NCBI GenBank assembly: GCA_029821755.1
Contig: JALGSV010000012.1
Location: 1 to 64,000, forward strand
From: Candidatus Zipacnadum vermilionense
GTDB lineage: Bacteria; Armatimonadota; Zipacnadia; Zipacnadales; Zipacnadaceae
Reading direction: 5' to 3'
DNA length: 64,000 nucleotides
Positions 1-64,000 of this stretch are shown here, piece by piece. Made by a program: the position numbers and the translations under genes. Each line of letters starts with the position of its first letter. Positions within the stretch are counted from its first letter, which is position 1. A model generated the notes under the pieces. The model was given only the letters and a program-made list of their open reading frames with translations, ran no database searches and was not told the origin of the DNA.

Positions 1-426
1 GCGGAGACCGCGGCGCGCTTCCCCGGCCACCCGGTGGCGGTGCTGCAGCCCTCCCGGCGCGGGCATGTGTACCTGACGGTGGTGGCAAGTGGCAAGTGGC
101 AAGTGGAGAGCGGGGGAGAGGGGCCCCCCCCGGTCCTGTACGGGCCGGAAGTCGTGGCAATCGAGAGCTTGGGGCCGGTCCTGTCGGAGATTCCGGCCAC
201 GCCGGTTCTGACCGGGGATTGGGCGGACCTCGATGAATGGTCGGCGCAGCAGACGAGTTTTTCCCTGGACGCCGAGCGAGGGGCGAGTCCCTCGGCGGCG
301 ACGGTAGCCTGGTTGGCGGAGTGGGCGTTGGGGAAGACCGCGGAGGATTCCTATTACGCTCTGCGTCCCGAGTATGTGAGTCCCTCACAGGCGGAGCGCA
401 ACTGGGGAGTGAACCTCGGACTATGA
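1..426 (+). CDS. tsaB: TsaB, t6A37 tRNA modification subunit (3' part only)
   Basis: The reading frame is open from the first base, so the N-terminal half lies outside the window; 141 codons are visible. TsaB is the inactive ASKHA paralogue that partners TsaD in making N6-threonylcarbamoyladenosine at position 37 of ANN-decoding tRNAs. The visible C-terminal half has the expected ending with a LRPEYVSPSQAE-type tail (TsaB proteins commonly end near an RPxY motif). Its stop overlaps the next start in an ATGA, and rimI and tsaD follow, the classic neighbourhood. Odd point: a triplicated heptanucleotide at 84-104 adds a low-complexity stretch (VASGKWQVESGGEG) where the family normally has a short loop. 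The assignment rests mainly on context plus the C-terminal motif. Confidence 0.8.
   Translation, partial: AETAARFPGHPVAVLQPSRRGHVYLTVVASGKWQVESGGEGPPPVLYGPEVVAIESLGPVLSEIPATPVLTGDWADLDEWSAQQTSFSLDAERGASPSAATVAWLAEWALGKTAEDSYYALRPEYVSPSQAERNWGVNLGL
84..104 (+). repeat. Triplicated heptamer inside tsaB
   Basis: Three exact tandem copies of GGCAAGT lie at 84-90, 91-97 and 98-104, followed by a partial copy and a G-rich run to about 128. Because 7 is not a multiple of 3, gain or loss of one copy would shift the tsaB frame; three copies keep it open here. Confidence 0.8.
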
Positions 427-980
427 GCGGCGAAACCGGCACTCGCTCTACCGTGTTTGTGCGGCGGGCCGGCCCGGGAGATGTGGGCCCCATCATGGCC
501 ATTGAACGCGCCTGTTTCCCCTCCCCCTGGCCGCCCGGCACCATCTCCGGGGATCTGCGTCATCCTCAGGCGGCCCTCTACCTGCTGGCTGAATTCGACG
601 GGAAACCCGCCGCCTACCTGGGCGGCTGGGTCTACGACGTAGAGTTCCACCTGGGGAGCGTAGCCACCGACGCTGCGCATCGCGGCCAGGGCCTCGCCGA
701 GATCTTGGTGTTGGCCGCTCTGCGCCACGCGGCCCAGACCGGCCTCGAGCGGACCATCCTGGAGTACCGGGTCAGCAACCTGGCCGCGGCTGCCCTGTAC
801 AACAAGATTGGCTTCCAGAAGCTGCGCCTCCGCAAGCACTACTACGCGGACAACCTGGAGGACGCCATCGAGGCCAAGATGGGGGACCTACAAGCCCCCG
901 AGACGCTAACTATGCTGGAGGAGAAGCTACAAGCCTGGCAAGCCCAGCGTGGCCACGAACTACAGCTGGCCGAGCTATAG
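423..980 (+). CDS. rimI: RimI-like ribosomal protein S18 N-acetyltransferase
   Basis: 185-residue GNAT acetyltransferase. The ATG at 423 overlaps the tsaB stop (ATGA), so I prefer it to the longer upstream frame, which would run inside tsaB. The acetyl-CoA loop RGQGLAEILV follows a beta strand reading LGSVATDAAHR, and the C-terminal block VSNLAAAALYNKIGF matches the RimI signature, followed by RKHYYADNLEDA. RimI acetylates the N-terminal alanine of S18; in many bacteria it is encoded between tsaB and tsaD as here. The tail after about residue 160 (LEEKLQAWQAQRGHEL) is a short extra helix. Translation is likely coupled to tsaB. Confidence 0.9.
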   Translation: MSGETGTRSTVFVRRAGPGDVGPIMAIERACFPSPWPPGTISGDLRHPQAALYLLAEFDGKPAAYLGGWVYDVEFHLGSVATDAAHRGQGLAEILVLAALRHAAQTGLERTILEYRVSNLAAAALYNKIGFQKLRLRKHYYADNLEDAIEAKMGDLQAPETLTMLEEKLQAWQAQRGHELQLAEL

Positions 981-1119
981 ACCTCCGCGCAGGGCGGGCT
1001 GCGCCTTGGGACGCGTTCAGGCCGCCCTCTCGGGTCCGACGCCAACCGTCCCTTACCACCGTTGCTTTCGTTGCGCTTGCCTCTCGCCTGTTGTGGTGTG
1101 TGCCTCCAAGCCGGTTCCC

Positions 1120-2172
1120 ATGACCCCACCCGCCCTGTTATTACAACCTGACGCCCTCACCTTGGGCCTGGAGACTTCCTGTGACGAGACCTCCGCCGCT
1201 ATCCTGCGCGGCGGGCGAGAGATCGTCGCGCTCCTCACCGCTACCCAGGACGACCTCCATCGCGTCTTCGGGGGCGTAGTCCCCGAGGTCGCCTCCCGCC
1301 GTCATGTGGAGGTCATCACCCGCCTAGTGCAGGACTGCCTGGAGGCTGCCGGCGTCGGTTTTCCCGACCTGAGGCTCCTCGCCGTGACCCAGGGCCCCGG
1401 CTTGATCGGTTCGCTGCTGGTGGGTGTCAGCGCCGCCAAGGGCTATGCCCTCGTCACTGGCCTCCCCCTGGCTGCCGTCAACCACCTGGAGGGTCACCTC
1501 ATGGCCGCCTTCCTGCACTACCCCGGCGAGCCGCCGGCGGCGCAGGACCTCTATCCCACCCTGGGTCTGATCGCCTCCGGTGGGCACAGTGACCTGGTGC
1601 TGATGAAAGCTCCGGGGGAGTACCAGACGGTGGGCCAGACGAAAGACGACGCGGGGGGCGAGGCTCTCGACAAGGCGGCGCGCCGGCTGGGCCTCGGCTT
1701 CCCCGGGGGCCCCGCCCTGGAGAAAGCCGCCCAGGGCGGTAACCCCGCCGCCGTCGCCTTCCCCCGCCCCGAGGCCGGCCACTTCGACTACAGCTTCAGC
1801 GGCCTCAAGACCTCCCTGGTCCGCCATCTGGAGAAACATGGTGAACCGGCCGACGACCAGGCCCGCGCCGACGTGGCCGCCTCCTACCAGCAGGCGGTAG
1901 TAGACACCCTCCTCCGCGGCTTGCGCCGGGCGGCAAAGAACTACCACGTTAAGCAGCTAGTCCTCGGCGGGGGCGTCTCTGCCAACCAGGTCCTCCGCCG
2001 CGCCTTCCTTTCCCTGGCCGAGGACCTCGGCCTTGCCGGCGCCGTCCCACCCCTCTCCCTCTGCACCGACAATGCCGCCATGATCGCCGCCGCCGGTCAC
2101 CTCCAGGCCACCCGCCGCGGCCCCGACCCCCTCGACTTCGACGTCTACTCCGTCATGCCCCTGCCCGAGTGA
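1120..2172 (+). CDS. tsaD: TsaD, tRNA N6-threonylcarbamoyladenosine transferase
   Basis: 350-residue catalytic subunit that transfers the threonylcarbamoyl group from TC-AMP to A37 of tRNA, working with TsaB and TsaE. The start at 1120 puts the family's opening motif LGLETSCDETSAAIL near residue 16; upstream codons in the same frame run into rimI and look non-homologous. The metal-binding HLEGH is at about residues 122-126, the nucleotide-site stretch SGGHSDLVLM follows, then GEALDKAARRLGLGFPGG, SGLKTSL and the closing LGGGVSANQVLR. Length is normal for the family. It sits 139 bp after rimI, same strand, so probably one transcript, although the gap could hold its own promoter. Confidence 0.95.
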   Translation: MTPPALLLQPDALTLGLETSCDETSAAILRGGREIVALLTATQDDLHRVFGGVVPEVASRRHVEVITRLVQDCLEAAGVGFPDLRLLAVTQGPGLIGSLLVGVSAAKGYALVTGLPLAAVNHLEGHLMAAFLHYPGEPPAAQDLYPTLGLIASGGHSDLVLMKAPGEYQTVGQTKDDAGGEALDKAARRLGLGFPGGPALEKAAQGGNPAAVAFPRPEAGHFDYSFSGLKTSLVRHLEKHGEPADDQARADVAASYQQAVVDTLLRGLRRAAKNYHVKQLVLGGGVSANQVLRRAFLSLAEDLGLAGAVPPLSLCTDNAAMIAAAGHLQATRRGPDPLDFDVYSVMPLPE

Positions 2173-2479
2173 CCCGCCGCCTCCTAGAGACTGACGCTCC
2201 CGCGCAGCGAAAGTGTCTATCCCCGCCGCACCGGTCTCCAGACCGGTGTCGGGCAATCGTCCCCACCGCCAGGGAAGGGCGCGGCACATAGTCGGCGCCG
2301 ACACGCCACACTCCTATCAGAGCCTCCGCAGTGGGGAATGGGGAAAACCGTGGACAACTATGTAGAAAATCATCGGCCCCAGACAGCAACCAGTGGAAAA
2401 CCCGGCATAGTCCAGACTAGTTAGCATATCGATAGTGCTAACCAGGGAATGGGAATATTTGTTTGGTCGGCTGCGCTTT
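2173..2479. other. Intergenic, tsaD to Gfo/Idh gene
   Basis: No gene seen. It contains one family-B palindrome (2229-2250) and a relatively AT-rich stretch at about 2320-2470 with two sequences resembling high-GC DnaA boxes (GTTGTCCACGG and GGTTTTCCACTGG, both on the - strand). No convincing terminator was found for either converging gene. Confidence 0.5.
2229..2250. repeat. Family B palindrome, copy 1
   Basis: CACCGGTCT / AGACCGGTG inverted repeat around a 2-base centre. It belongs with the palindromes near 4028, 25235, 28109, 51258 and 57178, all reading GGCAC(A/C)GG-n-CC(T/G)GTG. Confidence 0.7.
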
Positions 2480-3529
2480 TCAGGCTAGGCTGACGACTTT
2501 CCGTTCCTGCGAGGACTCGTAGATCGCCAGGATCAGCTCTACCGCCCGCCGCGCCTCCTGCCCCTTCATCCGTGGCTCCCGCTTCTGCTCGATGGCCGCC
2601 AGCACATCCCCGATCTGATCCGCATGCGCGTCCACCGCCAGGCCCAGCATCCCCGCCGCCGGCTCCGAGGCTCCACCCTTCAGCCGCCCCGCCGCTGGGT
2701 CGCGGAAGCTCTCCTCCCCCTCCACCTGCCATAGCCCCAGGTCCTCGCCCATGAAGACGATGTTCCCCTGGCTGCCGTGGATCTCCAGCCGCGCCGGGTG
2801 GCCCTCATAGGTCAGCGTCGTCCCCTGCACGACCCCGTGCGCCCCGCTGGTGAACTTAAGGGCCGCCGTGCCGATGTCCTCCACCTCGATGTCATGCGCC
2901 AGGTTGTCGGCAAAGCCGCCGACCTCCGCCACCTGGCCCATCATCCAGATCAGCAGGTCAATGTAGTGGATTGACTGGTTCATCAGCGCCCCGCCGCCGT
3001 CCAGCGCCTTCGTGCCCTGCCAACCCCGGTCGTAGTAGGCATGGCTGCGGAACCACGGCACGGTAGCCGTCCCCCACAACAGCCGCCCTAGCCGGCCCTC
3101 CCGAATCGCCTCCCAGGCCCGCCGGAAGACCGGATAGGAGCGGAGCTGATGTACCGCCGCCAGCTTCACTCCGTTGTCCGCACAGGCGGCGATCAGCGCG
3201 TCTATCTTCTCCAGCGTCACATCTATCGGCTTCGTGGTGATGACATGCTTGCCCGCCTGCGCCGCCTTGATCCCCAGTTCCGCGTGCAGCCCGCTGGGCA
3301 CCACGATATTGACGACGTCTACGTCCTCCCGCTGCAGGAGCGCGGCATAGTCGGTACACGCCTCCACGCCATACTGCGTCGCTTTGGCCTGCGCCCGCTC
3401 GGGCACCGTATCGCACACCGCCAGCAGCCGCGCGTTGGGTAACGACCGGATCGCCTCGATATGCGTGTCGCTGATTACCCCACAGCCGACCACGGCAAAG
3501 CCGTAGGTATTGTCAGTTTGCTCAGCCAT
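2480..3529 (-). CDS. Gfo/Idh/MocA-family oxidoreductase 1
   Basis: 349-residue NAD(P)-dependent sugar/cyclitol dehydrogenase-like protein. The N-terminal Rossmann motif GFAVVGCGVISDTH begins at about residue 9; VVPSGLHAELGIKAAQAGKH and TTKPIDV correspond to the conserved nicotinamide-side EKP region (here TKP). The C-terminal alpha/beta domain contains GGGALMNQSIHYIDLLIWMMG with the conserved histidine pair region. I chose the ATG at 3529 because it follows GAGGGGGTTTCCT, a good ribosome binding site, and starts just before the Rossmann fold; the longer frame upstream is not family-like. It is a lone gene here, one of four paralogues in the window. Substrate cannot be inferred. Confidence 0.9.
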   Translation of the reverse strand: MAEQTDNTYGFAVVGCGVISDTHIEAIRSLPNARLLAVCDTVPERAQAKATQYGVEACTDYAALLQREDVDVVNIVVPSGLHAELGIKAAQAGKHVITTKPIDVTLEKIDALIAACADNGVKLAAVHQLRSYPVFRRAWEAIREGRLGRLLWGTATVPWFRSHAYYDRGWQGTKALDGGGALMNQSIHYIDLLIWMMGQVAEVGGFADNLAHDIEVEDIGTAALKFTSGAHGVVQGTTLTYEGHPARLEIHGSQGNIVFMGEDLGLWQVEGEESFRDPAAGRLKGGASEPAAGMLGLAVDAHADQIGDVLAAIEQKREPRMKGQEARRAVELILAIYESSQERKVVSLA

Positions 3530-3706
3530 AGGAAACCCCCTCAACTCTGCCCTGCACCTGTACTTCTCCAACACCGCCCTACCGGACCACCCCAGAATGC
3601 GCACCAACATCGACATTTCCGACCCCTCCCAGCGCGGGATAAAAACCATTCCCTCCCCACACGGCGGAAACCTCCTGCCTCCTCCGCAACCAAAAAGAAT
3701 AATTGG

Positions 3707-3736
3707 CTGACAGTAGGGAACTTCTCACGGCATATT
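3707..3736 (+). promoter_or_regulatory. Candidate sigma70-type promoter
   Basis: CTGACA at 3707-3712 and CATATT at 3731-3736 (18-bp spacing, or GCATAT with 17) resemble -35 and -10 boxes. Transcription would begin near 3743, just before the predicted folded RNA. By-eye match only. Confidence 0.35.
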
Positions 3737-3742
3737 CGCGTC

Positions 3743-4009
3743 TATACCTGTGAGAGGACAAAAGGGGAGACGCCAGCCCGCGGCGGCGGGACAGTAAGGT
3801 CATGAGAAGGTTCCACCCTCCCTCCTTCACACGTACCGGGCGTCTCCTCTCCTCTCTCAAAACCTAAGTCGCTGAGTTACGGACTGGCTGACAGGACAGG
3901 AAGAACTCACTAAGCGACATGCATTGCCGGACAGACCTGATCTGACCGGACACGAACCATCCCTCCCTAGTCGGCCCGGCCAGTATCCACTGGCCGGGCC
4001 GTCACTTTT
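3743..4009 (+). ncRNA. Candidate structured RNA or leader
   Basis: A closing helix pairs GAGAGG (3752-3757) and GGAGACGCC (3766-3774) with GGCGTCTCC (3839-3847) and CCTCTC (3851-3856). Inside it are two further stems, CCCGC/GCGGG (3777-3790) and GAAGG/CCTTC (3806-3828). The transcript would end at the 3972-4009 hairpin. It matches no RNA family I recognise (not tmRNA, RNase P, SRP or a riboswitch I know). It could be a small RNA or the leader of the glycyl radical enzyme gene 97 bp downstream. Strand is inferred from the promoter-like boxes and the T-run. Confidence 0.35.
3972..4009 (+). terminator. Terminator-like hairpin
   Basis: Perfect 12-bp stem CGGCCCGGCCAG / CTGGCCGGGCCG (3972-3983 with 3990-4001), loop of 6, then TCACTTTT. 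The T-run is short, so termination efficiency is uncertain. No + strand protein gene lies upstream, which is why it is linked to the candidate RNA. Confidence 0.5.
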
Positions 4010-4027
4010 GTGGTAGCATTGACAGGA

Positions 4028-4088
4028 GCACAGGATTTCCAGCCTGTGCCTCCGTCGCGAATTGTACAGGCTGGAGAGCCTGTGTTCC
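4028..4088. repeat. Family B palindromes, copies 2a and 2b
   Basis: Two adjacent palindromes: GCACAGGATTTCCAGCCTGT at 4028-4047 and ACAGGCTGGAGAGCCTGTGT at 4066-4085. The second overlaps the spacer in front of the ribosome binding site of the following gene. Confidence 0.65.
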
Positions 4089-4105
4089 TGGGAGGCGCCC
4101 TTCTC

Positions 4106-6307
4106 ATGCCCCTGTCCGACCGCATCGCCAAGCTCCGCGACTACACCTGGAGCCGCACGGGGGCCTTCTACGAGCGCGACTACCACTTCTCCCTCGGTCG
4201 CCTGCGCCACGCCGACCAGCCCGAGCCCCTGCAGACCGCCCTGGCTTTCGCCCACTTCTGTGAGCACGTCACCGTTAACCTGCGCCCGGAAGAACTGATC
4301 GTCGGCGAGGTCCCCCGCCGCGACGAGCCCCTCCCCCTGGAGTCCTGCGCCCCCCTTGCCAACCTTCCAGTGCATCTGGCTGCCGAAGCTCGTCTCCAGT
4401 CCTGGGAGCGTGCCACCCTCGACGCTCACACCCACATCGCCGGCATCATGACCGGCCACATGCAGATCGACAACGAGCGCGTCCTCACCGAGGGCCTCAC
4501 CGGCCTGCTCGCCGCCGCCCAGCACTACTTGGACGAGACTCCGGCGGAGGATATCGATCGGCGCGCCTTCTATTCGGCCGCGATCATCTCCTTGCGCGCC
4601 GCGATCCGTTTCGCCGAGCGCTACGCTGAGTTCGCTGAGTCCCTGGCGGAACTGGACCCTGCTCACCGCGACGACCTCCTGGAGGTTGCCCGGATTTGCC
4701 GGAAGGTCCCCGCCCAGCCCGCCGAGACCTTCCGCGAGGCGCTCCAGGCCACCTGGTCCATGCACCTGCTGGTCGCTGCTGAGACCAGCGCTGGCCACGG
4801 CTGCTTCTGCCCTGGCCGCGTCGACCGCTTCTGGTGGCCCAGCTACGAGCGCGACCTCGCCGCCGGCCGCCTCACCCGCGAGCAGGCCCTGGAGTTGATC
4901 GAAGCCTTCTTCGTCAAGATGAACGACTGGAACGTCAACGACGCGCCCTCCAATATCATCCTCGGCGGGCAGGACGCCGCGGGCCGCGAGTTCACCAACG
5001 ACCTCACCTACCTGTGCCTGGAGGCCTCCCGCGAGGTCCACATGGTCAACCCCTCCGTGCACCTGGCCGTCAGCGAGAAGACCTCCGACGAGGTCCTGGA
5101 GGCCGCCTGCGACACCCTTCTGCGCGGTGATGGCTACCCGGCGATGTTCAATGACGAGCTGATCCTGGAGGGCCTCGACCGGGCTGGCGTCGCCCGCGAG
5201 GACGCCGTCGAGTACGTCCCTTGCTCTTGCGTGGAGATCACCGTCGGCGGCAAGACCAATGCCTGGGTCGCCTCCGGCTACGTCAACATGGCCAAGCTCC
5301 TAGAGCTGGTTCTGCACGAGGGCACCGACCCGGTGACGGGGATACAGGCTGGCCTGCGCACCCCGCCCCTGGAGCAGCTCAACACCTTCGAGAAGCTCTA
5401 CGACGCCGTCCAGGCCCAGATGCGCTACGTCGTCATGGCCCATCTGTCCCTATACGAGAAGCTCCAGGAGGCGCAGAAGGCCCGCCCCTTCCCCCTGCTC
5501 TCCTGCGTCATCCGCGACTGCCTGGAGCGCGGCCGCAATATCGGCGACGGCGACACCGCCGCCCGCTACGTCTTCACCGAGCCCGAGGCAGTCGGCATGA
5601 CCAACCTCGCTGACGGCCTGGCGGCGATCGAAAAGCTGGTCTACGAGGAACAGCGGCTGACTCTGGGGGAACTGCGCGAGGCGCTCGCCGCCGACTTCGA
5701 GGGGCACGAGCAGCTCCGCCTGATGCTGCTCAACGACGCCCCCAAGTTTGGCAACGACGACGACGACGTGGACCACTTCATGACGGAGCTAACCGACCTC
5801 TGGCACCAGTTGGTGCTTGCGCATCGCTCGGTGCTGCGCGGCAACTACCTCCCCGGCTATCTCGCCTGGATGATGCACGCCGCCCTCGGCGAGCACACCG
5901 GCGCCCTCCCCGACGGCCGCCGGGCGCGCCTGCCGCTGGCCGACTGTATCGGCCCCGCCCAGGGCCGCGATCGCCACGGCCCCACTGCGATAGTCGGCTC
6001 GCTGAGTAAGCTGGACTTGCGCGACGCCCTGGCCGGGGTAGTGCACAACTTCCGCTTCGAGCCGCTCGTCCTCTCCGGGGCGGGCCGCCCCCGCTTCCTC
6101 CAGTTCCTGCGCACCCTCTTTGCCCGCGGCGGCGCCCAGGCTCAGATCAACGTGATATCCCCGGAGATCCTGCGCCAGGCCCAGCGGCACCCCGAGCGCT
6201 ACCGGGACCTGCTAGTCCGCGTCGCCGGCTTCAGCGCCCTCTTCGTCCCCCTGGCTGCCCACGTCCAACAGGAGATCATCGAGCGGACCACCCACGAGGT
6301 GGTCTGA
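4106..6307 (+). CDS. Glycyl radical enzyme, pyruvate formate-lyase/glycerol dehydratase superfamily
   Basis: 733 residues. The ATG at 4106 follows GGGAGG by about ten bases and starts at the normal PFL-domain beginning. The central block FNDELILEGLDRAGV leads to the active-site loop, where the thiyl cysteine is Cys375 in PCSCVE with its partner Glu377; most dehydratase-type members read GCVE, so the Ser before the Cys is unusual. The C-terminal glycyl loop is RVAGFSALF with the radical glycine at about 708, and the protein ends in the usual IIERT-H motif. Known members cleave C-C, C-O, C-N or C-S bonds anaerobically after activation by a radical SAM activase. No activase gene lies in this window. 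Substrate unknown. Confidence 0.9.
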   Translation: MPLSDRIAKLRDYTWSRTGAFYERDYHFSLGRLRHADQPEPLQTALAFAHFCEHVTVNLRPEELIVGEVPRRDEPLPLESCAPLANLPVHLAAEARLQSWERATLDAHTHIAGIMTGHMQIDNERVLTEGLTGLLAAAQHYLDETPAEDIDRRAFYSAAIISLRAAIRFAERYAEFAESLAELDPAHRDDLLEVARICRKVPAQPAETFREALQATWSMHLLVAAETSAGHGCFCPGRVDRFWWPSYERDLAAGRLTREQALELIEAFFVKMNDWNVNDAPSNIILGGQDAAGREFTNDLTYLCLEASREVHMVNPSVHLAVSEKTSDEVLEAACDTLLRGDGYPAMFNDELILEGLDRAGVAREDAVEYVPCSCVEITVGGKTNAWVASGYVNMAKLLELVLHEGTDPVTGIQAGLRTPPLEQLNTFEKLYDAVQAQMRYVVMAHLSLYEKLQEAQKARPFPLLSCVIRDCLERGRNIGDGDTAARYVFTEPEAVGMTNLADGLAAIEKLVYEEQRLTLGELREALAADFEGHEQLRLMLLNDAPKFGNDDDDVDHFMTELTDLWHQLVLAHRSVLRGNYLPGYLAWMMHAALGEHTGALPDGRRARLPLADCIGPAQGRDRHGPTAIVGSLSKLDLRDALAGVVHNFRFEPLVLSGAGRPRFLQFLRTLFARGGAQAQINVISPEILRQAQRHPERYRDLLVRVAGFSALFVPLAAHVQQEIIERTTHEVV

Positions 6308-6312
6308 AGTGC

Positions 6313-6386
6313 CCTCCGCGTGGCGCGGGTTTTCTAACCGGCCCAAGTAGGTCAGCGCGGGCTAGAAAACCCGCCCCACGCGGAGG
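6313..6386. repeat. Family D long inverted repeat, copy 1
   Basis: Arms CCTCCGCGTGGCGCGGGTTT (6313-) and AAACCCGCCCCACGCGGAGG (-6386) are 24 bp long with one or two mismatches, separated by 26 bp. It fills the gap between the two converging genes and could act as a bidirectional terminator. A second copy is at 51418-51500. Confidence 0.8.
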
Positions 6387-6387
6387 A

Positions 6388-8013
6388 TCACCTCCCATAC
6401 ACCTCCCACTCCCTCACCTTCTCCTCCCCCTTCCGCACCTCATACGGCGCCGCCACCTCCGCTAGCCTCCGGAATTCGCCCACCCTCTCCGGCGGGTGCC
6501 CGCCGAAAGCCCCCTTCTCCAGCACAAACCCCTCCAGCCGGATCAGGCGTTGGTCCAACTCCAGCATCTGCCCTGGGGAGATGGCCTCTGTCTGAATAGC
6601 TCGCAGTCGCCCATGCCAGGACAGTTCATACCCCTTGGGGCTGGCGACTATCGCATCGGGTGGGAATAGCTGCGCCACCCTCGTGGCCAGCAGGTACCCC
6701 TCCGGCGGATGCGAAATGCTGGTCAGCGGTAGCGCCACCGCGACATATCCTCCGCCCGCTACCACTATCGCCAGCAGCGCCACCAACGTCGGGGCGGTAC
6801 GCACCCTCGACTGCCGCGCCCGATCCCACATCCACACCAGCCCTGCTCCCGCGTAGACTGCCAGAAATGGCGCCCAAGTGGCCGCGTAGCGCGACAGCCC
6901 AAAGTAAACGGTTAGTGTCACCCCGAGCGCCGTCAGCCCTATCGCCGCCAGCACCACTCCTCCCACCACGCGTCGCCGCAGGTCCGGCAGGCTCAGCAGG
7001 AGCCCCAGCGGCGCGAGTATGAGCAGCGCCGGCGGCAGCAATATGTCGAGGTCCCCCAGCGCTTCCACTGCCCCCCGCACCATCTTCTTCGCCAGCTCCG
7101 GCCAGGCCCCCAGTAACTCCCCCCACGACAGCGCCTCCGGCGTGACTGTCCGTACCGTCGTCGCCTCCAGGTCGGTAGTCTCCCGCAGGCTCATCTGCAT
7201 GTAGCTGATGGTCGGCCCGGTGGCGGGCAGCCTCTCCGCTGACAACAGGTGTGTCAATCCGGCGCTCAGCACCATCACCGCCACCAGCCCCACTAGCGCT
7301 GTCCCTCGTGCTCCTCTGCGCGCCCGCGGCAGCTGGCCTACCCCCGCCACCAGCAGCAGCGGCACCCAGGCCAGCGCCGTGGGCCGGACAGAATACGCCA
7401 ACCCCAGCATCACCCCCGCCGCGAGGTACCTCCCTGCGCCTGCCTTCCCCTTCGGCAGGAGCAGCACGGTCATCGTCAAGAGACACAGCGTGTAGGCCGC
7501 ATCAACATGCCCCAGCGCCGACCATAGCGGCAGCGCCCCGTAGGCCAGGAACAGGGCCGTCGCCCACACCGCCACCCGTTCGTCCCACAGCCGCCGCGCC
7601 AGCAGGAAGGTCAGCAGCACGCACCCCAGATACGCTGCCACCGAGCACGCCAGGATAGCTGCGTCGCAATCCCTCCACACCGCAAACGCCCCGGCCAGCA
7701 CCAGCGGATACCCCAACGACCAGTTCTGCACCGGCCACGGCCGCCCCTCCGCCGTATGCTCATGCCCCACCAGCTCCCACGACCGCAGCACCCGCGTCGC
7801 CCACTGCCCGGTCTCCACCAGCACCCGCGCACTCCCGGCCCGCTGCATGGAATCCACCTCCCGCAACGGATAAGCTCCCCGTATCTGGATCTGCACCAGC
7901 GCCGAAACCAACCCCAACACCAGCGCCACCAGTACCACGAGCGCGGTAGGCAGACGGCGGGAAGTATCGGTAGCGGAGGAAACCATGAGCAGTAGATTCG
8001 GCGGAAGGACCAC
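6388..8013 (-). CDS. Multi-pass membrane glycosyltransferase, GT39/ArnT-like
   Basis: 541 residues with about ten hydrophobic helices. Family features of dolichyl/undecaprenyl-phosphate-sugar transferases are an acidic motif in the first extracytoplasmic loop (REVDSMQRAG at about residue 51, with the Asp expected to be catalytic), repeated LARRLWDERVA- and SVRPTALAWVP-type segments, and a soluble C-terminal tail. The GTG at 8013 follows GGGAGG at good spacing; an internal ATG at 7986 is the alternative. It would move a sugar from a lipid-phosphate carrier to a glycan or protein on the outer face of the membrane. It is divergent from the FAD oxidoreductase gene, 71 bp away. Acceptor unknown. 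Confidence 0.75.
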   Translation of the reverse strand: MVLPPNLLLMVSSATDTSRRLPTALVVLVALVLGLVSALVQIQIRGAYPLREVDSMQRAGSARVLVETGQWATRVLRSWELVGHEHTAEGRPWPVQNWSLGYPLVLAGAFAVWRDCDAAILACSVAAYLGCVLLTFLLARRLWDERVAVWATALFLAYGALPLWSALGHVDAAYTLCLLTMTVLLLPKGKAGAGRYLAAGVMLGLAYSVRPTALAWVPLLLVAGVGQLPRARRGARGTALVGLVAVMVLSAGLTHLLSAERLPATGPTISYMQMSLRETTDLEATTVRTVTPEALSWGELLGAWPELAKKMVRGAVEALGDLDILLPPALLILAPLGLLLSLPDLRRRVVGGVVLAAIGLTALGVTLTVYFGLSRYAATWAPFLAVYAGAGLVWMWDRARQSRVRTAPTLVALLAIVVAGGGYVAVALPLTSISHPPEGYLLATRVAQLFPPDAIVASPKGYELSWHGRLRAIQTEAISPGQMLELDQRLIRLEGFVLEKGAFGGHPPERVGEFRRLAEVAAPYEVRKGEEKVREWEVYGR

Positions 8014-8084
8014 TGTACCCTCCCTCTAGGGAGGATCGCGGCGCGCCGGTCCCGTGGGGTAGGAATCTCCCCCCTCCCCGTCGA

Positions 8085-9485
8085 ATGTCCCCTTGGCCTT
8101 CCTCCTTCATCATGCCTACCACTGCCCCCACCATCATCGGCGCCGGACCCGCCGGCTTGGCTTGCGCCTACGACCTCGCCCGCCGGGGACGATCCTGTCT
8201 TGTCCTCGAGTCTCGGGACCAAGTCGGCGGCATCGCCCGAACCATCCCTCTCGACCGCTTCGCCTTCGACCTGGGCGGCCACCGTTTCTACACTAGCCGC
8301 CCGGAGGTCGAGGCCCTCTGGCGCGACGTCATGGACGACGAGTTCGTAGTGCGTCCCCGCATCTCCCGCATCTACTACCGCCGCCAGTTCTTCGACTACC
8401 CCCTCCGCCTCATGCCCACCCTACGCAAGCTCGGCCTCGGCACTTCCCTGGCGGTCATGGGCAGCTACCTGCGCGCCCACCTGCACCCGTACCCCCACCC
8501 CGCCAGCTTCGAGGAGTGGGTAGTCAACGCCTTCGGCCGTCGCCTCTTCGAGATGTTCTTCCGCTCCTACAGCGAGAAAGTCTGGGGTATGCCCTGCACC
8601 GAGATGAGCCCCGACTGGGCCGGCGCGCGGATCAAGGGCCTCTCGCTGCGCGAGGTTTTCCTGGCCGCCCTGGGCCTCAACCGCGCCCAGAAAGCCGGGC
8701 TCTATGAAGACTTCCTCTACCCGCCGCAGGGCCCCAACATGGTCTGGGATCGCATGGTAGAGCGCCTCCGCGAGCGCGGTAGCGAGGTCCGTCTGCAGAC
8801 CCCGGTCCAGCGGATGGAGCACGACGCCCACCGCCTCACTGCCCTCTGCACCCCTGCCGAGCGCCGGCCGGTCGCGGACTCCCCCGTGGTTTCCTCCATG
8901 CCTCTGCGCAACCTGATCGCCGCCCTCGATCCCGCGCCCCCCGCCGAGGTCCTCGCCGCCGCCCGCCGCCTGCGCTACCGGGGCTTCCTCACCGTCGCCC
9001 TGCTCCTCCCGGAGTCCAACCCCTTCCCCGACAACTGGCTCTACATCCACGCCCCGGAGGTCCAAGTTGGCCGCATTCAGAACGCCGCCAATTGGAGCCC
9101 CGCCCTGGTTCCTGATCCCAACTTCACGGTCCTGGGGCTGGAGTATTTCTGCTGGGAGGGCGACGAACTATGGAGCGCCCCTGACGACGAACTGATCGCC
9201 TTGGGCACCCGTGAACTGGACACCCTCGGCCTGCTCAATGGCCTCCCCGTGGCGGCGGGCAAGGTGGTCCGCGAGGCCTACGCCTACCCCATCTACGACC
9301 AAGGCTACGAGGCGGCCCTCACCACCTGCCGGGAGTACCTCGCCGCCTTCACCAACCTCCAGGTAATCGGTCGCAACGGTGTCCACGTCTACAGCAACAT
9401 GTCCCACGCCACCATGACCGGCCTGCTAGCCGCCCGCAACCTAACCGGCGAGCAGCATGACCTGTGGCAAGTGACCCCGGAGTAG
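8085..9485 (+). CDS. FAD-dependent oxidoreductase, UDP-galactopyranose mutase/amine oxidase-like
   Basis: 466 residues. The dinucleotide-binding motif IIGAGPAGLACAYDLARRG is followed by LESRDQVGGIARTI and FDLGGHRFYTSRPEVEALW, an arrangement typical of UDP-galactopyranose mutase-like and protoporphyrinogen-oxidase-like proteins used in surface-glycan assembly. The C-terminal FAD stretch is NLQVIGRNGVHVYSNMSHA. No clear ribosome binding site separates the ATG at 8085 from one at 8112; the latter starts nearer the FAD motif and may be the real start. The divergent GT39-like gene suggests a shared role in glycan decoration. Reaction not established. Confidence 0.75.
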   Translation: MSPWPSSFIMPTTAPTIIGAGPAGLACAYDLARRGRSCLVLESRDQVGGIARTIPLDRFAFDLGGHRFYTSRPEVEALWRDVMDDEFVVRPRISRIYYRRQFFDYPLRLMPTLRKLGLGTSLAVMGSYLRAHLHPYPHPASFEEWVVNAFGRRLFEMFFRSYSEKVWGMPCTEMSPDWAGARIKGLSLREVFLAALGLNRAQKAGLYEDFLYPPQGPNMVWDRMVERLRERGSEVRLQTPVQRMEHDAHRLTALCTPAERRPVADSPVVSSMPLRNLIAALDPAPPAEVLAAARRLRYRGFLTVALLLPESNPFPDNWLYIHAPEVQVGRIQNAANWSPALVPDPNFTVLGLEYFCWEGDELWSAPDDELIALGTRELDTLGLLNGLPVAAGKVVREAYAYPIYDQGYEAALTTCREYLAAFTNLQVIGRNGVHVYSNMSHATMTGLLAARNLTGEQHDLWQVTPE

Positions 9486-9564
9486 GCCCCCTCGCCGGTG
9501 CTGTAGGGCACGGCAGGCTCCCGGAGCAGGCCCTCCGCCTCCTCTCGTCGAATCCCCTCTCACC

Positions 9565-11886
9565 ATGCGAACTACCCCCTCCTTCCGCTCCCGCTACTCC
9601 CGTCTCCTGGCCCGCCACGACCTGCGCCGCACTGCCCCTGCCGCCAGTCCCTGGCAGGGCCTTCTGCTGGGCAACGGCGATGTCGGCGCCGCAGTCTGGG
9701 GACCCGAGCACGCCCTGCGCTTTCGCCTCAACAAGCTCGACTTGTGGGACTCTCGCTGGGCCGCCGACCCCGCCGGTAAGCCGCTGCCGCTCTCCGAATT
9801 CAAGCGTGTCGCCGCCGAGGAGTCGCGCCACCTGGCCGACGGCGAGCGCCTTACCTGTTTCGATACCTTTCCCTGGGGCCCGGAGGACGATCCCTTCCCC
9901 TGCCTCAGGACTGCCGCCGACTTGGTGCTGTGCGTCAGCCCCTTCCATAGTCGCAACGAGCCCACCCAGCGCCTGCGCCTGCGGGACGCCACTTATCAGT
10001 GCGACTGGGCCATGAAGATGTGGGACAAGCACACGGCCCAGGCGGAGGCCTTCGTCGCCTACCACCACAACGTGCTCGCCCTGCGCGTGGCCACTGACGC
10101 CCGCTCCCAGCGCCACATGGCCCTGGTGCTGCGCCGGGAGCCCTGCGGCGGCCGCGACGACGACATGCTCCGTCACGGGGAGTGGGGCCTGCGTGCCTGG
10201 CGCGATCCCCGCCACGGCATGCTTCCGCCCCCGCGCTACGAGTTGGACGGCGGCCTCGCCCTGCTGCTCCAGACCATCCCCGGCGACGACAATGTAGACC
10301 CCTTCACCTACGCCGTCGCCGCCTACTGTCCCTTGGACATCTCCTTCCACCTCGGCCCGGGTGGGGAGCCGGTGTTGGACGCGGCCGAGGTCGACGACCG
10401 CCTGGTCTGCTTCACCGCCGTCTGCACCGAGCGCGAGGGCCCCGACCCCGCTGCCCGCGCCGTCGCCCTGGCCCGCGCCGCCGGCGAGCAGGGCTGGGAC
10501 TCCCTCCACCGCGAACACGCCGCCGCCTGGGAGCGCCTCTGGTCCGCCAACCGCGTTGAGCTGGCCGACCGCAACCTGGAGCAGGAGTGGTACCGCTCCA
10601 CCTACATGCTGGCCTGCAACGCCAAGTCCGGCGGCCCCGCCCCCGGCCTCTTCGGCGTGGCCACGCCCTACGACGCCCCGCCCTGGCGCGGCGACCGCCA
10701 CAACAACTGGCCCGAGTACTCCTCCCTCTTCTGGGGCGCCTTCGTCTCCAACCACCTCGACCTGGCGCTTAACTACGCCGAGCACACCGCCGCTTTCCTC
10801 CCCACTGCCCGCCGGATCGCCCGGGAGATCTACGAGTGTGAGGGCGCCGCCTTCGCGCACCTCTTCATCGACTACTCCCGCCGGTACTACTTCGACAACT
10901 CCTGGTCCCGCTCGCTCTACCTCACCGCGATCAACGCCCAGAACCTCTGGTGGCATTACCAGTACTCCCAGGACCGCGACTACCTAGCACGCTGGGCTTA
11001 CCCGGTGATGCGCGAGTGCGCCGACTTCTACGTCTCCCTGGTCAGCAAGAACGAGCCCGGCAACTACGACCTGTGGCCCACCGTTCCTTGCGAGTACCGC
11101 GGTTTCCTCAAGGACCTGGCCCTCAGCCGCAACTGCCTCCTCGATCTGGCGCTGGTGAAGTTCCTCCTGAGTGGCACGCTGGAGGCCTCCCGACTGCTGG
11201 ACGCCGATGCTGAGCGGCGCGCCTCCTGGCAGGACCTGCTGGATCACCTGCCGCCCTACGAGACCCTGGAGGTGGAGGGGAAGACGGTTCTGCAAGACGT
11301 GACCGGCAACCCGGAGGTCCCCCCCTACAACCACCCGGTGGGTATCGCCCCGCTCTTCCCGGGCGAGGACCCGGAGTGCTATGGAGTGGGGAAGTGGCGG
11401 GAGATCGCGGAGAACACTCTGCGCTGGCAGAAGTGGGCGGACTTTGAGGTCATGGCCTACGCCCGCCTGGGCGACGGGGCGACGGCCTACCGCCTGGCCG
11501 GTGGCGGGCAGCCCCACCGCCGCCAGGAAGATGCCAACGTCACCTGGTCCCACGCCCGCGGCATGCTCCACGTCGGCGAGTTGCTGCTGTCGAGCTGGGA
11601 CGGCGTCATACGGCTGTTCCCGGCCTGGCCGTTAGAGAAGACGGCGAAGTTCGAGAAGCTGCGGGCCAAGGGCGCCTTTCTCGTCTCCGCGGAGTGCACC
11701 GAGGGCCGGGTGGGCGAGGTCACGATCCACAGCGAAGCCGGGGCCCAGGTGCGGATGGTCTTGCCTTGGCCCCGGGCGCGAGTGGTAAACGACCAGACCA
11801 ACAAAGAGGTCCCCGCCACAAGGGACGGGGACCTGCTCGTATTCTCCACCCAGGCTGGTGCGACCTATCGTATCGAGCCCCTCTGA
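9565..11886 (+). CDS. GH95-like glycoside hydrolase (alpha-L-fucosidase family)
   Basis: 773 residues, with no obvious signal peptide. The N-terminal beta-sandwich contains WQGLLLGNGDVGAAVWG, the GH95 opening signature. An (alpha/alpha)6 barrel follows, with DRHNNWPEYSSLFWG at about residue 378 and INAQNLWWHYQYSQD near 460. The closing GELLLSSWDGVIRLFPAWP motif is also characteristic of GH95. Known family members are inverting alpha-1,2-L-fucosidases or L-galactosidases that use an Asn-activated water with Asp/Glu partners; I cannot assign these residues without an alignment. It is somewhat divergent, so fucose specificity is an inference. A GH29-like gene elsewhere in the window (23601) is compatible with fucoside use. 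Confidence 0.8.
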   Translation: MRTTPSFRSRYSRLLARHDLRRTAPAASPWQGLLLGNGDVGAAVWGPEHALRFRLNKLDLWDSRWAADPAGKPLPLSEFKRVAAEESRHLADGERLTCFDTFPWGPEDDPFPCLRTAADLVLCVSPFHSRNEPTQRLRLRDATYQCDWAMKMWDKHTAQAEAFVAYHHNVLALRVATDARSQRHMALVLRREPCGGRDDDMLRHGEWGLRAWRDPRHGMLPPPRYELDGGLALLLQTIPGDDNVDPFTYAVAAYCPLDISFHLGPGGEPVLDAAEVDDRLVCFTAVCTEREGPDPAARAVALARAAGEQGWDSLHREHAAAWERLWSANRVELADRNLEQEWYRSTYMLACNAKSGGPAPGLFGVATPYDAPPWRGDRHNNWPEYSSLFWGAFVSNHLDLALNYAEHTAAFLPTARRIAREIYECEGAAFAHLFIDYSRRYYFDNSWSRSLYLTAINAQNLWWHYQYSQDRDYLARWAYPVMRECADFYVSLVSKNEPGNYDLWPTVPCEYRGFLKDLALSRNCLLDLALVKFLLSGTLEASRLLDADAERRASWQDLLDHLPPYETLEVEGKTVLQDVTGNPEVPPYNHPVGIAPLFPGEDPECYGVGKWREIAENTLRWQKWADFEVMAYARLGDGATAYRLAGGGQPHRRQEDANVTWSHARGMLHVGELLLSSWDGVIRLFPAWPLEKTAKFEKLRAKGAFLVSAECTEGRVGEVTIHSEAGAQVRMVLPWPRARVVNDQTNKEVPATRDGDLLVFSTQAGATYRIEPL

Positions 11887-12014
11887 CGGAGGGGCCGGTC
11901 GAGTTGCGCCCTGAGCTCGTCGACGGGCGCGAGGAGGCCGGCCCCTGGGCCTCGTCTGCCGCTAACTCCTCAACGTAGCCTCCCCCTCTGACACTGTCGA
12001 CTGGCGACTGACAT
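11887..12014 (+). repeat. Composite repeat E1 + H1
   Basis: E1 (11888-11946) opens GGAGGGGCCGGTCGAG and closes GGAGGCCGGCCCC, forming a long hairpin. H1 (11989-12014) opens TGACACTGTCGACTGG and matches H2 at 15692 in 22 of 26 positions. The same E-then-H order recurs on the other side of the next gene. It lies between two converging genes. Confidence 0.7.
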
Positions 12015-12026
12015 TTCCCCTCCCCT

Positions 12027-15000
12027 CTACATCTCCCGCCACACGCTTGCCCCGGCCGGTACGTCTAACGTTTCGACCGTGAATGTGCTCTCTTGCAGCG
12101 GGTCGAAGTACGGGTTCTTCCTGACCGCCACCTTGATGGCCTGGTCGGTTGGGTTATGGATCTCCGCCTTCCAGCCCTGCTCCGCCACCTGCGTCACCTG
12201 AATCCACACCTCCGGGTTATCGGCCACCAGCGGGTGTCCGACGAACAGGTCCGTCTCGCCCGCCATCGGCACCACGGCCCAGGCCCGGCCCTCCAGGACA
12301 CCCACCGGGCGCGCGGCCCGCTTGCCGCGGTCGTAGAGGTACGCGGACCAGCGGTCGTTCATCCCCGCCACTCGCAACGGGAGCGTGGAGATGAGCTGGC
12401 CGCTCAGCTTGCCGGAAAAGCACTTGGTCACCGCGCCGTCCAGGTCCAGGATGTACCGTCGCCCGGTCACCTTCCCGCTCTCCGGCGTCACCGTATAACC
12501 CGCCGGTCCGCCATCCAGGCCAAAGTCCTTCCAGAACCTCTCCACGGTCGCCTTGGTGTCGGCGAACTGCCTGGTGTAGTCGGTCACTCGCGGGATGCCC
12601 AGCAGCAGCAGGTCCACCGTCGCGCTCTCGCCCTCCTTCTGCGGCGAGGCCTCCGGGGACAGGATCGCGTACATGTGGCTGCGCTTGGGGGTGTACCAGG
12701 TCAGTTTCAGACCCTCGCTCAGCGGGAACCAGGCTACGCTGCCCAGCGGCGAGTCCATCAGCGCTGAGTAGGCGTTCAGACCGAACGGCGTCGACTGGCC
12801 GGCTCCCGGCGTCGCGGACTGGTCGTCCCACTTGCCCGCCTGCGCCTTCCCGTCGCTCCCGCACACGGCCCACTCGTTCTCCCGCTGCGTCCGTAGGAAG
12901 GCCACGTTGAACCCGTTGTTCGCCATGTCCTTGAGCAACTTGATCTCAGTGGACCACAGGAACACCGGCAGCGGGCTATCCGGGTCGATGTTGAAGAAAT
13001 GGTTGCGCCGGTTGACGGTGAAATCTTCGCGCGGGTTGGTGCGCCACAGCGTGTGCCAGACGTTATACACGCCCACGCCGTCGGCGAAGTCCCACGCGCG
13101 CAGGCCCTCCCCGATGTTGACATCGCCGTTGTGCATCACCCGCCGCGCGTCGGTCACCTGCGGCGAGAGTACTTGCTCGCCGTCCGGCAGCAGCGCGATG
13201 GTGTGCTCAATCACATCCGGCTCACCCCCGGCGGCCCCGTCAAAGGCCGGCGCCCCGAGTAGCGGATCGTTCTTGAAGGTCCCTGCCGGCGAGACATTCG
13301 GCGTCAGCCGCTTGTTTGGCGTGGCCAGCGGCTGGTTGCCCCCGATCATGATCCCCGTTCCGTCCGACCGGGTCAGATAGCCGTAGGACAATTGGTTGTT
13401 GCGGTCCGAGCACATGAACTCCTCGGAGCGATGGTTGCGGTCCCACTGCTCCCCGCCCACGGCCTTCCCGCCCTGCACGTCGGTGGCCACCATGACCAGG
13501 TTGTGCTGCCGGTCGTGCTCCAGGTCCAGCACGAACTCGTATTCCTTCGTCCCGCCCGGCAGGTAGCGCCGGAAGATGCGTTCCCCGTCGTAGACCAGAA
13601 TCTCCTCCAATCCCACCTCGGAGGAGACCCTCCCACGCAGCACCCAGCGGTTGTTCTGCCAGACGAAGTCGCCCTGGTTGTCTCCGCCGTAATCCCGCGG
13701 CCCGATGAAGCACCACGACTCAATCGCCGGGCCGCTGCTCACGTAGATCTTGTTCGGGCTGTCCGGGTAGTAGTTCCAGTTGTTGAAGTACTGGATGAAC
13801 TTGGTCTCCGGGTCCAGCCGCCCGCTGACCGTGTACCCGCCCTGCTCCGGCATGCGCAGGATCGTCTTCCACTTGGTCTGCGCCAGCTTGGCCGGGTTGT
13901 CTATGAGGTTCAGCGCCAGCGGTGTCGGCCCGTTGCCGAAGGCCGCCAGGTTGAGGTACCCCTTGGTGAAGTCTTCTAGCACCTGTCCGTCCTGGGCCGT
14001 CACCACGGCCACTGCACTCCAGTCCGAGAACCAGTTGGCGAAGGGCGCGGCGCTTTGACTGAACAGGTAGTTCCCCGCCGTCAGCTTGAAGCTGGAGATG
14101 GAGTAGGCATAGTCCAACACCGTCATCGCCAGTTGGCCCTTGACGTAGGGGTCCCCGCCCAGGCCGGTGTCTCGCGACACGAAGAACTTGCCGCTGGGGT
14201 CCAGGAACTTCTTGTCCACGTACGGGAAGGTGTCGCCGAAGTAGAAGTAGTGATTGCCTACCTCGTCGTCGATGGTGAAGCCCGGGATCGCTGCGAAGTC
14301 TCGGTTGGATACCCGCTTGCAGTCCGCCTTCAGCCTGTTGAAGTTGGCCGCTGACAGTCGGCCGAACTCCTCCAGGAAGACGAGGAACGACAGCTTCTGC
14401 GCCTTCGCTGCTGCCACCCACTCGTCCACCGTGCCCTGGCCGCTCGAGTACGCCGTTCGCGCCCCGATAACTCCGGGCCACGCCGGCTCCACCGCCGGGA
14501 ACTCCAGCTTCTGCGACCAGTCATAGGGCTTGCCGAACTTCGTCTTGTAGGGGTTGTCCAACATGGCCATGTCCATCTTGGCCCCGCCCAGCTCCCCCGC
14601 CGCCATGGATGGCTCCGCCAGCCACTTCAGCGAGTTCTCCAGCAGCCGGTACCCGCCGGAGGCCTTCCCCTCTATCCCCTGGTCAAGCACAATGCCCTCC
14701 AAGGTCGTGGTTGCGTGGGCCCCGGTCAGGTACTCCGGGGTAATCCCCAGGCAGACCATCCGCCCCTTGCCCACCTGCCGGATGGCGCCGATGGGCACGT
14801 CCTTCGCGTACGTCCCCGGCTCGGTCGGATCCGCCTGCAGCGGCCCCCGCTTGGTGTACGAGGTCGGCGCTTCGGTGACTACTACTTGCCAGTTATTGTC
14901 GGTCTGCAGCGGGATGGCGTGGTTCTGCGCTCCCGGCCGTCCCGGCGGGTTTGGGTACCACAGTCCGGTCACGCCCGCCGTCACCGGCGCCGCGGCGATG

Positions 15001-15506
15001 TTCGTCGTATACCCATAGGTCAGCCGCCAGGAGGTCGCGATAACCCCCGCCGCATCGAACGCCAGCTCGTCAAAGAGCGGCGTAATCCCCAGCGGATTGA
15101 GAAAAACGTCCTGCGCCGGCTTGCCGGTGACCATCTGCCCAAACACCGGGAAGACAAACACTCCCCCGCCCGCCTGCAGGAACCGGTTGAGCGTCTCGAT
15201 AGTGGTGAGGTTGTTCTTGGTCAGTGTCATGTCGGCGTTACATCGCCCCAGTCCGGCCACGACGATGACGTTGTACTGCTGGGCCTGGTCCCAGGTCAGC
15301 GGGGTCTCCTCCAGCCCCGGATACCCCGTCCCCTTCAGGTTCAGCCCCGCCTGGTGCAGCCGGTTAGCTACCTCAAACGCACACCCCCCGCCGGAATCCC
15401 CCGCAAACAACACCGCCGGTCGCTTGGCCTCCTGCCCCCAAGCTCCCGCCCCCAACACCAGCCCCAACACCAGAAAACTCATCATGGTCAAGGCGTGTTT
15501 CTTCAT
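12027..15506 (-). CDS. Large secreted protein with flavodoxin/GATase-like and degenerate PHP-like domains
   Basis: 1159 residues. The ATG at 15506 (preceded by AAGGGTGATAACT) starts a clear signal peptide MKKHALTMMSFLVLGLVLGA. Residues about 25-320 resemble a GATase1/ThuA-type fold (PAVLFAGDSGGG, then AGGGVFVFPVFGQM). Residues about 370-470 look like a PHP/CehA-McbA metal-dependent domain (TVDEWVAAAKAQKLSFLVF, then AIPGFTIDDEVGNHYFYFGD), but the usual early His-x-His and TDH metal residues are missing. A beta-sandwich region follows (VGLEEILVYDGERIFRRYLP), as seen in PHP-linked proteins. The C-terminal 500 residues are unassigned. Probably extracytoplasmic; catalysis is doubtful. It is bracketed by composite repeats E-H. 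Confidence 0.7.
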   Translation of the reverse strand: MKKHALTMMSFLVLGLVLGAGAWGQEAKRPAVLFAGDSGGGCAFEVANRLHQAGLNLKGTGYPGLEETPLTWDQAQQYNVIVVAGLGRCNADMTLTKNNLTTIETLNRFLQAGGGVFVFPVFGQMVTGKPAQDVFLNPLGITPLFDELAFDAAGVIATSWRLTYGYTTNIAAAPVTAGVTGLWYPNPPGRPGAQNHAIPLQTDNNWQVVVTEAPTSYTKRGPLQADPTEPGTYAKDVPIGAIRQVGKGRMVCLGITPEYLTGAHATTTLEGIVLDQGIEGKASGGYRLLENSLKWLAEPSMAAGELGGAKMDMAMLDNPYKTKFGKPYDWSQKLEFPAVEPAWPGVIGARTAYSSGQGTVDEWVAAAKAQKLSFLVFLEEFGRLSAANFNRLKADCKRVSNRDFAAIPGFTIDDEVGNHYFYFGDTFPYVDKKFLDPSGKFFVSRDTGLGGDPYVKGQLAMTVLDYAYSISSFKLTAGNYLFSQSAAPFANWFSDWSAVAVVTAQDGQVLEDFTKGYLNLAAFGNGPTPLALNLIDNPAKLAQTKWKTILRMPEQGGYTVSGRLDPETKFIQYFNNWNYYPDSPNKIYVSSGPAIESWCFIGPRDYGGDNQGDFVWQNNRWVLRGRVSSEVGLEEILVYDGERIFRRYLPGGTKEYEFVLDLEHDRQHNLVMVATDVQGGKAVGGEQWDRNHRSEEFMCSDRNNQLSYGYLTRSDGTGIMIGGNQPLATPNKRLTPNVSPAGTFKNDPLLGAPAFDGAAGGEPDVIEHTIALLPDGEQVLSPQVTDARRVMHNGDVNIGEGLRAWDFADGVGVYNVWHTLWRTNPREDFTVNRRNHFFNIDPDSPLPVFLWSTEIKLLKDMANNGFNVAFLRTQRENEWAVCGSDGKAQAGKWDDQSATPGAGQSTPFGLNAYSALMDSPLGSVAWFPLSEGLKLTWYTPKRSHMYAILSPEASPQKEGESATVDLLLLGIPRVTDYTRQFADTKATVERFWKDFGLDGGPAGYTVTPESGKVTGRRYILDLDGAVTKCFSGKLSGQLISTLPLRVAGMNDRWSAYLYDRGKRAARPVGVLEGRAWAVVPMAGETDLFVGHPLVADNPEVWIQVTQVAEQGWKAEIHNPTDQAIKVAVRKNPYFDPLQESTFTVETLDVPAGASVWREM

Positions 15507-15609
15507 AGTTATCACCCTTACAACGCAAAACAAGCCGGGCAAGCGACCGGTTCGGCCTTCCCCTGCCGACAGTCTACCGTGTTGCGCATCGTGGGGCAAG
15601 GTCGTCCCC

Positions 15610-15717
15610 AGGAGGGGTCGGATGAGCAGCGTTTGCGCGGAGAATCCGGCCCGCTCCCCTCGGCAGCTGCCTGCCTCTCTCCCCTCCCCACTGACATTGT
15701 TGACTGTTGACTGACAT
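15610..15717 (+). repeat. Composite repeat E4 + H2
   Basis: E4 (15610-15657) opens AGGAGGGGTCGGATGAG and closes GAATCCGGCCCGCTCC. H2 (15692-15717) opens TGACATTGTTGACTGTTG. Same order and orientation as E1 + H1 on the far side of the 12027-15506 gene. Confidence 0.65.
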
Positions 15718-15721
15718 ACCC

Positions 15722-15751
15722 TTGCACTGCCTCCCCCAAAAGTGCTAATAT
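15722..15751 (+). promoter_or_regulatory. Candidate promoter of PIN/TRAM gene
   Basis: TTGCAC (15722-15727) and TAATAT (15746-15751) with an 18-bp spacer, about 70 bp before the start codon. It is one of the better sigma70-like matches in the window. Confidence 0.45.
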
Positions 15752-15824
15752 CCGCCTATCTACAATCCGTCGTGTCATTTTCTCCACAAATCGTCGCCTT
15801 GCGGCGCAAAAGGAGTTATCCATC

Positions 15825-16934
15825 ATGGTCCTGCTGCGCAGTCTCTGGTCCTTATTCGTCACGGCTGTCGTCCTTGTCGGCGTCATCATCGGTAATCTGG
15901 TCGCCAAAGCTCTCGACGCACGTTTCTTCGAAAATCCCGCCAGCGGCCCGGGGGTCTCCGACCTCCACATATACTTGTTCAACGCCGGTGTGGCCGTAGT
16001 CGGCGGCCTACTCGGTTTCCTCTTTGCCTTGGTTTTCTTCCGCAAGATTGTCACCTGGATCTCGTATTTCGAGACCGTGCCCCTGCTCGATAAGATGGCT
16101 GCGCTCATCGGCACCGTCCTCGGGCTGGTGGTGGCGATCCTGGTCACCTTCCCCTTCGCCTCCATTCCCGGCTACGGCCTGCCCATCGCCATCTTCGCCA
16201 GTGTCGCCGGCATGGTGCTGGGCGTCGGCTTTGTCATGAGCGCCAAGGAGCAGATGGCCTACGTATTCCCCTCCCTCTCCCGTGCCAGCAGCGGCGCGGC
16301 GACCTATGGTCCCGGCGGCGGCATTCCCAAGATGGTCGATACCAACATCATCATCGACGGCCGCATCTGTAACGTGGTAGGCACCGGCTTCATCGAGGGC
16401 CCCATCTGCATCCCCGACTTCGTCCTGGGCGAGCTGCATCACATCGCCGATTCCGAGGACAACCTCAAGCGCGCCCGCGGTCGCCGGGGCCTGGACATGC
16501 TCAACCGCCTCAAACAGATGGAGGGCGTCGAGGTCAGCATCGTGGACGACTACACGGAGGAGGAGGCCCCCTTCGACGAGGTCGACACCCGCCTGGTACG
16601 CCTGGCTAAGTCCCGCGACGCCAAGGTCCTCACCAATGATTTTGGCGTCGCCGAGATTGCCAAGCTCCACGGCGTCCCTGTCCTCAACATGAACGAGCTG
16701 GCCACCACCCTCAAGCCCGTCTACCTCCCCGGCGAGGCCTTTAGCGTCGCGCTCATCAAGGAGGGCAAGGAGCCCGACCAGGCCGTCGGCTACCTGGAGG
16801 ATGGCACCATGGTGGTAGTCAAGCGGGCCGCCGACCTGATCGGCAAGAATGTCCTTGCTGAGGTAGAAACAGTCCTCCAGACCAGCGCCGGTAAGATGAT
16901 CTTCGCCGTAGTCAACGGCCTCGACGAGGAGTGA
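15825..16934 (+). CDS. Membrane-anchored PIN/TRAM-domain protein (YacL-like)
   Basis: 369 residues. It has four hydrophobic N-terminal helices (to about residue 140), a PIN nuclease domain opening VDTNIIIDGRI at about 170 with the later acidic residues in LGELHHIADSED and VLTNDFGVAEIAKL, and a C-terminal TRAM domain (EGKEPDQAVGYLEDGTMVVV). AAAAGGAGTTATCC precedes the ATG. This architecture is broadly conserved in bacteria (YacL in Bacillus), next to ispD in many genomes as here; the role is presumed RNA cleavage or binding at the membrane. The order PIN/TRAM then ispDF is a typical conserved block. Confidence 0.92.
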   Translation: MVLLRSLWSLFVTAVVLVGVIIGNLVAKALDARFFENPASGPGVSDLHIYLFNAGVAVVGGLLGFLFALVFFRKIVTWISYFETVPLLDKMAALIGTVLGLVVAILVTFPFASIPGYGLPIAIFASVAGMVLGVGFVMSAKEQMAYVFPSLSRASSGAATYGPGGGIPKMVDTNIIIDGRICNVVGTGFIEGPICIPDFVLGELHHIADSEDNLKRARGRRGLDMLNRLKQMEGVEVSIVDDYTEEEAPFDEVDTRLVRLAKSRDAKVLTNDFGVAEIAKLHGVPVLNMNELATTLKPVYLPGEAFSVALIKEGKEPDQAVGYLEDGTMVVVKRAADLIGKNVLAEVETVLQTSAGKMIFAVVNGLDEE

Positions 16935-16940
16935 GGAGAG

Positions 16941-17023
16941 GAATCGATAGATGATGAATGATGAACTTGGGAGTCAGGGGAGGGGCTCTTTCCCCCAACT
17001 CATCAATCATCAATCATCGATTC
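16941..17023. repeat. Inverted repeat built from TGATGAA-like units
   Basis: GAATCGATAGATGATGAATG (from 16941) is mirrored by CAATCATCAATCATCGATTC (ending 17023), with imperfect internal repeats of ATGATGA / TCATCAA. It occupies most of the 96-bp gap between the PIN/TRAM gene and ispDF. Confidence 0.75.
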
Positions 17024-17030
17024 TGACCTG

Positions 17031-18194
17031 ATGCCCGTCGCCGCTTTACTGATGGCTGCCGGTCGGGGCGAACGGATGGGAGCGGACCGGGCCAAGTGCT
17101 TCCTCCCCCTAGCCGGCCGCCCGCTCTTCCTCTATTCTCTCGCCACCTTTGCCCGTCTGGAGCCTACCCCGCGCCTGGTACTGGTCGCCCCGCCCGGCTG
17201 GGAGCAGCAGGCGGCCGACCTTTGCGCCGCCCTGCCGCACCCGCCCCTGATTGTCCCCGGTGGGGCGGAGCGCGCCGAGTCCGTGCGCGCCGGTCTCGAG
17301 GCCTTGGCCGCCGACCCGCCGGAGCTGGTCGCCATCCACGACGCCGCCCGGCCCCTGGTCACCCTCGCCCTGATCGCGCAGACCTTCGCCGCCGCCCGCC
17401 AGGACGGCGCTGCTCTAGCCGCCACACCTCTCACCGACACCCTCAAACGCGCCGGCGATGACCTGCTCGTCCGGGACACTCCGCCCCGCGCCGGGCTCTG
17501 GCGTGCCCAGACACCCCAGGCCTTCCGCTACGACCTGATCCGCGCGGCGCACCAGCACGCCCAGCAGCACGGCCTCCCCGCCACTGACGACGCCATGTTG
17601 GTGGAGGCCCTCGGCCACTCCGTCCGGATCTGCCCCAGCAGCGCCTACAACATCAAGGTCACCACTCCGGAGGACCTCGCCGTAGCCGAGCATCTGCTGA
17701 GCGGCAGCGGGGAGTTGCGGGTCGGCCACGGCTACGACCTGCACCGCCTGGTGGAGGGCCGCCCGCTGATCTTGGGCGGAGTGCATGTCCCCTACGAGCG
17801 CGGCCTACTCGGCCACTCCGACGGCGACGCGGTCTGCCACGCCCTGGCCGACGCGCTGCTCGGCGCCGCGGCTCTTGGTGACATCGGCGCTCACTTCCCC
17901 GACACCGACCCCCAGTACGCCGGCGCCGACAGCCTCCTCCTGCTCGCCCAGGTAGCCCGGCTACTGTCCGCCGCCGGCTTCTGTGTAGCGAACTGTGACA
18001 TAACCATCCAGGCCCAGGCGCCCAGACTCCGACCCCACGTGGACGCCATGCGCGCCCGCCTAGCCGAGGCCCTGGCCCTGGACCTGTCTCGCGTGAGCGT
18101 CAAGGCCACGACGATGGAGGGCTTAGGCCCCATAGGAGAAACCCTCGCCCTCGCCGCCCACGCGGTAGCGTTGGTGCGCCAGGGGCTGGTCTGA
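17031..18194 (+). CDS. ispDF: IspDF, bifunctional MEP-pathway enzyme
   Basis: 387 residues, a natural fusion. Residues 1 to about 222 are IspD (2-C-methyl-D-erythritol 4-phosphate cytidylyltransferase): AALLMAAGRGERMG with the CTP-binding glycine-rich loop, then VAIHDAARPLV and TDDAMLVEALG. Residues about 229-387 are IspF (2,4-cyclodiphosphate synthase): VGHGYDLHRLVEG with the metal Asp and His, LLGHSDGDAVCHALADALLG, DIGAHFPDTDPQY and VKATTMEGLGPIGE. It serves isoprenoid precursor synthesis in the cytosol. IspE acts between the two steps and is not in the window. Fused IspDF is known in several phyla. Confidence 0.95.
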   Translation: MPVAALLMAAGRGERMGADRAKCFLPLAGRPLFLYSLATFARLEPTPRLVLVAPPGWEQQAADLCAALPHPPLIVPGGAERAESVRAGLEALAADPPELVAIHDAARPLVTLALIAQTFAAARQDGAALAATPLTDTLKRAGDDLLVRDTPPRAGLWRAQTPQAFRYDLIRAAHQHAQQHGLPATDDAMLVEALGHSVRICPSSAYNIKVTTPEDLAVAEHLLSGSGELRVGHGYDLHRLVEGRPLILGGVHVPYERGLLGHSDGDAVCHALADALLGAAALGDIGAHFPDTDPQYAGADSLLLLAQVARLLSAAGFCVANCDITIQAQAPRLRPHVDAMRARLAEALALDLSRVSVKATTMEGLGPIGETLALAAHAVALVRQGLV

Positions 18195-18233
18195 CCCACC
18201 CGCCGCGTGCGGCTGCCCTCCGTGGCCGCTCTC

Positions 18234-18272
18234 CGTCCCCCTCGCCTGCAAGGAGAGGGGGCAGGGGGTGAG
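18234..18272 (+). repeat. Family A repeat, copy 1 (interrupted)
   Basis: CCCCCTCGCCTGCAAGGAGA followed by GGGGGCAGGGGGTGAG. The family consensus is C-rich arm, variable hairpin, GGAGAGGGGGCAGGGGGTGAGG. Its end is cut by the MITE at 18273 and resumes at 18393. Confidence 0.85.
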
Positions 18273-18392
18273 GTGGCTGTCCCACAAAGCGAAAAATGTA
18301 TATTTCCGCAACCGAAATGTACAGGTTTGCGGCCCTGAAGTTATACGCAAAACCGCTTATTTCCGCCCATTTTTCAATTATGGGACAGCCAC
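18273..18392. mobile_element. 120-bp MITE with TIRs and 4-bp target duplication
   Basis: Perfect 12-bp terminal inverted repeats GTGGCTGTCCCA (18273-18284) and TGGGACAGCCAC (18381-18392), extended imperfectly by GAAAAATG / CATTTTTC further in. TGAG is duplicated on both sides (18269-18272 and 18393-18396). Removing the element and one TGAG restores GGGGGTGAGGCTCC, the normal end of family A repeats. The inside is clearly AT-richer than its surroundings and encodes nothing. No parent transposase is in the window. Confidence 0.75.
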
Positions 18393-18470
18393 TGAGGCTC
18401 CGAGGCCCGTGCCGACTTGATGCCCGCCCTCCCCTTCCCCCCGCCCCTGTCCTCCGTTATACTGCCCCCG

Positions 18471-19997
18471 ATGCCCCTATCCTCGCTCCTCCAACTCTTG
18501 CGTACCGACCCCCGCCTGGGCTTCCTTCAAGGCCTCGCGCCCGGCCGCGGCTACCTCGTCGGCGGCGCGGTCCGCGATGCCCTGCTGCATCGCGAGACCA
18601 AGGACCTCGACTTCGTCGTGCTCGGCCTTGCCCCGGAGACCCTCGCCACCTCCCTGGCCCGCTTCGGCCATGTCGAGCCGGTCGAGTCCCGCGCCTTCGG
18701 CGTCTACAAGTTCACCCCCACCGGCGGCGCCGACACCTACGACGTTGCCCTCCCCCGCCGCGACCGCTGGACCGGCCTGGCCTACAAGGACATGGCCGCG
18801 GAACTGGGCGTCTCCCTGGAGGAGGACCTGGCCCGTCGCGACTTCAGCATTAACGCTCTGGCCCTGTCGCTAGACGGCGACCTTGTGGACCCTTACGGCG
18901 GCCAGGCCGACCTGCAGGCGCGCCTGCTCCGCGCCGTCGGCGATCCCCGACAGCGCTTCTCCGAGGATCCCTCTCGTATCCTGCGGGGTCTGCGACTGGC
19001 CTGCCAACTGGACTTCGAGATCGAGCCGGAGACCCTCCGCGCCATGTGCGAGCTGGCCCCAGAGGTCACCCGCCTCACTGACCGCGGCGAGACCCGCGTG
19101 GCGCCTGAGGTGGCCGGCGCCGAATTCCTCCGGGGGTTTGCCGCCTGCCCTGAGCGGCTGATCCGTCTCTGGGACCAGACCGGCCTGCTCGACCTGCTCC
19201 TGCCCGAGATCGCGGCCATGCGCGACACGCCCCAGCCCGAGATCTTCCACACCGAGGGTGCGGTCCTCGCCCACACGCTACTGGCCCTGAAGCGCCTCCG
19301 GGACCTGGAGGAGCCTACCGCGCAGCAGCGCTGGGCCAGCCCCATTCCCTTCCAGCCCGCCTCTCTCCACACTCGTCTGGCGGTCCTGCTGCACGACGTC
19401 GGCAAGCCGCCCACCCTCCAGTACCCCCAGACCCCTGGGGACCGGATTCGGTTCTTGAACCACGCCGGGGTCGGCGCGAAGCTAACCGCCGCCCTGGTCG
19501 ACCGCCTGCGGCTGTCCCTCTTCCCCCGCGACGACCCCTTGCACGTCGAGCGCGACCGCCTCGCCTTCCTGATCGGCCGCCACATGATCTGCCCGGGAAT
19601 GGATGCGCAGTGCGCCAAGCTGTCCACTCTCGAGCGCCTTTTCTTCTCCCCCGAGACCCGCGGCGGGGAACTGCTCGCCGTGCTGTACGCCGACCTAGCT
19701 GCCACTATCCCCGCTTCGGGGCAGCCGGACTTCGCCCCCTACCGGAGACTCTTGGAGCGTTTGCGCCAGGTAGCCGGCGCCATCCACACGCACCAAGCAG
19801 AGCGCCGCCTCCCGCCCCTGCTCAGCGGCGACGAGATCATGGCTCTACTGGAACTACGCGCCGGCCCGGAGGTAGGCCAGGTGAAGAACGCCTTGCGGGA
19901 GCTGCAACTGGAGGGGAAACTGCAGACCAAACAAGAGGCGGAGGACTACCTGCACGAGCGGGGCCAGGAACTACTGCGGGGCGAGGGGGACGAGTAG
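18471..19997 (+). CDS. cca: CCA tRNA nucleotidyltransferase / poly(A) polymerase family, with HD domain
   Basis: 508 residues from the ATG at 18471; the longer frame would start inside repeat DNA. Class II nucleotidyltransferase motifs are in order: YLVGGAVRDALL (about residue 27), TKDLDFVVLG with the catalytic Asp pair (about 43), RRDFSINALA, DPYGGQADLQARLLRAVGDP and RILRGLRLACQLDFEIE. A C-terminal HD phosphohydrolase domain follows (VLLHDVGKPPTL, with HD at about 310). It adds or repairs the 3' CCA end of tRNAs; the HD domain gives phosphatase/phosphodiesterase activity in known homologues. No clear ribosome binding site is visible. Confidence 0.9.
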   Translation: MPLSSLLQLLRTDPRLGFLQGLAPGRGYLVGGAVRDALLHRETKDLDFVVLGLAPETLATSLARFGHVEPVESRAFGVYKFTPTGGADTYDVALPRRDRWTGLAYKDMAAELGVSLEEDLARRDFSINALALSLDGDLVDPYGGQADLQARLLRAVGDPRQRFSEDPSRILRGLRLACQLDFEIEPETLRAMCELAPEVTRLTDRGETRVAPEVAGAEFLRGFAACPERLIRLWDQTGLLDLLLPEIAAMRDTPQPEIFHTEGAVLAHTLLALKRLRDLEEPTAQQRWASPIPFQPASLHTRLAVLLHDVGKPPTLQYPQTPGDRIRFLNHAGVGAKLTAALVDRLRLSLFPRDDPLHVERDRLAFLIGRHMICPGMDAQCAKLSTLERLFFSPETRGGELLAVLYADLAATIPASGQPDFAPYRRLLERLRQVAGAIHTHQAERRLPPLLSGDEIMALLELRAGPEVGQVKNALRELQLEGKLQTKQEAEDYLHERGQELLRGEGDE

Positions 19998-20018
19998 ACA
20001 GGTCGCCTTCGGGCTGCC

Positions 20019-20098
20019 CTCCCCACCTCTCCCCAGCCCGAGCGTAGCGAGGGCGCGGGGAGAGGTCGGCGCGCTTCGCGCGCCGGGTGAGGCCTCTC
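20019..20098 (+). repeat. Family A repeat, copy 2
   Basis: CTCCCCACCTCTCCCCAGCC, hairpin GAGCGTAGCGAGGG, GGGGAGAGGTCGG, an extra hairpin GGCGCGCTTCGCGCGCC, then GGGTGAGG. It fills the gap between converging cca and thiE. Confidence 0.8.
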
Positions 20099-20842
20099 CT
20101 ACGGACCGATAATCCTCCGCGGCAACAGCTTGCGCGCGGCCTCCACCAGCTCCCTTGCTGCCTGCGCCGGGTCTGGTGCGTCATTGATCGCTGCGATCAC
20201 GGCAACCAAAGCCGGATTGGTCTCCTCCAGATCCGGGAGGTTCTCCCGGCTGATCCCGCCGATGGCGCACACCGGCAGGCTAGTCGCCCGTTGCACCGCC
20301 GCCAGCCCCGCGGGACCAATGACCGGCTTGTCTTGCTTGGTGGGGGAGGGGAAGAGCGCGCCGCACGCCACGTAGCTGGCTCCCAGTTGCTCGGCCTGCC
20401 GGGCCGCGGCCGCCGTATCGGCGCTCACGCCCACAATCGCTGCCGGGCCCAGCATCCGCCGCACCACGTTGGTGGGGAGGTCCTCCTCGCCCACATGCAC
20501 CCCATCGGCTCCCGCCGCCAGGGCCACATCCAGCCGGTCGTTGACAAGCAGCGGCACGGCCGCCGGCCGGGTGATCCGCAGCAGCGCGACCACATCGTCA
20601 TACATTCGCCGGATGGGGGCCTCTTTCACCCGGTACTGGACCAGCCCCACCCCGGCGGTCACCACGGCCTCAACCAGCGATACCAAGCTGGCGCGATCGG
20701 GCAGGACCGCCGGCGTAAGGTAGTATATTTTGGAGCGCAGACCGTAGAGCATTGCGGAGTCATTCCACACTCCCTCGCGCATTTCCTGCGAGCTGGCGAG
20801 GAAGACAGCCCCTTTGCGTGGAACTAGCGCTGGGACCGACAT
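20099..20842 (-). CDS. thiE: Thiamine phosphate synthase
   Basis: The frame has 247 residues; ThiE proper begins at about residue 31 (LYGLRSKIYYLTP). The ATG at 20842 has a strong GGGAGGG site 7 bases upstream, so I keep it, but 20752 is the conserved-domain start and would give the usual 217-residue length. Family motifs are GVGLVQYRVKE, LLVNDRLDVALAAGADGVHV, IVGVSADTAAA, GALFPSPTKQDKPVIG (phosphate-binding threonine/lysine loop) and VCAIGGISRENL. It joins HMP-pyrophosphate and thiazole phosphate to thiamine phosphate. There are no other thi genes nearby and no TPP riboswitch was recognised. Divergent from the glycosyltransferase gene. Confidence 0.9.
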   Translation of the reverse strand: MSVPALVPRKGAVFLASSQEMREGVWNDSAMLYGLRSKIYYLTPAVLPDRASLVSLVEAVVTAGVGLVQYRVKEAPIRRMYDDVVALLRITRPAAVPLLVNDRLDVALAAGADGVHVGEEDLPTNVVRRMLGPAAIVGVSADTAAAARQAEQLGASYVACGALFPSPTKQDKPVIGPAGLAAVQRATSLPVCAIGGISRENLPDLEETNPALVAVIAAINDAPDPAQAARELVEAARKLLPRRIIGP

Positions 20843-20907
20843 TGCGTGGTCCCTCCCGAGCCACCGTTTGGCGGCCGTTCGGTTATCCCAGAAAAGGGCC
20901 TTCTCGC

Positions 20908-21999
20908 ATGCGCATCCTCGAAGTCATAACTCCCTCCCACTACTCCGGCGCGGAGCGCGTGGTCACCTACCTCTCGGGCGAGTTGCAGCGCCTGGGCCAT
21001 GAGGTGCTGGTGGCCACCAAGCCCTTGCCGCTGCTGGAGCAGGAGCTAGCTCGCCGGGGCGTTCCCTGCGAGCCCGGGCCCTTCTCCGGCAAGCTCAACC
21101 GCCGGGTGGGCGAGCGCCTGCGGGAGTTGATCCGCACCTTCCGCCCGGACGTGGTTCACGCCCACCTCTCCACCGCCGCCTGGTGGGGCGCCTGGGCCGC
21201 CCACCGCGAGGGCCTGCCCTGTGCCGCTCATGTCCACGGCATGACTCACACCTTTTGGTATCGCCGCGCCGATCTGCTGATCGGGCCCTCGCGTGGCGTG
21301 CGGGATTATCTGGTTAGCCACGGAGTGCCGGTGGGGAAAACGGAGGTCATCTACAACGGCCTGGACCCGGCGAGCTTCGTCGGTCTGCGCCCCGCCGAGC
21401 AGGTCCGGGCGGAACTGGAGCTGCCGCTGGCCGCGCTCGTGATCGGGGTAGTCGCGCATCTGGCCGCGAAGAAGGGTCACCGCGTCCTGCTGGAGGCTCT
21501 GGCCCGGCTCGCCCCGCGCCATCCCGACCTGTACTGCCTCTGCCTGGGCCGGGGACCCTTGAAGGACAGCCTGGAGCAGCTCGCCCGGAAGCTGGGGCTG
21601 GGCGACCGGGTCAGATTCCTCGGATACCGCCACGACGCGCTGGAGGTTACCCAGGTTTTCGACGTGGCGGTGCTCCCCTCGGTGCAGAAGGAGGGCCTGG
21701 GGCTGTGCTTGATCGAGGCGGGCTTCCTGGGGATACCGGCTGCCGGCAGCGACGCCCCCGGCATGAACGAGGTGGTGCAGACCGGCGTCACCGGCCTGCT
21801 CTCTGCGCCCGGCGACGCCCCGGCCTTGGCCGAGGCCCTGGACCGCCTCCTCTCCGATGCCGATCTGCGCCGGCAGCTAGGGGAGGCCGCCCGCCGCCGC
21901 GTCTCGGCAGTGTTCACCCTCCGCCGGCAAGCGGAGAAAACGGTGAAGACCTTCGAGAAGCTCCTCAGCCCCCCACTGACGGCGCCGCCTATCTCCTAG
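20908..21999 (+). CDS. GT4-like glycosyltransferase
   Basis: 363 residues, GT-B fold. It opens MRILEVITPSHYSGAERVV, the usual N-terminal strand and glycine loop. The middle has HVHGMTHTFWYRRADLLIGP and VAHLAAKKGHRVLLEALARL. The C-terminal donor site KEGLGLCLIEAGFLGIPAAG has the E-x7-E pair, followed by APGMNEVVQTGVTGLL. The ATG at 20908 starts exactly at the first strand; the upstream frame is non-homologous. It probably transfers a nucleotide-activated sugar in the synthesis of a surface glycan, lipopolysaccharide or glycolipid. Its last four bases overlap the convergent small gene. Confidence 0.9.
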   Translation: MRILEVITPSHYSGAERVVTYLSGELQRLGHEVLVATKPLPLLEQELARRGVPCEPGPFSGKLNRRVGERLRELIRTFRPDVVHAHLSTAAWWGAWAAHREGLPCAAHVHGMTHTFWYRRADLLIGPSRGVRDYLVSHGVPVGKTEVIYNGLDPASFVGLRPAEQVRAELELPLAALVIGVVAHLAAKKGHRVLLEALARLAPRHPDLYCLCLGRGPLKDSLEQLARKLGLGDRVRFLGYRHDALEVTQVFDVAVLPSVQKEGLGLCLIEAGFLGIPAAGSDAPGMNEVVQTGVTGLLSAPGDAPALAEALDRLLSDADLRRQLGEAARRRVSAVFTLRRQAEKTVKTFEKLLSPPLTAPPIS

Positions 22000-22274
22000 C
22001 CTTCCTCCGTCTTCAACTTCGCGTGCGGGTCCACCCCGATGGACATAAGGTACTCATCAATGGCCCGGTGCTTTGCGACGGCACAGGCCATGTCGATCAG
22101 CTCCACCGGGTCCATCTCATGCAGGTCCACCGACCCCAGCGCCCCCAGTTCCTGCATCGCCTTGTGGAAGTCGATGGTAAGCTTCTGCGACGTGCCCCGG
22201 ACCGTGTCCTTAATCTCGACCTGCACCTTCTCCGGCAGTTGTATGGGTGTAAGAATGCGTGCGGAAAGCGTCAT
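21996..22274 (-). CDS. Small conserved-looking hypothetical protein
   Basis: 92 residues with a very good ribosome binding site (GTCAGGAGGAATATCCC before ATG). It is mostly charged and helical in the second half (MDPVELIDMACAVAKHRAID), with no membrane segment or signal. I do not recognise the family. Its stop overlaps the stop of the converging glycosyltransferase by four bases, a compact arrangement that leaves no room for a terminator. The strong RBS and codon usage support a real gene. Confidence 0.7.
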   Translation of the reverse strand: MTLSARILTPIQLPEKVQVEIKDTVRGTSQKLTIDFHKAMQELGALGSVDLHEMDPVELIDMACAVAKHRAIDEYLMSIGVDPHAKLKTEEG

Positions 22275-22479
22275 GGGATATTCCTCCTGACCCTCAGTGC
22301 GCCCTACCTATCATACCTCACATCCGCCGCAACTGGAAGCCCTGCCAATCCTCCTGCATTTGGGGGGAGGAGGTTCAGGGCGCAGGGCGAATTCCCGCCG
22401 TGCGCACTTCCGGCTTACCGGCGCCCCAGCGACGGTATACTGCTTTCCGTTGGACCCGCCGCTCACAAAGGATGATCCC

Positions 22480-23562
22480 ATGAACCTCCTCTACAAACCC
22501 GATGCCGACGACGCTCTCCGCCGCTTGGAGGCTTTCTGGCATAACGACCTGCTCGACCGGCCCCCGGTCATGGCTACCTGCCCCCAGCCGGGCCAGACCG
22601 TCCCTCCCGGCCCCGGCCAACTCGCCGGGTTTGACGGCGATTACGCCGGTGCCCTCGCCCAGTTCGAGGCCATGGCCGCGGCTGTCTACTGGGGCGCCGA
22701 GGCCTTCCCCACCATGGGGCCCTGCCTTGGCCCCGACCAGTTCGCCGCCTTCTTCGGCGGGGAGATAGTCGTCTCCCCCGAGAGCCAGGAGACCTCTTGG
22801 GTTGAACGCTTCGTTGACGACTGGACCGACGTCCTTCCCTTGCGCCTGGACCCCGATAATCGCTACTGGAAGCACATCCTGGCCTATATGGACTACGCCG
22901 GGCGGGCCGCCGCCGGCAAGTTCCTCATCGCCACCCTCGACGCTCACAGCAACATGGACGCCCTGGGGGCCATGCGCGGCTATGAGGACCTCTGCCTGGA
23001 CATGCTCGACCGCCCCGAGGCCATTGACGAGGCCGTCGCCCAGGTCCGCGACTTCTACGTGCCGATCTATGACGCCGTCTACCAAGCTGCCGCCATGGAC
23101 CAGGTCGGCTGGACTACCTCCTGGCTAGGCGCCGTGGGCCCGGGCAAAGGCACCTGCGTGCAGTGTGACTTCGCCGCCCTCATGTCCCCGCGCATGTTCG
23201 ACCGCTGGGTCATGCCCTGCCTGGAGGCGGAGACCGCCTTCCTGGACCACGCGATCTACCACTGGGACGGCCCTGACGCCCTCCCGCACCTGCCCTCCCT
23301 GCTCAGCCTGCCCGACCTGCATGGCATCCAGTGGGTCCCCGGCGTCGGCGAGGAGGCCGAGGGCCGCCCCATGTACACCTGGGTGGACCAGCTCCAGCAG
23401 ATGCAGGCCGCTGGCAAATCGGTCTACGCCTACGGCCCCGCCGAGGCCCTCAAGACCCTCCACAAGCAACTCCAGCCCAACTTGGTCTTCTACAACCTCC
23501 AGGGCCTCCAGACCCCACAGGAGATCGACGCCTTCTGCAGGTGGCTGGAGCAGAACTCGTAA
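22480..23562 (+). CDS. Uroporphyrinogen decarboxylase-like (URO-D/MtaA superfamily) protein
   Basis: 360 residues. ACAAAGGATG lies just before the ATG. The N-terminus DALRRLEAFWHNDLLDRPPV and the late barrel strands (HWDGPDALPHLPSLL, VPGVGEEAEGRPMYTWVDQL) match the URO-D-like group abundant in heterotrophic environmental bacteria rather than haem-pathway HemE: the HemE signature arginine motif RPV..MRQAGR is absent. Members include methyltransferases that move methyl groups to corrinoid or coenzyme M; the substrate here is unknown. It is followed 38 bp later by the GH29-like gene, so the two may be co-transcribed. Confidence 0.8.
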   Translation: MNLLYKPDADDALRRLEAFWHNDLLDRPPVMATCPQPGQTVPPGPGQLAGFDGDYAGALAQFEAMAAAVYWGAEAFPTMGPCLGPDQFAAFFGGEIVVSPESQETSWVERFVDDWTDVLPLRLDPDNRYWKHILAYMDYAGRAAAGKFLIATLDAHSNMDALGAMRGYEDLCLDMLDRPEAIDEAVAQVRDFYVPIYDAVYQAAAMDQVGWTTSWLGAVGPGKGTCVQCDFAALMSPRMFDRWVMPCLEAETAFLDHAIYHWDGPDALPHLPSLLSLPDLHGIQWVPGVGEEAEGRPMYTWVDQLQQMQAAGKSVYAYGPAEALKTLHKQLQPNLVFYNLQGLQTPQEIDAFCRWLEQNS

Positions 23563-23600
23563 GGCAACCCGACCACAACCCATCCCGAGGTATGCAATCT

Positions 23601-24893
23601 ATGGCCGCACCCCTCCCTCGCCAACTCACCTTCCAGGATCTCGAATTCGGCCTTTTCTGCCACTTCGGTCCCAACACGTTCCTCGACCAGGAATGGGGGA
23701 CCGGCGCCGAGGACCCGGCCATCGTCAACCCCACCGACTTCGACCCCCGCCAGTGGGCTCGCGCCGCCCGCGAGACCGGCATGCGCTACCTCGTCTTCAC
23801 GGCCAAGCACCACGACGGCTTCTGCAACTGGCCCACCGACACCACCGACCACTGCCTCAAGTCGAGCCCCTACCAAGGCGGTAAGGGCGACCTCGTGGAG
23901 CAAGTTGCCGAGGCGGCCCGTGCCGAGGGACTGGCCCTCGGCCTCTATCTCTCCCCCTGGGACCGCCACGACCCCCGCTACCCCGACCCCGCCGCCTACG
24001 ACGAGGTCTATCTGGCCCAGTGGCGCGAGCTGCTCACCCGCTACGGCCCGCTCTGCTGTTGCTGGCTGGACGGCGCCGGCTCCGAGGGCCGCGTCTACGC
24101 CTGGCCGCGCATCATCGCCCAGATCCGCGAACTGCAACCCGACGCCTGCGTCTTTTCCATGGGCGAGCCGGATTACCGCTGGGTCGGCAACGAGGACGGC
24201 CTGGCCCCCGATCCCACCTGGAACGTCGTCCCGCGCCCCCAGGACTACCTGAACCACGACCAGTTCTTCACGCGTCCCTTCCTGGAGTCCTTTCCCCACT
24301 GGATGCCCGCCGAGTGCGACGCCCGGATCCGCGCCAACTGGTTCTGGAACACCTACGACCTGCCCACCCTCAAGTCCACCGAGCGCCTGGTGGATCTGTA
24401 CTACAAGTCGGTGGGGCGTGGGTGCAATCTGCTGCTCAACATCGGACCCGACACCCGCGGCCTGATCCCCGACCCGGACCTGGCGTGCCTGAGCGAGATG
24501 GGGGCGGAGATTAGGAGGAGGTTCGGGACCCCTGTAGGGCGCGCCCTACGTGGCGCGCCGTCCGAGAGGGCGGGGGACGTAGCCCCCGCCCTACAATCCG
24601 GCTTCGCCGCCGCCGAGCAGGCTAACACCGAGAGCCTGGAGCTTACCTTCCCGGCGCCCACCCCCATCAACCATGTGATCCTCCAGGAGGACCTCATCCA
24701 AGGCGAGCGGGTGCGGGAGTACATCGTCCAGGTCCTCCCCCACGACCGCTGGGAGGGGGTCTACGTCGGCACCGCCATCGGCCACAAGAAGATAGACCAG
24801 TTCCCGACCATCGCGGCGGAGGCGGTCCGGGTGCACTTTCGCCAGTCGGACGGCAAGCCAAAGCTGAAAGCCCTGGCGGCATACTGCGTGTAA
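23601..24893 (+). CDS. GH29-like alpha-L-fucosidase
   Basis: 430 residues. The ATG at 23601 has GAGGT nine bases upstream; the ATG at 23592 is too close to it. GH29 features are GLFCHFGPNTF, WARAARETGMRYLVFTAKHHDGFCNW, LGLYLSPWDRH, CCCWLDGAGSEG (candidate nucleophile Asp near residue 157) and GRGCNLLLNIGPDTRG. A C-terminal beta domain (SLELTFPAPTPINHVILQED) is present. No signal peptide, so it is probably cytoplasmic. It releases alpha-fucose with retention in characterised members. A 63-bp hairpin repeat is embedded in frame at 24533-24595, between the catalytic and C-terminal domains. Confidence 0.88.
   Translation: MAAPLPRQLTFQDLEFGLFCHFGPNTFLDQEWGTGAEDPAIVNPTDFDPRQWARAARETGMRYLVFTAKHHDGFCNWPTDTTDHCLKSSPYQGGKGDLVEQVAEAARAEGLALGLYLSPWDRHDPRYPDPAAYDEVYLAQWRELLTRYGPLCCCWLDGAGSEGRVYAWPRIIAQIRELQPDACVFSMGEPDYRWVGNEDGLAPDPTWNVVPRPQDYLNHDQFFTRPFLESFPHWMPAECDARIRANWFWNTYDLPTLKSTERLVDLYYKSVGRGCNLLLNIGPDTRGLIPDPDLACLSEMGAEIRRRFGTPVGRALRGAPSERAGDVAPALQSGFAAAEQANTESLELTFPAPTPINHVILQEDLIQGERVREYIVQVLPHDRWEGVYVGTAIGHKKIDQFPTIAAEAVRVHFRQSDGKPKLKALAAYCV
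24533..24595 (+). repeat. Family G 63-bp hairpin repeat embedded in the GH29 gene
   Basis: Outer arms TGTAGGGCG (24533-24541) and CGCCCTACA (24587-24595). Inside are the palindrome GTAGGGCGCGCCCTAC and the hairpin GGGCGGGGG / CCCCCGCCC. It is exactly 21 codons and adds a stretch rich in Gly, Arg and Ala to the protein (about residues 311-332). Confidence 0.75.
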
Positions 24894-24903
24894 GCCCCCC
24901 TCC

Positions 24904-25313
24904 CGGAGGGGCCGCGTCGAGTTGAGATCGCCGCAGGTGATCTCAGGGAGGCCGGCCCCCGCCCGAGGGCGCGCGCCGCCGCAACGCCGCAGCCACCAGT
25001 CTCGCGGGCTGCTCGGAACAAGTCGCGTAGGGGCGAATGTTGGGCGCTTCCCAGTGCCCAACATCCGCCCGCGGCTGTCGGCGCCACTGCGCTTTGCCAC
25101 CGCCGGGTGCCCCTCCCGACACCGCTCTGGAGAGCGGCGCCACTAGCCGCTTGTGGTCGCCCCGGAAATGCAGAGGGGGCGGACGCTCCGCGTCCGCCCC
25201 CTCTGCAACTTCCTCCTCCCACCTCACCTCCAGTGGCACAGGTCTCCAGACCTGTATCCCCTTCTCTCCCCCCCCCCTGCGAGGGGAGGGGGGCAGCGGG
25301 GGGGGTGAGGCCT
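24904..25313 (+). repeat. Repeat pile-up: E2, C1, F1, B3, A3
   Basis: This fills the 426-bp gap between converging genes; no coding seen. E2 is 24904-24960 (CCGGAGGGGCCGCGTCGAG). C1 is 25026-25073 (GTAGGGGCGAATGTTGGG, inverted copy after it). F1 has the head CGACACCGCTCTGGAGAGCG (25117) and a perfect 16-bp hairpin GCAGAGGGGGCGGACG / CGTCCGCCCCCTCTGC (25170-25206). B3 is 25235-25259. A3 is 25264-25313. The F-B-A part recurs in the same order and orientation at 27991-28244. Confidence 0.8.
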
Positions 25314-25319
25314 CCCTCT

Positions 25320-27866
25320 TCACATCGGCGGCAGGTCCACCCTCTTCACGAACTCCAGGAGCGCTAGCTCCTCCAGCTTCTCCACGTCCGCCTTGCCGAT
25401 GGCCAGCTTCGCCGACCCCGGCTTGAGCAGCACCGTGAAGCCCAGCTCCTTCAGCTTGGCGATATTCGCGTCCGAGTCATCAAACATCCACACCGCGACC
25501 TCCACCTTCCCGTCCTTCACCGTCACCGCGTCGCTGCTGTAGTTCCCGTCCGCATCCAGCTTCGCCGCCAGCCCGGTCAACTCCGTCGCCAGCTTCAACT
25601 GCAGCAGTGCCTTGCGCTTGTCCTCCGGCGACAGCTTCGTGTCCTTCTCCAACGCGGTTATCCGGTCGGTCAGGCTGTATCCCTCGCCCGCCAGTCCTTC
25701 TTCGAGGCGGCTCCCCGCGAAGGTGCCGCTCGGCCCGGCCACCCCCGCCGGGCCCGGCGCCCCTGGCGCCCCCATCATGCGACCCATCCCAGCACCGCCG
25801 TAGCCGCCGAGGGCAAGGCTCTTCCCCATTTCCCGGTTGACCCCAAACACCCCCTCATACGACACCCCCTCCGGCATCTCCACCGGTACCGCCACCGTCC
25901 GCGCCTCCCCGCCCTCCGTGATGGTCATCTCCTCCACGGCCACGAAGGAGGTGTACTGCGTCACCAGGTTGTAGCGCAGGCCCAGGTCGGTGATAGCCTC
26001 CTCAATCTCCGCCGCGGGCTGCTCACGATTCAGACGCCCCACGTAGCTCGCGTTCATCAGATGATCCACCCGCGCTCGCGCCCACTGCGGCGCCAGCACC
26101 GCATGGCTCGGCTCCTCCGGCGGCAGGTCCACCATGAGGGTCCGCTCGAAGGGGCCCTGCGCCGTCATGCCCTTTAGTGTGACCGGTCCGCGCCCGCTGC
26201 CCGTGTAGCGCCCGTAGACGACCACCGGCTGCGCGCTGAACAGGTCCGGGATGCGCTGCGGGTAGGTGTCCTGCACCGGCAGGCGGCCCCAGTCCACCGT
26301 GATGTCGGTCAGCACCGGGTTACGCAGGCGCTCGTAGAAGCGGTCAGCCACCTTGGTCCCGTCCTCGCCCAGGGTCACGAAGTCCGCGATCCCCCGCCCC
26401 GCCCGGGCCATGCCCTCCAGCAGGAAGCGGTTGACGGACTGCCCGATCCCGAAGGAGAACACCCGCGCGTTGGTGTGGCGCTGAATCTCGCCGATGATCT
26501 CCCGGTCGTTACCCACGTAGCCGTCGGTCATGAACACCACGATGCGGACATGGCCCGCGGCGTCCGAGGGGGCTAGCGCCGCCTTGATGGCCTTCATCAT
26601 CTCCGTCCCGCCGCTGCCGGCCCGCGAGGCCAGGAAGGCCGTGGCCTTCCCCCGATTCTCATCGGTCGCCGGCACCGGCTGCGGGAAGAGGATGTGTGTG
26701 TCCCCGGCGAAGGTGATCACATTGAAGGTGTCCTGGTCATTCAGGTTGGCCAGGCAGTGCAGCATGGTCTGCTTGGACTTCTCGATAGGGTCGCCGCTCA
26801 TGGAGCCCGAGGTGTCCATGACGAACACCATCTCCTTGGGCGTGATTTGCTCCGGGCGCAGGCGCGTCGGGGGCTGTAGGACCAAGGTCACGAACCGCCC
26901 CAGCTCGGAGGAGGCGTGGGTCAGAACCGCGTCTCCCACCTCCGGCCCGGCCGTGGTGTAGCGTAGAATGAAGTCCTTGTTGGGGATGGTGGCCTGGTCC
27001 CGCAGGCGCACCAGCGTCACCTCGCCCTCGGTAGTGGTGTCCACCTGGTGCAGCACCGATTCCACCTTCTGCAGCGGTTGCCCGGCGTCAATCTCTACCG
27101 CGATCGAGATATCGTGCCCCGCCCGCGTCCCCGGCAGCGTTACCGGCGGCGTGATGCGGGAGGCATCCGGCACCTGGTCAGTATCCGGCGCCCAGCCGGT
27201 CCCGCTGGGCTGGCCCGTCCCCGCCGGGACCTCCGGCTGCACCGTCCCCGGCGGCTGCGGCGGCTGGGCCGAGGTCGGCGCGCCCGGTATGTACCGCGGC
27301 CCGACCACCGTGGGGAAGATGAAGCTGAACCAGCCGTCCTCATACTTGAGCGTCTCGGAGTAGCGGATGGTGATGGTGACTTCCTCGCCGGGCATGATGT
27401 TGGCCACGGACTGGGTGAAAATGTTGGGCCGCTCCTGCTCCAGCAGGCTGGCCACATACCCGGCCTCCCGGGCTTCCTGGTACACGCGGCGCGCGGCCTC
27501 GCGGGTCTTGATCGTCCCGCGGATCGTCCGCGTGCCCACCGTCATCAGCATGTCATCCACCGCCGCGTTCTGCGACAGGGGGAAAGTGTAGACGGCCTCG
27601 ATCTTGTCCGGGTAGGGGTTGTGGAACTGCTGGGTAACCTCCACCTGCGCCACAAACCCGGCGAGGGAGGCTTTCACATCGGTGTGCTTGAGTGGGCAGC
27701 GCCCGACCACGCCTTCCTTACCCAGGACGTTCAGGGCCCCGGGCGTCTCTGGTGTATCGAGCACCGGTCCGGGAGGAGCGACCTCCGCCTGTAAGTGGGG
27801 GACCAGCAACACTACTGAGGCGAGGAAGACCGTGACAACCAGCGCGAGTGAGAGGTACCGAAGCAT
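25320..27866 (-). CDS. Membrane-anchored or secreted VIT + von Willebrand factor A protein
   Basis: 848 residues. The ATG at 27866 lies nine bases after AGGAGG; two upstream ATGs are too near or before that site. An N-terminal hydrophobic segment (LSLALVVTVFLASVVLLVP) acts as signal or anchor. A VIT domain spans about residues 50-195 (VTQQFHNPYPDKIEAVYTFP), then a Pro-rich linker, then VWA with an intact MIDAS DTSGSMSGDP at about 349 plus TDGYVGND. The C-terminal region has a GAPGPAGVAGPSG collagen-like patch and a helical tail. VIT-VWA proteins usually mediate adhesion or surface protein contacts. No sortase LPXTG motif. Bracketed by composite repeats. Confidence 0.88.
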   Translation of the reverse strand: MLRYLSLALVVTVFLASVVLLVPHLQAEVAPPGPVLDTPETPGALNVLGKEGVVGRCPLKHTDVKASLAGFVAQVEVTQQFHNPYPDKIEAVYTFPLSQNAAVDDMLMTVGTRTIRGTIKTREAARRVYQEAREAGYVASLLEQERPNIFTQSVANIMPGEEVTITIRYSETLKYEDGWFSFIFPTVVGPRYIPGAPTSAQPPQPPGTVQPEVPAGTGQPSGTGWAPDTDQVPDASRITPPVTLPGTRAGHDISIAVEIDAGQPLQKVESVLHQVDTTTEGEVTLVRLRDQATIPNKDFILRYTTAGPEVGDAVLTHASSELGRFVTLVLQPPTRLRPEQITPKEMVFVMDTSGSMSGDPIEKSKQTMLHCLANLNDQDTFNVITFAGDTHILFPQPVPATDENRGKATAFLASRAGSGGTEMMKAIKAALAPSDAAGHVRIVVFMTDGYVGNDREIIGEIQRHTNARVFSFGIGQSVNRFLLEGMARAGRGIADFVTLGEDGTKVADRFYERLRNPVLTDITVDWGRLPVQDTYPQRIPDLFSAQPVVVYGRYTGSGRGPVTLKGMTAQGPFERTLMVDLPPEEPSHAVLAPQWARARVDHLMNASYVGRLNREQPAAEIEEAITDLGLRYNLVTQYTSFVAVEEMTITEGGEARTVAVPVEMPEGVSYEGVFGVNREMGKSLALGGYGGAGMGRMMGAPGAPGPAGVAGPSGTFAGSRLEEGLAGEGYSLTDRITALEKDTKLSPEDKRKALLQLKLATELTGLAAKLDADGNYSSDAVTVKDGKVEVAVWMFDDSDANIAKLKELGFTVLLKPGSAKLAIGKADVEKLEELALLEFVKRVDLPPM

Positions 27867-27990
27867 AGGACTCATCCTCCTGAACGGTGCATAGGACGTG
27901 GCAATCCGTGTCAGCATACTTCACGCGCCTTGGACAGAAGATTCGGCCAGGTTGTTCCCGGCCGGGGAAAAACACCTGTGCTCCCCTCCC

Positions 27991-28244
27991 CGACACCGCT
28001 CTGAGAGCGGCGCCACTAATCCCGCCCGGTATCCCTGCGCCGCAGGTGGGGGCGGACGCCGGGTGTCCGTCCCCACCTGCCGCAACCTCATCGCCGCGTG
28101 CCTCTATTGGCACAGGTCTCTGCTTCGACAGGCTCAGCACCCCGAGCGCAGCCGAGGGGCAGACCTGTGTCCCTTCTCCACTCTCCCCCTCTCCCCAGCC
28201 ACCAGCAACGCGAGTGGCGCGGGGAGAGGGGGTTGGGGGGTGAG
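27991..28244 (+). repeat. Repeat pile-up: F2, B4 (split), A4
   Basis: F2 head CGACACCGCTCTGAGAGCGG (27991-28018) and hairpin GCAGGTGGGGGCGGAC / GTCCGTCCCCACCTGC (28042-28080); B4 halves at 28109-28120 and 28160-28173; A4 at 28179-28244, ending GGGGGGTGAGG. Direct counterpart of 25117-25313. Confidence 0.8.
28121..28159. repeat. 39-bp repeat inserted into a family B palindrome
   Basis: TGCTTCGACAGGCTCAGCAC then CCCGAGCGCAGCCGAGGGG sits exactly between GGCACAGGTCTC and CAGACCTGTG, the two halves of a family B copy. It resembles the CTTCGACAGGCTCAG-type dispersed repeats known from other bacterial genomes. Confidence 0.65.
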
Positions 28245-28379
28245 GCGTCCCCGCTCCGCAGAGGTATCCTCCGCCTCTCCCTGGAAATGAACCGCCGCTG
28301 AGCCTGCCCGGTAGGGTGTGCCCTTCCGGGCACTGACCGTTGGGGGAAGATTTGCTGACGCTATTCAGGAGGTCCCATC

Positions 28380-31300
28380 ATGACCCGCCTCTCTGCCTGC
28401 CTCTTCCTGCTGGCTCTGCCTCTGGCTCTGGCAGCTGCACCCCTCCAGACCTTTGAGGTCAAGGACTACCTCGGCCATACCTGGGCGGACGAGCTGATCC
28501 ACTTTGACTTCTCCGCCACCACCTCGGCCTCGGACCTCACCCTCGCCGACGACACCGGCAAGCCCGTGTCCTGCCAGTTCACGGACCTCGAGCGCGCCGG
28601 GGGCAAGGTGACCGGCCAGGTTTGGACCGTGGTGACTATCCCGCCGGACTCCAGCGTCTCCTTCCAGCTTCTCGCTGCCAAAGCCCCCGCCGTCTCTGGC
28701 GTGGAGGTTCAGAAGGCCGGGCAGCAACTAATCCTGAGCAACGACCGCATGGCCGTCTACCTCGCGCAGTGGCCTGGCGCTCTGCAGGACCCCCTGCCCC
28801 TGACCGCCCTCCCCGCCCCCCTCAGCGCGGTCAGCCTACCTCAGGGGCAACCGCTGGGGCAGATGCGCTGGTTCAGCGAGGGCGACGCGCTGGGGGTCAA
28901 GTCGGCCACCACGACGGTCGTCGAGCGCGGGCCGGTGCGTGCTACGGTCCAGCAGACCCTGGTGCTCACCGACGGTCGCCAGTACACCATGACCATTACC
29001 CTCGCCGCCAAGCAGGATGCGGCGCTGATCGTCGAGGACACCGACCTCGAGTCCCCCCAGTCCGGGCTGCGCTACTCGATGATCCCGGGTCTGAAGGCCA
29101 ACCACGTCTTCTGGAACAACCAGTGGAAGGAGACCCCACGCGCCAAGTCCTGGGCGCAGACGGACACGCTGGTGACTTTCGACAGGGAGGAGACGCTGTG
29201 CAAATTCCGTCCCTGGAGCTACTGGTGGTTCGGGGACCTTACCGAGTGGGCGGGGTTCTACCAGGAGGGCGCCGGACCGTGGGTGGGGATCATCGCCACC
29301 CGGCCCTCGCGCTGGTCCCCGGCGGGCTGGGGAGGCTTTGACCGCACGGAGATGCCGGTCACTTCCGGCCCGGGGCCCCGGCTCGACGTGACCTTTGCCC
29401 TGCTGGCCTGGACGCAAAAGGACGAGGACGGCCAGGAAACTTTGACCCCTCTGCACCGCGAGTGGGCGATCAGCGCCGGCACCACCGCGGACAACCTGCC
29501 CCAAGACCAGAACGCGGTACCCCGCCTGCGCCGACAGATCATCAAATACAGCGAGTTCCCGCTGGATGAGGTGAAGGACTATCACTTCGACTTCGAGCCC
29601 GCCCAGGCCGACCGCCAGCATCCCTTCCTCTTCTTCACCCAGGACGACGTGGACCGCGTGCGGCGGCAAGCCCAGGAGGTCCCCAGCGTCAAGCAGACTG
29701 TAGACGCGAGTGTCAACTACATCCTCAACGCCTGCGGCTCCCAGCGCACCTATGAGAACGAAGGGCCGGAGGCTTACTACACCAAGAACTACATCGGCAA
29801 CTACCAGATAGAGAAGTTGCCGGAGGCCTATCTGGGCAGCGACAATCCGCTCTTCGGCAAGCTGCTGGCGGCGGCGGTGAGCGGCATCACCCAGGGGCTC
29901 TTTGACACTTTCCTGGAGCATCCCAGTCGGCCGGCCATCGGTGCGTACGGGCCATGGTTCTCCGAGAAGGTCACCGCGCTGATCGCCAACTACGATATGA
30001 TCGCGGGGAAGGACCTGCTCAAGCCCGAGGAAGAAGCGCGGGCGCGGGCGGCGATCGTCTTTGGAGCCTACGTCCTTTCGCACCCAGACTACTGGAACAC
30101 TGACAAGGGTCTGTGCAGCGCCAACCCCAACATGACCTCCTCCATCCTGCTGCCGCAGGGGCTGTGCGCGCTGATCCTGGACGGCCACCCGCGCTGTGCC
30201 GAGTGGCTGGAGGGAGCGGAGAATCAGTTCAAAGGCGAGTTGAAGGACTGGATCTACCCCGGCGGGGCGTGGATTGAGTGCCCCGGCTATCAGGCGGCTT
30301 CGCTGGACGGCGAGTTCCTGCTGGCGCAAGCGCTCAAGAACGTGCTGGGGCGCGACTACTTCCGGGATCCAAAGTTCCAGGCCACACTGGAGTATTACGG
30401 CTTCCTACTTACGCCACCCGACAAACGCTTCCCGCCCAATAACCCTGACGGTCTCCTGCCCGCGCCGATGGTCATCCCCAGCATTGGGGACATGTTTTCC
30501 GGCTGGATCACCTGCTACAACGGCTGGATGGCCAACGCCACCGCCCAGACCGACCCGGAGTATAGCGCGCGGCAGCAGTTCTACTGGAAGATGCAGAATC
30601 ACTACCTGGGTATGGCCGGACGAGCCAAAGGGCTGACTCTGGCCCTGACCGATCCGGAGCTTCCGGCCACCCCGCCGGCGGAGCTCAGCGCTCCCTTCCC
30701 CGGCTTCGGCAGCGTCATGCGCACCTCCTGGACTGACCCGCTGGCCTCCTACCTGGGCCACCGGACGGGACCGACCGTGCACCACTACCACGACGACCAC
30801 GGGGAGATCATCTACGCGGCCAAGGGCGCCACGCTGGTCACCGACTTCGGCAACTGCTACGCCCCGGTGCAGCGGGCGGAGTCGTGGTACCACAACCGGG
30901 TCAGCTTCCAGATCGCCTCCTCTGAGGTCAAGTCGGGCACCTCCGGCGAACTCAAGGAGACGCGCTTCCTGCCCCGTACCGTGGACTACTCCTGCGGGGA
31001 GTCCAACTGGGGCGGCAACGGCAAGGACCTGCGGCACCTGCTGCTGGTCAAGTCGGCCGACCCGCTGGGCGCCAACTACGCCGTGGTGCGGGATACGTGC
31101 TCGACGACCCGGACCGACTGGACCTACTACTGGAACCTGTGGTGCTTGGCTACCGAACCGGAGATCAACGGGAGTATCGTCCACTTCTCCGGCCAGCAGG
31201 GCGTGGACCTGGACGTACACGTACTCTCCCCGTCGAACCCGCAGATAGACAAAGACAACTGGTCCTTTGACAACCAGATCTACGTCTGGGGGCAGTTCAA

Positions 31301-31826
31301 GGAGGACCAGTGGGCGATGCGGGTGGTCAAGCGAGGCAATCCGGTCGACTATCTGTGCGTGCTGTATCCGCGGGCGGCAGGCCAGGCGGCCGCACAGGTG
31401 ACCACGCTGGCCGACGGGGCGGCCTTCTCAGTTGCGCACATGGAGGGTACCGACGTGGTCCTGCTGTCGCCGGGCAAGCCGTTCGACGTGACCAGCGGCG
31501 ACTTCTGGTTGAGCGGGGAGATGGCCCTGGGCCGCAGGTACAACGACGGGAAGTTGCGTCTGGCCTCGATCAAGGCCGGGCTGGCCTCGGCCGGAGCCTG
31601 GGTCCTGAACGCGCCGGGGCCGGCGGCGGTGGAGATCAACGGCACCGACGTGCGCGGGGAGTCCGCCGGCGAGGCGGCCCAGCAGCTGCTGTTGACCTTG
31701 CCCGATGACTACGGCGAGGCCCTGCTCACGCTGGACGGCAAGCAGGCAACCGCTACCCGGCAGGGGCGAGAGCTGACGCTGGAGCTACCGGCGGGGGCGC
31801 ACGTGTTTACCGTGCAGAAGAAGTAG
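28380..31826 (+). CDS. Secreted heparinase II/III-like (polysaccharide lyase-type) protein
   Basis: 1148 residues after AGGAGGTCCCATC. Signal peptide MTRLSACLFLLALPLALAAA. The first 350 residues are a beta-sandwich type region; an alpha-toroid follows (FTQDDVDRVRRQAQEVPSVK, GGAWIECPGYQAASLDGEF), and from about 790 the heparinase II/III C-terminal beta domain (GHRTGPTVHHYHDDHGEIIY, ATLVTDFGNCYAP). The HHYHDDHG stretch is the metal/catalytic histidine region of that domain. It likely cleaves or binds an acidic polysaccharide outside the cytoplasm; which one is unknown. It is clearly homologous to the truncated pseudogene at the right end of the window (GVDLD motif and surrounding block). Confidence 0.82.
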   Translation: MTRLSACLFLLALPLALAAAPLQTFEVKDYLGHTWADELIHFDFSATTSASDLTLADDTGKPVSCQFTDLERAGGKVTGQVWTVVTIPPDSSVSFQLLAAKAPAVSGVEVQKAGQQLILSNDRMAVYLAQWPGALQDPLPLTALPAPLSAVSLPQGQPLGQMRWFSEGDALGVKSATTTVVERGPVRATVQQTLVLTDGRQYTMTITLAAKQDAALIVEDTDLESPQSGLRYSMIPGLKANHVFWNNQWKETPRAKSWAQTDTLVTFDREETLCKFRPWSYWWFGDLTEWAGFYQEGAGPWVGIIATRPSRWSPAGWGGFDRTEMPVTSGPGPRLDVTFALLAWTQKDEDGQETLTPLHREWAISAGTTADNLPQDQNAVPRLRRQIIKYSEFPLDEVKDYHFDFEPAQADRQHPFLFFTQDDVDRVRRQAQEVPSVKQTVDASVNYILNACGSQRTYENEGPEAYYTKNYIGNYQIEKLPEAYLGSDNPLFGKLLAAAVSGITQGLFDTFLEHPSRPAIGAYGPWFSEKVTALIANYDMIAGKDLLKPEEEARARAAIVFGAYVLSHPDYWNTDKGLCSANPNMTSSILLPQGLCALILDGHPRCAEWLEGAENQFKGELKDWIYPGGAWIECPGYQAASLDGEFLLAQALKNVLGRDYFRDPKFQATLEYYGFLLTPPDKRFPPNNPDGLLPAPMVIPSIGDMFSGWITCYNGWMANATAQTDPEYSARQQFYWKMQNHYLGMAGRAKGLTLALTDPELPATPPAELSAPFPGFGSVMRTSWTDPLASYLGHRTGPTVHHYHDDHGEIIYAAKGATLVTDFGNCYAPVQRAESWYHNRVSFQIASSEVKSGTSGELKETRFLPRTVDYSCGESNWGGNGKDLRHLLLVKSADPLGANYAVVRDTCSTTRTDWTYYWNLWCLATEPEINGSIVHFSGQQGVDLDVHVLSPSNPQIDKDNWSFDNQIYVWGQFKEDQWAMRVVKRGNPVDYLCVLYPRAAGQAAAQVTTLADGAAFSVAHMEGTDVVLLSPGKPFDVTSGDFWLSGEMALGRRYNDGKLRLASIKAGLASAGAWVLNAPGPAAVEINGTDVRGESAGEAAQQLLLTLPDDYGEALLTLDGKQATATRQGRELTLELPAGAHVFTVQKK

Positions 31827-31833
31827 TCGGCTG

Positions 31834-31888
31834 TTCCGGAGGGGCCGCATACGAGCCCGCGTAGCGGGCGAAGTATCCGGCCCCCGGA
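31834..31888 (+). repeat. Family E repeat, copy 3
   Basis: TTCCGGAGGGGCCGCATACG, hairpin GCCCGCGTAGCGGGC, then GTATCCGGCCCCCGG, immediately after the heparinase-like gene. Confidence 0.7.
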
Positions 31889-31955
31889 CCCCGTTGACGC
31901 TGCCGGCGGCGGCCCCCTATACTTACGGTGGCCCTGTGTGGCCGGGGAGATACAA

Positions 31956-32474
31956 ATGGGCGAGCCGATCATCATCGAGAAATGGGCGGAGAACCTGGAG
32001 GAGGTCACCCTCAACCTGTGGCTCAAGCAGGAGGGGGAGGCAGTGGCGGTGGGGGAAAGCCTCTGCGAGATCATCACCGAGAAGGTGACTTTCGAGTACG
32101 AGGCGCAGACCGCCGGGCACCTGTGCAAGCAGTATGCGTCTGAGGGCAGCACCGTGCCCGTGGGGTATGTCATCGCCTGGCTCGGCGAGCAGGGGGAGGC
32201 CCCGCCGCGGCATATCCTGGAAGAGAACGCTGGGCTGGTGGTGGAATATCGGGATCGGCTGAAGATCGACTTCAACGAGGGAGCGGAGGAGGGGCGAGAA
32301 TGTGCCGCGCCGGAGCCGGTAGCGGCAACGGGAGCCGTGGCGGCCAGTCCCGTGGCGCGGCGGCTGGCCCGCGAGGCCGGGGTGTCGCTAGCCGACGTAC
32401 TGGCCTGGCGGGGAGGGGCGGAGCGGCTCAGCGAGGCGGATGTCCGAGCGTATCGGGAGGCGCAAGGGAAATGA
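31956..32474 (+). CDS. Stand-alone lipoyl domain plus peripheral subunit-binding domain
   Basis: 172 residues; CCGGGGAG lies seven bases before the ATG at 31956. Residues 1-80 form a biotinyl/lipoyl domain with the modified lysine expected at Lys43 in IITEKVTFE. Residues about 120-160 (ASPVARRLAREAGVSLADV) form an E3-binding (PSBD) domain. The catalytic acyltransferase domain of a 2-oxoacid dehydrogenase E2 is absent, and there is no room for it. No E1 or E3 gene is adjacent. It overlaps the next gene by ATGA, so translation is probably coupled to an SDR. A truncated E2 or a carrier protein for another enzyme are both possible. Confidence 0.8.
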   Translation: MGEPIIIEKWAENLEEVTLNLWLKQEGEAVAVGESLCEIITEKVTFEYEAQTAGHLCKQYASEGSTVPVGYVIAWLGEQGEAPPRHILEENAGLVVEYRDRLKIDFNEGAEEGRECAAPEPVAATGAVAASPVARRLAREAGVSLADVLAWRGGAERLSEADVRAYREAQGK

Positions 32475-33229
32475 GTGCCTCTGGCCTACCCCTCAGCGGC
32501 AGACCCGCCCTGGTGACCGGCGCTGGGCGGGGGATCGGGCGAGCCCTCGCCCTGCGGTTGGCCCGAGCGGGGGCGCGGGTGGCCGTCAACTACTCGCACA
32601 GCCAGGAAGGCGCGGAAGAAACCGCCGCGGAGATCCGCGCCGCCGGCGGGGAGGCGCTGGTCATCTGCGCCGACGTCACCGACCCGGCGGCGGTGGAAGC
32701 GATGTTCGGCGAGGTCGCTGCGACCTGGGGCGGGCTGGGGATTCTGGTCAACAACGCGGGTGTGGTGGAGGACCAGTACCTGGCCTTCATGAAGGAAGAG
32801 CAGTGGCGGCGGGTGTTGGAGGTCTCGCTGGATGGCGCCTGGCGCTGCAGCAAGCAGGCGGCGAAGCTGATGGTGCGGTCCAAGTGGGGCCGGATTGTCA
32901 ACATCTCTTCGGTGGCGGCGCTGACCGGGGATATCATGCGGACCAACTACGCCGCCGCCAAGGCCGGGCTGCTGGGGCTGACGCGGGCCACGGCCCGGGA
33001 GTTGGCGCGGTATGGGATTACCGTCAACGCGGTGGCGCCGGGGATGATCGAGACGGCCCTCACCACGGACATGCCCACCCCACGGCGGGAGGCGCTGACC
33101 GGGAGGATTCCGCTGGGGCGCTTTGGCAAGCCGGAGGAGGTCGCCGAGGTAGTGGCCTGGCTATGCGGGGAAGGGGCCGGATATGTGACGGGGCAGACGT
33201 TGTGCGTGGACGGCGGGCTGCATACCTGA
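32471..33229 (+). CDS. SDR-family oxidoreductase (FabG-like)
   Basis: 252 residues, start overlapping the previous stop. Classical short-chain dehydrogenase: TGAGRGIGRALALRLA cofactor loop, NNAGV, the catalytic Ser in VNISSVAAL, YAAAKAG with Tyr and Lys, then GITVNAVAPGMIETAL and the closing GQTLCVDGG. The fit to FabG-type ketoreductases is good, but in this setting it is more likely a sugar or polyol dehydrogenase of the catabolic cluster. NAD versus NADP preference not determined. Confidence 0.9.
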   Translation: MSASGLPLSGRPALVTGAGRGIGRALALRLARAGARVAVNYSHSQEGAEETAAEIRAAGGEALVICADVTDPAAVEAMFGEVAATWGGLGILVNNAGVVEDQYLAFMKEEQWRRVLEVSLDGAWRCSKQAAKLMVRSKWGRIVNISSVAALTGDIMRTNYAAAKAGLLGLTRATARELARYGITVNAVAPGMIETALTTDMPTPRREALTGRIPLGRFGKPEEVAEVVAWLCGEGAGYVTGQTLCVDGGLHT

Positions 33230-33238
33230 CCTACCTGT

Positions 33239-33256
33239 CGCGCCGCGTGCGGCGCG
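33239..33256. repeat. Perfect GC palindrome
   Basis: CGCGCCGC, GT, GCGGCGCG, between SDR and the GH5-like gene. A short hairpin that could weaken or end transcription between them; no T-run follows. A shorter CCGCCGCGTGCGGC relative lies at about 18200. Confidence 0.6.
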
Positions 33257-33310
33257 GAGTCCGCGAGGGCCTGATTCGGTATCGACGGCCCTGGCGGAGG
33301 TGAAGAGAAA

Positions 33311-34387
33311 ATGGCCGGACGAACGGTCGTCTCCCTTGAAGGAGACTCCTTCCTGATCAATGGCCGCCTCACCTATGCGGGGCGCTGGTGGCGCGGGCAG
33401 CGCCTCGCAGGGCTGCTTATGAATGCCCGGCTGGTGCAGGGCATCTTCGACGATCTCAACCCCGAGACGCGATCGCGGTGGGACTACCCCGACGGGCCCT
33501 GGGACCCAGAGCGCAACACGCAAGAGTTCCTGGCGGCCATGCCTGCCTGGCGGGCCCACGGGCTGCTGGGCTTCACCATCAACCTGCAGGGCGGCAGCCC
33601 GACCGGGTACGCGGCGGAGCAGCCCTGGGTGAACTCCGCCTTCACGCCGGAGGGGGCCTTGCGGGAGGAATATCTGCAGCGCCTGGCGCGGATCCTGGAG
33701 CGGGCCGATGAACTGGGGATGGCGCCGATTCTGGGCCTGCTGTACTTCGGCCAGGAGCCCCGTCTACAGGGAGAAGGCGCGGTGCACCGCGCGGTAACGG
33801 AGGCGACGGACTGGCTGCTGGCGGGTGGCTACCGGCATGTGCTGGTGGAGATCGCCAACGAGGTCGATGTCTCGGTCTACCGTCATGACCTCGTGAAGCC
33901 GCACCGTTGCCACGAGCTAATCCGCCTGGTGCAGGAGCGGTCGGCGGGGCGGGTAGATTCCCCGGCGGGGCGGCTGCTGGTGAGCGCCAGCATGTCCGGC
34001 AACGCGCTTCCGCCGGGCAACCTGATGGAGGCCGGCGACTTCGTGCTGCTGCATGGCAATGGGGTGGAGGCCCCGGAGCGCATCCGCGAGATGGTGGCTC
34101 TGTGCCGAGCCATGCCGGAGTACCGCGGGCAGCCGGTCCTCTTCAACGAGGACGATCACTTCGCCTTCGACCAGCCCGACAACAACATGGTGGCGGCGGT
34201 GCAGAGCCGTGCAGGTTGGGGACTGTTCGACTGGCGCCTGCCCGGGGAGGGGTGGGATGAGGGGTACCAGTGCCCGCCGGTCAACTGGGGGATCTCCTCG
34301 GCGCGCAAGCGGGGGTTCTTCGGGCTGTTGAAGGAGATTACGGGCGAGCGAGGGCGACGGTCCGGTGAGCGAAGGATCGGTAGATGA
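33311..34387 (+). CDS. GH-A clan (GH5-like) TIM-barrel protein
   Basis: 358 residues with GGCGGAGGTGAAGAG before the ATG. No signal peptide. The strand-4 acid/base motif HVLVEIANEVDV is at about residue 178-190 and the strand-7 nucleophile-like PVLFNEDDHFAF at about 277, the glutamate pair typical of clan GH-A glycosidases. N-terminal SFLINGRLTYAGRWWRGQRL is a common opening of GH5-like or putative collagen-binding-domain-linked barrels. The substrate is unknown. It is in the same strand cluster as an SDR, Gfo/Idh and MFS transporter. Confidence 0.75.
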   Translation: MAGRTVVSLEGDSFLINGRLTYAGRWWRGQRLAGLLMNARLVQGIFDDLNPETRSRWDYPDGPWDPERNTQEFLAAMPAWRAHGLLGFTINLQGGSPTGYAAEQPWVNSAFTPEGALREEYLQRLARILERADELGMAPILGLLYFGQEPRLQGEGAVHRAVTEATDWLLAGGYRHVLVEIANEVDVSVYRHDLVKPHRCHELIRLVQERSAGRVDSPAGRLLVSASMSGNALPPGNLMEAGDFVLLHGNGVEAPERIREMVALCRAMPEYRGQPVLFNEDDHFAFDQPDNNMVAAVQSRAGWGLFDWRLPGEGWDEGYQCPPVNWGISSARKRGFFGLLKEITGERGRRSGERRIGR

Positions 34388-34388
34388 C

Positions 34389-35438
34389 ATGGCGACGGCA
34401 GGGACCTTGCGGGGCGTGGCGATTGGCGCGGGATACTTCAGCGGCTACCACTACGAGGCGTGGAGCCGCTTGCCCGAGGTTACCATCACGGCTCTCGCGG
34501 ACCCGGACCAAGCGCGCGCGCAGGCGCGGGGGGAGGAGTACGGGATTCGCGGGCGGCACGGGGACTGGCGCGAGATGCTGGAGGCCGAGCGTCCGGATTT
34601 CGTGGACATCATCACCCCACCCGCGACGCATCGGGAGATCTGCGAGTACGCGGCTAACAGGGGAATCCACCTCATCTGCCAGAAGCCGCTGGCCCCGACC
34701 GAAGAGGAGGCCCAGCGCATCGTGGCCTGGGCCCGGGAGGCGGGGGTGCGGTTCATGGTCCACGAGAACTGGCGGTGGCAGCCGTGGTACCGGGAGATCA
34801 AGCGGCTGTTGGAGACGGGGACGCTGGGGGAGGCGATCTCGCTCTACTTCCGCATGCGCACCGGGGACGGGCGGGGGCCGGAGGCGTACCAGGCGCGACA
34901 GCCCTTCTTTCGGGAGTATCCCCGGTTGCTGGTCTACGAGACGGGAGTGCACTTCATCGACACCTTCCGGTACCTGCTGGGGGAGGTGCAAACCGTAACC
35001 GCGCGGCTGCGGCGGTTGAACCCAGCGATCCGGGGCGAGGACTGCGGGGTGCTGCTGCTGACCTTCGCGAGCGGGGCTACCGCTATCTGGGACGCCAGCC
35101 GCTACCACGAGAACGAGGCGGTTGACTCGCGCTACACCTTCGGTGAACTGCGGCTCGACGCCGCCCACGGCCACCTAACGTTGGAGGTGGACGGCACGAT
35201 GCGCCTCAAGCCACTCGGCCAGCCCACCCGCGTACACGACTACCCGCACGTGCGCCGCGGGTTTGGCGGGGATTGCGTCTATGCCCTGCAGCGGCACTTC
35301 ATGGGGCGCATGCTAAGTGGCGAAGAGTTCGAGTCGTCCGGGGAGGACTACCTGCGGACGGTGCGCGTAGTGGAAGCGGCCTATGAGTCGGCCAATACCG
35401 GGCAGACAGTGTGTGTGGCTACACGCCCGCAGCCTTAG
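34389..35438 (+). CDS. Gfo/Idh/MocA-family oxidoreductase 2
   Basis: 349 residues from ATG 34389 (a GTG at 34365 overlapping the previous gene is an alternative). Rossmann motif GVAIGAGYFSGYH; then HREICEYAANRGIHLICQKPL with the conserved KP of the EKP motif; VHENWRWQPWYREIKRLLE and ETGVHFIDTFRYLLG in the C-terminal domain. It starts one base after the GH5-like gene ends, so the two are co-transcribed and probably translationally coupled; together they suggest oxidation of a sugar released by the hydrolase. Confidence 0.9.
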   Translation: MATAGTLRGVAIGAGYFSGYHYEAWSRLPEVTITALADPDQARAQARGEEYGIRGRHGDWREMLEAERPDFVDIITPPATHREICEYAANRGIHLICQKPLAPTEEEAQRIVAWAREAGVRFMVHENWRWQPWYREIKRLLETGTLGEAISLYFRMRTGDGRGPEAYQARQPFFREYPRLLVYETGVHFIDTFRYLLGEVQTVTARLRRLNPAIRGEDCGVLLLTFASGATAIWDASRYHENEAVDSRYTFGELRLDAAHGHLTLEVDGTMRLKPLGQPTRVHDYPHVRRGFGGDCVYALQRHFMGRMLSGEEFESSGEDYLRTVRVVEAAYESANTGQTVCVATRPQP

Positions 35439-35557
35439 GCGCTACCTCGGCACGAACCAGGCCAGACCCTTCCGTTCGCCGCGGTCGCAGGCCGGCCCCC
35501 AGTTACTCAAGGCGTTGTTTCCAGTCGGTTCTTTCGCGCCTGGTGGCGCCTTCTGCC

Positions 35558-36877
35558 ATGAAGCGTAGTCTACTGTCTCTCGTCAACACATACAGCGTAG
35601 TGTTCCGGCACTGGCCGCCGCTGGTGTTGCTGCTGGCCGGGACGCTGCTCGCGCAGATGGCTTACGCCATCATTACCCCCACCCTCCCGCTCTTCCTCCG
35701 CAGCGGGCGCCTCGACACCCCCATCTCCGCTATCGGTCTGATCTTCGCCGCCTACGCCATCACCGAGACGCTGTTCAAGGCCCCGGCCGGGGCGGCGGGG
35801 GACAAGTGGGGGCGGACACGGATTGCCGTGCTCGGGCTGCTGCTGGGGACGGTGTCGCCGATCCTGATGACCATGGCCTGGCGCTGGGAGTTCTTCCTGC
35901 CCCTGCGGGCGGTGGATGGGTTGGGCGTGGCGTTGGTGTGGCCGACCGTGATGGCGCTGATCGGGGAGAAAGTGCCGGCCCGGGACCGGGCGCAGGCCAT
36001 GTCGGCGTTCAACCTGCCGTACCTGGGCGGGTTGGTGCTGGGGATGTCGGGCGGCCTGCAGATCGGGCATATGACCGGCGATAACCGCTACGCTTTCTAC
36101 ACCAGCAGCGTGTTGCTGGTGTGTGCGGCGCTGTGTATGGTCGGAATGGCGGTGTGGGATGTGCGACGGGGCGGCAAGTGGGGTCCGGCAGCGCGGCCGG
36201 CGCCGGTGGCGCTGCCGGAGGGCGAAACCGGGGACCTGCTGAGCCGAACGTGGTGGCACAAATTGGTGGAACTGCGGCGGCGGCAGGCGACGCTGCTGCA
36301 CATGCTGTGGATCTTCGTCTTCGTGCAAATGGCAGCCAGCCTGCTGGTGCCGATTCTCACGCTGTATGCGCGCGACTGGCTGCACCTGTCGCAGGCGGAG
36401 ATGGTGAAGCTGTTCGTGGTGCCGGGTCTGCTGACGGCGCTGGCCGCCATCCCGTTGGGCAGGCTGGCAGACAAAACGGGGCGGCCGCGTGCGATCCGTG
36501 TGGGGCTGGTACTGGGGGCGGTAGGGCTGTGCCTGATGGCGGTAGTACAGGCGCAGGCCTGGCTGGTGGCGGGGCTGATGACGCTGCTGGGCATCTCGTA
36601 CGTGTTGGTAATGCCCGCGTGGATGGCGCTGACCAGTGAGCTGGCGCCGGCGGGGCGGCAGGGGCTGGCGCTGGGGGCAATGAACACAGCGCAAGGAATC
36701 GGGTTCGTGGTGGCCTCAGTACTGGGGGCGTTGCTCTATGAGCGGGTGGGGCCCACGGCACCGTTCTATACGGGAGGCGCGCTGCTGGCAATGGGGGCGG
36801 TGCTGTGTACGTTCCTGGTGAAAGGGAAGCAAGCCGGGTCTACCCCGACGCCCCCCGGCGCCCCTGATGGCCCTTGA
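35558..36877 (+). CDS. MFS transporter
   Basis: 439 residues, about twelve hydrophobic segments. The start at 35558 begins shortly before helix 1 (LVLLLAGTLLAQMAYAIITP); the upstream frame is not membrane-like. The loop 2-3 motif GAAGDKWGRTRIAVLG matches the MFS signature D-R/K-x-G-R-R/K, and its counterpart in the second half is PLGRLADKTGRPRAIR. Large central loop with PAPVALPEGETGD. Likely a proton-driven sugar or drug exporter/importer; as the last gene of the 31956-36877 cluster, uptake of a product of that pathway is an inference. Confidence 0.88.
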   Translation: MKRSLLSLVNTYSVVFRHWPPLVLLLAGTLLAQMAYAIITPTLPLFLRSGRLDTPISAIGLIFAAYAITETLFKAPAGAAGDKWGRTRIAVLGLLLGTVSPILMTMAWRWEFFLPLRAVDGLGVALVWPTVMALIGEKVPARDRAQAMSAFNLPYLGGLVLGMSGGLQIGHMTGDNRYAFYTSSVLLVCAALCMVGMAVWDVRRGGKWGPAARPAPVALPEGETGDLLSRTWWHKLVELRRRQATLLHMLWIFVFVQMAASLLVPILTLYARDWLHLSQAEMVKLFVVPGLLTALAAIPLGRLADKTGRPRAIRVGLVLGAVGLCLMAVVQAQAWLVAGLMTLLGISYVLVMPAWMALTSELAPAGRQGLALGAMNTAQGIGFVVASVLGALLYERVGPTAPFYTGGALLAMGAVLCTFLVKGKQAGSTPTPPGAPDGP

Positions 36878-36918
36878 CCAAGTACTTCGCCAGGACAGAC
36901 GACGCGTTGCCACAAGCC

Positions 36919-37034
36919 GCCAGGGCCTGGTAGGGGCTATCCTACGTGGTCGCCCCCGGCCCCCTGGCGCGCCTCGTTGCCCGGGCCTCCGGCGGAACCC
37001 CCTCCCCTGCAAGGGGAGGGGGCAGGGGGTGAGG
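36919..37034 (+). repeat. Hairpin plus family A repeat, copy 5
   Basis: Imperfect long hairpin 36919-36967 (GCCAGGGCCTGGTAGGGG with its mirror CGGCCCCCTGGC), then A5 at 36997-37034 (CCCCCTCCCCTGCAAGGGGA then GGGGGCAGGGGGTGAGG), between converging genes. Confidence 0.75.
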
Positions 37035-37068
37035 CTCGGCGGCGGGCGCTGCCCTTGAGCAAGGAGCC

Positions 37069-37542
37069 CTAGCCCCGTTTCAGCGACCAGTAGACCCCCG
37101 GTTCGGAGTCCTCGATGACGGTGGCGCCACAGCACTTCTTGTAGAAGTCCACCGGCCCCGCCCAGCCGATCACCGCGTAGCCGTAGCCCTCCCAGTGCAG
37201 CGCCCACAGGCAGGAAAGTAGCAGCGCCGCCCCCAGACCCTTGCCCCGGTAGTCCTCGCGTACTCCTTCCGGTCCGAAGAAGTCCAACCGTGTGGTGTGG
37301 TAGGCGGCAAATCCCACTATCTCTCCGGCCTCGGCGGCGACGAAGACGGAGATGGGGTTGCGAGCGTAGCCCAGGCGGACCTCGTCAGCCCAGCTCTCGG
37401 AGAACTGCTCGTTCACGAAGGTGAGGACCTTGCGGCGCTCCCAGGGCTCGCCCCTGCGGACGACGATGCCCTCCTGTTCGGCGCGGGCGAGGGCGGGCTC
37501 AAGGGGAGGAAGGTTGTAGAGACGGACCAGCATGTCAGCCAT
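37069..37542 (-). CDS. GNAT-family acetyltransferase
   Basis: 157 residues. The ATG at 37542 has GGAGG seven bases upstream; a second ATG at 37548 is too close to it. N-acetyltransferase core: ISVFVAAEAGEIVGFAAYH, then the acetyl-CoA pyrophosphate loop DYRGKGLGAALL and VIGWAGPVDFYKKCCGA near the C-terminus. Substrate unknown. It follows a Gfo/Idh gene on the same strand by 54 bp, probably in the same transcript. Confidence 0.85.
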   Translation of the reverse strand: MADMLVRLYNLPPLEPALARAEQEGIVVRRGEPWERRKVLTFVNEQFSESWADEVRLGYARNPISVFVAAEAGEIVGFAAYHTTRLDFFGPEGVREDYRGKGLGAALLLSCLWALHWEGYGYAVIGWAGPVDFYKKCCGATVIEDSEPGVYWSLKRG

Positions 37543-37596
37543 AGGCATACCTCCGAAACTGGGCGGCGCAGGCGCCGCCCCGGGAGTGGCCGCGCC

Positions 37597-38619
37597 TTAG
37601 TACTTCAGCGTCACCGGCTTGCCGCCCTTCTCGGCGGATACGGTGGCGGCTACGGTTAGCTCCAGGGTCTTGACCGCGTCGGCGTAGGTGGTGCGGATGG
37701 CCGCCGGGTTACCGCTGCGGACGGCCTTGAGGAAGGCCCGATCCTCCACGCCGAAGATATGCGCGCCGCCCGGCGCCTCGCCGGAGACCGCCTTCGGCTT
37801 CTTCTTGCCGGCCTCATAGATGAGGGCGTCGTGGCCCCAGCCCGTCATGCATACCGCATGCTGGCTGGCGTAGAGGTCCAGGAAGACCCCGCCGCGCGCC
37901 TCGCAGGCTACCGAGGCACAGAAGTTAGCGACCGCGCCCGACTTGAACTTGACCGACACGGCCAAGGCGTCGTCCATGGTGTACTTCTTGATACCGGTGA
38001 CAAAGCCGGTGGCCGCGAAGGCGCTGACGCTCTCGGCGTCGCCCATCAGGTAGCGGGCCAGGTCGATGGTATGGGTGACTTGCTCGACGAACTGGCCGCC
38101 GCTCTTGTCCTTCTGAATCCACCAACTCCAGATGCCCTGGGGGTCGCCGGAGCGAGGCGGGCCGCCCAGCCAGCCGCCGGAGGCGTAAGCAACGGGGTCG
38201 GCTGCCAGCAGCTTCTTGGCCGCGTCAGCGCTCTTGCGGTAACGGTTCATGTAGCCGGCGCAGGTGATCAGGTCGGCCTTCTCCACAGCCGCGGCGATCT
38301 TGGCCGCCTGCTTGACGTCCTTGTTGATCGGCTTCTCGACGAAGAAGGGCACCTGGGCCGCGAGCGCGGCGAACTCGGCCTCGCCGTGGGCGAAGGGCGG
38401 GAGGTTAATCCAGACGGCGTCCAGGTCGATGGCGGCGAACATCTTGGCGGGGTCGGAGAAGGCCTCCGCGCCAAAGCTGTCGGCCATGGCCTTGGCCCTG
38501 GCTTTCTTTACGTCGCAGAAGGCAGCGAAGGTTACGTCAGTGAAACCGGCCATGGCGTCGGTGTGGGCTTTGGTCATCCCGCCGGCACCGATGAATCCGA
38601 GGCGGAGAGTCTTGGGCAT
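37597..38619 (-). CDS. Gfo/Idh/MocA-family oxidoreductase 3
   Basis: 340 residues; CGGAGGATGTGCTC precedes ATG 38619, and the longer frame extends into repeat DNA. Rossmann motif LGFIGAGGMTKAHTDAM; FFVEKPINKDV is a textbook EKP motif. The C-terminal domain has GGQFVEQVTHTIDLARYLMG. First gene of a two-gene unit with the GNAT gene; the unit is flanked by family A repeats in the same orientation (36997 and 38721). Confidence 0.92.
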   Translation of the reverse strand: MPKTLRLGFIGAGGMTKAHTDAMAGFTDVTFAAFCDVKKARAKAMADSFGAEAFSDPAKMFAAIDLDAVWINLPPFAHGEAEFAALAAQVPFFVEKPINKDVKQAAKIAAAVEKADLITCAGYMNRYRKSADAAKKLLAADPVAYASGGWLGGPPRSGDPQGIWSWWIQKDKSGGQFVEQVTHTIDLARYLMGDAESVSAFAATGFVTGIKKYTMDDALAVSVKFKSGAVANFCASVACEARGGVFLDLYASQHAVCMTGWGHDALIYEAGKKKPKAVSGEAPGGAHIFGVEDRAFLKAVRSGNPAAIRTTYADAVKTLELTVAATVSAEKGGKPVTLKY

Positions 38620-38720
38620 GAGCACATCCTCCGTGAGATGGTAGTGAGACCGGGGGGTATTCGCTAGGGGGAGGGGAAGTCCCTTCTTGCGGAGGCTGAA
38701 CATCGGGGACGGCGCTCTGG

Positions 38721-38759
38721 CACCCCCTCTCCTGCCAGGAGAGGGGGTAGGGGGTGAGG
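38721..38759 (+). repeat. Family A repeat, copy 6
   Basis: CACCCCCTCTCCTGCCAGGA then GAGGGGGTAGGGGGTGAGG. It is the second of the pair around the GNAT-Gfo/Idh unit. Confidence 0.85.
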
Positions 38760-38823
38760 CGCGGCGGCTGGCGGTGCACTTGCCGACGCAGGGGTCGCCC
38801 CACGGCCCCTCCGGGAAACCCTC

Positions 38824-41238
38824 CTACAGTTTCAACCGGTTCAGCCTCAGCGAGTTGCCTACCACGGTCACAGACGAGGCGGCCATCGCGGCGGCGGCTA
38901 TCATGGGGTTGAGCAAGCCGAAGGCGGCCAGGGGGATCGCCACCACGTTGTAGAAGAAGGCCCAGAAGAGGTTCTGCTTGATGTGCGCGAGGGTACGGCG
39001 GGAGAGAACAATGGCGCGGACCACCCCGCGAGGGTCGCCGCTGACCAGCGTGATCTGGCCGGCCTCGATGGCCACGTCGGCGCCGGTGCCCAGGGCCATG
39101 CCCAGGTCCGCCTGGGCCAGGGCCGGAGCGTCGTTGATGCCGTCGCCGACCATCGCTACCACCTGGCCCTGCTCCTGCAGGTGGCGGACCACCCCGACCT
39201 TGTCGGCGGGGAGAACCTCAGCATGGATCTCGGAGATGCCTAGCTCCTGGGCGATGGCCTCGGCCGTGCGGAGGTTGTCGCCGGTGAGCAGCACATTGCG
39301 CAGGCCTAGGTCGCGCACGCGCGAGGCGGCTTCGGCGGCGCCCTCCTTCGGTTGGTCGGCGAGGGCCAGGAGACCCAGCAGCTCTCCGTCGCGGGTCAGT
39401 GCGGAGACGGTCTTCCCCTCCCGCTGGAGCGCGACCAGCCGCTCCTCCGCGGAAGCGTCCAGACCCAGGCCGCGTTCCTCCAGCAAGCCGGGGCTGCCGA
39501 CCAGGACCTCGGCCCCCTCTAGCTGGCCCACTACCCCGCGGCCCACCAGAGCGGAGAAGGCCACCACCGGCAGCAGCTCCAGGCCCCGTTCTTGCGCGGC
39601 AGCCACGACCGCGGCGGCGAGCGGGTGCTCAGAGCCCGATTCGGCGGAGGCGGCCAGGCGCAGGAGGTCTTCCTCCGACAGGTCCGCGAGGGGAACTAGG
39701 TCGGTGACGCGGGGCTTGCCCGCGGTGAGGGTCCCCGTCTTGTCCCAGACAATGACGGTGAGGGCGCCGGCGCGCTCCAGGGCGGCGGCATCGCGCAGCA
39801 GGATGCCGTGGCGGGAGCCCAGCCCGCTGCCCACCATGACCGCGGTGGGCGTGGCCAGGCCCAGGGCGCAGGGGCAGGCGATGACCAGCACGGCCACGGC
39901 GTTGACCAGGGCGCGGGTGGTCCAGTGTAGCGGGTCGTAGAAGTACCAGGCCATGAAGTCCAGCGAGGCCAGCACGATGATAGCGGGAACGAAGTAGGCG
40001 GCGACCAGGTCGGCGAGGCGCTGAATGGGCGGGCGCTTGCCCTGGGCCTCCTCCATCAGGTTGACGATCTGCTGCAGGACGGTCTCGGAGCCGACGCGGG
40101 TAGCGCGGACGGTGAGCGCGCCCTGCTGGTTGAGGGTGGCGCCGTAGACCTCGTCGCCGGCGTGCTTGTAGCGCGGGACGGATTCGCCGGTCAGCATGGA
40201 CTCGTCCACCGCGCCCTCGCCTGACTCCACGACCCCGTCGGTCGCGATCTTCTCGCCCGGGCGCACCACGAAGCGGTCGCCGGGGTGCAGATCCTCGGCA
40301 GGTATCTCGACTTCCTCCCCGTCGCGGAGCACCCGCGCCACCGGGGCGGCCAGCTCCAGCAGGCCCCGCAAGGCCCGGGAGGCGGCGCTGCGGGCGCGCA
40401 TCTCCAGCCAGCGGCCGAGGGTGATGAGGGTCAGGATCATCGCGCCGGTCTCGAAGTAGACGTGCTGCGTCGGGTGGAGGCCCGCGCCACCCGCCGCCAC
40501 TACCACCACCGTGCTGTACAGGTATGCTGCCAGGGACCCCAGGGCCACGAGCACATCCATGTTAAGGTTGAGCGACCTGACCGAGGCGGCGGAGTTGCGC
40601 AGATACTGCCAGCCGACGATGAACTGCACCGGCGTGGCCAAGGCCAGGATGATCCAGTTGCGCCCGGGAAAACCATGGACCATGGACAGCACCATGATCG
40701 GCGCGCCCAGGACCACTCCGAGCAGGAACATGTTGCGCTGGTAGCGGACCTGCTCCTGGATGGCGCGCTCGTGGTGCTCCTGGGCGGACCCCGCGGAGGC
40801 CAGGCGGGCCTGGTAGCCCAGCTCACCGATCAGGCTCGTTATCTCCTCCAGGGAGACCAGGTTCGGGTCGTACTCCACCTCGGCCGACTCCGCGCCGAAG
40901 TTGACGCTGGCACTGAGCACGCCGGCGGTGCTACGGAGCGTGCCCTCGATCCCCCCGGCGCAGTTGGCGCAATGCATCCCGCTCAGCAGCAGTCGCACGC
41001 GGCGCCCCCCCGTGGCCACTCGCGCCTCGTACCCGGCCTCGCTGACGGCCTGTAGAAGGTCCTCCGGCGTCACCCGCTCGGCGTCATACTCCACCGCGGC
41101 GGTCTCGGCGGCGAAGTTGACGGCGGCGGCGAAGACGTCGGGCACGCGCTCCAGAGCGCGTTCAATGGTCTGGGCGCAGTTCGCGCAGTGCATGCCCGAG
41201 ATTTCGAGGCGAGTCCTCTGGTGAGGCAAAGCGATCAC
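38824..41238 (-). CDS. copA: CopA-type Cu(I)-exporting P1B ATPase
   Basis: 804 residues from a GTG at 41238 placed just before the first heavy-metal domain; the longer open frame overlaps hflX and is low complexity. Two N-terminal metal-binding domains each carry GMHCANC (about residues 15 and 89). Then helices, the actuator TGES (in [11 protein letters not shown]), the ion-path CPC in [13 protein letters not shown], the phosphorylated Asp of [11 protein letters not shown] at about 498, HP in [10 protein letters not shown] and [14 protein letters not shown]. The C-terminal helices include [12 protein letters not shown] and the MxxSS motif [15 protein letters not shown], matching Cu(I) transporters. 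Exports copper from the cytosol. It begins 110 bp after hflX, same strand. Start uncertain. Confidence 0.93.
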
Positions 41239-41347
41239 TTCTGGGAGAGAATTGGCTGTAAGGGATGACGAGGGGAGAGGGGAGGAAGTTCCTGGAAGAG
41301 CCGCAACAACAGCGAGAACGGCAGTTGGGCGCTGCGGGGTGTAGGAG

Positions 41348-42652
41348 TCACTCCGCCACCACATACGGCTCGAAGCGGTAGAGCAAGCGGGGGTCGATGC
41401 GGACCTTGGCTTGGACATGCTCGAAGCCGTAGTCGGCGTGCAGCACGCGCCCCTGGCCGGGGGCGAACTGGAGCAGGTCCATGCGGTTGTAGGGGAGACG
41501 TAGAGTCAGCGGGATGAGGTCCGCGCTCAGAGCGCGGCGCAGTTCATCGCGCAGTTCGTCCAAACCGGCGCCGGTGGTCGCGGCGATCGGGAGGGCGCCG
41601 GGGAAGAGGCGCTGCAGCTGGTTGGCGTGGGTGGGGGAGACCAGGTCCCACTTGTTCAGCACGAGCAGGCGCGGCTTGTCCGCGACCTCCAGCTCCTCCA
41701 GCATCTGCTCCACCGTTTGGTGTTGTCGCTCCAGGAAAGGGTCGGAGGCGTCCAGGACCTCCACCAGCAGGTCGGCCTGGACGGTCTCCTCCAGGGTGGC
41801 CCGGAAGGCGGCGATGAGGCCGTGGGGGAGGTCGTCAAGTAAACCGACGGTGTCGCTGATCAGGGCGTCGGTGCGCTCGCCCAGGTCCACGCGGCGGATG
41901 GTGGTGTCGAGGGTTTCGAAGAGGCGGTCGTGGGCGGAGACGACCTCGGAGCCTGCCAGGGCGTTGAGCAAGGAGGACTTGCCCGCATTGGTGTAGCCGA
42001 CCAGGCCAACCAGAGACAGGCCGGAGGTCTCGCGCTCGGTCCGCTCCAGGGCGCGGCGTTTCTCGAACTCCTCCAGTCCGTGGCGGATGCGAGTCATGCG
42101 GCGGCGGAGGGTGCGCCGATCCATCTCCAGCGCGGTCTCACCGGGGCCCCGCACGCTGACGCCACCGCCTCCCGTGCTCCCGCCGGCGATCTGGGACATC
42201 CCCTTGCCCCGGCCCGCCAGGCGCGGCAGGAGGTACTCCAGCCGCGCCAGCTCCACCTGCCGTCGGCCCTCGGAGGTGCGGGCATGACGGGCGAAGATCT
42301 CCAGGATGACCTCGGTGCGGTCCATCACCCGGCACTCCAGCAGGTCGCTGAGCGCGGCTACCTGCCGGGGGGAAAGCTCGGCGTTGAAGACGGCGATGTC
42401 GAGGTCCTCCGCGGCCAGAAAGCCTTTGACCTCCCGCACCTTCCCCTTGCCGAGGAAGGTATTGGGGTGTGGACGCTCGCGCACCTGGGTGAGGGTCTCG
42501 GCGGGGATCATCCCGGCGGCGGCTACGAGTCGCCCGAGTTCCTCCAGCTGGCGCACGGACTCGCCGCGGCGCTTCTCAACCCCGAGCAGCAAGGCACGCT
42601 CGGGGGGGGCGAGGAGGTCCTGGCGGTCTTCGTCGGCGGTTGGTTTGGGCAT
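41348..42652 (-). CDS. hflX: HflX ribosome-associated GTPase
   Basis: 434 residues. N-terminal HflX domain ([19 protein letters not shown]; the GKGK motif), glycine-rich linker [16 protein letters not shown], then the G domain: P-loop [16 protein letters not shown] (about residue 219), switch [19 protein letters not shown] (G3) and VLNKWDLV (G4, NKxD). Known HflX splits stalled or stressed ribosomes. No Hfq gene lies next to it. It is followed by copA on the same strand. Length is typical. Confidence 0.95.
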
Positions 42653-42703
42653 AAGTGGGGGAGAAGGGGCCGGAGGCTTGCGCGCGGTCCCTTCCGCGGG
42701 CCT

Positions 42704-43816
42704 TCACTCCACGGTCAGCTCGACCTGCTGCAGGTTGTAGGCGTAGTAAGGGCGGCGCTCGTCGATTACCTGGAAGTCGGTCCAGACCAGCCAGAAGGAA
42801 CGGCCCTCCGGAGCGATCCACTTGGGCGGAATCTGGGGCTGGTAGGCACGGGCGCCGGGATCGTTGCCGGGTGTCCAGGCGGTCTCCTCGTGGATCTGCG
42901 TCCAGGGCCCCCAGGGGGCGGGGGCGGTCCAGGCGCCCAGGTAGCTGGGCTGGGTGAACCAGTCCTCGCCGTCGGTGCCCATACCCCAGTTGAGCATCAT
43001 GTACATCTCTAGTCCAGGATTATACACCACGCAGGGGTGCCACGAGTAGGGATGAGTGTTCCGGTTCACCCAGCCGGAGGGGAAGGTATGGACCACGCCT
43101 CGCTCAGCGAGGTCCGCCGACCAGCGCGCCGAGCCGTCGCTGTCGCGGGCGACGAAGTATTCGTAGGCAGCCCGGTCCAGGATCTGCCCCTTCGGCACGC
43201 GGAACATCACCAGTTGGTTCATGGCCCCCTCAGTGTTACCGTTGGGGCCGTAGGTATAGACATAGCCGTCGGTGTTCAGCTCGTAGTTCCGGCCCATCTG
43301 CAGGATACTTAGCAGAGAGAAACACTCGCCGGGCTCCTCGAAGAAGACCATGTTCTCGTGGCTGCGCTCCTCCCAGGGCTCCCAGACTACCGGGCCGCCG
43401 TCCTGGTTGCGCCAGGTGCGACCGTTGTCGGGGGAGTAGATGAGCTTGGCGCCGACGAAACGCGGGCTGGGTCCCCCAAAGTTGTGGTTGGGGGTGCTCA
43501 GGAAGTGGTAGATGGCCCCGCCGTAGGCGATGATCCCGAAGCCGTAGTAGCGACTGAACAAGACCGGGCCCTCGGGTTCCGGGGGGTAGCGGCTCTCCAG
43601 CTCCGGGTAGCCGGGGAGGTCGACGAAGCGGATATCCGGGGGAACGCCCTGCAATTGCCACAGGCGGGTGTTGTACCCCTGGCCGTCACACATGAGGGTG
43701 TACTGCTGATCATCCGCCGCCCAAGTGGTGTGCCAGTTGTCGCCCTCGAAGGGGAGGCGGAGGGTCGTGTCCTCGCGGCGCTGGAAGGCAGTGATGCGGC
43801 GGGCGGGGATGGGCAT
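42704..43816 (-). CDS. DUF4185-like five-bladed propeller protein
   Basis: 370 residues; AGGAGCCCCCTC before ATG 43816. No signal peptide at this start. Repeating blade-like segments: TLMCDGQGYNTRLWQL, YSPDNGRTWRNQDGG, ENMVFFEEPGECFSLLSI and SWHPCVVYNPGLEMYMMLNW. This resembles proteins annotated DUF4185 or GH43/GH117-like propellers, many of which are glycan-binding or hydrolytic. I cannot assign catalytic residues. It is 51 bp upstream of hflX in the transcription order, but a functional link is unlikely. Confidence 0.6.
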   Translation of the reverse strand: MPIPARRITAFQRREDTTLRLPFEGDNWHTTWAADDQQYTLMCDGQGYNTRLWQLQGVPPDIRFVDLPGYPELESRYPPEPEGPVLFSRYYGFGIIAYGGAIYHFLSTPNHNFGGPSPRFVGAKLIYSPDNGRTWRNQDGGPVVWEPWEERSHENMVFFEEPGECFSLLSILQMGRNYELNTDGYVYTYGPNGNTEGAMNQLVMFRVPKGQILDRAAYEYFVARDSDGSARWSADLAERGVVHTFPSGWVNRNTHPYSWHPCVVYNPGLEMYMMLNWGMGTDGEDWFTQPSYLGAWTAPAPWGPWTQIHEETAWTPGNDPGARAYQPQIPPKWIAPEGRSFWLVWTDFQVIDERRPYYAYNLQQVELTVE

Positions 43817-43919
43817 GAGGGGGCTCCTGTGGGGGCGGGTCTGGTTTACCGCTACTCCCTCCGGCGCTATAATCAGCATCAGGTGCGAACACGAGAGTAC
43901 CGGGAGCGTGGACTAGGCG

Positions 43920-44792
43920 ATGCCTGAGACCCATTTCGCAAGAAAAGCCGGAGTTCCTCCCTGCTGGAGAGGCAGGTCGCTGCTGGTTGCCGGCCTGGCC
44001 CTGGGGATTGTCCTGGTCGGGTGTGCCAAGACGGCTCCGCCCCCCGCGCCGGTGCCGAAGCCGGCGGCTCCACCCGCGGCGGCTTCGGCGGCGCTGCCGG
44101 CGGACCTGGGGCTGGGAGACTGGACGGTGCCCGAGCGCTACCGGGGGGAGCTGGTCACTAAGCGGGTGCGGTACTTCCCGCGCAAGCTGCTGGCGCTGAC
44201 CTTCGACGATGGACCGAACCCCACGATCACCCCGCAAGTCCTCAAGACCCTGGCCGCCCACCACGCCCACGCCACCTTCTTCGTACTGGGGGAGAATGCG
44301 GAGGGACACCGGGGGCTGCTGCGGCAGATGGCCGACGCGGGCCATGCCGTGGGGAGCCACAGCTACCACCACCTCTACAAGGCCAGCACTGAGGTGGCCA
44401 AGTGGAACCTGGAGAAGACGGCCGCCGTTATCGAGCGCAGTACCGGACGCCGTCCCACGCTGTTCCGGCCGCCCGGGGGCTTCACCAACGGGGCCTTGGC
44501 GCGCCTGGCGCGGGAGCAGGGGTATGCGGTGATCCTCTGGACGATCAGCTCCGCCGATACCACCAAGATCGGGCCGCCGGTCATCGCGCGCAACATCATC
44601 CATACTCCGAATCCGGGCGATATCGTGCTGATGCACGACGGTTCGGGCCATGCCCGCACGGCGCAGGCGCTGCCGCAGATCCTGGAGGAGTTAGGAGCGG
44701 CGGGCTTCCAGTTCGTGACCGTCCCTGAGTTGCTCCGGGCCTGGGCCGAGTGGCAGGCGGCACCGGAGGGCGGGCCGGTTGTCCGGGAATAG
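43920..44792 (+). CDS. Polysaccharide deacetylase (NodB-like) lipoprotein
   Basis: 290 residues. The N-terminus has a basic region then LLVAGLALGIVLVGC, a lipobox ending in Cys at about 35, followed by a Pro/Ala-rich linker. NodB homology motifs: LALTFDDGPNP with the catalytic base and metal Asp, VGSHSYHHLY (metal histidines), FRPPGGFTNG, VILWTISSAD and VLMHDG near the end. This is the family of CE4 carbohydrate deacetylases acting on peptidoglycan or chitin-like polymers outside the cytoplasm. Divergent from the propeller gene, 103 bp apart. The Ala/Pro linker suggests it reaches away from the membrane. Confidence 0.9.
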   Translation: MPETHFARKAGVPPCWRGRSLLVAGLALGIVLVGCAKTAPPPAPVPKPAAPPAAASAALPADLGLGDWTVPERYRGELVTKRVRYFPRKLLALTFDDGPNPTITPQVLKTLAAHHAHATFFVLGENAEGHRGLLRQMADAGHAVGSHSYHHLYKASTEVAKWNLEKTAAVIERSTGRRPTLFRPPGGFTNGALARLAREQGYAVILWTISSADTTKIGPPVIARNIIHTPNPGDIVLMHDGSGHARTAQALPQILEELGAAGFQFVTVPELLRAWAEWQAAPEGGPVVRE

Positions 44793-44960
44793 GTGGTCGC
44801 GGTAGGACGGGCGTCCTCAGTCGTCCAGGCCGACGCTAACGCTCCACCAGGAGCGACGGGCGAGGACGCTCTCGTACCGTGAAGTGAGCAGGAATCGCTT
44901 CCTGCCACACCGGATCTCACCTGGTCTCCCTCCTCCCTTCCCTGGCGGAGGTGAGACCGC

Positions 44961-45257
44961 ATGCGGCAATCGCCCCTGTTGGTCCTCTTGCTGGCAGCGG
45001 CTGTGCCGTTGATGCCCGCTAATCAGGACCGCGTCACTGAGCCGGTGTGGACCGTCGGTACCGCTCAATCCCTCGCCGAAACCGCGACCGCGCCCACCGG
45101 CAGTAACACCTCCGCGCTGGTGGTGCGAATGGCCAAGCCTCCGGTGATTGACGGCGACCTCATCGAGCCGGACCGAGCGCTGGTGGGGCAGTTGGGCGAG
45201 ACGGACGAGATGGGGGCCACGCTGGGGGTGGCGTCGGAGGGCGGGCAGGCGTTCTGA
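44961..45257 (+). CDS. Small secreted protein, probable N-terminal remnant of a CBM9-like protein
   Basis: 98 residues with a strong GGAGGTGAGACCGC before ATG. Signal peptide MRQSPLLVLLLAAAVPLMPA. The MAKPPVIDGDLIEPDRALVG stretch matches the opening of family 9 carbohydrate-binding/DOMON-like domains (usual form PVIDGKLDEPAW), but the rest of the ~180-residue domain is missing. It stops 72 bp before the next gene. Either a genuine tiny secreted protein or the 5' end of a deleted gene; I favour the second. Confidence 0.55.
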   Translation: MRQSPLLVLLLAAAVPLMPANQDRVTEPVWTVGTAQSLAETATAPTGSNTSALVVRMAKPPVIDGDLIEPDRALVGQLGETDEMGATLGVASEGGQAF

Positions 45258-45328
45258 ACGTGGGTCCAGTGGCCGCAAGTGCTCGGGAGCGTCGTCTCAT
45301 ACCTGGTCAAATAAAGGGGATACCTACC

Positions 45329-47815
45329 ATGCGCAACGCACTCTACCTCATGCCGGTGGTCCTGTTGCTGGGCCTCGGGCCCTCCTGGGCCCAGGCCGCG
45401 CCGGGTCCCAGCGCTTACTGGACCGGCGACGAGGTCAGCGGCCTCTCGGTGCATGACCGTGGTTCCGGGAACAATCCGGGTGCGCTGTTCCTCGACGTCA
45501 AGCAGGTCCCCGGGCGGCTGGGCCGGGCGCTAGCCTTTGGCCCGGAGGGCTTCATGGAAGTCGGTCCCGCGCCGGCGCTGGATCTCACCCAGCGATGGTC
45601 CCTCAGCTTCTGGCTGCAGCCGGAGGCCGGCGGACCCGATAGCCAGATGATCATGGGCAAGGGCTACTTCCTCAACGCTTGGGATATGTGGATCGGCAAG
45701 CACGGCACCCTCAACCTGCGCATCGGTGGCGGCAACACCCCCGACCACGGCAGCCAGCCGGTGGCGACTCCCGGGCAGTGGACCCATGTCGTGTGGACCT
45801 ACGACGCCGACCAGCCGCAAGGCGGGCTGAAGCTGTACATCAACGGGGCGCTCTCCCAGACCTGGGACGAGACCGCCACTGTGCAGACCAACGACAAGCC
45901 CTTGCGCCTGCAGGCGCCGGGGGCGATCGACGAACTCAAGCTCTACCAACGCACGCTGACCGCGGAGGAGATCGTCGCGGAGTTTGAGGCCCCGGAGAAG
46001 TCCTTCGGTAAGCTGCTGTTCGTGTCTAAGGCGTATCCCGTCAAGCTCTTCTACCGGCCGGGAAAGCAGGTGGCGCTGGAGATGGCGGTCGCCAATCTGA
46101 CCCCGGAGGCCCACCAGGTCCAGGCGAAAGTCTGGCTGGAGTCGGGGGCGGCCCAACGGGAGCTGCTTATGGAGCTGAACCTCCGCCTGGCTCCCGGGGA
46201 GGTAGCGGACTTCTCGACCGAAGGCTTTGCCCTCAAGCCGCGCTTCGGGATGGACCTGGTGGTGGAGTTGTGGGAGGGGAATAACTTCCTGGACCGCAAG
46301 TCCGACACTTTCTTCATCTCCGACAACCCCTACCAGGTCGGCCAGAAGGGCGGCGCCTGCCTGCGCGGCTGGGATGAGGCCACCACCCACACCCAGCGTG
46401 AGCAGGTGGTCCGCCTGCGCCAGTACTACCTGCCCATCGTCGAGTTGCTCGCCGTCGGGCCGGACAACTTCAGCAAGTGGGTGCCGGACACCGAGAAGTG
46501 GTATGCCGGACAAGGCTCCGCCGCCTACATGAACTCCACCGCGGCCGTGCGCGCGCTCACCAGCGACGCCCATCGGCACGGCATCTACGTGGTGCCCTAC
46601 GTCAACTCGGCGGTGAGCGGCGTCTATGGCACTCAGTTCGCCGCCGACCATCCGGACTGGATGCTTTATGACGCCCGCGGGCACGTGACCGGCGGGGTGG
46701 AGACCAAGCTGCTGGAGCTGGAGCAGCAATTCTACCAGCAGTACCCGGCCAGCCTGCAGGACGCGGCGCTGCTGGAGGCCATCCGCAAGCCCGACTCCGG
46801 CGGAGGGCTGCAGATCTGCGCGGTCAACCTGGCCAACCAGGAGGCGGTGCGCTATAGCATCGACCAGTTGGTGAAGGGGATGAAGTACTTCGGCTTCGAC
46901 GGCCTGCGCTGGGACGGGCACTACCAGGTGGCGGCCCCCAGCGACCCGGCGGCTATCGGCGTGCCGCGCCAGTTCGACCTGGACGGCAAGCCCGCCGCGT
47001 CCGACCAGGCCGCCGCCGACCGGATGAGTGCCGAGAACACGCGGAGGTGCACCGACGCCATCCGCAAGGAAATCCCCCACGCCGTCTTCGGCTACAACTG
47101 GGGCCTGCCCTGGAAACAGTGGGGCAGCACCCGGCCGCAGGACTACGCCGAGTGTTGCCGCGACGGCGGCATGATCCTGTGGGAGTCGGTCAACCACATC
47201 CACGACACCACCAGCCCCTGGCACCGCTGGCAAGACGCGGCGGACGCCATCGCCGACGAGGCCGAGCGCCCGCACGCCCTGGGCGGTTACCTGAATGTTG
47301 GCTGGTTCCCCTGGTGGGACGCCCAGGACGTCTACGGCCACCACCTGTCGGCGATGACCTACGCCGCCCGCGCACATTTCAGCGGTGCCCCCGGACGCAA
47401 CCCCCTCTCCTGGTTGCGCTTTGCCGCGCGGTATAGCGAGTTCCTCTACGACCTGAAGATCAACCGCGCCCCGGACCTGGCGCAGGCGATTACCGTCGGC
47501 CCCGGCGAGGTCTGGTGGCGAAAGTACGTGTACCTCCGCGAGACCCCGGCGGGCAAGCAGGTGATCCTGCACCTACTCAACCCGCCCGCTACCGAGACGG
47601 TGGAGATCGCCTCCACCCAGGAGCCGGCGGAGCAGAGGAACGTGAAGGTGAGGTTCACCTTGCCGGACGGATATACGCCCCGGGCCGCCTACCTGTTCTC
47701 CCCCGACCTGCCCAACTATGGGGGGAAGGTGGCGTACAGGATGGGAGGCAAGACCATAGCAGTGACCGTTCCGAGCCTGAAATACTGGGATATGCTGGTG
47801 CTGCAGTTCGGCTAG
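45329..47815 (+). CDS. Secreted LamG-domain protein with TIM-barrel glycosidase-like region
   Basis: 828 residues; AAAGGGGATACCTACC precedes the ATG. Signal peptide MRNALYLMPVVLLLGLGPSW. Residues about 25-235 form a concanavalin/LamG fold (WSLSFWLQPEAGGPDSQMIM, GAIDELKLYQRTLTAEEIV), then a beta region, then an alpha-amylase-superfamily-like barrel with YVVPYVNSAVSGVYG and FGFDGLRWDGHYQVA (Asp candidates near residue 525) and NWGLPWKQW. Family not identified (GH66- or GH31-like are guesses). The C-terminal domain ends PSLKYWDMLVLQFG, a usual glycosidase tail. Likely binds and cleaves an extracellular polysaccharide. It is 12 bp upstream of the next gene, same operon. Confidence 0.75.
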   Translation: MRNALYLMPVVLLLGLGPSWAQAAPGPSAYWTGDEVSGLSVHDRGSGNNPGALFLDVKQVPGRLGRALAFGPEGFMEVGPAPALDLTQRWSLSFWLQPEAGGPDSQMIMGKGYFLNAWDMWIGKHGTLNLRIGGGNTPDHGSQPVATPGQWTHVVWTYDADQPQGGLKLYINGALSQTWDETATVQTNDKPLRLQAPGAIDELKLYQRTLTAEEIVAEFEAPEKSFGKLLFVSKAYPVKLFYRPGKQVALEMAVANLTPEAHQVQAKVWLESGAAQRELLMELNLRLAPGEVADFSTEGFALKPRFGMDLVVELWEGNNFLDRKSDTFFISDNPYQVGQKGGACLRGWDEATTHTQREQVVRLRQYYLPIVELLAVGPDNFSKWVPDTEKWYAGQGSAAYMNSTAAVRALTSDAHRHGIYVVPYVNSAVSGVYGTQFAADHPDWMLYDARGHVTGGVETKLLELEQQFYQQYPASLQDAALLEAIRKPDSGGGLQICAVNLANQEAVRYSIDQLVKGMKYFGFDGLRWDGHYQVAAPSDPAAIGVPRQFDLDGKPAASDQAAADRMSAENTRRCTDAIRKEIPHAVFGYNWGLPWKQWGSTRPQDYAECCRDGGMILWESVNHIHDTTSPWHRWQDAADAIADEAERPHALGGYLNVGWFPWWDAQDVYGHHLSAMTYAARAHFSGAPGRNPLSWLRFAARYSEFLYDLKINRAPDLAQAITVGPGEVWWRKYVYLRETPAGKQVILHLLNPPATETVEIASTQEPAEQRNVKVRFTLPDGYTPRAAYLFSPDLPNYGGKVAYRMGGKTIAVTVPSLKYWDMLVLQFG

Positions 47816-47827
47816 GAGGAAACGATC

Positions 47828-50305
47828 ATGACACGCCAACACTACACAACCGCCAGCTATCGCACGCGTCCCCTCAACTCCCCCTCTCCCCAGCCGCAGG
47901 CGCGGGAGAGAGGGTTGAGGGGTGAGGTACTGCTCGCCATCGCGAGCCTCCTACTCTTCGCCACTGCCGCCTTCTCGGCCCCCCTGCAGTTCACCCAACA
48001 GGGCCCGGTCCTCACCATTGAGAACCAGTGGGCGAAGTACACCATCGACGCCTCTCGGGGCGCCCAGATGACCTCCTTCGTGTGGACCCAGGACCAGACC
48101 GAGTGGTGCTACGGCGGGGCCAACTCCGGGCTGTTCATTGACCACCTCTGGCAGCAGACCCACCCCGGTGAGCTGCAAAACGCCGCCTATGAGTTTGAGG
48201 TGCTGGAGCAGACCGAGCAGACGGTGAAGATCCGCGCCTGGCGTGACATCCGACAGCAGACCGATCCCACCATCACTGGCGTCATGCTGGAGAAGGTGCT
48301 GACCTTCTCAGCGGACACTCCCGCCGTCCGCAGCGAGATCACGCTCAAGAACCCCACCGCCGACTTCAAGCGCCCCGGCTTCTGGCGGCAACACTGCTTC
48401 TACCCCGGCGGGACCCAGGGCGACCAGTACTACTTCCGCCCCTCCACCGTCGGCCTGAACCTGGCTGCCTTCAGGCAGCCGGGATCGCGGCGCCTGGGCG
48501 ACGAGTGGGTCAAGGACCCCACCGCCGGCTGGACCGCCTGCGTCAGCCCCGCCTCCGGCGACGGCGCCGTCTTCCTGATGGATTACAACTACTTACGCTG
48601 GCTGTATGACTGCGTGCCCTGCTGGACCAAGGAGTACATGTACGACCGCGTGAACCTCCCGCCGGCCGGGAACTGGCAGACCGAGGAGTGGTTCATCCCC
48701 ACGGCGGGGTATCCCGGCGTCAGCTACGCCGACCCGAAGGTCATCGGCTACGTTGCCCAGCAGGACAACAGCCTCGCCATCACCCTGGGCGCGGCGCTGG
48801 GCGAGCAGAAGGACCTCACTGCGCAGGTCAACCTCTTCACCTACCCGCAGATGACGCCGGTCACCGGGCAGAACTTCAAGTACGCCACGCTGGGCTTCGC
48901 GCCGGTAACCAATACCATCCCCTTCAACCCGGCGCTAGCCACGGGCTTCCTGGCCCGCGTGCATGTGACCGGCGAGGGTGTGGACAGCCAGTTCGAGGCC
49001 TTCTTCGCCCCCGGCGTCTCGCCGTATGAGATCAACCCCACGCGTGTCGTCTACCACACCCCCAAGCCGCCCAAGCAGAAGCAGTACTTCTTCCCCGAGC
49101 AAGCCCCCGCCCTCCCGGAGAAGCCGTCCATCTTGTTCCTGAAGGGCCTGCACGCCGAGCGCTACCAGGTAGAGGCGGCCGCCAAACTCCTCGGCGCGAC
49201 GCTGAAAAAGTCGTACTTCGAGGCCAACGTCTACGGCCACCGCGTGGACTACGTGCCCTCCTCCATCGAAGAGATGTTCCAGTACAACCTGATCGTCATC
49301 GGGAACATCGACTATGAGGCGATAGGCGAGGACTTCGCCGCGTACCTCAAGTACTATGTCGAGCACGGCGGCGGCCTGCTGGTGCTGGGCGGGGACTGGG
49401 CCTTCGGGCACGGGGAGTATGCGGGGACTCCGTTCGAGGAGCTGCTGCCGATCAAGTGCGGGGGGAGCTTCGATCTGAAGCCGGCCGGGCCGAACGCAGT
49501 GCTAACGATGGACGGTGAGCCTTTCGATCCGGCCGCCAAGCCGACGGTGGCCTTCGTGCATGTGCCGACCGAGGTGAAGCCCGGCGCTCAGATACCCATG
49601 CGGGCCGGAGCCGCGCCCTTCCTGGTGGTGGGATACCCTGGGCACCAAGGCACAGTCGGGGTGATGCTGGGTGCGCCGTTGGGCAAGCCCGCGCTCGGTG
49701 AAGCCTTCTGGCAGTGGCGCGACTGGCCCAAACTGATGGAGACGATCATGGGCGAGCAGATGGGGGTCTACGAGAAGCCGCCTACTACTCCGGCTGTCCC
49801 TACCGCCATCCAGAACTCCCTCGTCAAGTTCTCCACCAACAAAGGCGACATCATGATCGAGACCTTTGACCAGGAGGCGCCCATCACCGCCGGCAACTTC
49901 CTGCTGCTGGTGAAGCAGGGCTACTATGACGGCATCGTGCTGCATCGCGTCGTTCCGGGCTTCGTGGTGCAGGGCGGCGACCCCACGGGGACCGGCTCCG
50001 GCGGCCCCGGCTGGTCCATCCCTCTGGAGGTCAAGCCCACCCTCAAGCACGAACGCGGCTACCTCTCCATGGCCCGCGCCCCCGACCCCAACTCCGCCGG
50101 CAGCCAGTTCTTCATCTGCCTGGACACCGGCGCGGTAGAGTGTCTGGACATGAACTACGCGGTCTTCGGCAAGGTCCTCTTCGGCATGGACGTGGTGGAT
50201 AAGCTGCAAGTGGGGGACAAGCTGCTGAAGGTGACGCTGGAGAAGGCCGGCCCGAACGGAGCGGCAGCGGAGAAGACGTCCCTGGCGGTGAGGATAGACA
50301 AGTAG
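47828..50305 (+). CDS. Secreted protein fused to a cyclophilin-type peptidyl-prolyl isomerase
   Basis: 825 residues after AGGAGGAAACGATC. A signal-like helix (LLAIASLLLFATAAFSAP, about residues 35-52) follows a 34-residue lead containing a family A repeat. The next ~370 residues are a beta-rich domain (LTIENQWAKYTIDASRGAQM); about 435-600 resembles a ThuA/GATase1-like fold (SILFLKGLHAERYQVEAAAK, HGGGLLVLGGDWAFGHG). From about 664 to the end is a bacterial cyclophilin: TNKGDIMIETFDQEAPITAG, DGIVLHRVVPGFVVQGGDP with the catalytic Arg, then SAGSQFFICLD. A cyclophilin joined to a secreted carbohydrate-type protein is unusual. The cyclophilin core looks intact. Confidence 0.8.
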   Translation: MTRQHYTTASYRTRPLNSPSPQPQARERGLRGEVLLAIASLLLFATAAFSAPLQFTQQGPVLTIENQWAKYTIDASRGAQMTSFVWTQDQTEWCYGGANSGLFIDHLWQQTHPGELQNAAYEFEVLEQTEQTVKIRAWRDIRQQTDPTITGVMLEKVLTFSADTPAVRSEITLKNPTADFKRPGFWRQHCFYPGGTQGDQYYFRPSTVGLNLAAFRQPGSRRLGDEWVKDPTAGWTACVSPASGDGAVFLMDYNYLRWLYDCVPCWTKEYMYDRVNLPPAGNWQTEEWFIPTAGYPGVSYADPKVIGYVAQQDNSLAITLGAALGEQKDLTAQVNLFTYPQMTPVTGQNFKYATLGFAPVTNTIPFNPALATGFLARVHVTGEGVDSQFEAFFAPGVSPYEINPTRVVYHTPKPPKQKQYFFPEQAPALPEKPSILFLKGLHAERYQVEAAAKLLGATLKKSYFEANVYGHRVDYVPSSIEEMFQYNLIVIGNIDYEAIGEDFAAYLKYYVEHGGGLLVLGGDWAFGHGEYAGTPFEELLPIKCGGSFDLKPAGPNAVLTMDGEPFDPAAKPTVAFVHVPTEVKPGAQIPMRAGAAPFLVVGYPGHQGTVGVMLGAPLGKPALGEAFWQWRDWPKLMETIMGEQMGVYEKPPTTPAVPTAIQNSLVKFSTNKGDIMIETFDQEAPITAGNFLLLVKQGYYDGIVLHRVVPGFVVQGGDPTGTGSGGPGWSIPLEVKPTLKHERGYLSMARAPDPNSAGSQFFICLDTGAVECLDMNYAVFGKVLFGMDVVDKLQVGDKLLKVTLEKAGPNGAAAEKTSLAVRIDK
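47870..47927 (+). repeat. Family A repeat, copy 7, inside a CDS N-terminus
   Basis: CCCCTCAACTCCCCCTCTCC, loop CAGCCGCAGGCG, then GGGAGAGAGGGTTGAGGGG and TGAGG. It is translated in frame between the start codon and the signal helix (about residues 15-34 of the protein). Confidence 0.8.
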
Positions 50306-50318
50306 GGGAGACCCTCGG

Positions 50319-50382
50319 AACCCCCTCTCCCCAGCGTGCCCACGTCGCGTGGGCCGCGCGGGAGAGGGGGCAGGGGGTGAGG
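50319..50382 (+). repeat. Family A repeat, copy 8
   Basis: AACCCCCTCTCCCCAGC, hairpin GCCCACGTCGCGTGGGC, GGGAGAGGGGGCAGGGGG, TGAGG. It lies between converging genes. Confidence 0.85.
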
Positions 50383-50419
50383 TTCTGCAGCAGCCGGGCC
50401 ACAGGGAGGGCCATCCCCC

Positions 50420-51199
50420 TCATCGTTTCTCCCAATACTCCCGCAGAAACCTCGCCCCGTTCGCCACGGCCGCCTCCATAACCACCTTCCCCGTCTCCGC
50501 CGTGGCACAGGTAGGCGCGCCATAGCAGCCGCTCTGACTCTCCTGCAGGTACCACGTTGACCACGTTACCCGCTGTCTCCCCTGGAAGCCGTCTCCCGCC
50601 ACGAAGTCCGAGTGGTAGCGCATGGTGTCCTCGTCGGTGGCTTTAGACATGTCCACCACCTCCGGGCTCAGGTGCAGCAGCAGGGAGGTCTCCCACTCAC
50701 CGGCGTGGATCGCCCCGCCCTGCGGCGACTGGCGCACCGCGTTGAACTCGTCCCGCGACAACCCGGCGGGACTGATGATCGCAACGGCCTTGTCGGTGGC
50801 GTCGCACAGCTCGCGAGAGACGGTGTTGAGCGGGCCGCTGTGGTGGCCGTGGCAATCCAGGATCGCCAGCTTGTCGAAGCCCATCTCCAGCGCCGAGAAG
50901 CACACGTCGTAGATCAGGTCCATAAAGACGCGGCTGCGGACCACGATGGTGCCCGGCCACTGCTTCATGATCTTCATGGAGTACCCATAACGGATGGCAT
51001 CCATCAGCAGCAGCGGCAGGTCGGGGGCGAGCGCCTCGGCCAGACCCAGCCCGTAGGCCTCGGCGATGCGCGCGTCGGTATCCACCGGCAGGTGCGGCCC
51101 ATGCTCCTCGGTCGTCCCCACCGGCAGGATCAGCAGCGAGTGCTTGTCAATATGCTCCTGGATCTGGGGCCAGGATTGGTCACGGAACAGGAAGGACAT
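50420..51199 (-). CDS. Creatininase-family amidohydrolase
   Basis: 259 residues; AAAGGTGACTCAC precedes ATG 51199; the upstream frame is repeat-derived. Family motifs: ILPVGTTEEHGPHLPVDTDA (metal-binding Glu, His and Asp), LAILDCHGHHSG (metal His) and IHAGEWETSLLL with the Glu of the active site. Family members hydrolyse cyclic amides such as creatinine, or act in riboflavin/F420 or mycofactocin-like pathways. Substrate cannot be read here. Together with the Gfo/Idh gene 51536-52660 it is enclosed by family A repeats. Confidence 0.9.
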   Translation of the reverse strand: MSFLFRDQSWPQIQEHIDKHSLLILPVGTTEEHGPHLPVDTDARIAEAYGLGLAEALAPDLPLLLMDAIRYGYSMKIMKQWPGTIVVRSRVFMDLIYDVCFSALEMGFDKLAILDCHGHHSGPLNTVSRELCDATDKAVAIISPAGLSRDEFNAVRQSPQGGAIHAGEWETSLLLHLSPEVVDMSKATDEDTMRYHSDFVAGDGFQGRQRVTWSTWYLQESQSGCYGAPTCATAETGKVVMEAAVANGARFLREYWEKR

Positions 51200-51231
51200 G
51201 TGAGTCACCTTTCTTTGCGTAGCGTGGGTTC

Positions 51232-51506
51232 CTCCCGGTGGTCCCGGTGGTCCCGGTGGCACCGGTGTCTCGCTGGTGCAGGGGTGGCTGGCGCCGTCAT
51301 CCGCCGCTTTTCGTAGGGGCGAATGCTGGGCGCTTCCGAGCGCCCAATATCCGCCCGCGCCAGGAGAGAGCAAATCGCTGCAAGCGCGGGCCCGAAGGTT
51401 CGAGATCACCAGTCCTAGCCGCGTGGGGCGGGCTTTCTAGCCCGCCCTCCCCTGCACACGAAGCTCCCGACGCGGGCTAGAAAGCTCGCGCCACGCGGAG
51501 GGGGCC
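51232..51506 (+). repeat. Repeat pile-up: tandem 9-mer, B5, C2, D2
   Basis: This fills most of the 336-bp gap between creatininase and the next gene. Tandem TCCCGGTGG units at about 51233-51257; B5 (51258-51279) GGCACCGGTGTCTCGCTGGT; C2 (51312-51359) GTAGGGGCGAATGCTGGGCG, near-identical to C1; D2 (51418-51500) arms CCGCGTGGGGCGGGCTTTCT and GCTAGAAAGCTCGCGCCACG. No gene in this stretch. Confidence 0.75.
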
Positions 51507-51535
51507 TTTCTTAACACAACCCCGTAGCCCCTGCC

Positions 51536-52660
51536 CTACAGCGATCGCCAGCCCCTCGCCCTCGCCGACTTCTCCGCTACCGCCAGCATCCTCTGCAGCT
51601 CCAGACCCCGGTGGAGGCTCGGCTCCCCCTGCTTCCCCGTGGCTACCGCCTCCAGGAAAGTGTAGAGGCAGTGCATGTGGCTGCGGATCCAGCCGATGCT
51701 GAACTTCGGCGCGGGGAAGCCAGCGGGCTTTTCATAGCGCTGCACCGTCGCGATGCTGTTCCAGCCGCGGGTGCCGCCCAGCGGCGCCTCCGGTTGGCGC
51801 AGGTCGTAGGCCTCCAGGTAGTTGGGCTGCATGGAATTGAAGCGCAGCGCCCCCTGGTCACCGTGAATCTCAAAGCGCATCTCGTCCTCGGCGCCGGTGG
51901 CGATCTTAGTGGCCTCGATCGTCCCCGCCGCTCCGTTCCCCAACCGCGCCAGCATCAGCATCTGATCATCAGCCTCCACCGGCACCAGCTCCCCCGTCGC
52001 GTTGGGGCGCTGGGGGTAGAGAATCCGCGTCTCGGTGCAAATCTCCGCAATCGGGCCGATGAGGTGGTCCATCAAGTCCACGACGTGCGAGCCCAGGTCC
52101 TGCAGCACCCCGCCCCCTTCCGACGTGAGCTGCTTCCAGCCCATGGGCTTGCTCGCGTCCACGCTGCCCGAGTGCATGTAGGCTGCCCGGAAGCTCAGCA
52201 CGTTGCCCACGAAACCCTCCTGCAGCAATTGCTTGGCGTGGAGTGTCGCCGGGAAGAAGCGGTACTCCAGCGTCATCTGCGTGATCCCTCGGTACCCTTC
52301 CAGCGCCGCGGCTATCCGCGCCCCGTCGGCGGGGTCCACCACCAGCGGCTTCTCGCAGTACAGGTGCTTCCCTGTCGCCAGCACCGCCAGCACCTGCTCG
52401 GCGTGGAGGCTATTGGGGGAGCAGATGTTGATGATGTCAATATCGTCGCGGTCGAGCAGCTCCCGCCAGTCGGCGGTGCCGAATTCGAAGCCCCCCTGCT
52501 CCGCCGCCGCGGCCGCCCGCGCCTCGTCGCACTCCGCCACCCCCACCAGCCGCGTCCTCACCGCTGGCGGGTCGTAGAACAGCGGGATGCTCCCGTACCC
52601 GTATGCGTGTACCTTGCCGATGAAGCCAAAACCGATGATCCCAACGCCGAGTGTTTCCAT
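51536..52660 (-). CDS. Gfo/Idh/MocA-family oxidoreductase 4
   Basis: 374 residues; GTAGGTGGTTAACT before ATG. Rossmann motif GVGIIGFGFIGKVHAYGY, EKP motif in HLYCEKPLVVD, IINICSPNSLHAEQVLAVL, and the C-terminal domain SEGGGVLQDLGSHVVDLMDH with a conserved His. Slightly longer than the other three in the window. Downstream of the FGGY-kinase gene on the same strand with a family A repeat in the 123-bp gap. Sugar specificity unknown. Confidence 0.92.
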   Translation of the reverse strand: METLGVGIIGFGFIGKVHAYGYGSIPLFYDPPAVRTRLVGVAECDEARAAAAAEQGGFEFGTADWRELLDRDDIDIINICSPNSLHAEQVLAVLATGKHLYCEKPLVVDPADGARIAAALEGYRGITQMTLEYRFFPATLHAKQLLQEGFVGNVLSFRAAYMHSGSVDASKPMGWKQLTSEGGGVLQDLGSHVVDLMDHLIGPIAEICTETRILYPQRPNATGELVPVEADDQMLMLARLGNGAAGTIEATKIATGAEDEMRFEIHGDQGALRFNSMQPNYLEAYDLRQPEAPLGGTRGWNSIATVQRYEKPAGFPAPKFSIGWIRSHMHCLYTFLEAVATGKQGEPSLHRGLELQRMLAVAEKSARARGWRSL

Positions 52661-52720
52661 AGTTAACCACCTACAGTGTGACGCTCTCGTACTCAGTGCC
52701 GCTGCCCTTGTTCTCCTCAG

Positions 52721-52768
52721 AACCCCCTCCTCCCGAGCGTAGCGAGGGAGAGGGGGCAGGGGGTGAGG
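52721..52768 (+). repeat. Family A repeat, copy 9
   Basis: AACCCCCTCCTCCC, hairpin GAGCGTAGCGAGGG (the same loop as in A2), AGAGGGGGCAGGGGGTGAGG. Confidence 0.85.
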
Positions 52769-52783
52769 CGTCAGCGTCGCGGG

Positions 52784-54283
52784 CTAGGGCCCATACATCC
52801 TCTCATACAACCCCTTGTACCTCCCATACACCTCCCGATACACTCCGAACAGCTCCTCCTCCGGCGCGAACACCCGCTCCGGCCGATACCACGCCCGCGC
52901 CGCCTCCTCCACCTGGGCAAACTGCCCCACCCCTGTCGCCGCCAGCATGGCCGCGCCGAGGTTGGCCGCGTCGGCGCAGGCGGGACGTTCCACCGGCCGC
53001 CCCAGCAGGTCGGCTTTCATCTGCAGCCACAGATCGCTCCGCGCCGCACCCCCCAGGGACCGCACCGAACTGATCTCCACGCCCCGCTCCTGCAGCGGCT
53101 CCAGGCACTCCTGTAGCAAACACGCGCACGCCTCCATCACCGCTCGCGCCAGGTGCGCCCGCGTGTGGCTCAGCGTCAGCCCCGCGAAGGCCCCGCGGGC
53201 TGAGGCGTTGTAGGTCGGCGTCGCCGTGCCGCACAGATGCGGCAGCATCGTCAGCCCCTCACATCCCACCGGCACCTCGGCCACGCCCTGCAGGAAGCTG
53301 TCGTAGTCCTCCCCCGGCGCGCATAGGTCGCGCAGCCACTTGAGCACGATCGCCGAGGTGGGGGCGAAGGTCATGCTATAGTGCAGCCCCGGCGCGGCGT
53401 GGCGACCCGCGTACAGCCGGTCGTCGTCCACCAACTCCGCGGTAGTGGTCACCACCGCCAGCGCCGTCCCCGTCGTCTCCGTCACCAGCCCCGGCGCGAC
53501 ATTCCCCGCGCCGACCGCTCCGGCGAGCTGGTCGTTGCACCCCACGCACACCGGCACGCCCGCCGCCAATCCCAGCTCCCGCGCCGCCTCCCCGCGCAGC
53601 TCGCCCACTACCGTCCCCGGCGCATGGACAGTCGGAAGCTGCTCCGCCGTCACCCCCGCCGCCTCTAGCAGCCGCCCCGCCCACTCCCGCGCCCGCACGT
53701 CGTACATCCCGCTCATCTGCGCGATATTGTAGTCGGTAGCGGTCTCCCCGGTCAGCCGCCAGATCAGGTAGTCCGGCAGGCACAGGAACCTCCAGGCCCC
53801 ATGCGCGGCAGGCTCATGCTCGGCCAGCCACGCCAGCTTGAAGATGGTCATCTCCCCGGGAATCCAGGGATACCCAGTCAGCCGCCGGTACTCTTCCCGC
53901 GACAGCCACTCGCGCTCCCACCGCCGCGCGATCTCCTCGGAGCGGTTGTCCACCCAGACGATGGCGTTGCGCAGGGGGCAGCCATTATGGCCGAGAGGGA
54001 TGAAGGACTGGCCCTGGGAAGCGAAGCCGATGCCGCGGATGGCCTCACCCCCTACCCCCTCTCCCTCGCCTGCGGCTCTGGCGAGGGGGGAGGCGGAGAG
54101 GACGGCACGGGTCCCGGCGACCGCCGCTTGCCAATAAGCCTCCGCCTCCATCTCCGCCCAGCCCGGCTGCGGGGTGCGGAGGTGGTACTCCTCCACATGC
54201 ACCCCCAATACCACGCCCTCGTCAGAAACGAGCGCGGTCTTGAGCGACGTGGTGCCAATGTCGAAGGTGAGGTAATGGGACAT
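52784..54283 (-). CDS. FGGY-family carbohydrate kinase (xylulokinase-like)
   Basis: 499 residues. FGGY signatures: YLTFDIGTTSLKTALV (phosphate-1 loop), IVWVDNRSEEIARRW, MYDVRAREWAGRLLEAAGV, VCVGCNDQLAGAVGAGNV (Asp as base) and LGGAARSDLWLQMKADLLG near the C-terminus. It phosphorylates a sugar or polyol such as xylulose, gluconate or an analogue; substrate not determined. Its start follows the preceding cyclase-like gene by three bases. A family A repeat copy (A10) is embedded in frame at about residues 66-81, where the protein reads LARAAGEGEGVGG. That loop is normally short. Confidence 0.88.
   Translation of the reverse strand: MSHYLTFDIGTTSLKTALVSDEGVVLGVHVEEYHLRTPQPGWAEMEAEAYWQAAVAGTRAVLSASPLARAAGEGEGVGGEAIRGIGFASQGQSFIPLGHNGCPLRNAIVWVDNRSEEIARRWEREWLSREEYRRLTGYPWIPGEMTIFKLAWLAEHEPAAHGAWRFLCLPDYLIWRLTGETATDYNIAQMSGMYDVRAREWAGRLLEAAGVTAEQLPTVHAPGTVVGELRGEAARELGLAAGVPVCVGCNDQLAGAVGAGNVAPGLVTETTGTALAVVTTTAELVDDDRLYAGRHAAPGLHYSMTFAPTSAIVLKWLRDLCAPGEDYDSFLQGVAEVPVGCEGLTMLPHLCGTATPTYNASARGAFAGLTLSHTRAHLARAVMEACACLLQECLEPLQERGVEISSVRSLGGAARSDLWLQMKADLLGRPVERPACADAANLGAAMLAATGVGQFAQVEEAARAWYRPERVFAPEEELFGVYREVYGRYKGLYERMYGP
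54043..54087 (-). repeat. Family A repeat, copy 10, inside the kinase gene, reverse orientation
   Basis: On the + strand CCTCACCCCCTACCCCCTCT followed by CCCTCGCCTGCGGCTCTGGC and GAGGG. This is the only family A copy I found pointing the other way; the 45 bp equal 15 codons, keeping the kinase frame. Confidence 0.8.
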
Positions 54284-54286
54284 CGC

Positions 54287-55084
54287 TCACTCTGGTGGGC
54301 CCGATGACCGCGCGTCCTCTGCTTCCCACTCCTTGACGCAATGATCGTAGAATTCCGTTGCGTGCCTGTACTTTTGCTCAGCCTCTGGGGGAACGTCGAA
54401 CCCGGTGAGGAGGGCCATTAGCTGTTTTCGCGGGGGTTGGTTCTTCTTTCGGCACCGCTCCAGGTGGGCGTTCGGCCACGCCAATGCCCACATCTGGACC
54501 GCCTTCACTTGGCCTCCCCCGCTCTTCAGTGGCACGTCGTAGCGCATGAAGATGCGCGACATGCGCTCGTGCGCCTCCCCCCGGCCCTCGGCTAGCCACC
54601 CCACGTACGCACCGCAGGATGGCGTCGCTATCACGCCCATTGCGTCGGCGCGCTCATACCAGTTTGCGGCGTCGTCGACCCCGGAGCCCAGGGCATTGCC
54701 CTCGTCCTCGTTGTACAGTATGTCACCGACGCCTATCGCACCGCGTAGCGGGAGGCGCAAGGACAGAGCGTGCACGAACAGATCCTGAACCATCATCGCG
54801 CACCGGGTGATCGCCCCGGGGGTCGCCAGGCACGTCTTCCACGTCAGTTGGATGAAGTCACCGCCCAGCGAGACCCTGAGCGCGTCGAATTCCGCGGCTG
54901 GGGTGGTAGCTGCGACCCGCTCCGACCATGGGATGTACTCCTCCCTTGCGTGCTGTGCCAGCAGTCCGAGAGCTTTGAGAAGGCGCTCAGCCCCCGGCTT
55001 CTCGCGTCCCTTGGCGCCAAGCACGTCGACATCAACGACAATCCCGAGGTCTTCGACATCTCGCGTCCGAACGTCTGTGTTCAT
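54287..55084 (-). CDS. Nucleotidyl-cyclase-like (class III cyclase homology) protein
   Basis: 265 residues; TAGGGGGACCCCA before ATG. Class III cyclase homology features: IVVDVDVLGAKG (first metal Asp), LGGDFIQLTWKTCL with GGDF-like Asp (second metal site) and LRGAIGVGDILYNEDEGNALG, followed by AANWYERADAM. No transmembrane segment or sensor domain. The C-terminal 100 residues (GGGQVKAVQMWALAWPNAHL) are unassigned. G+C at third positions looks lower than in its neighbours, hinting at acquisition. It lies between an aminotransferase (10 bp upstream) and the kinase (3 bp downstream) and is likely co-transcribed. Activity is unproven. Confidence 0.55.
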   Translation of the reverse strand: MNTDVRTRDVEDLGIVVDVDVLGAKGREKPGAERLLKALGLLAQHAREEYIPWSERVAATTPAAEFDALRVSLGGDFIQLTWKTCLATPGAITRCAMMVQDLFVHALSLRLPLRGAIGVGDILYNEDEGNALGSGVDDAANWYERADAMGVIATPSCGAYVGWLAEGRGEAHERMSRIFMRYDVPLKSGGGQVKAVQMWALAWPNAHLERCRKKNQPPRKQLMALLTGFDVPPEAEQKYRHATEFYDHCVKEWEAEDARSSGPPE

Positions 55085-55094
55085 TGGGGTCCCC

Positions 55095-56462
55095 CTAGTA
55101 CCCTTCCTCCTTCTCCACCTCCGCGATACTCTCCTCGATGATATCCATCCCCTTCGCCGCCAGTTCCTCCGTCATCACTATCGGCGGCGACATGCGCAGG
55201 ATATGCCCCGCCGGGACCCAGGCCAGGCCCTTCTGGAAGGCCCGCTGGTAGACCGCCTTGCCCGCCTCGGTGAAGGGCTCCTTCGTCTCCCGGTCCTTGA
55301 CCAGCTCCACGCCCAGCAGGCAGCCCTTGCCCCGCACGTCCCCGATGATCGGGTGTGCCGCCTGCATCTGCTCCATCCGCCGGTCGAAGTACGCCCCCAG
55401 CTCCAGCGCGTGCTCCAGCAACCCCTCCTCCTGCATGACCTCGATGCTCGCCAGCGCCGCCGCGCAGGCCATGGGGTTGCCGCCGTAGCTGGTGCTCGCC
55501 GAGATCTTGTTGATGGCTTCCTTGTAGCGCTCCGAGACCATCATCGCCGTCACCGGGAAGCCGTTGCCGAAGCCCTTGCCCACCGTCACCACGTCCGGGC
55601 GGGTGTCCCAGTGCTCCATGGCAAAGAACTTGCCGGTGCGGCCCATGCTGGTGAGCACCTCGTCGGCGAAGAGCAGGATGCCGCGGTCGTCGCAGAACTT
55701 GCGCAGCTTGGGGAAGAAGTCCTCCGGCGGGAAGACCGACCCCGCCCAGCCCTGCACCGGTTCCAGCACGAAGGCCGCGATGTTGCCGGTGGTGGCCTGG
55801 GTGATGAACTCGTCGAAGAAGCGTAGGTAGGCGTCGGTGTCGATGGTTCCATCGCTCTGCTTGAACATCGGCCGGTACGGATACGGGCGCGGCACCATGT
55901 AGAAGCCCTGGCTCCGCCCCGCCCCGCTGGCGGGGTTCATCTTGGCCAGGCTCACCGCGTGCCCGGTCTTGCCGTGGAAGTCCATATAGCAGGAGAGGAA
56001 CTCGCTCTTCCCGGTGGCGACGCGGCAGACCCGCAGCCCCGCCTCCACGGCGGTGGTGCCGCTGTCGTATAGCTGCATCCCGGTCAGGTCCCAGGGCTGG
56101 ATCTCCGCCATCTTCTCCAGCAGGGCGACCTTAACGGGCGTGTTGAAGTCGTGGCAGTTCATCAGCCGCTGCGCCCAGTGCGCCACGGCCTCGCTGACCT
56201 TGGGATGGCAGTGCCCCAGGGTGGTGACGTAGATGCCGCTGGAAAAGTCCAGGTACTCGTTGCCATCCACGTCCTTGAGCGTGCAGCCGTGCCCGCTGTC
56301 GAAGACGACGGGGCAGAGGGTGACCTGGCCGGAGTAGCCGATCATGTACTTCATCCCGCGGGCGTTGTACTGCTCGGAGAGCGGACCGGGGACGGTGTCG
56401 GTGACGAGGTGGGGGATAGCGGCGGGATCCACCCGCGTCCAGTAATCGGCAGGAAGAGACAT
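55095..56462 (-). CDS. Class III (GABA/ornithine-type) aminotransferase
   Basis: 455 residues; CCGGGAGGTTCCTGCC precedes ATG. PLP fold-type I class III motifs: DVDGNEYLDFSSGIYVTTLG, DSGTTAVEAGLRVCRVATG (phosphate loop), FVLEPVQGWAGSVFPPEDFF, LLFADEVLTSMGRTGKFFAM and VTVGKGFGNGFPVTAMM with the PLP lysine at about residue 298. Members move amino groups from omega-amino acids, acetylornithine or glutamate-1-semialdehyde-like substrates. Nearest specific substrate not clear. Starts the group aminotransferase, cyclase-like, FGGY kinase. Confidence 0.92.
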   Translation of the reverse strand: MSLPADYWTRVDPAAIPHLVTDTVPGPLSEQYNARGMKYMIGYSGQVTLCPVVFDSGHGCTLKDVDGNEYLDFSSGIYVTTLGHCHPKVSEAVAHWAQRLMNCHDFNTPVKVALLEKMAEIQPWDLTGMQLYDSGTTAVEAGLRVCRVATGKSEFLSCYMDFHGKTGHAVSLAKMNPASGAGRSQGFYMVPRPYPYRPMFKQSDGTIDTDAYLRFFDEFITQATTGNIAAFVLEPVQGWAGSVFPPEDFFPKLRKFCDDRGILLFADEVLTSMGRTGKFFAMEHWDTRPDVVTVGKGFGNGFPVTAMMVSERYKEAINKISASTSYGGNPMACAAALASIEVMQEEGLLEHALELGAYFDRRMEQMQAAHPIIGDVRGKGCLLGVELVKDRETKEPFTEAGKAVYQRAFQKGLAWVPAGHILRMSPPIVMTEELAAKGMDIIEESIAEVEKEEGY

Positions 56463-56660
56463 GGCAGGAACCTCCCGGAGGGTTGCGCCTCGGCGTGCGC
56501 TTGGCAGTATACCCGGGGAGTATCATAACCGCCGGGTAGGCAGTGTCAAGCCCCGTCGTCTGGCAGCGAGAGGCGCACCGGTGCGCGTTGCTGGCAGGAA
56601 ATTGGCCGCGTCGGGGAGAACACCAGACCGACTCGCCTGGACCAAGGAGGACCGCCTTCC

Positions 56661-57134
56661 ATGGGCAAGTACGACCATCTCGAACTACAGGGCGCGGAGC
56701 GCGAGGAGGCTCTCCAGGCGATGACTCACCAGATTGGCGCCTGGGGCCTGACCATGCCCCCGGTAACCCCGCTGATCAACCACTTCGGCCTGCACCGCTT
56801 CTACGAGGTAGGCCTGAGCGAGTACTGGGTAGCCAACGAGTTGGAGTTGGGCTACTGCGGCAAGTTCCTCTTCGTCTTCGACGGCCAGACCTGCCCCTTC
56901 CACCGCCACGAGATGAAGCACGAGACCTTCTTCGTGATGAAGGGCAGCGTCCGCATGGTGCTGGACGACGGGGAGAAGATTCTCTCCGAGGGCGATCTGC
57001 TAATCATGCCCCCCGGGATGGGGCACTCTTTCACCGGGCTAGGCCCGGCCCTGCTCCTGGAGTGCTCCATGCCCTCGGTCCTCCAGGACAACTTCTTCGC
57101 CGACAAAGAGATCGGGGAGGACGGGGTGATCTGA
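56661..57134 (+). CDS. Single-domain cupin, D-lyxose isomerase-like
   Basis: 157 residues; CAAGGAGGACCGCCTTCC before the ATG. Cupin motif 1: FHRHEMKHETFFVMKGSVRM (two His, one Glu, a Lys); motif 2 GDLLIMPPGMGHSF with the third His. The His-x-His-x3-Lys-x-Glu pattern is shared with D-lyxose ketol-isomerases and metal-dependent sugar isomerases. A sugar isomerase would fit next to a FGGY kinase, but it is on the opposite strand from it. No signal peptide. Confidence 0.75.
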   Translation: MGKYDHLELQGAEREEALQAMTHQIGAWGLTMPPVTPLINHFGLHRFYEVGLSEYWVANELELGYCGKFLFVFDGQTCPFHRHEMKHETFFVMKGSVRMVLDDGEKILSEGDLLIMPPGMGHSFTGLGPALLLECSMPSVLQDNFFADKEIGEDGVI

Positions 57135-57144
57135 TCTCGGGGTA

Positions 57145-57200
57145 GCGCAGGCTCCCCAGCCTGCCTCCCCTCCCGGTGGCACCGGCGTCTCGCCGGTGTG
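57145..57200. repeat. Family B palindromes, copy 6
   Basis: GCGCAGGCTCCCCAGCCTGC (57145) and GGCACCGGCGTCTCGCCGGT (57178) lie close together in the gap after the cupin gene. Confidence 0.65.
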
Positions 57201-57302
57201 GGGTGGGGGTGCTGTGTTCTCCTCCTCGGGCAGGGCTGAACCTCCCCGCCCCTCCGCCAGTCAATACCTCCGTGCGCTCATCCCGTCTCTCCAGGTGATC
57301 GC

Positions 57303-57797
57303 ATGCCCAAGCCTGAGCCCCTAGCCGTCGGGTCTTCTGCGCCTGACTTCCGCCTGCCCGCCAGCACCGGCGACGAGATCTCCCTCGCCGACTATCGCGG
57401 CAAGCAGGCGGTGGTCCTCTACTTCTACCCCAAGGACATGACCTCGGGCTGTACTGCCGAGGCCTGTTCCTTCCGGGACCTGAAGAAGGAGTTCGCGGCA
57501 GCGGGGGCGCTGATCCTGGGCGTCAGCCCCGACCCGCTGCAATCGCACGCTAAGTTCACTGAAAAGGAGCACCTCAATTTCCCACTGCTGCAGGACGAGG
57601 GCGGGAAGGTGGCGACCCAGTACGGCGCCTACGGGGAGAAGACGCGCTACGGACGGACCTACTCCGGCAACTACCGCGTCACTTACCTGATCGATAAGGA
57701 CGCCAAGGTTGCCAGAGTCTGGCCGGACGTGAAGGTCTCGGGTTCCAAAGCCGACGACCACGCTGACGAGGTGTTGGCGGCGCTCAGGACGCTCTAG
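57303..57797 (+). CDS. bcp: Peroxiredoxin (BCP/PrxQ-like)
   Basis: 164 residues. AhpC/TSA fold with FYPKDMTSGCTAEACSFRD: Cys50 is peroxidatic and Cys55 is a nearby resolving cysteine, the PrxQ/BCP arrangement. The YFYPKD and ILGVSPDP stretches are family-typical. Thioredoxin-dependent reduction of hydroperoxides in the cytosol. It is upstream of, and ends just before, the decayed recombinase, so it marks the left edge of the intact backbone. Confidence 0.93.
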   Translation: MPKPEPLAVGSSAPDFRLPASTGDEISLADYRGKQAVVLYFYPKDMTSGCTAEACSFRDLKKEFAAAGALILGVSPDPLQSHAKFTEKEHLNFPLLQDEGGKVATQYGAYGEKTRYGRTYSGNYRVTYLIDKDAKVARVWPDVKVSGSKADDHADEVLAALRTL

Positions 57798-59150
57798 CCA
57801 GGGAGACGAGTGTGGAGGGGAGACCAGGGACGCGGTAGACTACAGTTCCCGCATCCCTGTGTAGTTCTACTCGGTCGAAAACGGCGGTCAGGAAGAGGAG
57901 CTGCATATCTGCGGCTTGGAGGCGTAAGGGGCCGATAAGCTCTGCCGGAGTGGCCGCGCACTCGCGCAAGCAGCTCCTCCAGCCCCGACGCCAAGGCCGC
58001 CGCGGCGAGTTCGCGTTCTCCCTGTTGTTTCCGCTTCAAGAGCGGCCGGGCGCGTCGGGCCAGGGCCCCGACATCGAGCGCTCCCGCCTCCAGAGCGTTG
58101 GCGTACCGCTCCAGGGCCGCCTCGATCTCCGCCAGTTCGGCCCGCAGTCGGTCTCCCTCGTCGGTGGCTTTCTGACTCCGCAGGCTCTCCTCCAGGGTAC
58201 GTTCCAGTGTCTCTCCGTCAAGTAGGTCCTCGATGTGCGCCCAGAGGGCTGCCTCTAGATCGCGGGCTAGTACGCTGATCGGCACGTGTCTCAGCGCCGG
58301 AGATGTCCGCATGCGCGCCCCGTAGGAGTGGGGGAGAGGCTTCCGCCTCTGGCCTTGGGGTGTATGTTGCGGCTGAGGTCAAGCCGCTGCTGGGCCTGGC
58401 GCCAGACGGTCTCCTCGACGATTCCCTCATGCTGGCCAGCGTAGACCCGCCCCTTGTGGCGTATAGCGCCGATGTGAACGGGGTTGCGCAGTACCTTCGT
58501 AACCGTCGTATGCCACCAGGGACCGCCGTGCTTTCCGAGTACCCCGGCGGCGTTCAGCTCTTGGGCGAGCTGCAGGAGTACCCAGTCATCAACGACATAG
58601 CGGGGAAGATGCGACGCACCTGCGGGGCCTCGAGGGGGTCGGGCTCCGGGCGGGGTACGCTTGTCGGTTCAGTGCCAACCGAAGGGTTCGCGCCCCATCG
58701 GCAGCCCTAGGTCCGTTACCCGGTGATCCTGCGCCGCGGTGATCCGCTGCACCAACACCGTCCGCTCGCGGCGGGAGAGGATAGCTGACAGGTCGGCCCG
58801 GAACTCACCCTCCGGGGCGTCCAGGGCGAGGTTCTCCCCCACGGCGACCAGACGCCACTTAGCCGCTTCGCACTCCTGCAGAAGCAGGCCCCAGTCCAGC
58901 AGGTCGCCCCGCGTGAGCCGGTCGATACGCCAGACGTGGAGAGTTTGGTACTGAGGGAGGCGGTCGAGCAGCCGGCGCAGTTGGGTGCGATGCAGCGACT
59001 TGCCACTCTCGCCCTCTTCGCGGTACACGTCGATCTGGGTGGCGCTGGCGCTCCCCGCGGCCCGGCGGCAGGCTTGCTCCTGCGCGTCCGAGACAGGCAC
59101 TTGCTGGCTTGGCGCTCCGTACTGACTCAGAGGTAAAGCGCCGCTTTCAC
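57784..59150 (-). pseudogene. Degraded large serine recombinase
   Basis: The start, GTG at 59150 after AAGGAGGGAGGAACTCCG, begins VKAALYL-stop-VSTERQA, where a TGA (59127-59129) replaces the usual Arg codon of the catalytic Y-x-RVS motif. Then a frameshift near 59105, a long resolvase block (LLDRLPQYQTLHVWRIDRLT), a TGA at 58669, two frameshifts near 58610-58650 around PDPLEAPQVRRIF, the recombinase segment VLLQLAQELNAAGVLGKHGG and RNPVHIGAIRHKGRVYAG, loss of the zinc-ribbon region near 58310, a coiled-coil segment (RLRAELAEIEAALERYANAL), and a final frameshift near 57960 before ADMQLLFLTAVFDRVELHRD. At least five lesions; certainly non-functional. Confidence 0.8.
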
Positions 59151-60191
59151 GACCGGAGTTCCTCCCTCCTTCCGGGGATGGCCTGCCGCATCGCCCTCTT
59201 GTCGGGTTCCACGACCCTTGTCCGGAAGCGCGTTACGACATGCGTCAACGAGAGCACGAACAGAAGCCGAATTGGGTACCCACCGTTTGGGCCGTGTGGG
59301 GACTAAACCCAAGGCTTTAGTGCGCACTCCGAGGGGAGCTTATGTGGCCGGTCTTCGGTCGGGGCAGCGCTTCTCAGACTGCTGCCAGCTCTTGATTACG
59401 CGTCGGAGTGCACAGGTTCTTCCTCCGTGGCCAAATCATCTGGCCTTGCCCATCCCCTGGCGCCCCAACTTGCGCTTGCCCTGCGCGTCCCGCTTCCTCG
59501 GTGGCCCCAAGGCGATAGACGCAACCCTTCGCTAACGGAGGACACTCCGGATTACTCAGGACCCAACGGGTACCGTTACACCTGTTCCTCAGGGCCGTTC
59601 CGTCCAGACTTTCCAGAGGACATACGGAGAGGTGGTGCAGGTTACTCAGGCGTTGGGCGAACAGTCGCGGGAGCAGTATTTGGTGGCATGCCAGGAGCGT
59701 GACGAGGCTTGGCAGCCGGGACCGCAGGACGGGACCGCCAGCCCGCGTGGCGTGGAGTCGTACGGAGACCTTGACAAGGACGACCTCGCCTTGTCCTTGG
59801 CCAGCCGCTAGCCTCAAGAGTCGCCTCGGCCCCAGGAGCCTATCAGCAAAGCCGCGGCCGCCGGCACAGGTGGTCCAACGTCCTGACCGCAAGCACCAGG
59901 CGCGGCGTGAGTGCCGGGGGAATGAAGTGCGTCAAGGTTGTGCCGCCGGAGAAGAGGGTATTTGTGGCCCCTGCGACGAACTCGGAACTCAGAAGCGAGG
60001 TTTTCAAGCCTCCGGGGGAACGACCAGCATTCCTCTGATTGGCCAGGCAAACCTGGTCAAAGGCCCGTAGGCGGCCCCTCGCACAAAGCCATCCCCTATC
60101 TGTGCATCTCGCCTGGAAGGACATCTGGCGCCGGTCACCATCACCGAGGATGGTTGCCGGGTAGTGTCTGCGCGTACTTGGAGAGACGGAC
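59151..60191. other. Low-coding stretch of the island
   Basis: About 1 kb with no long gene I can support. It holds a possible short coding remnant at 59551-59811, another at about 59880-60070 with a CGPCDELG-type Cys pair, and a roughly 11-bp inverted repeat (TGCGCACTCCG near 59323, CGGAGTGCACA near 59404). Could be a remnant of other mobile-element genes. Confidence 0.5.
59551..59811 (+). CDS. Possible small ORF lacking a standard start, or a gene fragment
   Basis: 86 sense codons starting at an ATT ten bases after GGAGG and ending at TAG 59809. The product is protein-like (VQTFQRTYGEVVQVTQALGE, then QSREQYLVACQERDEAW, acidic, Gln-rich), unlike the random frames around it. No ATG, GTG or TTG lies near the ribosome-binding-like site, though GTG codons occur internally. 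Either an ATT-initiated gene or the remnant of a longer one. Family unrecognised. Confidence 0.3.
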   Translation: MTQDPTGTVTPVPQGRSVQTFQRTYGEVVQVTQALGEQSREQYLVACQERDEAWQPGPQDGTASPRGVESYGDLDKDDLALSLASR

Positions 60192-61454
60192 ATGGCGCGA
60201 CTGACTCTATCGGACGTTGCATCCCTCACGGACGACGACCGGCGGCGTCTCCGGCTGGTCGGCGTGCGGTCGTCATCGGATCTGCGCCGCATCGGCGGTG
60301 CAGCCTTGCTGTGTGACCAGTTGGCTCGGCGAGCCGGCATCGAAAAGGGCCGGCTCGCGCGAGCCGTGTTCACTGTCAAGCTGGCTGAGACCCTGAGAGG
60401 GGTGGGTGCCGCGAGAGCAAACGCGCTCGTCGCGTCCGGCCTCTCAAGTTGGGTAGCGCTTGCGGTCGCTAGTAATGACGCAGTGGCTGCGGCGCTTGCA
60501 GGACAAGGCCAGCAGGCTTCCGGGAGAAGCGTGCGGACGTGGATCGCGAGGGCGAATGAAGAACTCACGCTTGAAATGTCCGCGGCGCTGTACTATGAGC
60601 AGAAAGCGCAACAGCTCAGGCGCTTACATAGGGAGAGTCTGGCGGTGATGGCGGTCATAGTGTTCCGCATCATGCCGGCCACGACCCTCGGGTACGTGTT
60701 CTGGATATTGCTAGTGACTGGCGGATATTGCCAATCCTGGCCGATGCTGCGCAACTACGTTGCGGTCTTCGTGCTGCACCTGCTCAGTGTGGAGTTCACT
60801 TGCGGGGCATGTGTGCTACTGCTCCTGGCGGCGTTATTCGAGCTCCACGTGAGGGTCGACCGGGCATTGTCACAGAAGCTCACGAAGGAGTCTTCGCGGG
60901 AGCCGGCCTTCCGTGAGGTAGAGCGCGTACAGGACCTCACAAATGGGCGGATTGCGCGCTCGGCTATCCTGCTGTGCGGTGTGATGATGGGATCCGTGTT
61001 TGTTGCAGAGATGCTCCTCTATCGGGAAGCGGCGCCCGCAGTGATGTCTTCTGCCACGGCGATGGGGGCTGTTGCGCTCATTATTGCGTGCTTATTGGCC
61101 TGCGGGGCCTGGCTGGCGGGTACCCAGACGCGTTCCCTACTGGGTTCGGACCGGATGGCCGAGAGGGACTGGCAAGAGTACATTTGGCGTTCGTGGCGGG
61201 CACCTCTCGTCTCGGCAACGTTAGTGCTGTTGGTCGGGGTGTGTGTGTGCGTTGGCGCAACGCCCCTCATATTCTGGACCACACAGCATGTTGGGGACTG
61301 GACTGCTAACTCGTTTGTGCTGCCGGTCCTCGATGCGATGGACAGGTACATCCTGGCTCACCCCGGAAGCTGGCCGGGAGTGCACCCCGAGCTAAGCCGG
61401 GGCTACGCCGAGAATCTGGAGATTCTCACAGCTTCGCCCCCCCCCTCGAGCTGA
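60192..61454 (+). CDS. DUF4332-like HhH domain fused to a multi-helix membrane region
   Basis: 420 residues; GGAGAGACGGAC before ATG. Residues about 1-125 resemble DUF4332 (paired helix-hairpin-helix units: RLRLVGVRSSSDLRRIGG, VKLAETLRGVGAARANALVA, SVRTWIARANEELT). From about 150 there are five to six hydrophobic helices (for example VEFTCGACVLLLLAALFELH and ATAMGAVALIIACLLACGAW). No catalytic motif. It shares a TGATG junction with the next gene, so the two are translationally coupled. Role unknown; the HhH part suggests nucleic-acid or protein binding at the membrane. Confidence 0.7.
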   Translation: MARLTLSDVASLTDDDRRRLRLVGVRSSSDLRRIGGAALLCDQLARRAGIEKGRLARAVFTVKLAETLRGVGAARANALVASGLSSWVALAVASNDAVAAALAGQGQQASGRSVRTWIARANEELTLEMSAALYYEQKAQQLRRLHRESLAVMAVIVFRIMPATTLGYVFWILLVTGGYCQSWPMLRNYVAVFVLHLLSVEFTCGACVLLLLAALFELHVRVDRALSQKLTKESSREPAFREVERVQDLTNGRIARSAILLCGVMMGSVFVAEMLLYREAAPAVMSSATAMGAVALIIACLLACGAWLAGTQTRSLLGSDRMAERDWQEYIWRSWRAPLVSATLVLLVGVCVCVGATPLIFWTTQHVGDWTANSFVLPVLDAMDRYILAHPGSWPGVHPELSRGYAENLEILTASPPPSS

Positions 61455-61831
61455 TGGCCCGGATCGGGCAGTTCTTCCTGGCATTTGCTCCTTACATTGC
61501 GGGCAGCTTGCTGATCGTCTACTGTGGGCACGTCGGTTCTTTGGAGCTAGTGGTGAGAGGAAAGAGATGGTGGCGCATCGTGGGACCTGCCGCGGTATTT
61601 GCTGCCATGGAACTCGCCAGATACTGGGCGGAAAACGGTCTTCTTTCTGTCCCCTGGTTGCCTCCCCGCTGGCTCTGGCTGGTGCCCCTTGTTGGCGCCT
61701 GGGCGAGTGCCCGTGCGCTGCGAGCGTTCGAAGCCCGTTTCTGCTTGCGGCTCTGCCCCGCCTGCGAGGCAAGGAGCCCTGACAAGGCGCGTTTCTGTGA
61801 CCAATGCGGTCAAGCCCTGGGGGAGTTGTAG
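61454..61831 (+). CDS. Small membrane protein with C-terminal zinc ribbon
   Basis: 125 residues; ATG overlaps the previous stop by one base. Three or so hydrophobic segments (FFLAFAPYIAGSLLIVYCGH, WWRIVGPAAVFAAMELARYW, WLWLVPLVGAWASARALRAF), then a double CxxC ribbon LCPACEARSPDKARFCDQCG at residues about 100-120. No family recognised. Overlap and shared membrane topology indicate it works with the preceding HhH-membrane protein. It ends a few bases before the truncated pseudogene, convergent. Confidence 0.75.
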   Translation: MARIGQFFLAFAPYIAGSLLIVYCGHVGSLELVVRGKRWWRIVGPAAVFAAMELARYWAENGLLSVPWLPPRWLWLVPLVGAWASARALRAFEARFCLRLCPACEARSPDKARFCDQCGQALGEL

Positions 61832-61844
61832 GCGCGGACGCGGC

Positions 61845-64000
61845 CCGGGCCGGCTGGGCCACATAAAGGTCCAGGTCCACGCCGAACTGCCCGGTAGCGT
61901 GGGCCTGATTGCCTGTGAAGCTCAGGTCCTTGGCCATGACCCAGAAGCTGGCCGTGGGTGGCGGGCAGGGGCCCAGCAGATCGTCGCGCACCAGCAGCCA
62001 GCTCGGCTCGCTCTCGTTCTGGGCCTTGGCGAACAGCAGCCGCCGCTGCCAGGAGAAGGGGTCGCACTTGTCAACATGGCCGGAGGTGACCGGGGCCAGC
62101 GACAGCGGGGTGTCGGGGTAGTAGGGATCGTTGATCAGGTACTTGATGTCGCTCTGGCCCTGCAGGAAGTCCGCGGTTGGGAGGATGGTGACCTGCTTGA
62201 CCTCACCGAAAGAGTCCTGGGGCCCCATGCCGTCCCCGAACATCTCCGACTTGGCCGTCCAAGGCTCGAACTTGTGCGCGAAATGCTGCAGTCCCTGGTA
62301 GTAGCAGCCCGGTCCCCCCTCCCCGGGGCAGGGCCGCGGGTCCCCCTCTTTGACGTCCCAGGTCAGCCGGTTGTGGTAGATCCCCTGGTAGGCGCAGGGG
62401 CTGTACATCGAGCCCCAGTCCAGCATCAGAGGCACCCCCTTAGCGTACAGGGTGAAGGACCCCTGGTCGGCGTGGAAATGGTCCACGGCATACTTGGTCT
62501 GCCGGTAGCCGATCCAGGTCTCGTGCGGCAGGCCGTCCCGGGCGATCACGCAATAGCCGGGATACCAGACACTGTGCAGGTCGGGGTTGATCGGCTTCAG
62601 TGTCATGTCACTAAGCAGCGCTGTGGGGTAGGCGCCTCCGGCTGGATACCCCATCCATTCCATCATCTGCCTCGCCTCACCGGCCAACTGGTCGTCCACG
62701 CCCTTGTAGGCCATGGTCAGGTAGGGGATGATCCCGTTGCTCAGGCCCATGCTGGTGTCGCCCAGTTGCCACAGGGCCCGTCGGTACGTTCCCTCCGGTG
62801 CCCCCTTGACGGGGTAACGCACGTCCGGCGGCGGGATGGTGTCCAGCATGAACCGGCCGAAATGCCGCAAGCGCTCGTCCTGGCGGAAAGCGTCGTAGGT
62901 ACCGGTGTTCTTAAGCACCAGGGCCATCATGAGGGTCTGCTCAATACTAGCGCCCAGGTATGACGGGCAGGAGATACGGGAGCCGTCCTCGGAGATCAGC
63001 GGCTCCACGTTGGCCTCCAGGTAGGCAATGCTGCGCTTACGCCACGCGTCCGCCCCGGGGTAATCCCCCGCTGCCGCCGTGGTCATCACCCGCGAGCAGC
63101 AGGCCAGCGTGCCCATGTTGATCGAGCCCCAGCCGTTGCCGTACTCCTTGGGGGGTCAGAAGTCCTCGTCCCAGATGCGGTTGATGTAGAATACGCCCCA
63201 CGCCTTGATCCTGGCGCGCGCCGCCGGGTCCATGTCGGGCGTGCCCATCGCCGCGTCCCACAGGGGCATCCACTGAATTGCCGCGATGGCGACGCGGAAC
63301 CAGTTGTGAAACTCGCCGTGAGCCCCCCAGACGGTGGGGGTAAGGTAGTCCATCCGCTTGAGCACGTCCTCGGCCTCCGCCTTCGCGGTCCCGGTAGCTT
63401 GGTAGATGGGCGGCATCAGGTGGAAGGCTTGCATCTCCGGGGTGGAGGCGGCTACCCGGGCCTTGAGCCCGGCCAGGTCGCCCGGCTTGCAGAACATGCG
63501 CGGGTAGGAGCTGGGCATCTCTTTGAAGTCGAAGTCCCACTCCTTGATCTTGTCCAGCGGGTACAGGCTGTACTTCACCATCGCCGTGAACTCCACCGGC
63601 ATGTCCTTGGAGCCCTTCGGCAGCAGGTCCGCCTGCGGCTGCACGGTGAGCAGCCACTGGCGCGTCCCTAGCACGATCGGCGCCAGGACCTGGAAGTCGT
63701 GATCGGTCTTCGTCCACAGCCGCAGGTCGTTGACCCCGCACATCATCCTGATCGAAGGGTTACCCGAGTCGTAGTTGGGATTAAGGTTGTGGCTTGGCCG
63801 TCCCGTAGTGAACGAGATGGCGGGGCCGTCCGCCTGCTGGTCGTTGAGGATGGCGAAGTAGTTGGAGTAGTCGGGGAAGGAGTTGACCCACCAGCCGGCG
63901 ATGCGGTTGAACTGCTCGTCTCGCTCGTAGTTCAAGGGCGCATAGACTTCGATATCGCCCTTGCTCCAGAAATCCCAATTGGCGTTGCCGTCGGCCATTA
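61845..64000 (-). pseudogene. Heparinase II/III-like gene, broken and truncated
   Basis: The frame runs in from beyond base 64000, so the N-terminus is outside the window. Sequence continues WDEDF, then TGA (63156-63158), then PPKEYGNGWGSINMGTLACC in the same frame. The downstream part has the toroid (GTYRRALWQLGDTSMGLSNG) and the heparinase C-domain (RQTKYAVDHFHADQGSFTLY, VPLMLDWGSMYSPCAYQGIY), plus GQFGVDLDLYVAQP, matching GVDLDVHVLSP in the 28380-31826 protein. After that homology stops and about 200 C-terminal residues are missing. In-frame stop plus truncation indicate a pseudogene. Confidence 0.75.

Follow-up and report, generated by a model that had tools for sequence, protein, structure and literature searches.

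We propose that the gene at positions 4106 to 6307 of the window, by which we mean the whole 64,000-base stretch of DNA analysed here, encodes a working, oxygen-sensitive glycyl radical enzyme (GRE) of the carbon-heteroatom eliminase type that belongs to an uncharacterised branch of Armatimonadota proteins and would be activated in trans by a lone activase encoded at C17:87944. Judged from sequence, we give this reading a probability of roughly 0.55. The window is the first part of contig C18 (92,788 bases) in the genome of Candidatus Zipacnadum vermilionense (4.39 Mb in 115 contigs, 95% complete), a member of Zipacnadia, a class of Armatimonadota (PMC10290634).

The gene starts with an ATG at 4106, a prediction backed by an aligned Met in a 48% identical orthologue (G023), and ends with a stop codon at 6305-6307, giving a product of 733 aa. 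As in the GRE superfamily, a PFL-like domain (Pfam, 477.7 bits against a cut-off of 24.3) is followed by a C-terminal Gly_radical domain (80 bits, cut-off 22.2), and the product has a central Cys375 and a radical loop, RVAGF with Gly708, that matches the GRE motif RVxG[FWY] (PMC11528403). The preliminary description had reported an intact radical glycine loop and Cys-Val-Glu site, a Ser before the thiyl Cys and a further Cys two positions earlier; it was right on each point, with Gly708, Cys375 and Glu377 all present in the open frame and the Cys loop (PCSCVE) standing in the context EYVPCSCVEIT. An AlphaFold model run on four sequences was of poor quality (mean pLDDT 44.6), too low in confidence to show the expected barrel with the Cys and Gly loops inside it. 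The features of the locus are as follows, with rows counted in an alignment of 60 GRE sequences that includes the 31-row branch and four adjoining SICTE rows described below.

2480 to 3649, reverse strand: Gfo/Idh/MocA gene beside the GRE gene
4106 to 6307, forward strand: GRE gene with PFL-like and Gly_radical domains, from the open reading frame and domain matches
4457 to 4459, forward strand: His118, aligned with His160 of HypD and His164 of glycerol dehydratase (GD); all 30 branch rows with a letter here have His (one further row is partial)
5222 to 5236, forward strand: Cys loop Cys373-Ser374-Cys375-Val376-Glu377, with Cys375 the presumed thiyl radical site and Glu377 the Glu of CXE
5279 to 5281, forward strand: Tyr392, aligned with Tyr450 of HypD; in 31/31 branch, 4/4 SICTE and 11/25 other rows
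5867 to 5869, forward strand: Trp588, a branch marker aligned with Thr645 of HypD; in 31/31 branch, 4/4 SICTE and 2/25 other rows
6215 to 6244, forward strand: radical glycine loop VRVAGFSALF, with the Gly708 codon at 6227-6229; Gly in 60/60 aligned rows

The preliminary description had suggested a new substrate clade, and in family models and two trees the window protein indeed lies outside every characterised clade tested, although PCSCVE failed as the marker of such a clade. The protein scored under half the cut-off of every NCBIfam equivalog that it matched: 428 bits against 1100 on the HypD model NF043068, 410 and 366 against 1000 on the sulfopropanediol dehydratase models, 395 against 1050 on CutC, 363 against 1109 on the formate acetyltransferase model PRK09983, 351 against 1100 on indoleacetate decarboxylase and 242 against 1150 on hydroxyphenylacetate decarboxylase. 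A positive control from the phylum's HypD group, L091, reached 1285 bits on the HypD model. TIGR01774, the formate C-acetyltransferase/glycerol dehydratase subfamily, gave 505.9 bits, below its cut-off of 678.2. Pyruvate formate-lyase (PFL) identity is contradicted by a Cys-Ser-Cys sequence with no adjacent Cys-Cys pair and by 90 bits against 994 on TIGR01255, and the radical site holds Gly708, not the Ala, Ser or Thr of aminoacyl radical enzymes (AAREs). The reaction is not fixed by sequence, and a Glu in CXE is not confined to eliminases, so a decarboxylase or other non-eliminating GRE has to be weighed; the two decarboxylase models nevertheless scored below those for HypD, sulfopropanediol dehydratase and CutC, and we regard this alternative as decidedly doubtful.

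Among 101 genomes (its own and 100 relatives), clear orthologues of the window protein were found in G001, from the same genus (82% identical, partial), and G023 (48%), and the remaining listed matches were at most 43% identical. When one genome from each of 84,980 species was scanned for two short peptides, a search that can recover only close kin, two relatives came up, and they match G001 and G023 by place and identity. When the best three or fewer candidates per genome were scored, at least 51 of the 291 genomes of the phylum matched the window GRE at 1e-110; viral contigs held one partial relative. The record NZ_CP069552.1 (7,964 bases), labelled an E. coli plasmid, has at bases 7-648 a GRE C-terminus that is 44% identical over 29% of the window-protein length and may be a stray contaminant. 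The 8.3-Mb genome G102 had 29 first-look GRE candidates (3 scored), the most among the rows listed.

We assembled 62 distinct GRE frames by combining the top matches of the window protein with the GREs of its own genome and ten plasmid-borne references (labelled YbiW-, PflD-, diol-dehydratase- and PflB-type among others), so that the Armatimonadota sample, picked by match to the window protein, leans to its kin. One tree contained 60 rows, the fragments L100_13140 and L004 being left out, and a slower one 55 rows, with the long or partial rows L112_976, L110_1389, L002_958, L016_3 and L089_7744 also left out; BSS, HPAD, IslA and CutC are absent from the trees and were compared by NCBIfam or PDB scores only. 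Together with its two orthologues, the window protein formed one group (SH-aLRT 96) within a 31-row branch (92) in the 60-row tree, and the 55-row tree joined the window protein to G023 at 100/97 and supported a 30-row branch at 93/86. Rows of the HypD group and of YbiW, PflD and diol-dehydratase type fell outside the branch in both trees. As to the tree placement that had been suggested as a check, the window protein is, for the groups sampled, not inside any of these characterised sets. Four rows with the loop SICTE adjoin the branch with weak support (81/89 in the 55-row tree) and are therefore counted apart from it.

The altered Cys loop proved to be a private variant of a change that runs through the branch. 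Immediately before the thiyl Cys, the 31 branch rows have Thr (28), Ala (2) or Ser (1) and the four SICTE rows have Ile, so that Gly is replaced in 35 of 35 rows; among the other 25 aligned rows Gly precedes the thiyl Cys in 24 and Cys in one (a PFL), in keeping with the earlier statement that characterised dehydratases usually have GCVE. SCVE in the window protein is thus one form of a branch-wide replacement of Gly by Thr, Ser or Ala. Ser374 is restricted to the window protein, and its orthologues carry PCACVE (G001) and PCACTE (G023), which rules out PCSCVE as a clade marker. Two positions before the thiyl Cys, 28 branch rows have Ser, and only the three orthologues share Cys. In the aligned sequences, then, PCxC marks a tiny subclade, and it is the loss of Gly that marks the branch. 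CXE is present in 31 of 31 branch rows (Cys375-Val-Glu377 in the window protein), and the markers of the branch comprise the non-Gly residue before the thiyl Cys, Tyr392, Trp588, Cys467 and missing loops.

We compared the active-site pocket with that of HypD (6vxc), whose clade comes closest of the characterised groups that the trees contain, using HypD numbering transferred through L091, which aligns to 6vxc over equal spans with no visible gap. Shared with HypD are the PFL-like family, the CXE Cys loop (Cys434 and Glu436), His160 (His118), Tyr450 (Tyr392) and the radical Gly765. Tyr450 binds the substrate carboxylate in HypD and Glu436 the substrate hydroxyl, and CXE is described as conserved among GRE eliminases (PMC7077986). 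Unlike HypD, the window protein has SCVE in place of GCVE, Gly232 for Asp278, Trp588 for Thr645 and a gap at Asp339, and the positions of Arg156, Ser334 and Asp339 lie in stretches missing from the branch. These missing stretches cover about 31 columns after residue 116, 11 after residue 280 and about 17 near residue 78 (the partial branch row L016 is uninformative here), and two loops absent from the 35-row group carry substrate-binding residues in HypD. By score, the best PDB sequences were choline lyase (418 bits), glycerol dehydratase (1r8w, 410 bits) and 1,2-propanediol dehydratase (5i2a, 407 bits). The window GRE lines up with 1r8w at its Cys, Glu, His and Gly positions, but Ala389 takes the place of Asp447, a residue with a functional role in GD. 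Compared with these dehydratases, the loop ahead of the GG strand lacks 11 columns and the N-terminus is shorter as well.

That the window GRE might be a diverged HypD-like enzyme, or a diverged form of some other eliminase already characterised, would fit these closest solved relatives, the retention of Tyr450 and His160, and the branching of HypD-like rows next to other Armatimonadota rows. We nevertheless think this very improbable, given the gulf between its HypD score and that of the phylum's own HypD-group member and the loss of Asp278, Ser334, Asp339 and Thr645, two of them together with the loop that bears them. Because none of these four residues nor Asp447 of GD is kept, no known substrate geometry carries over. 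We read the alignment as suggesting a site of eliminase type whose pocket would be roomier, and a new substrate is plausible.

A pathway drawn from the neighbouring genes was rejected. The best match of the Gfo/Idh/MocA gene lay off the contig of the listed GRE relative in all three relatives searched (G001, G002 and G023). Across 34 clustered GRE loci, in which neighbours were genes of at least 150 aa picked by ORF length, activases occurred in 7 and Gfo/Idh/MocA genes in 5, and no other neighbour family, GREs aside, occurred in more than three. The PMT_2-like gene downstream of the window GRE is of glycosyltransferase type and has a counterpart in the genus mate (48%). Genes of the uroporphyrinogen-decarboxylase family adjoin or lie near GREs in the same genome (contig C12; L035 10478-12706) and in G042 (L052 1248-2363).

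The absence of an activase from the window, already noted in the preliminary description, extends to the entire 92.8-kb contig C18, where TIGR02494 (GRE activase) had no match at E 0.001. Genome-wide, this model gave two strong matches, both above its cut-off, at C17:87944-88825 (356 bits) and C53:385988-386818 (290 bits), and the next best reached 39 bits. The search for an orphan activase elsewhere in the genome, which had been recommended, thus yielded two distant activases, one of which (C17:87944) stands alone, with no GRE within the surrounding 17 kb, and the other of which adjoins the C-terminal piece of a split GRE. By count the genome has five GRE genes. One is seemingly split between the ends of C17 and C53: its C17 portion (234768-236539) reads in two frames, its C-terminal part seems to be C53:386893-387189, beside the activase, and a break in the contig, accompanied by a frameshift or by decay, seems to account for the arrangement. 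Two others, at C30:6026 (L036 5522-7810) and C12:20407 (L035 7937-10312), have the odd Cys loops CGCGQ (Gln for Glu) and GGCQE, respectively, with no activase within the surrounding 8.6 and 18 kb. In a 67-aa open frame at C53:231110-231229 (L049 ~2611-2730) the glycyl radical domain is reduced to its C-terminal part (RVGGFSARF), and we propose that it is a remnant or a spare-part-like protein. Could the window GRE itself be inactive or relict, reached by no activase? No activase adjoins it and only two orthologues were found, yet its frame is open, its catalytic residues are kept, an orthologue with intact motifs (82% identical, partial) occurs in another genome of the genus and activases are present in its own genome; we find this reading very hard to credit.

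The lone C17 activase belongs to a lineage of its kind. We called an activase lone when no GRE was seen within 1.5 kb, and built a tree of 58 activases from which the short fragment of G020 (L139) was left out. Eighteen lone activases, including C17:87944 and no paired activase, form a clade at 96/96; all come from the same class, with one row per genome, and three (L126, L132 and L136) have less than 1.5 kb of DNA on one side. Within the tree C17:87944 groups at 99/97 with the activase of the genus mate G001, whose genome carries the 82% orthologue. Eight of the 26 lone activases fall outside this clade, among them that of G023, which has no firm place in the tree. The lone or paired label changes 4 times on the tree against 19.2 times in shuffles (0 of 500; the bootstrap had not settled).

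It is also conceivable, but in our view unlikely, that the C53:385988 activase, or either of the two, activates the window GRE and that the lone C17 activase serves something else. Both activases are above the cut-off in the same genome, and one activase can serve two GREs, as in E. coli, where PFL-AE activated PFL about as well as TdcE (PMC7476758). The C53-type activases, however, form a clade (100/99) with an adjacent GRE in 9 of 10 rows, as a cognate pair would have (the C53 row was set as paired by hand, from the GRE C-terminal piece), and the orthologue genomes G001 and G023 each yield a single activase match that has no GRE in the 1.5 kb on either side.

Separation of GRE and activase recurs among the relatives of the window GRE. 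GREs of the STCVE type had an activase within 1.5 kb in none of 17 decidable loci (7 were undecidable; at one of the 17, in G124, an activase lies 2.2 kb away behind a second GRE). An activase was adjacent in 4 of 4 STCTE and 4 of 4 SICTE loci (8 of 8), so lone status is not branch-wide. HypD-like loci had an activase within 1.5 kb in two cases and none in three, with two undecidable. The orthologue contigs end upstream of the gene, at base 3 in G001 and base 511 in G023, and a lost neighbour is therefore possible there. The STCTE-type GREs with a local activase (L027, L032, L055 and L092) have the radical loop RVGGYLVPF or RIGGYLVPF, with Leu-Val-Pro where most others have Ser-x-x.

The numbers of GREs and activases per genome, all of them metagenome-assembled, also point to sharing. 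At least 226 GRE matches occurred in 54 of the 101 genomes (best ten or fewer candidates scored per genome) and at least 85 activase matches in 55 (best twenty or fewer, fragments included). Eight of the 101 had 4 to 9 GRE matches against one activase match among the candidates scored, one example being G024 (about 40 contigs, 98% complete), which has 9 GRE matches to 1 activase match; the single activase was lone in seven of the eight, and that of G046 adjoins a GRE. When all first-look candidates of nine genomes were scored with the PFL-activase model, high scorers of 117 to 172 bits, followed by nothing over 66.4, numbered one per genome in eight and two in the genome of the window. G027 had a GRE match and no activase match, and G007 and G010 had an activase match and no GRE match.

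The gene, its motifs, the branch, the missing local activase and the existence and kinship of the lone activase are read directly from sequence. We infer that the C17 activase serves the window GRE, that the enzyme is active and that it is an eliminase; a shared activase acting in trans is likely. The stand-alone radical SAM activase C17:87944 would generate a radical on Gly708, which would pass to Cys375. With Glu377 and His118 holding a hydroxyl of the substrate, the Cys375 thiyl would then abstract a hydrogen from the carbon beside that hydroxyl; the neighbouring carbon would lose water or another leaving group, and Cys375 would return the hydrogen. Tyr392, Trp588 and the missing pocket loops would leave more room in the pocket, which may suit a polar and perhaps carboxylated substrate, for example a sugar acid. 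Our best guess at the reaction is elimination from a hydroxylated, perhaps carboxylated compound. A broader scheme is possible, though we hold it at somewhat less than even odds: one stand-alone, vertically inherited activase may be a hub for many divergent, unlinked GREs in the class, in place of a dedicated, adjacent activase for each, with the window GRE among its clients, and the branch-wide change in the Cys loop may accompany a new class of substrate.

The E. coli enzymes PFL and TdcE are close paralogues of each other. Their activation by PFL-AE (PMC7476758) is a small precedent for one activase serving several GREs; unlike that case, a single activase match here faces as many as nine GRE matches in one genome, and the pairing is putative. 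GREs have been described with dedicated partner activases, typically encoded nearby (PMC11528403). Among the papers listed, titles and opening lines of abstracts in the open-licence literature on Armatimonadota GREs, on shared or orphan activases and on the motifs describe no such arrangement, and the word 'glycyl' does not occur in the main text of the Zipacnadia paper (PMC10290634). The AAREs offer another likeness, as little-explored GRE relatives, mostly from MAGs, that are nearest to eliminases; they swap the radical Gly for Ala, Ser or Thr, whereas the window GRE keeps Gly708 and has an altered Cys loop (PMC11528403). If our reading is correct, the combination of many GREs and one lone activase in the class would mean that activation can be shared, and the lone activase would be a ready-made broad activase for orphan GREs. 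It would also expose an uncharacterised branch of 31 rows, or 35 with the SICTE rows, that has an altered Cys loop and pocket.
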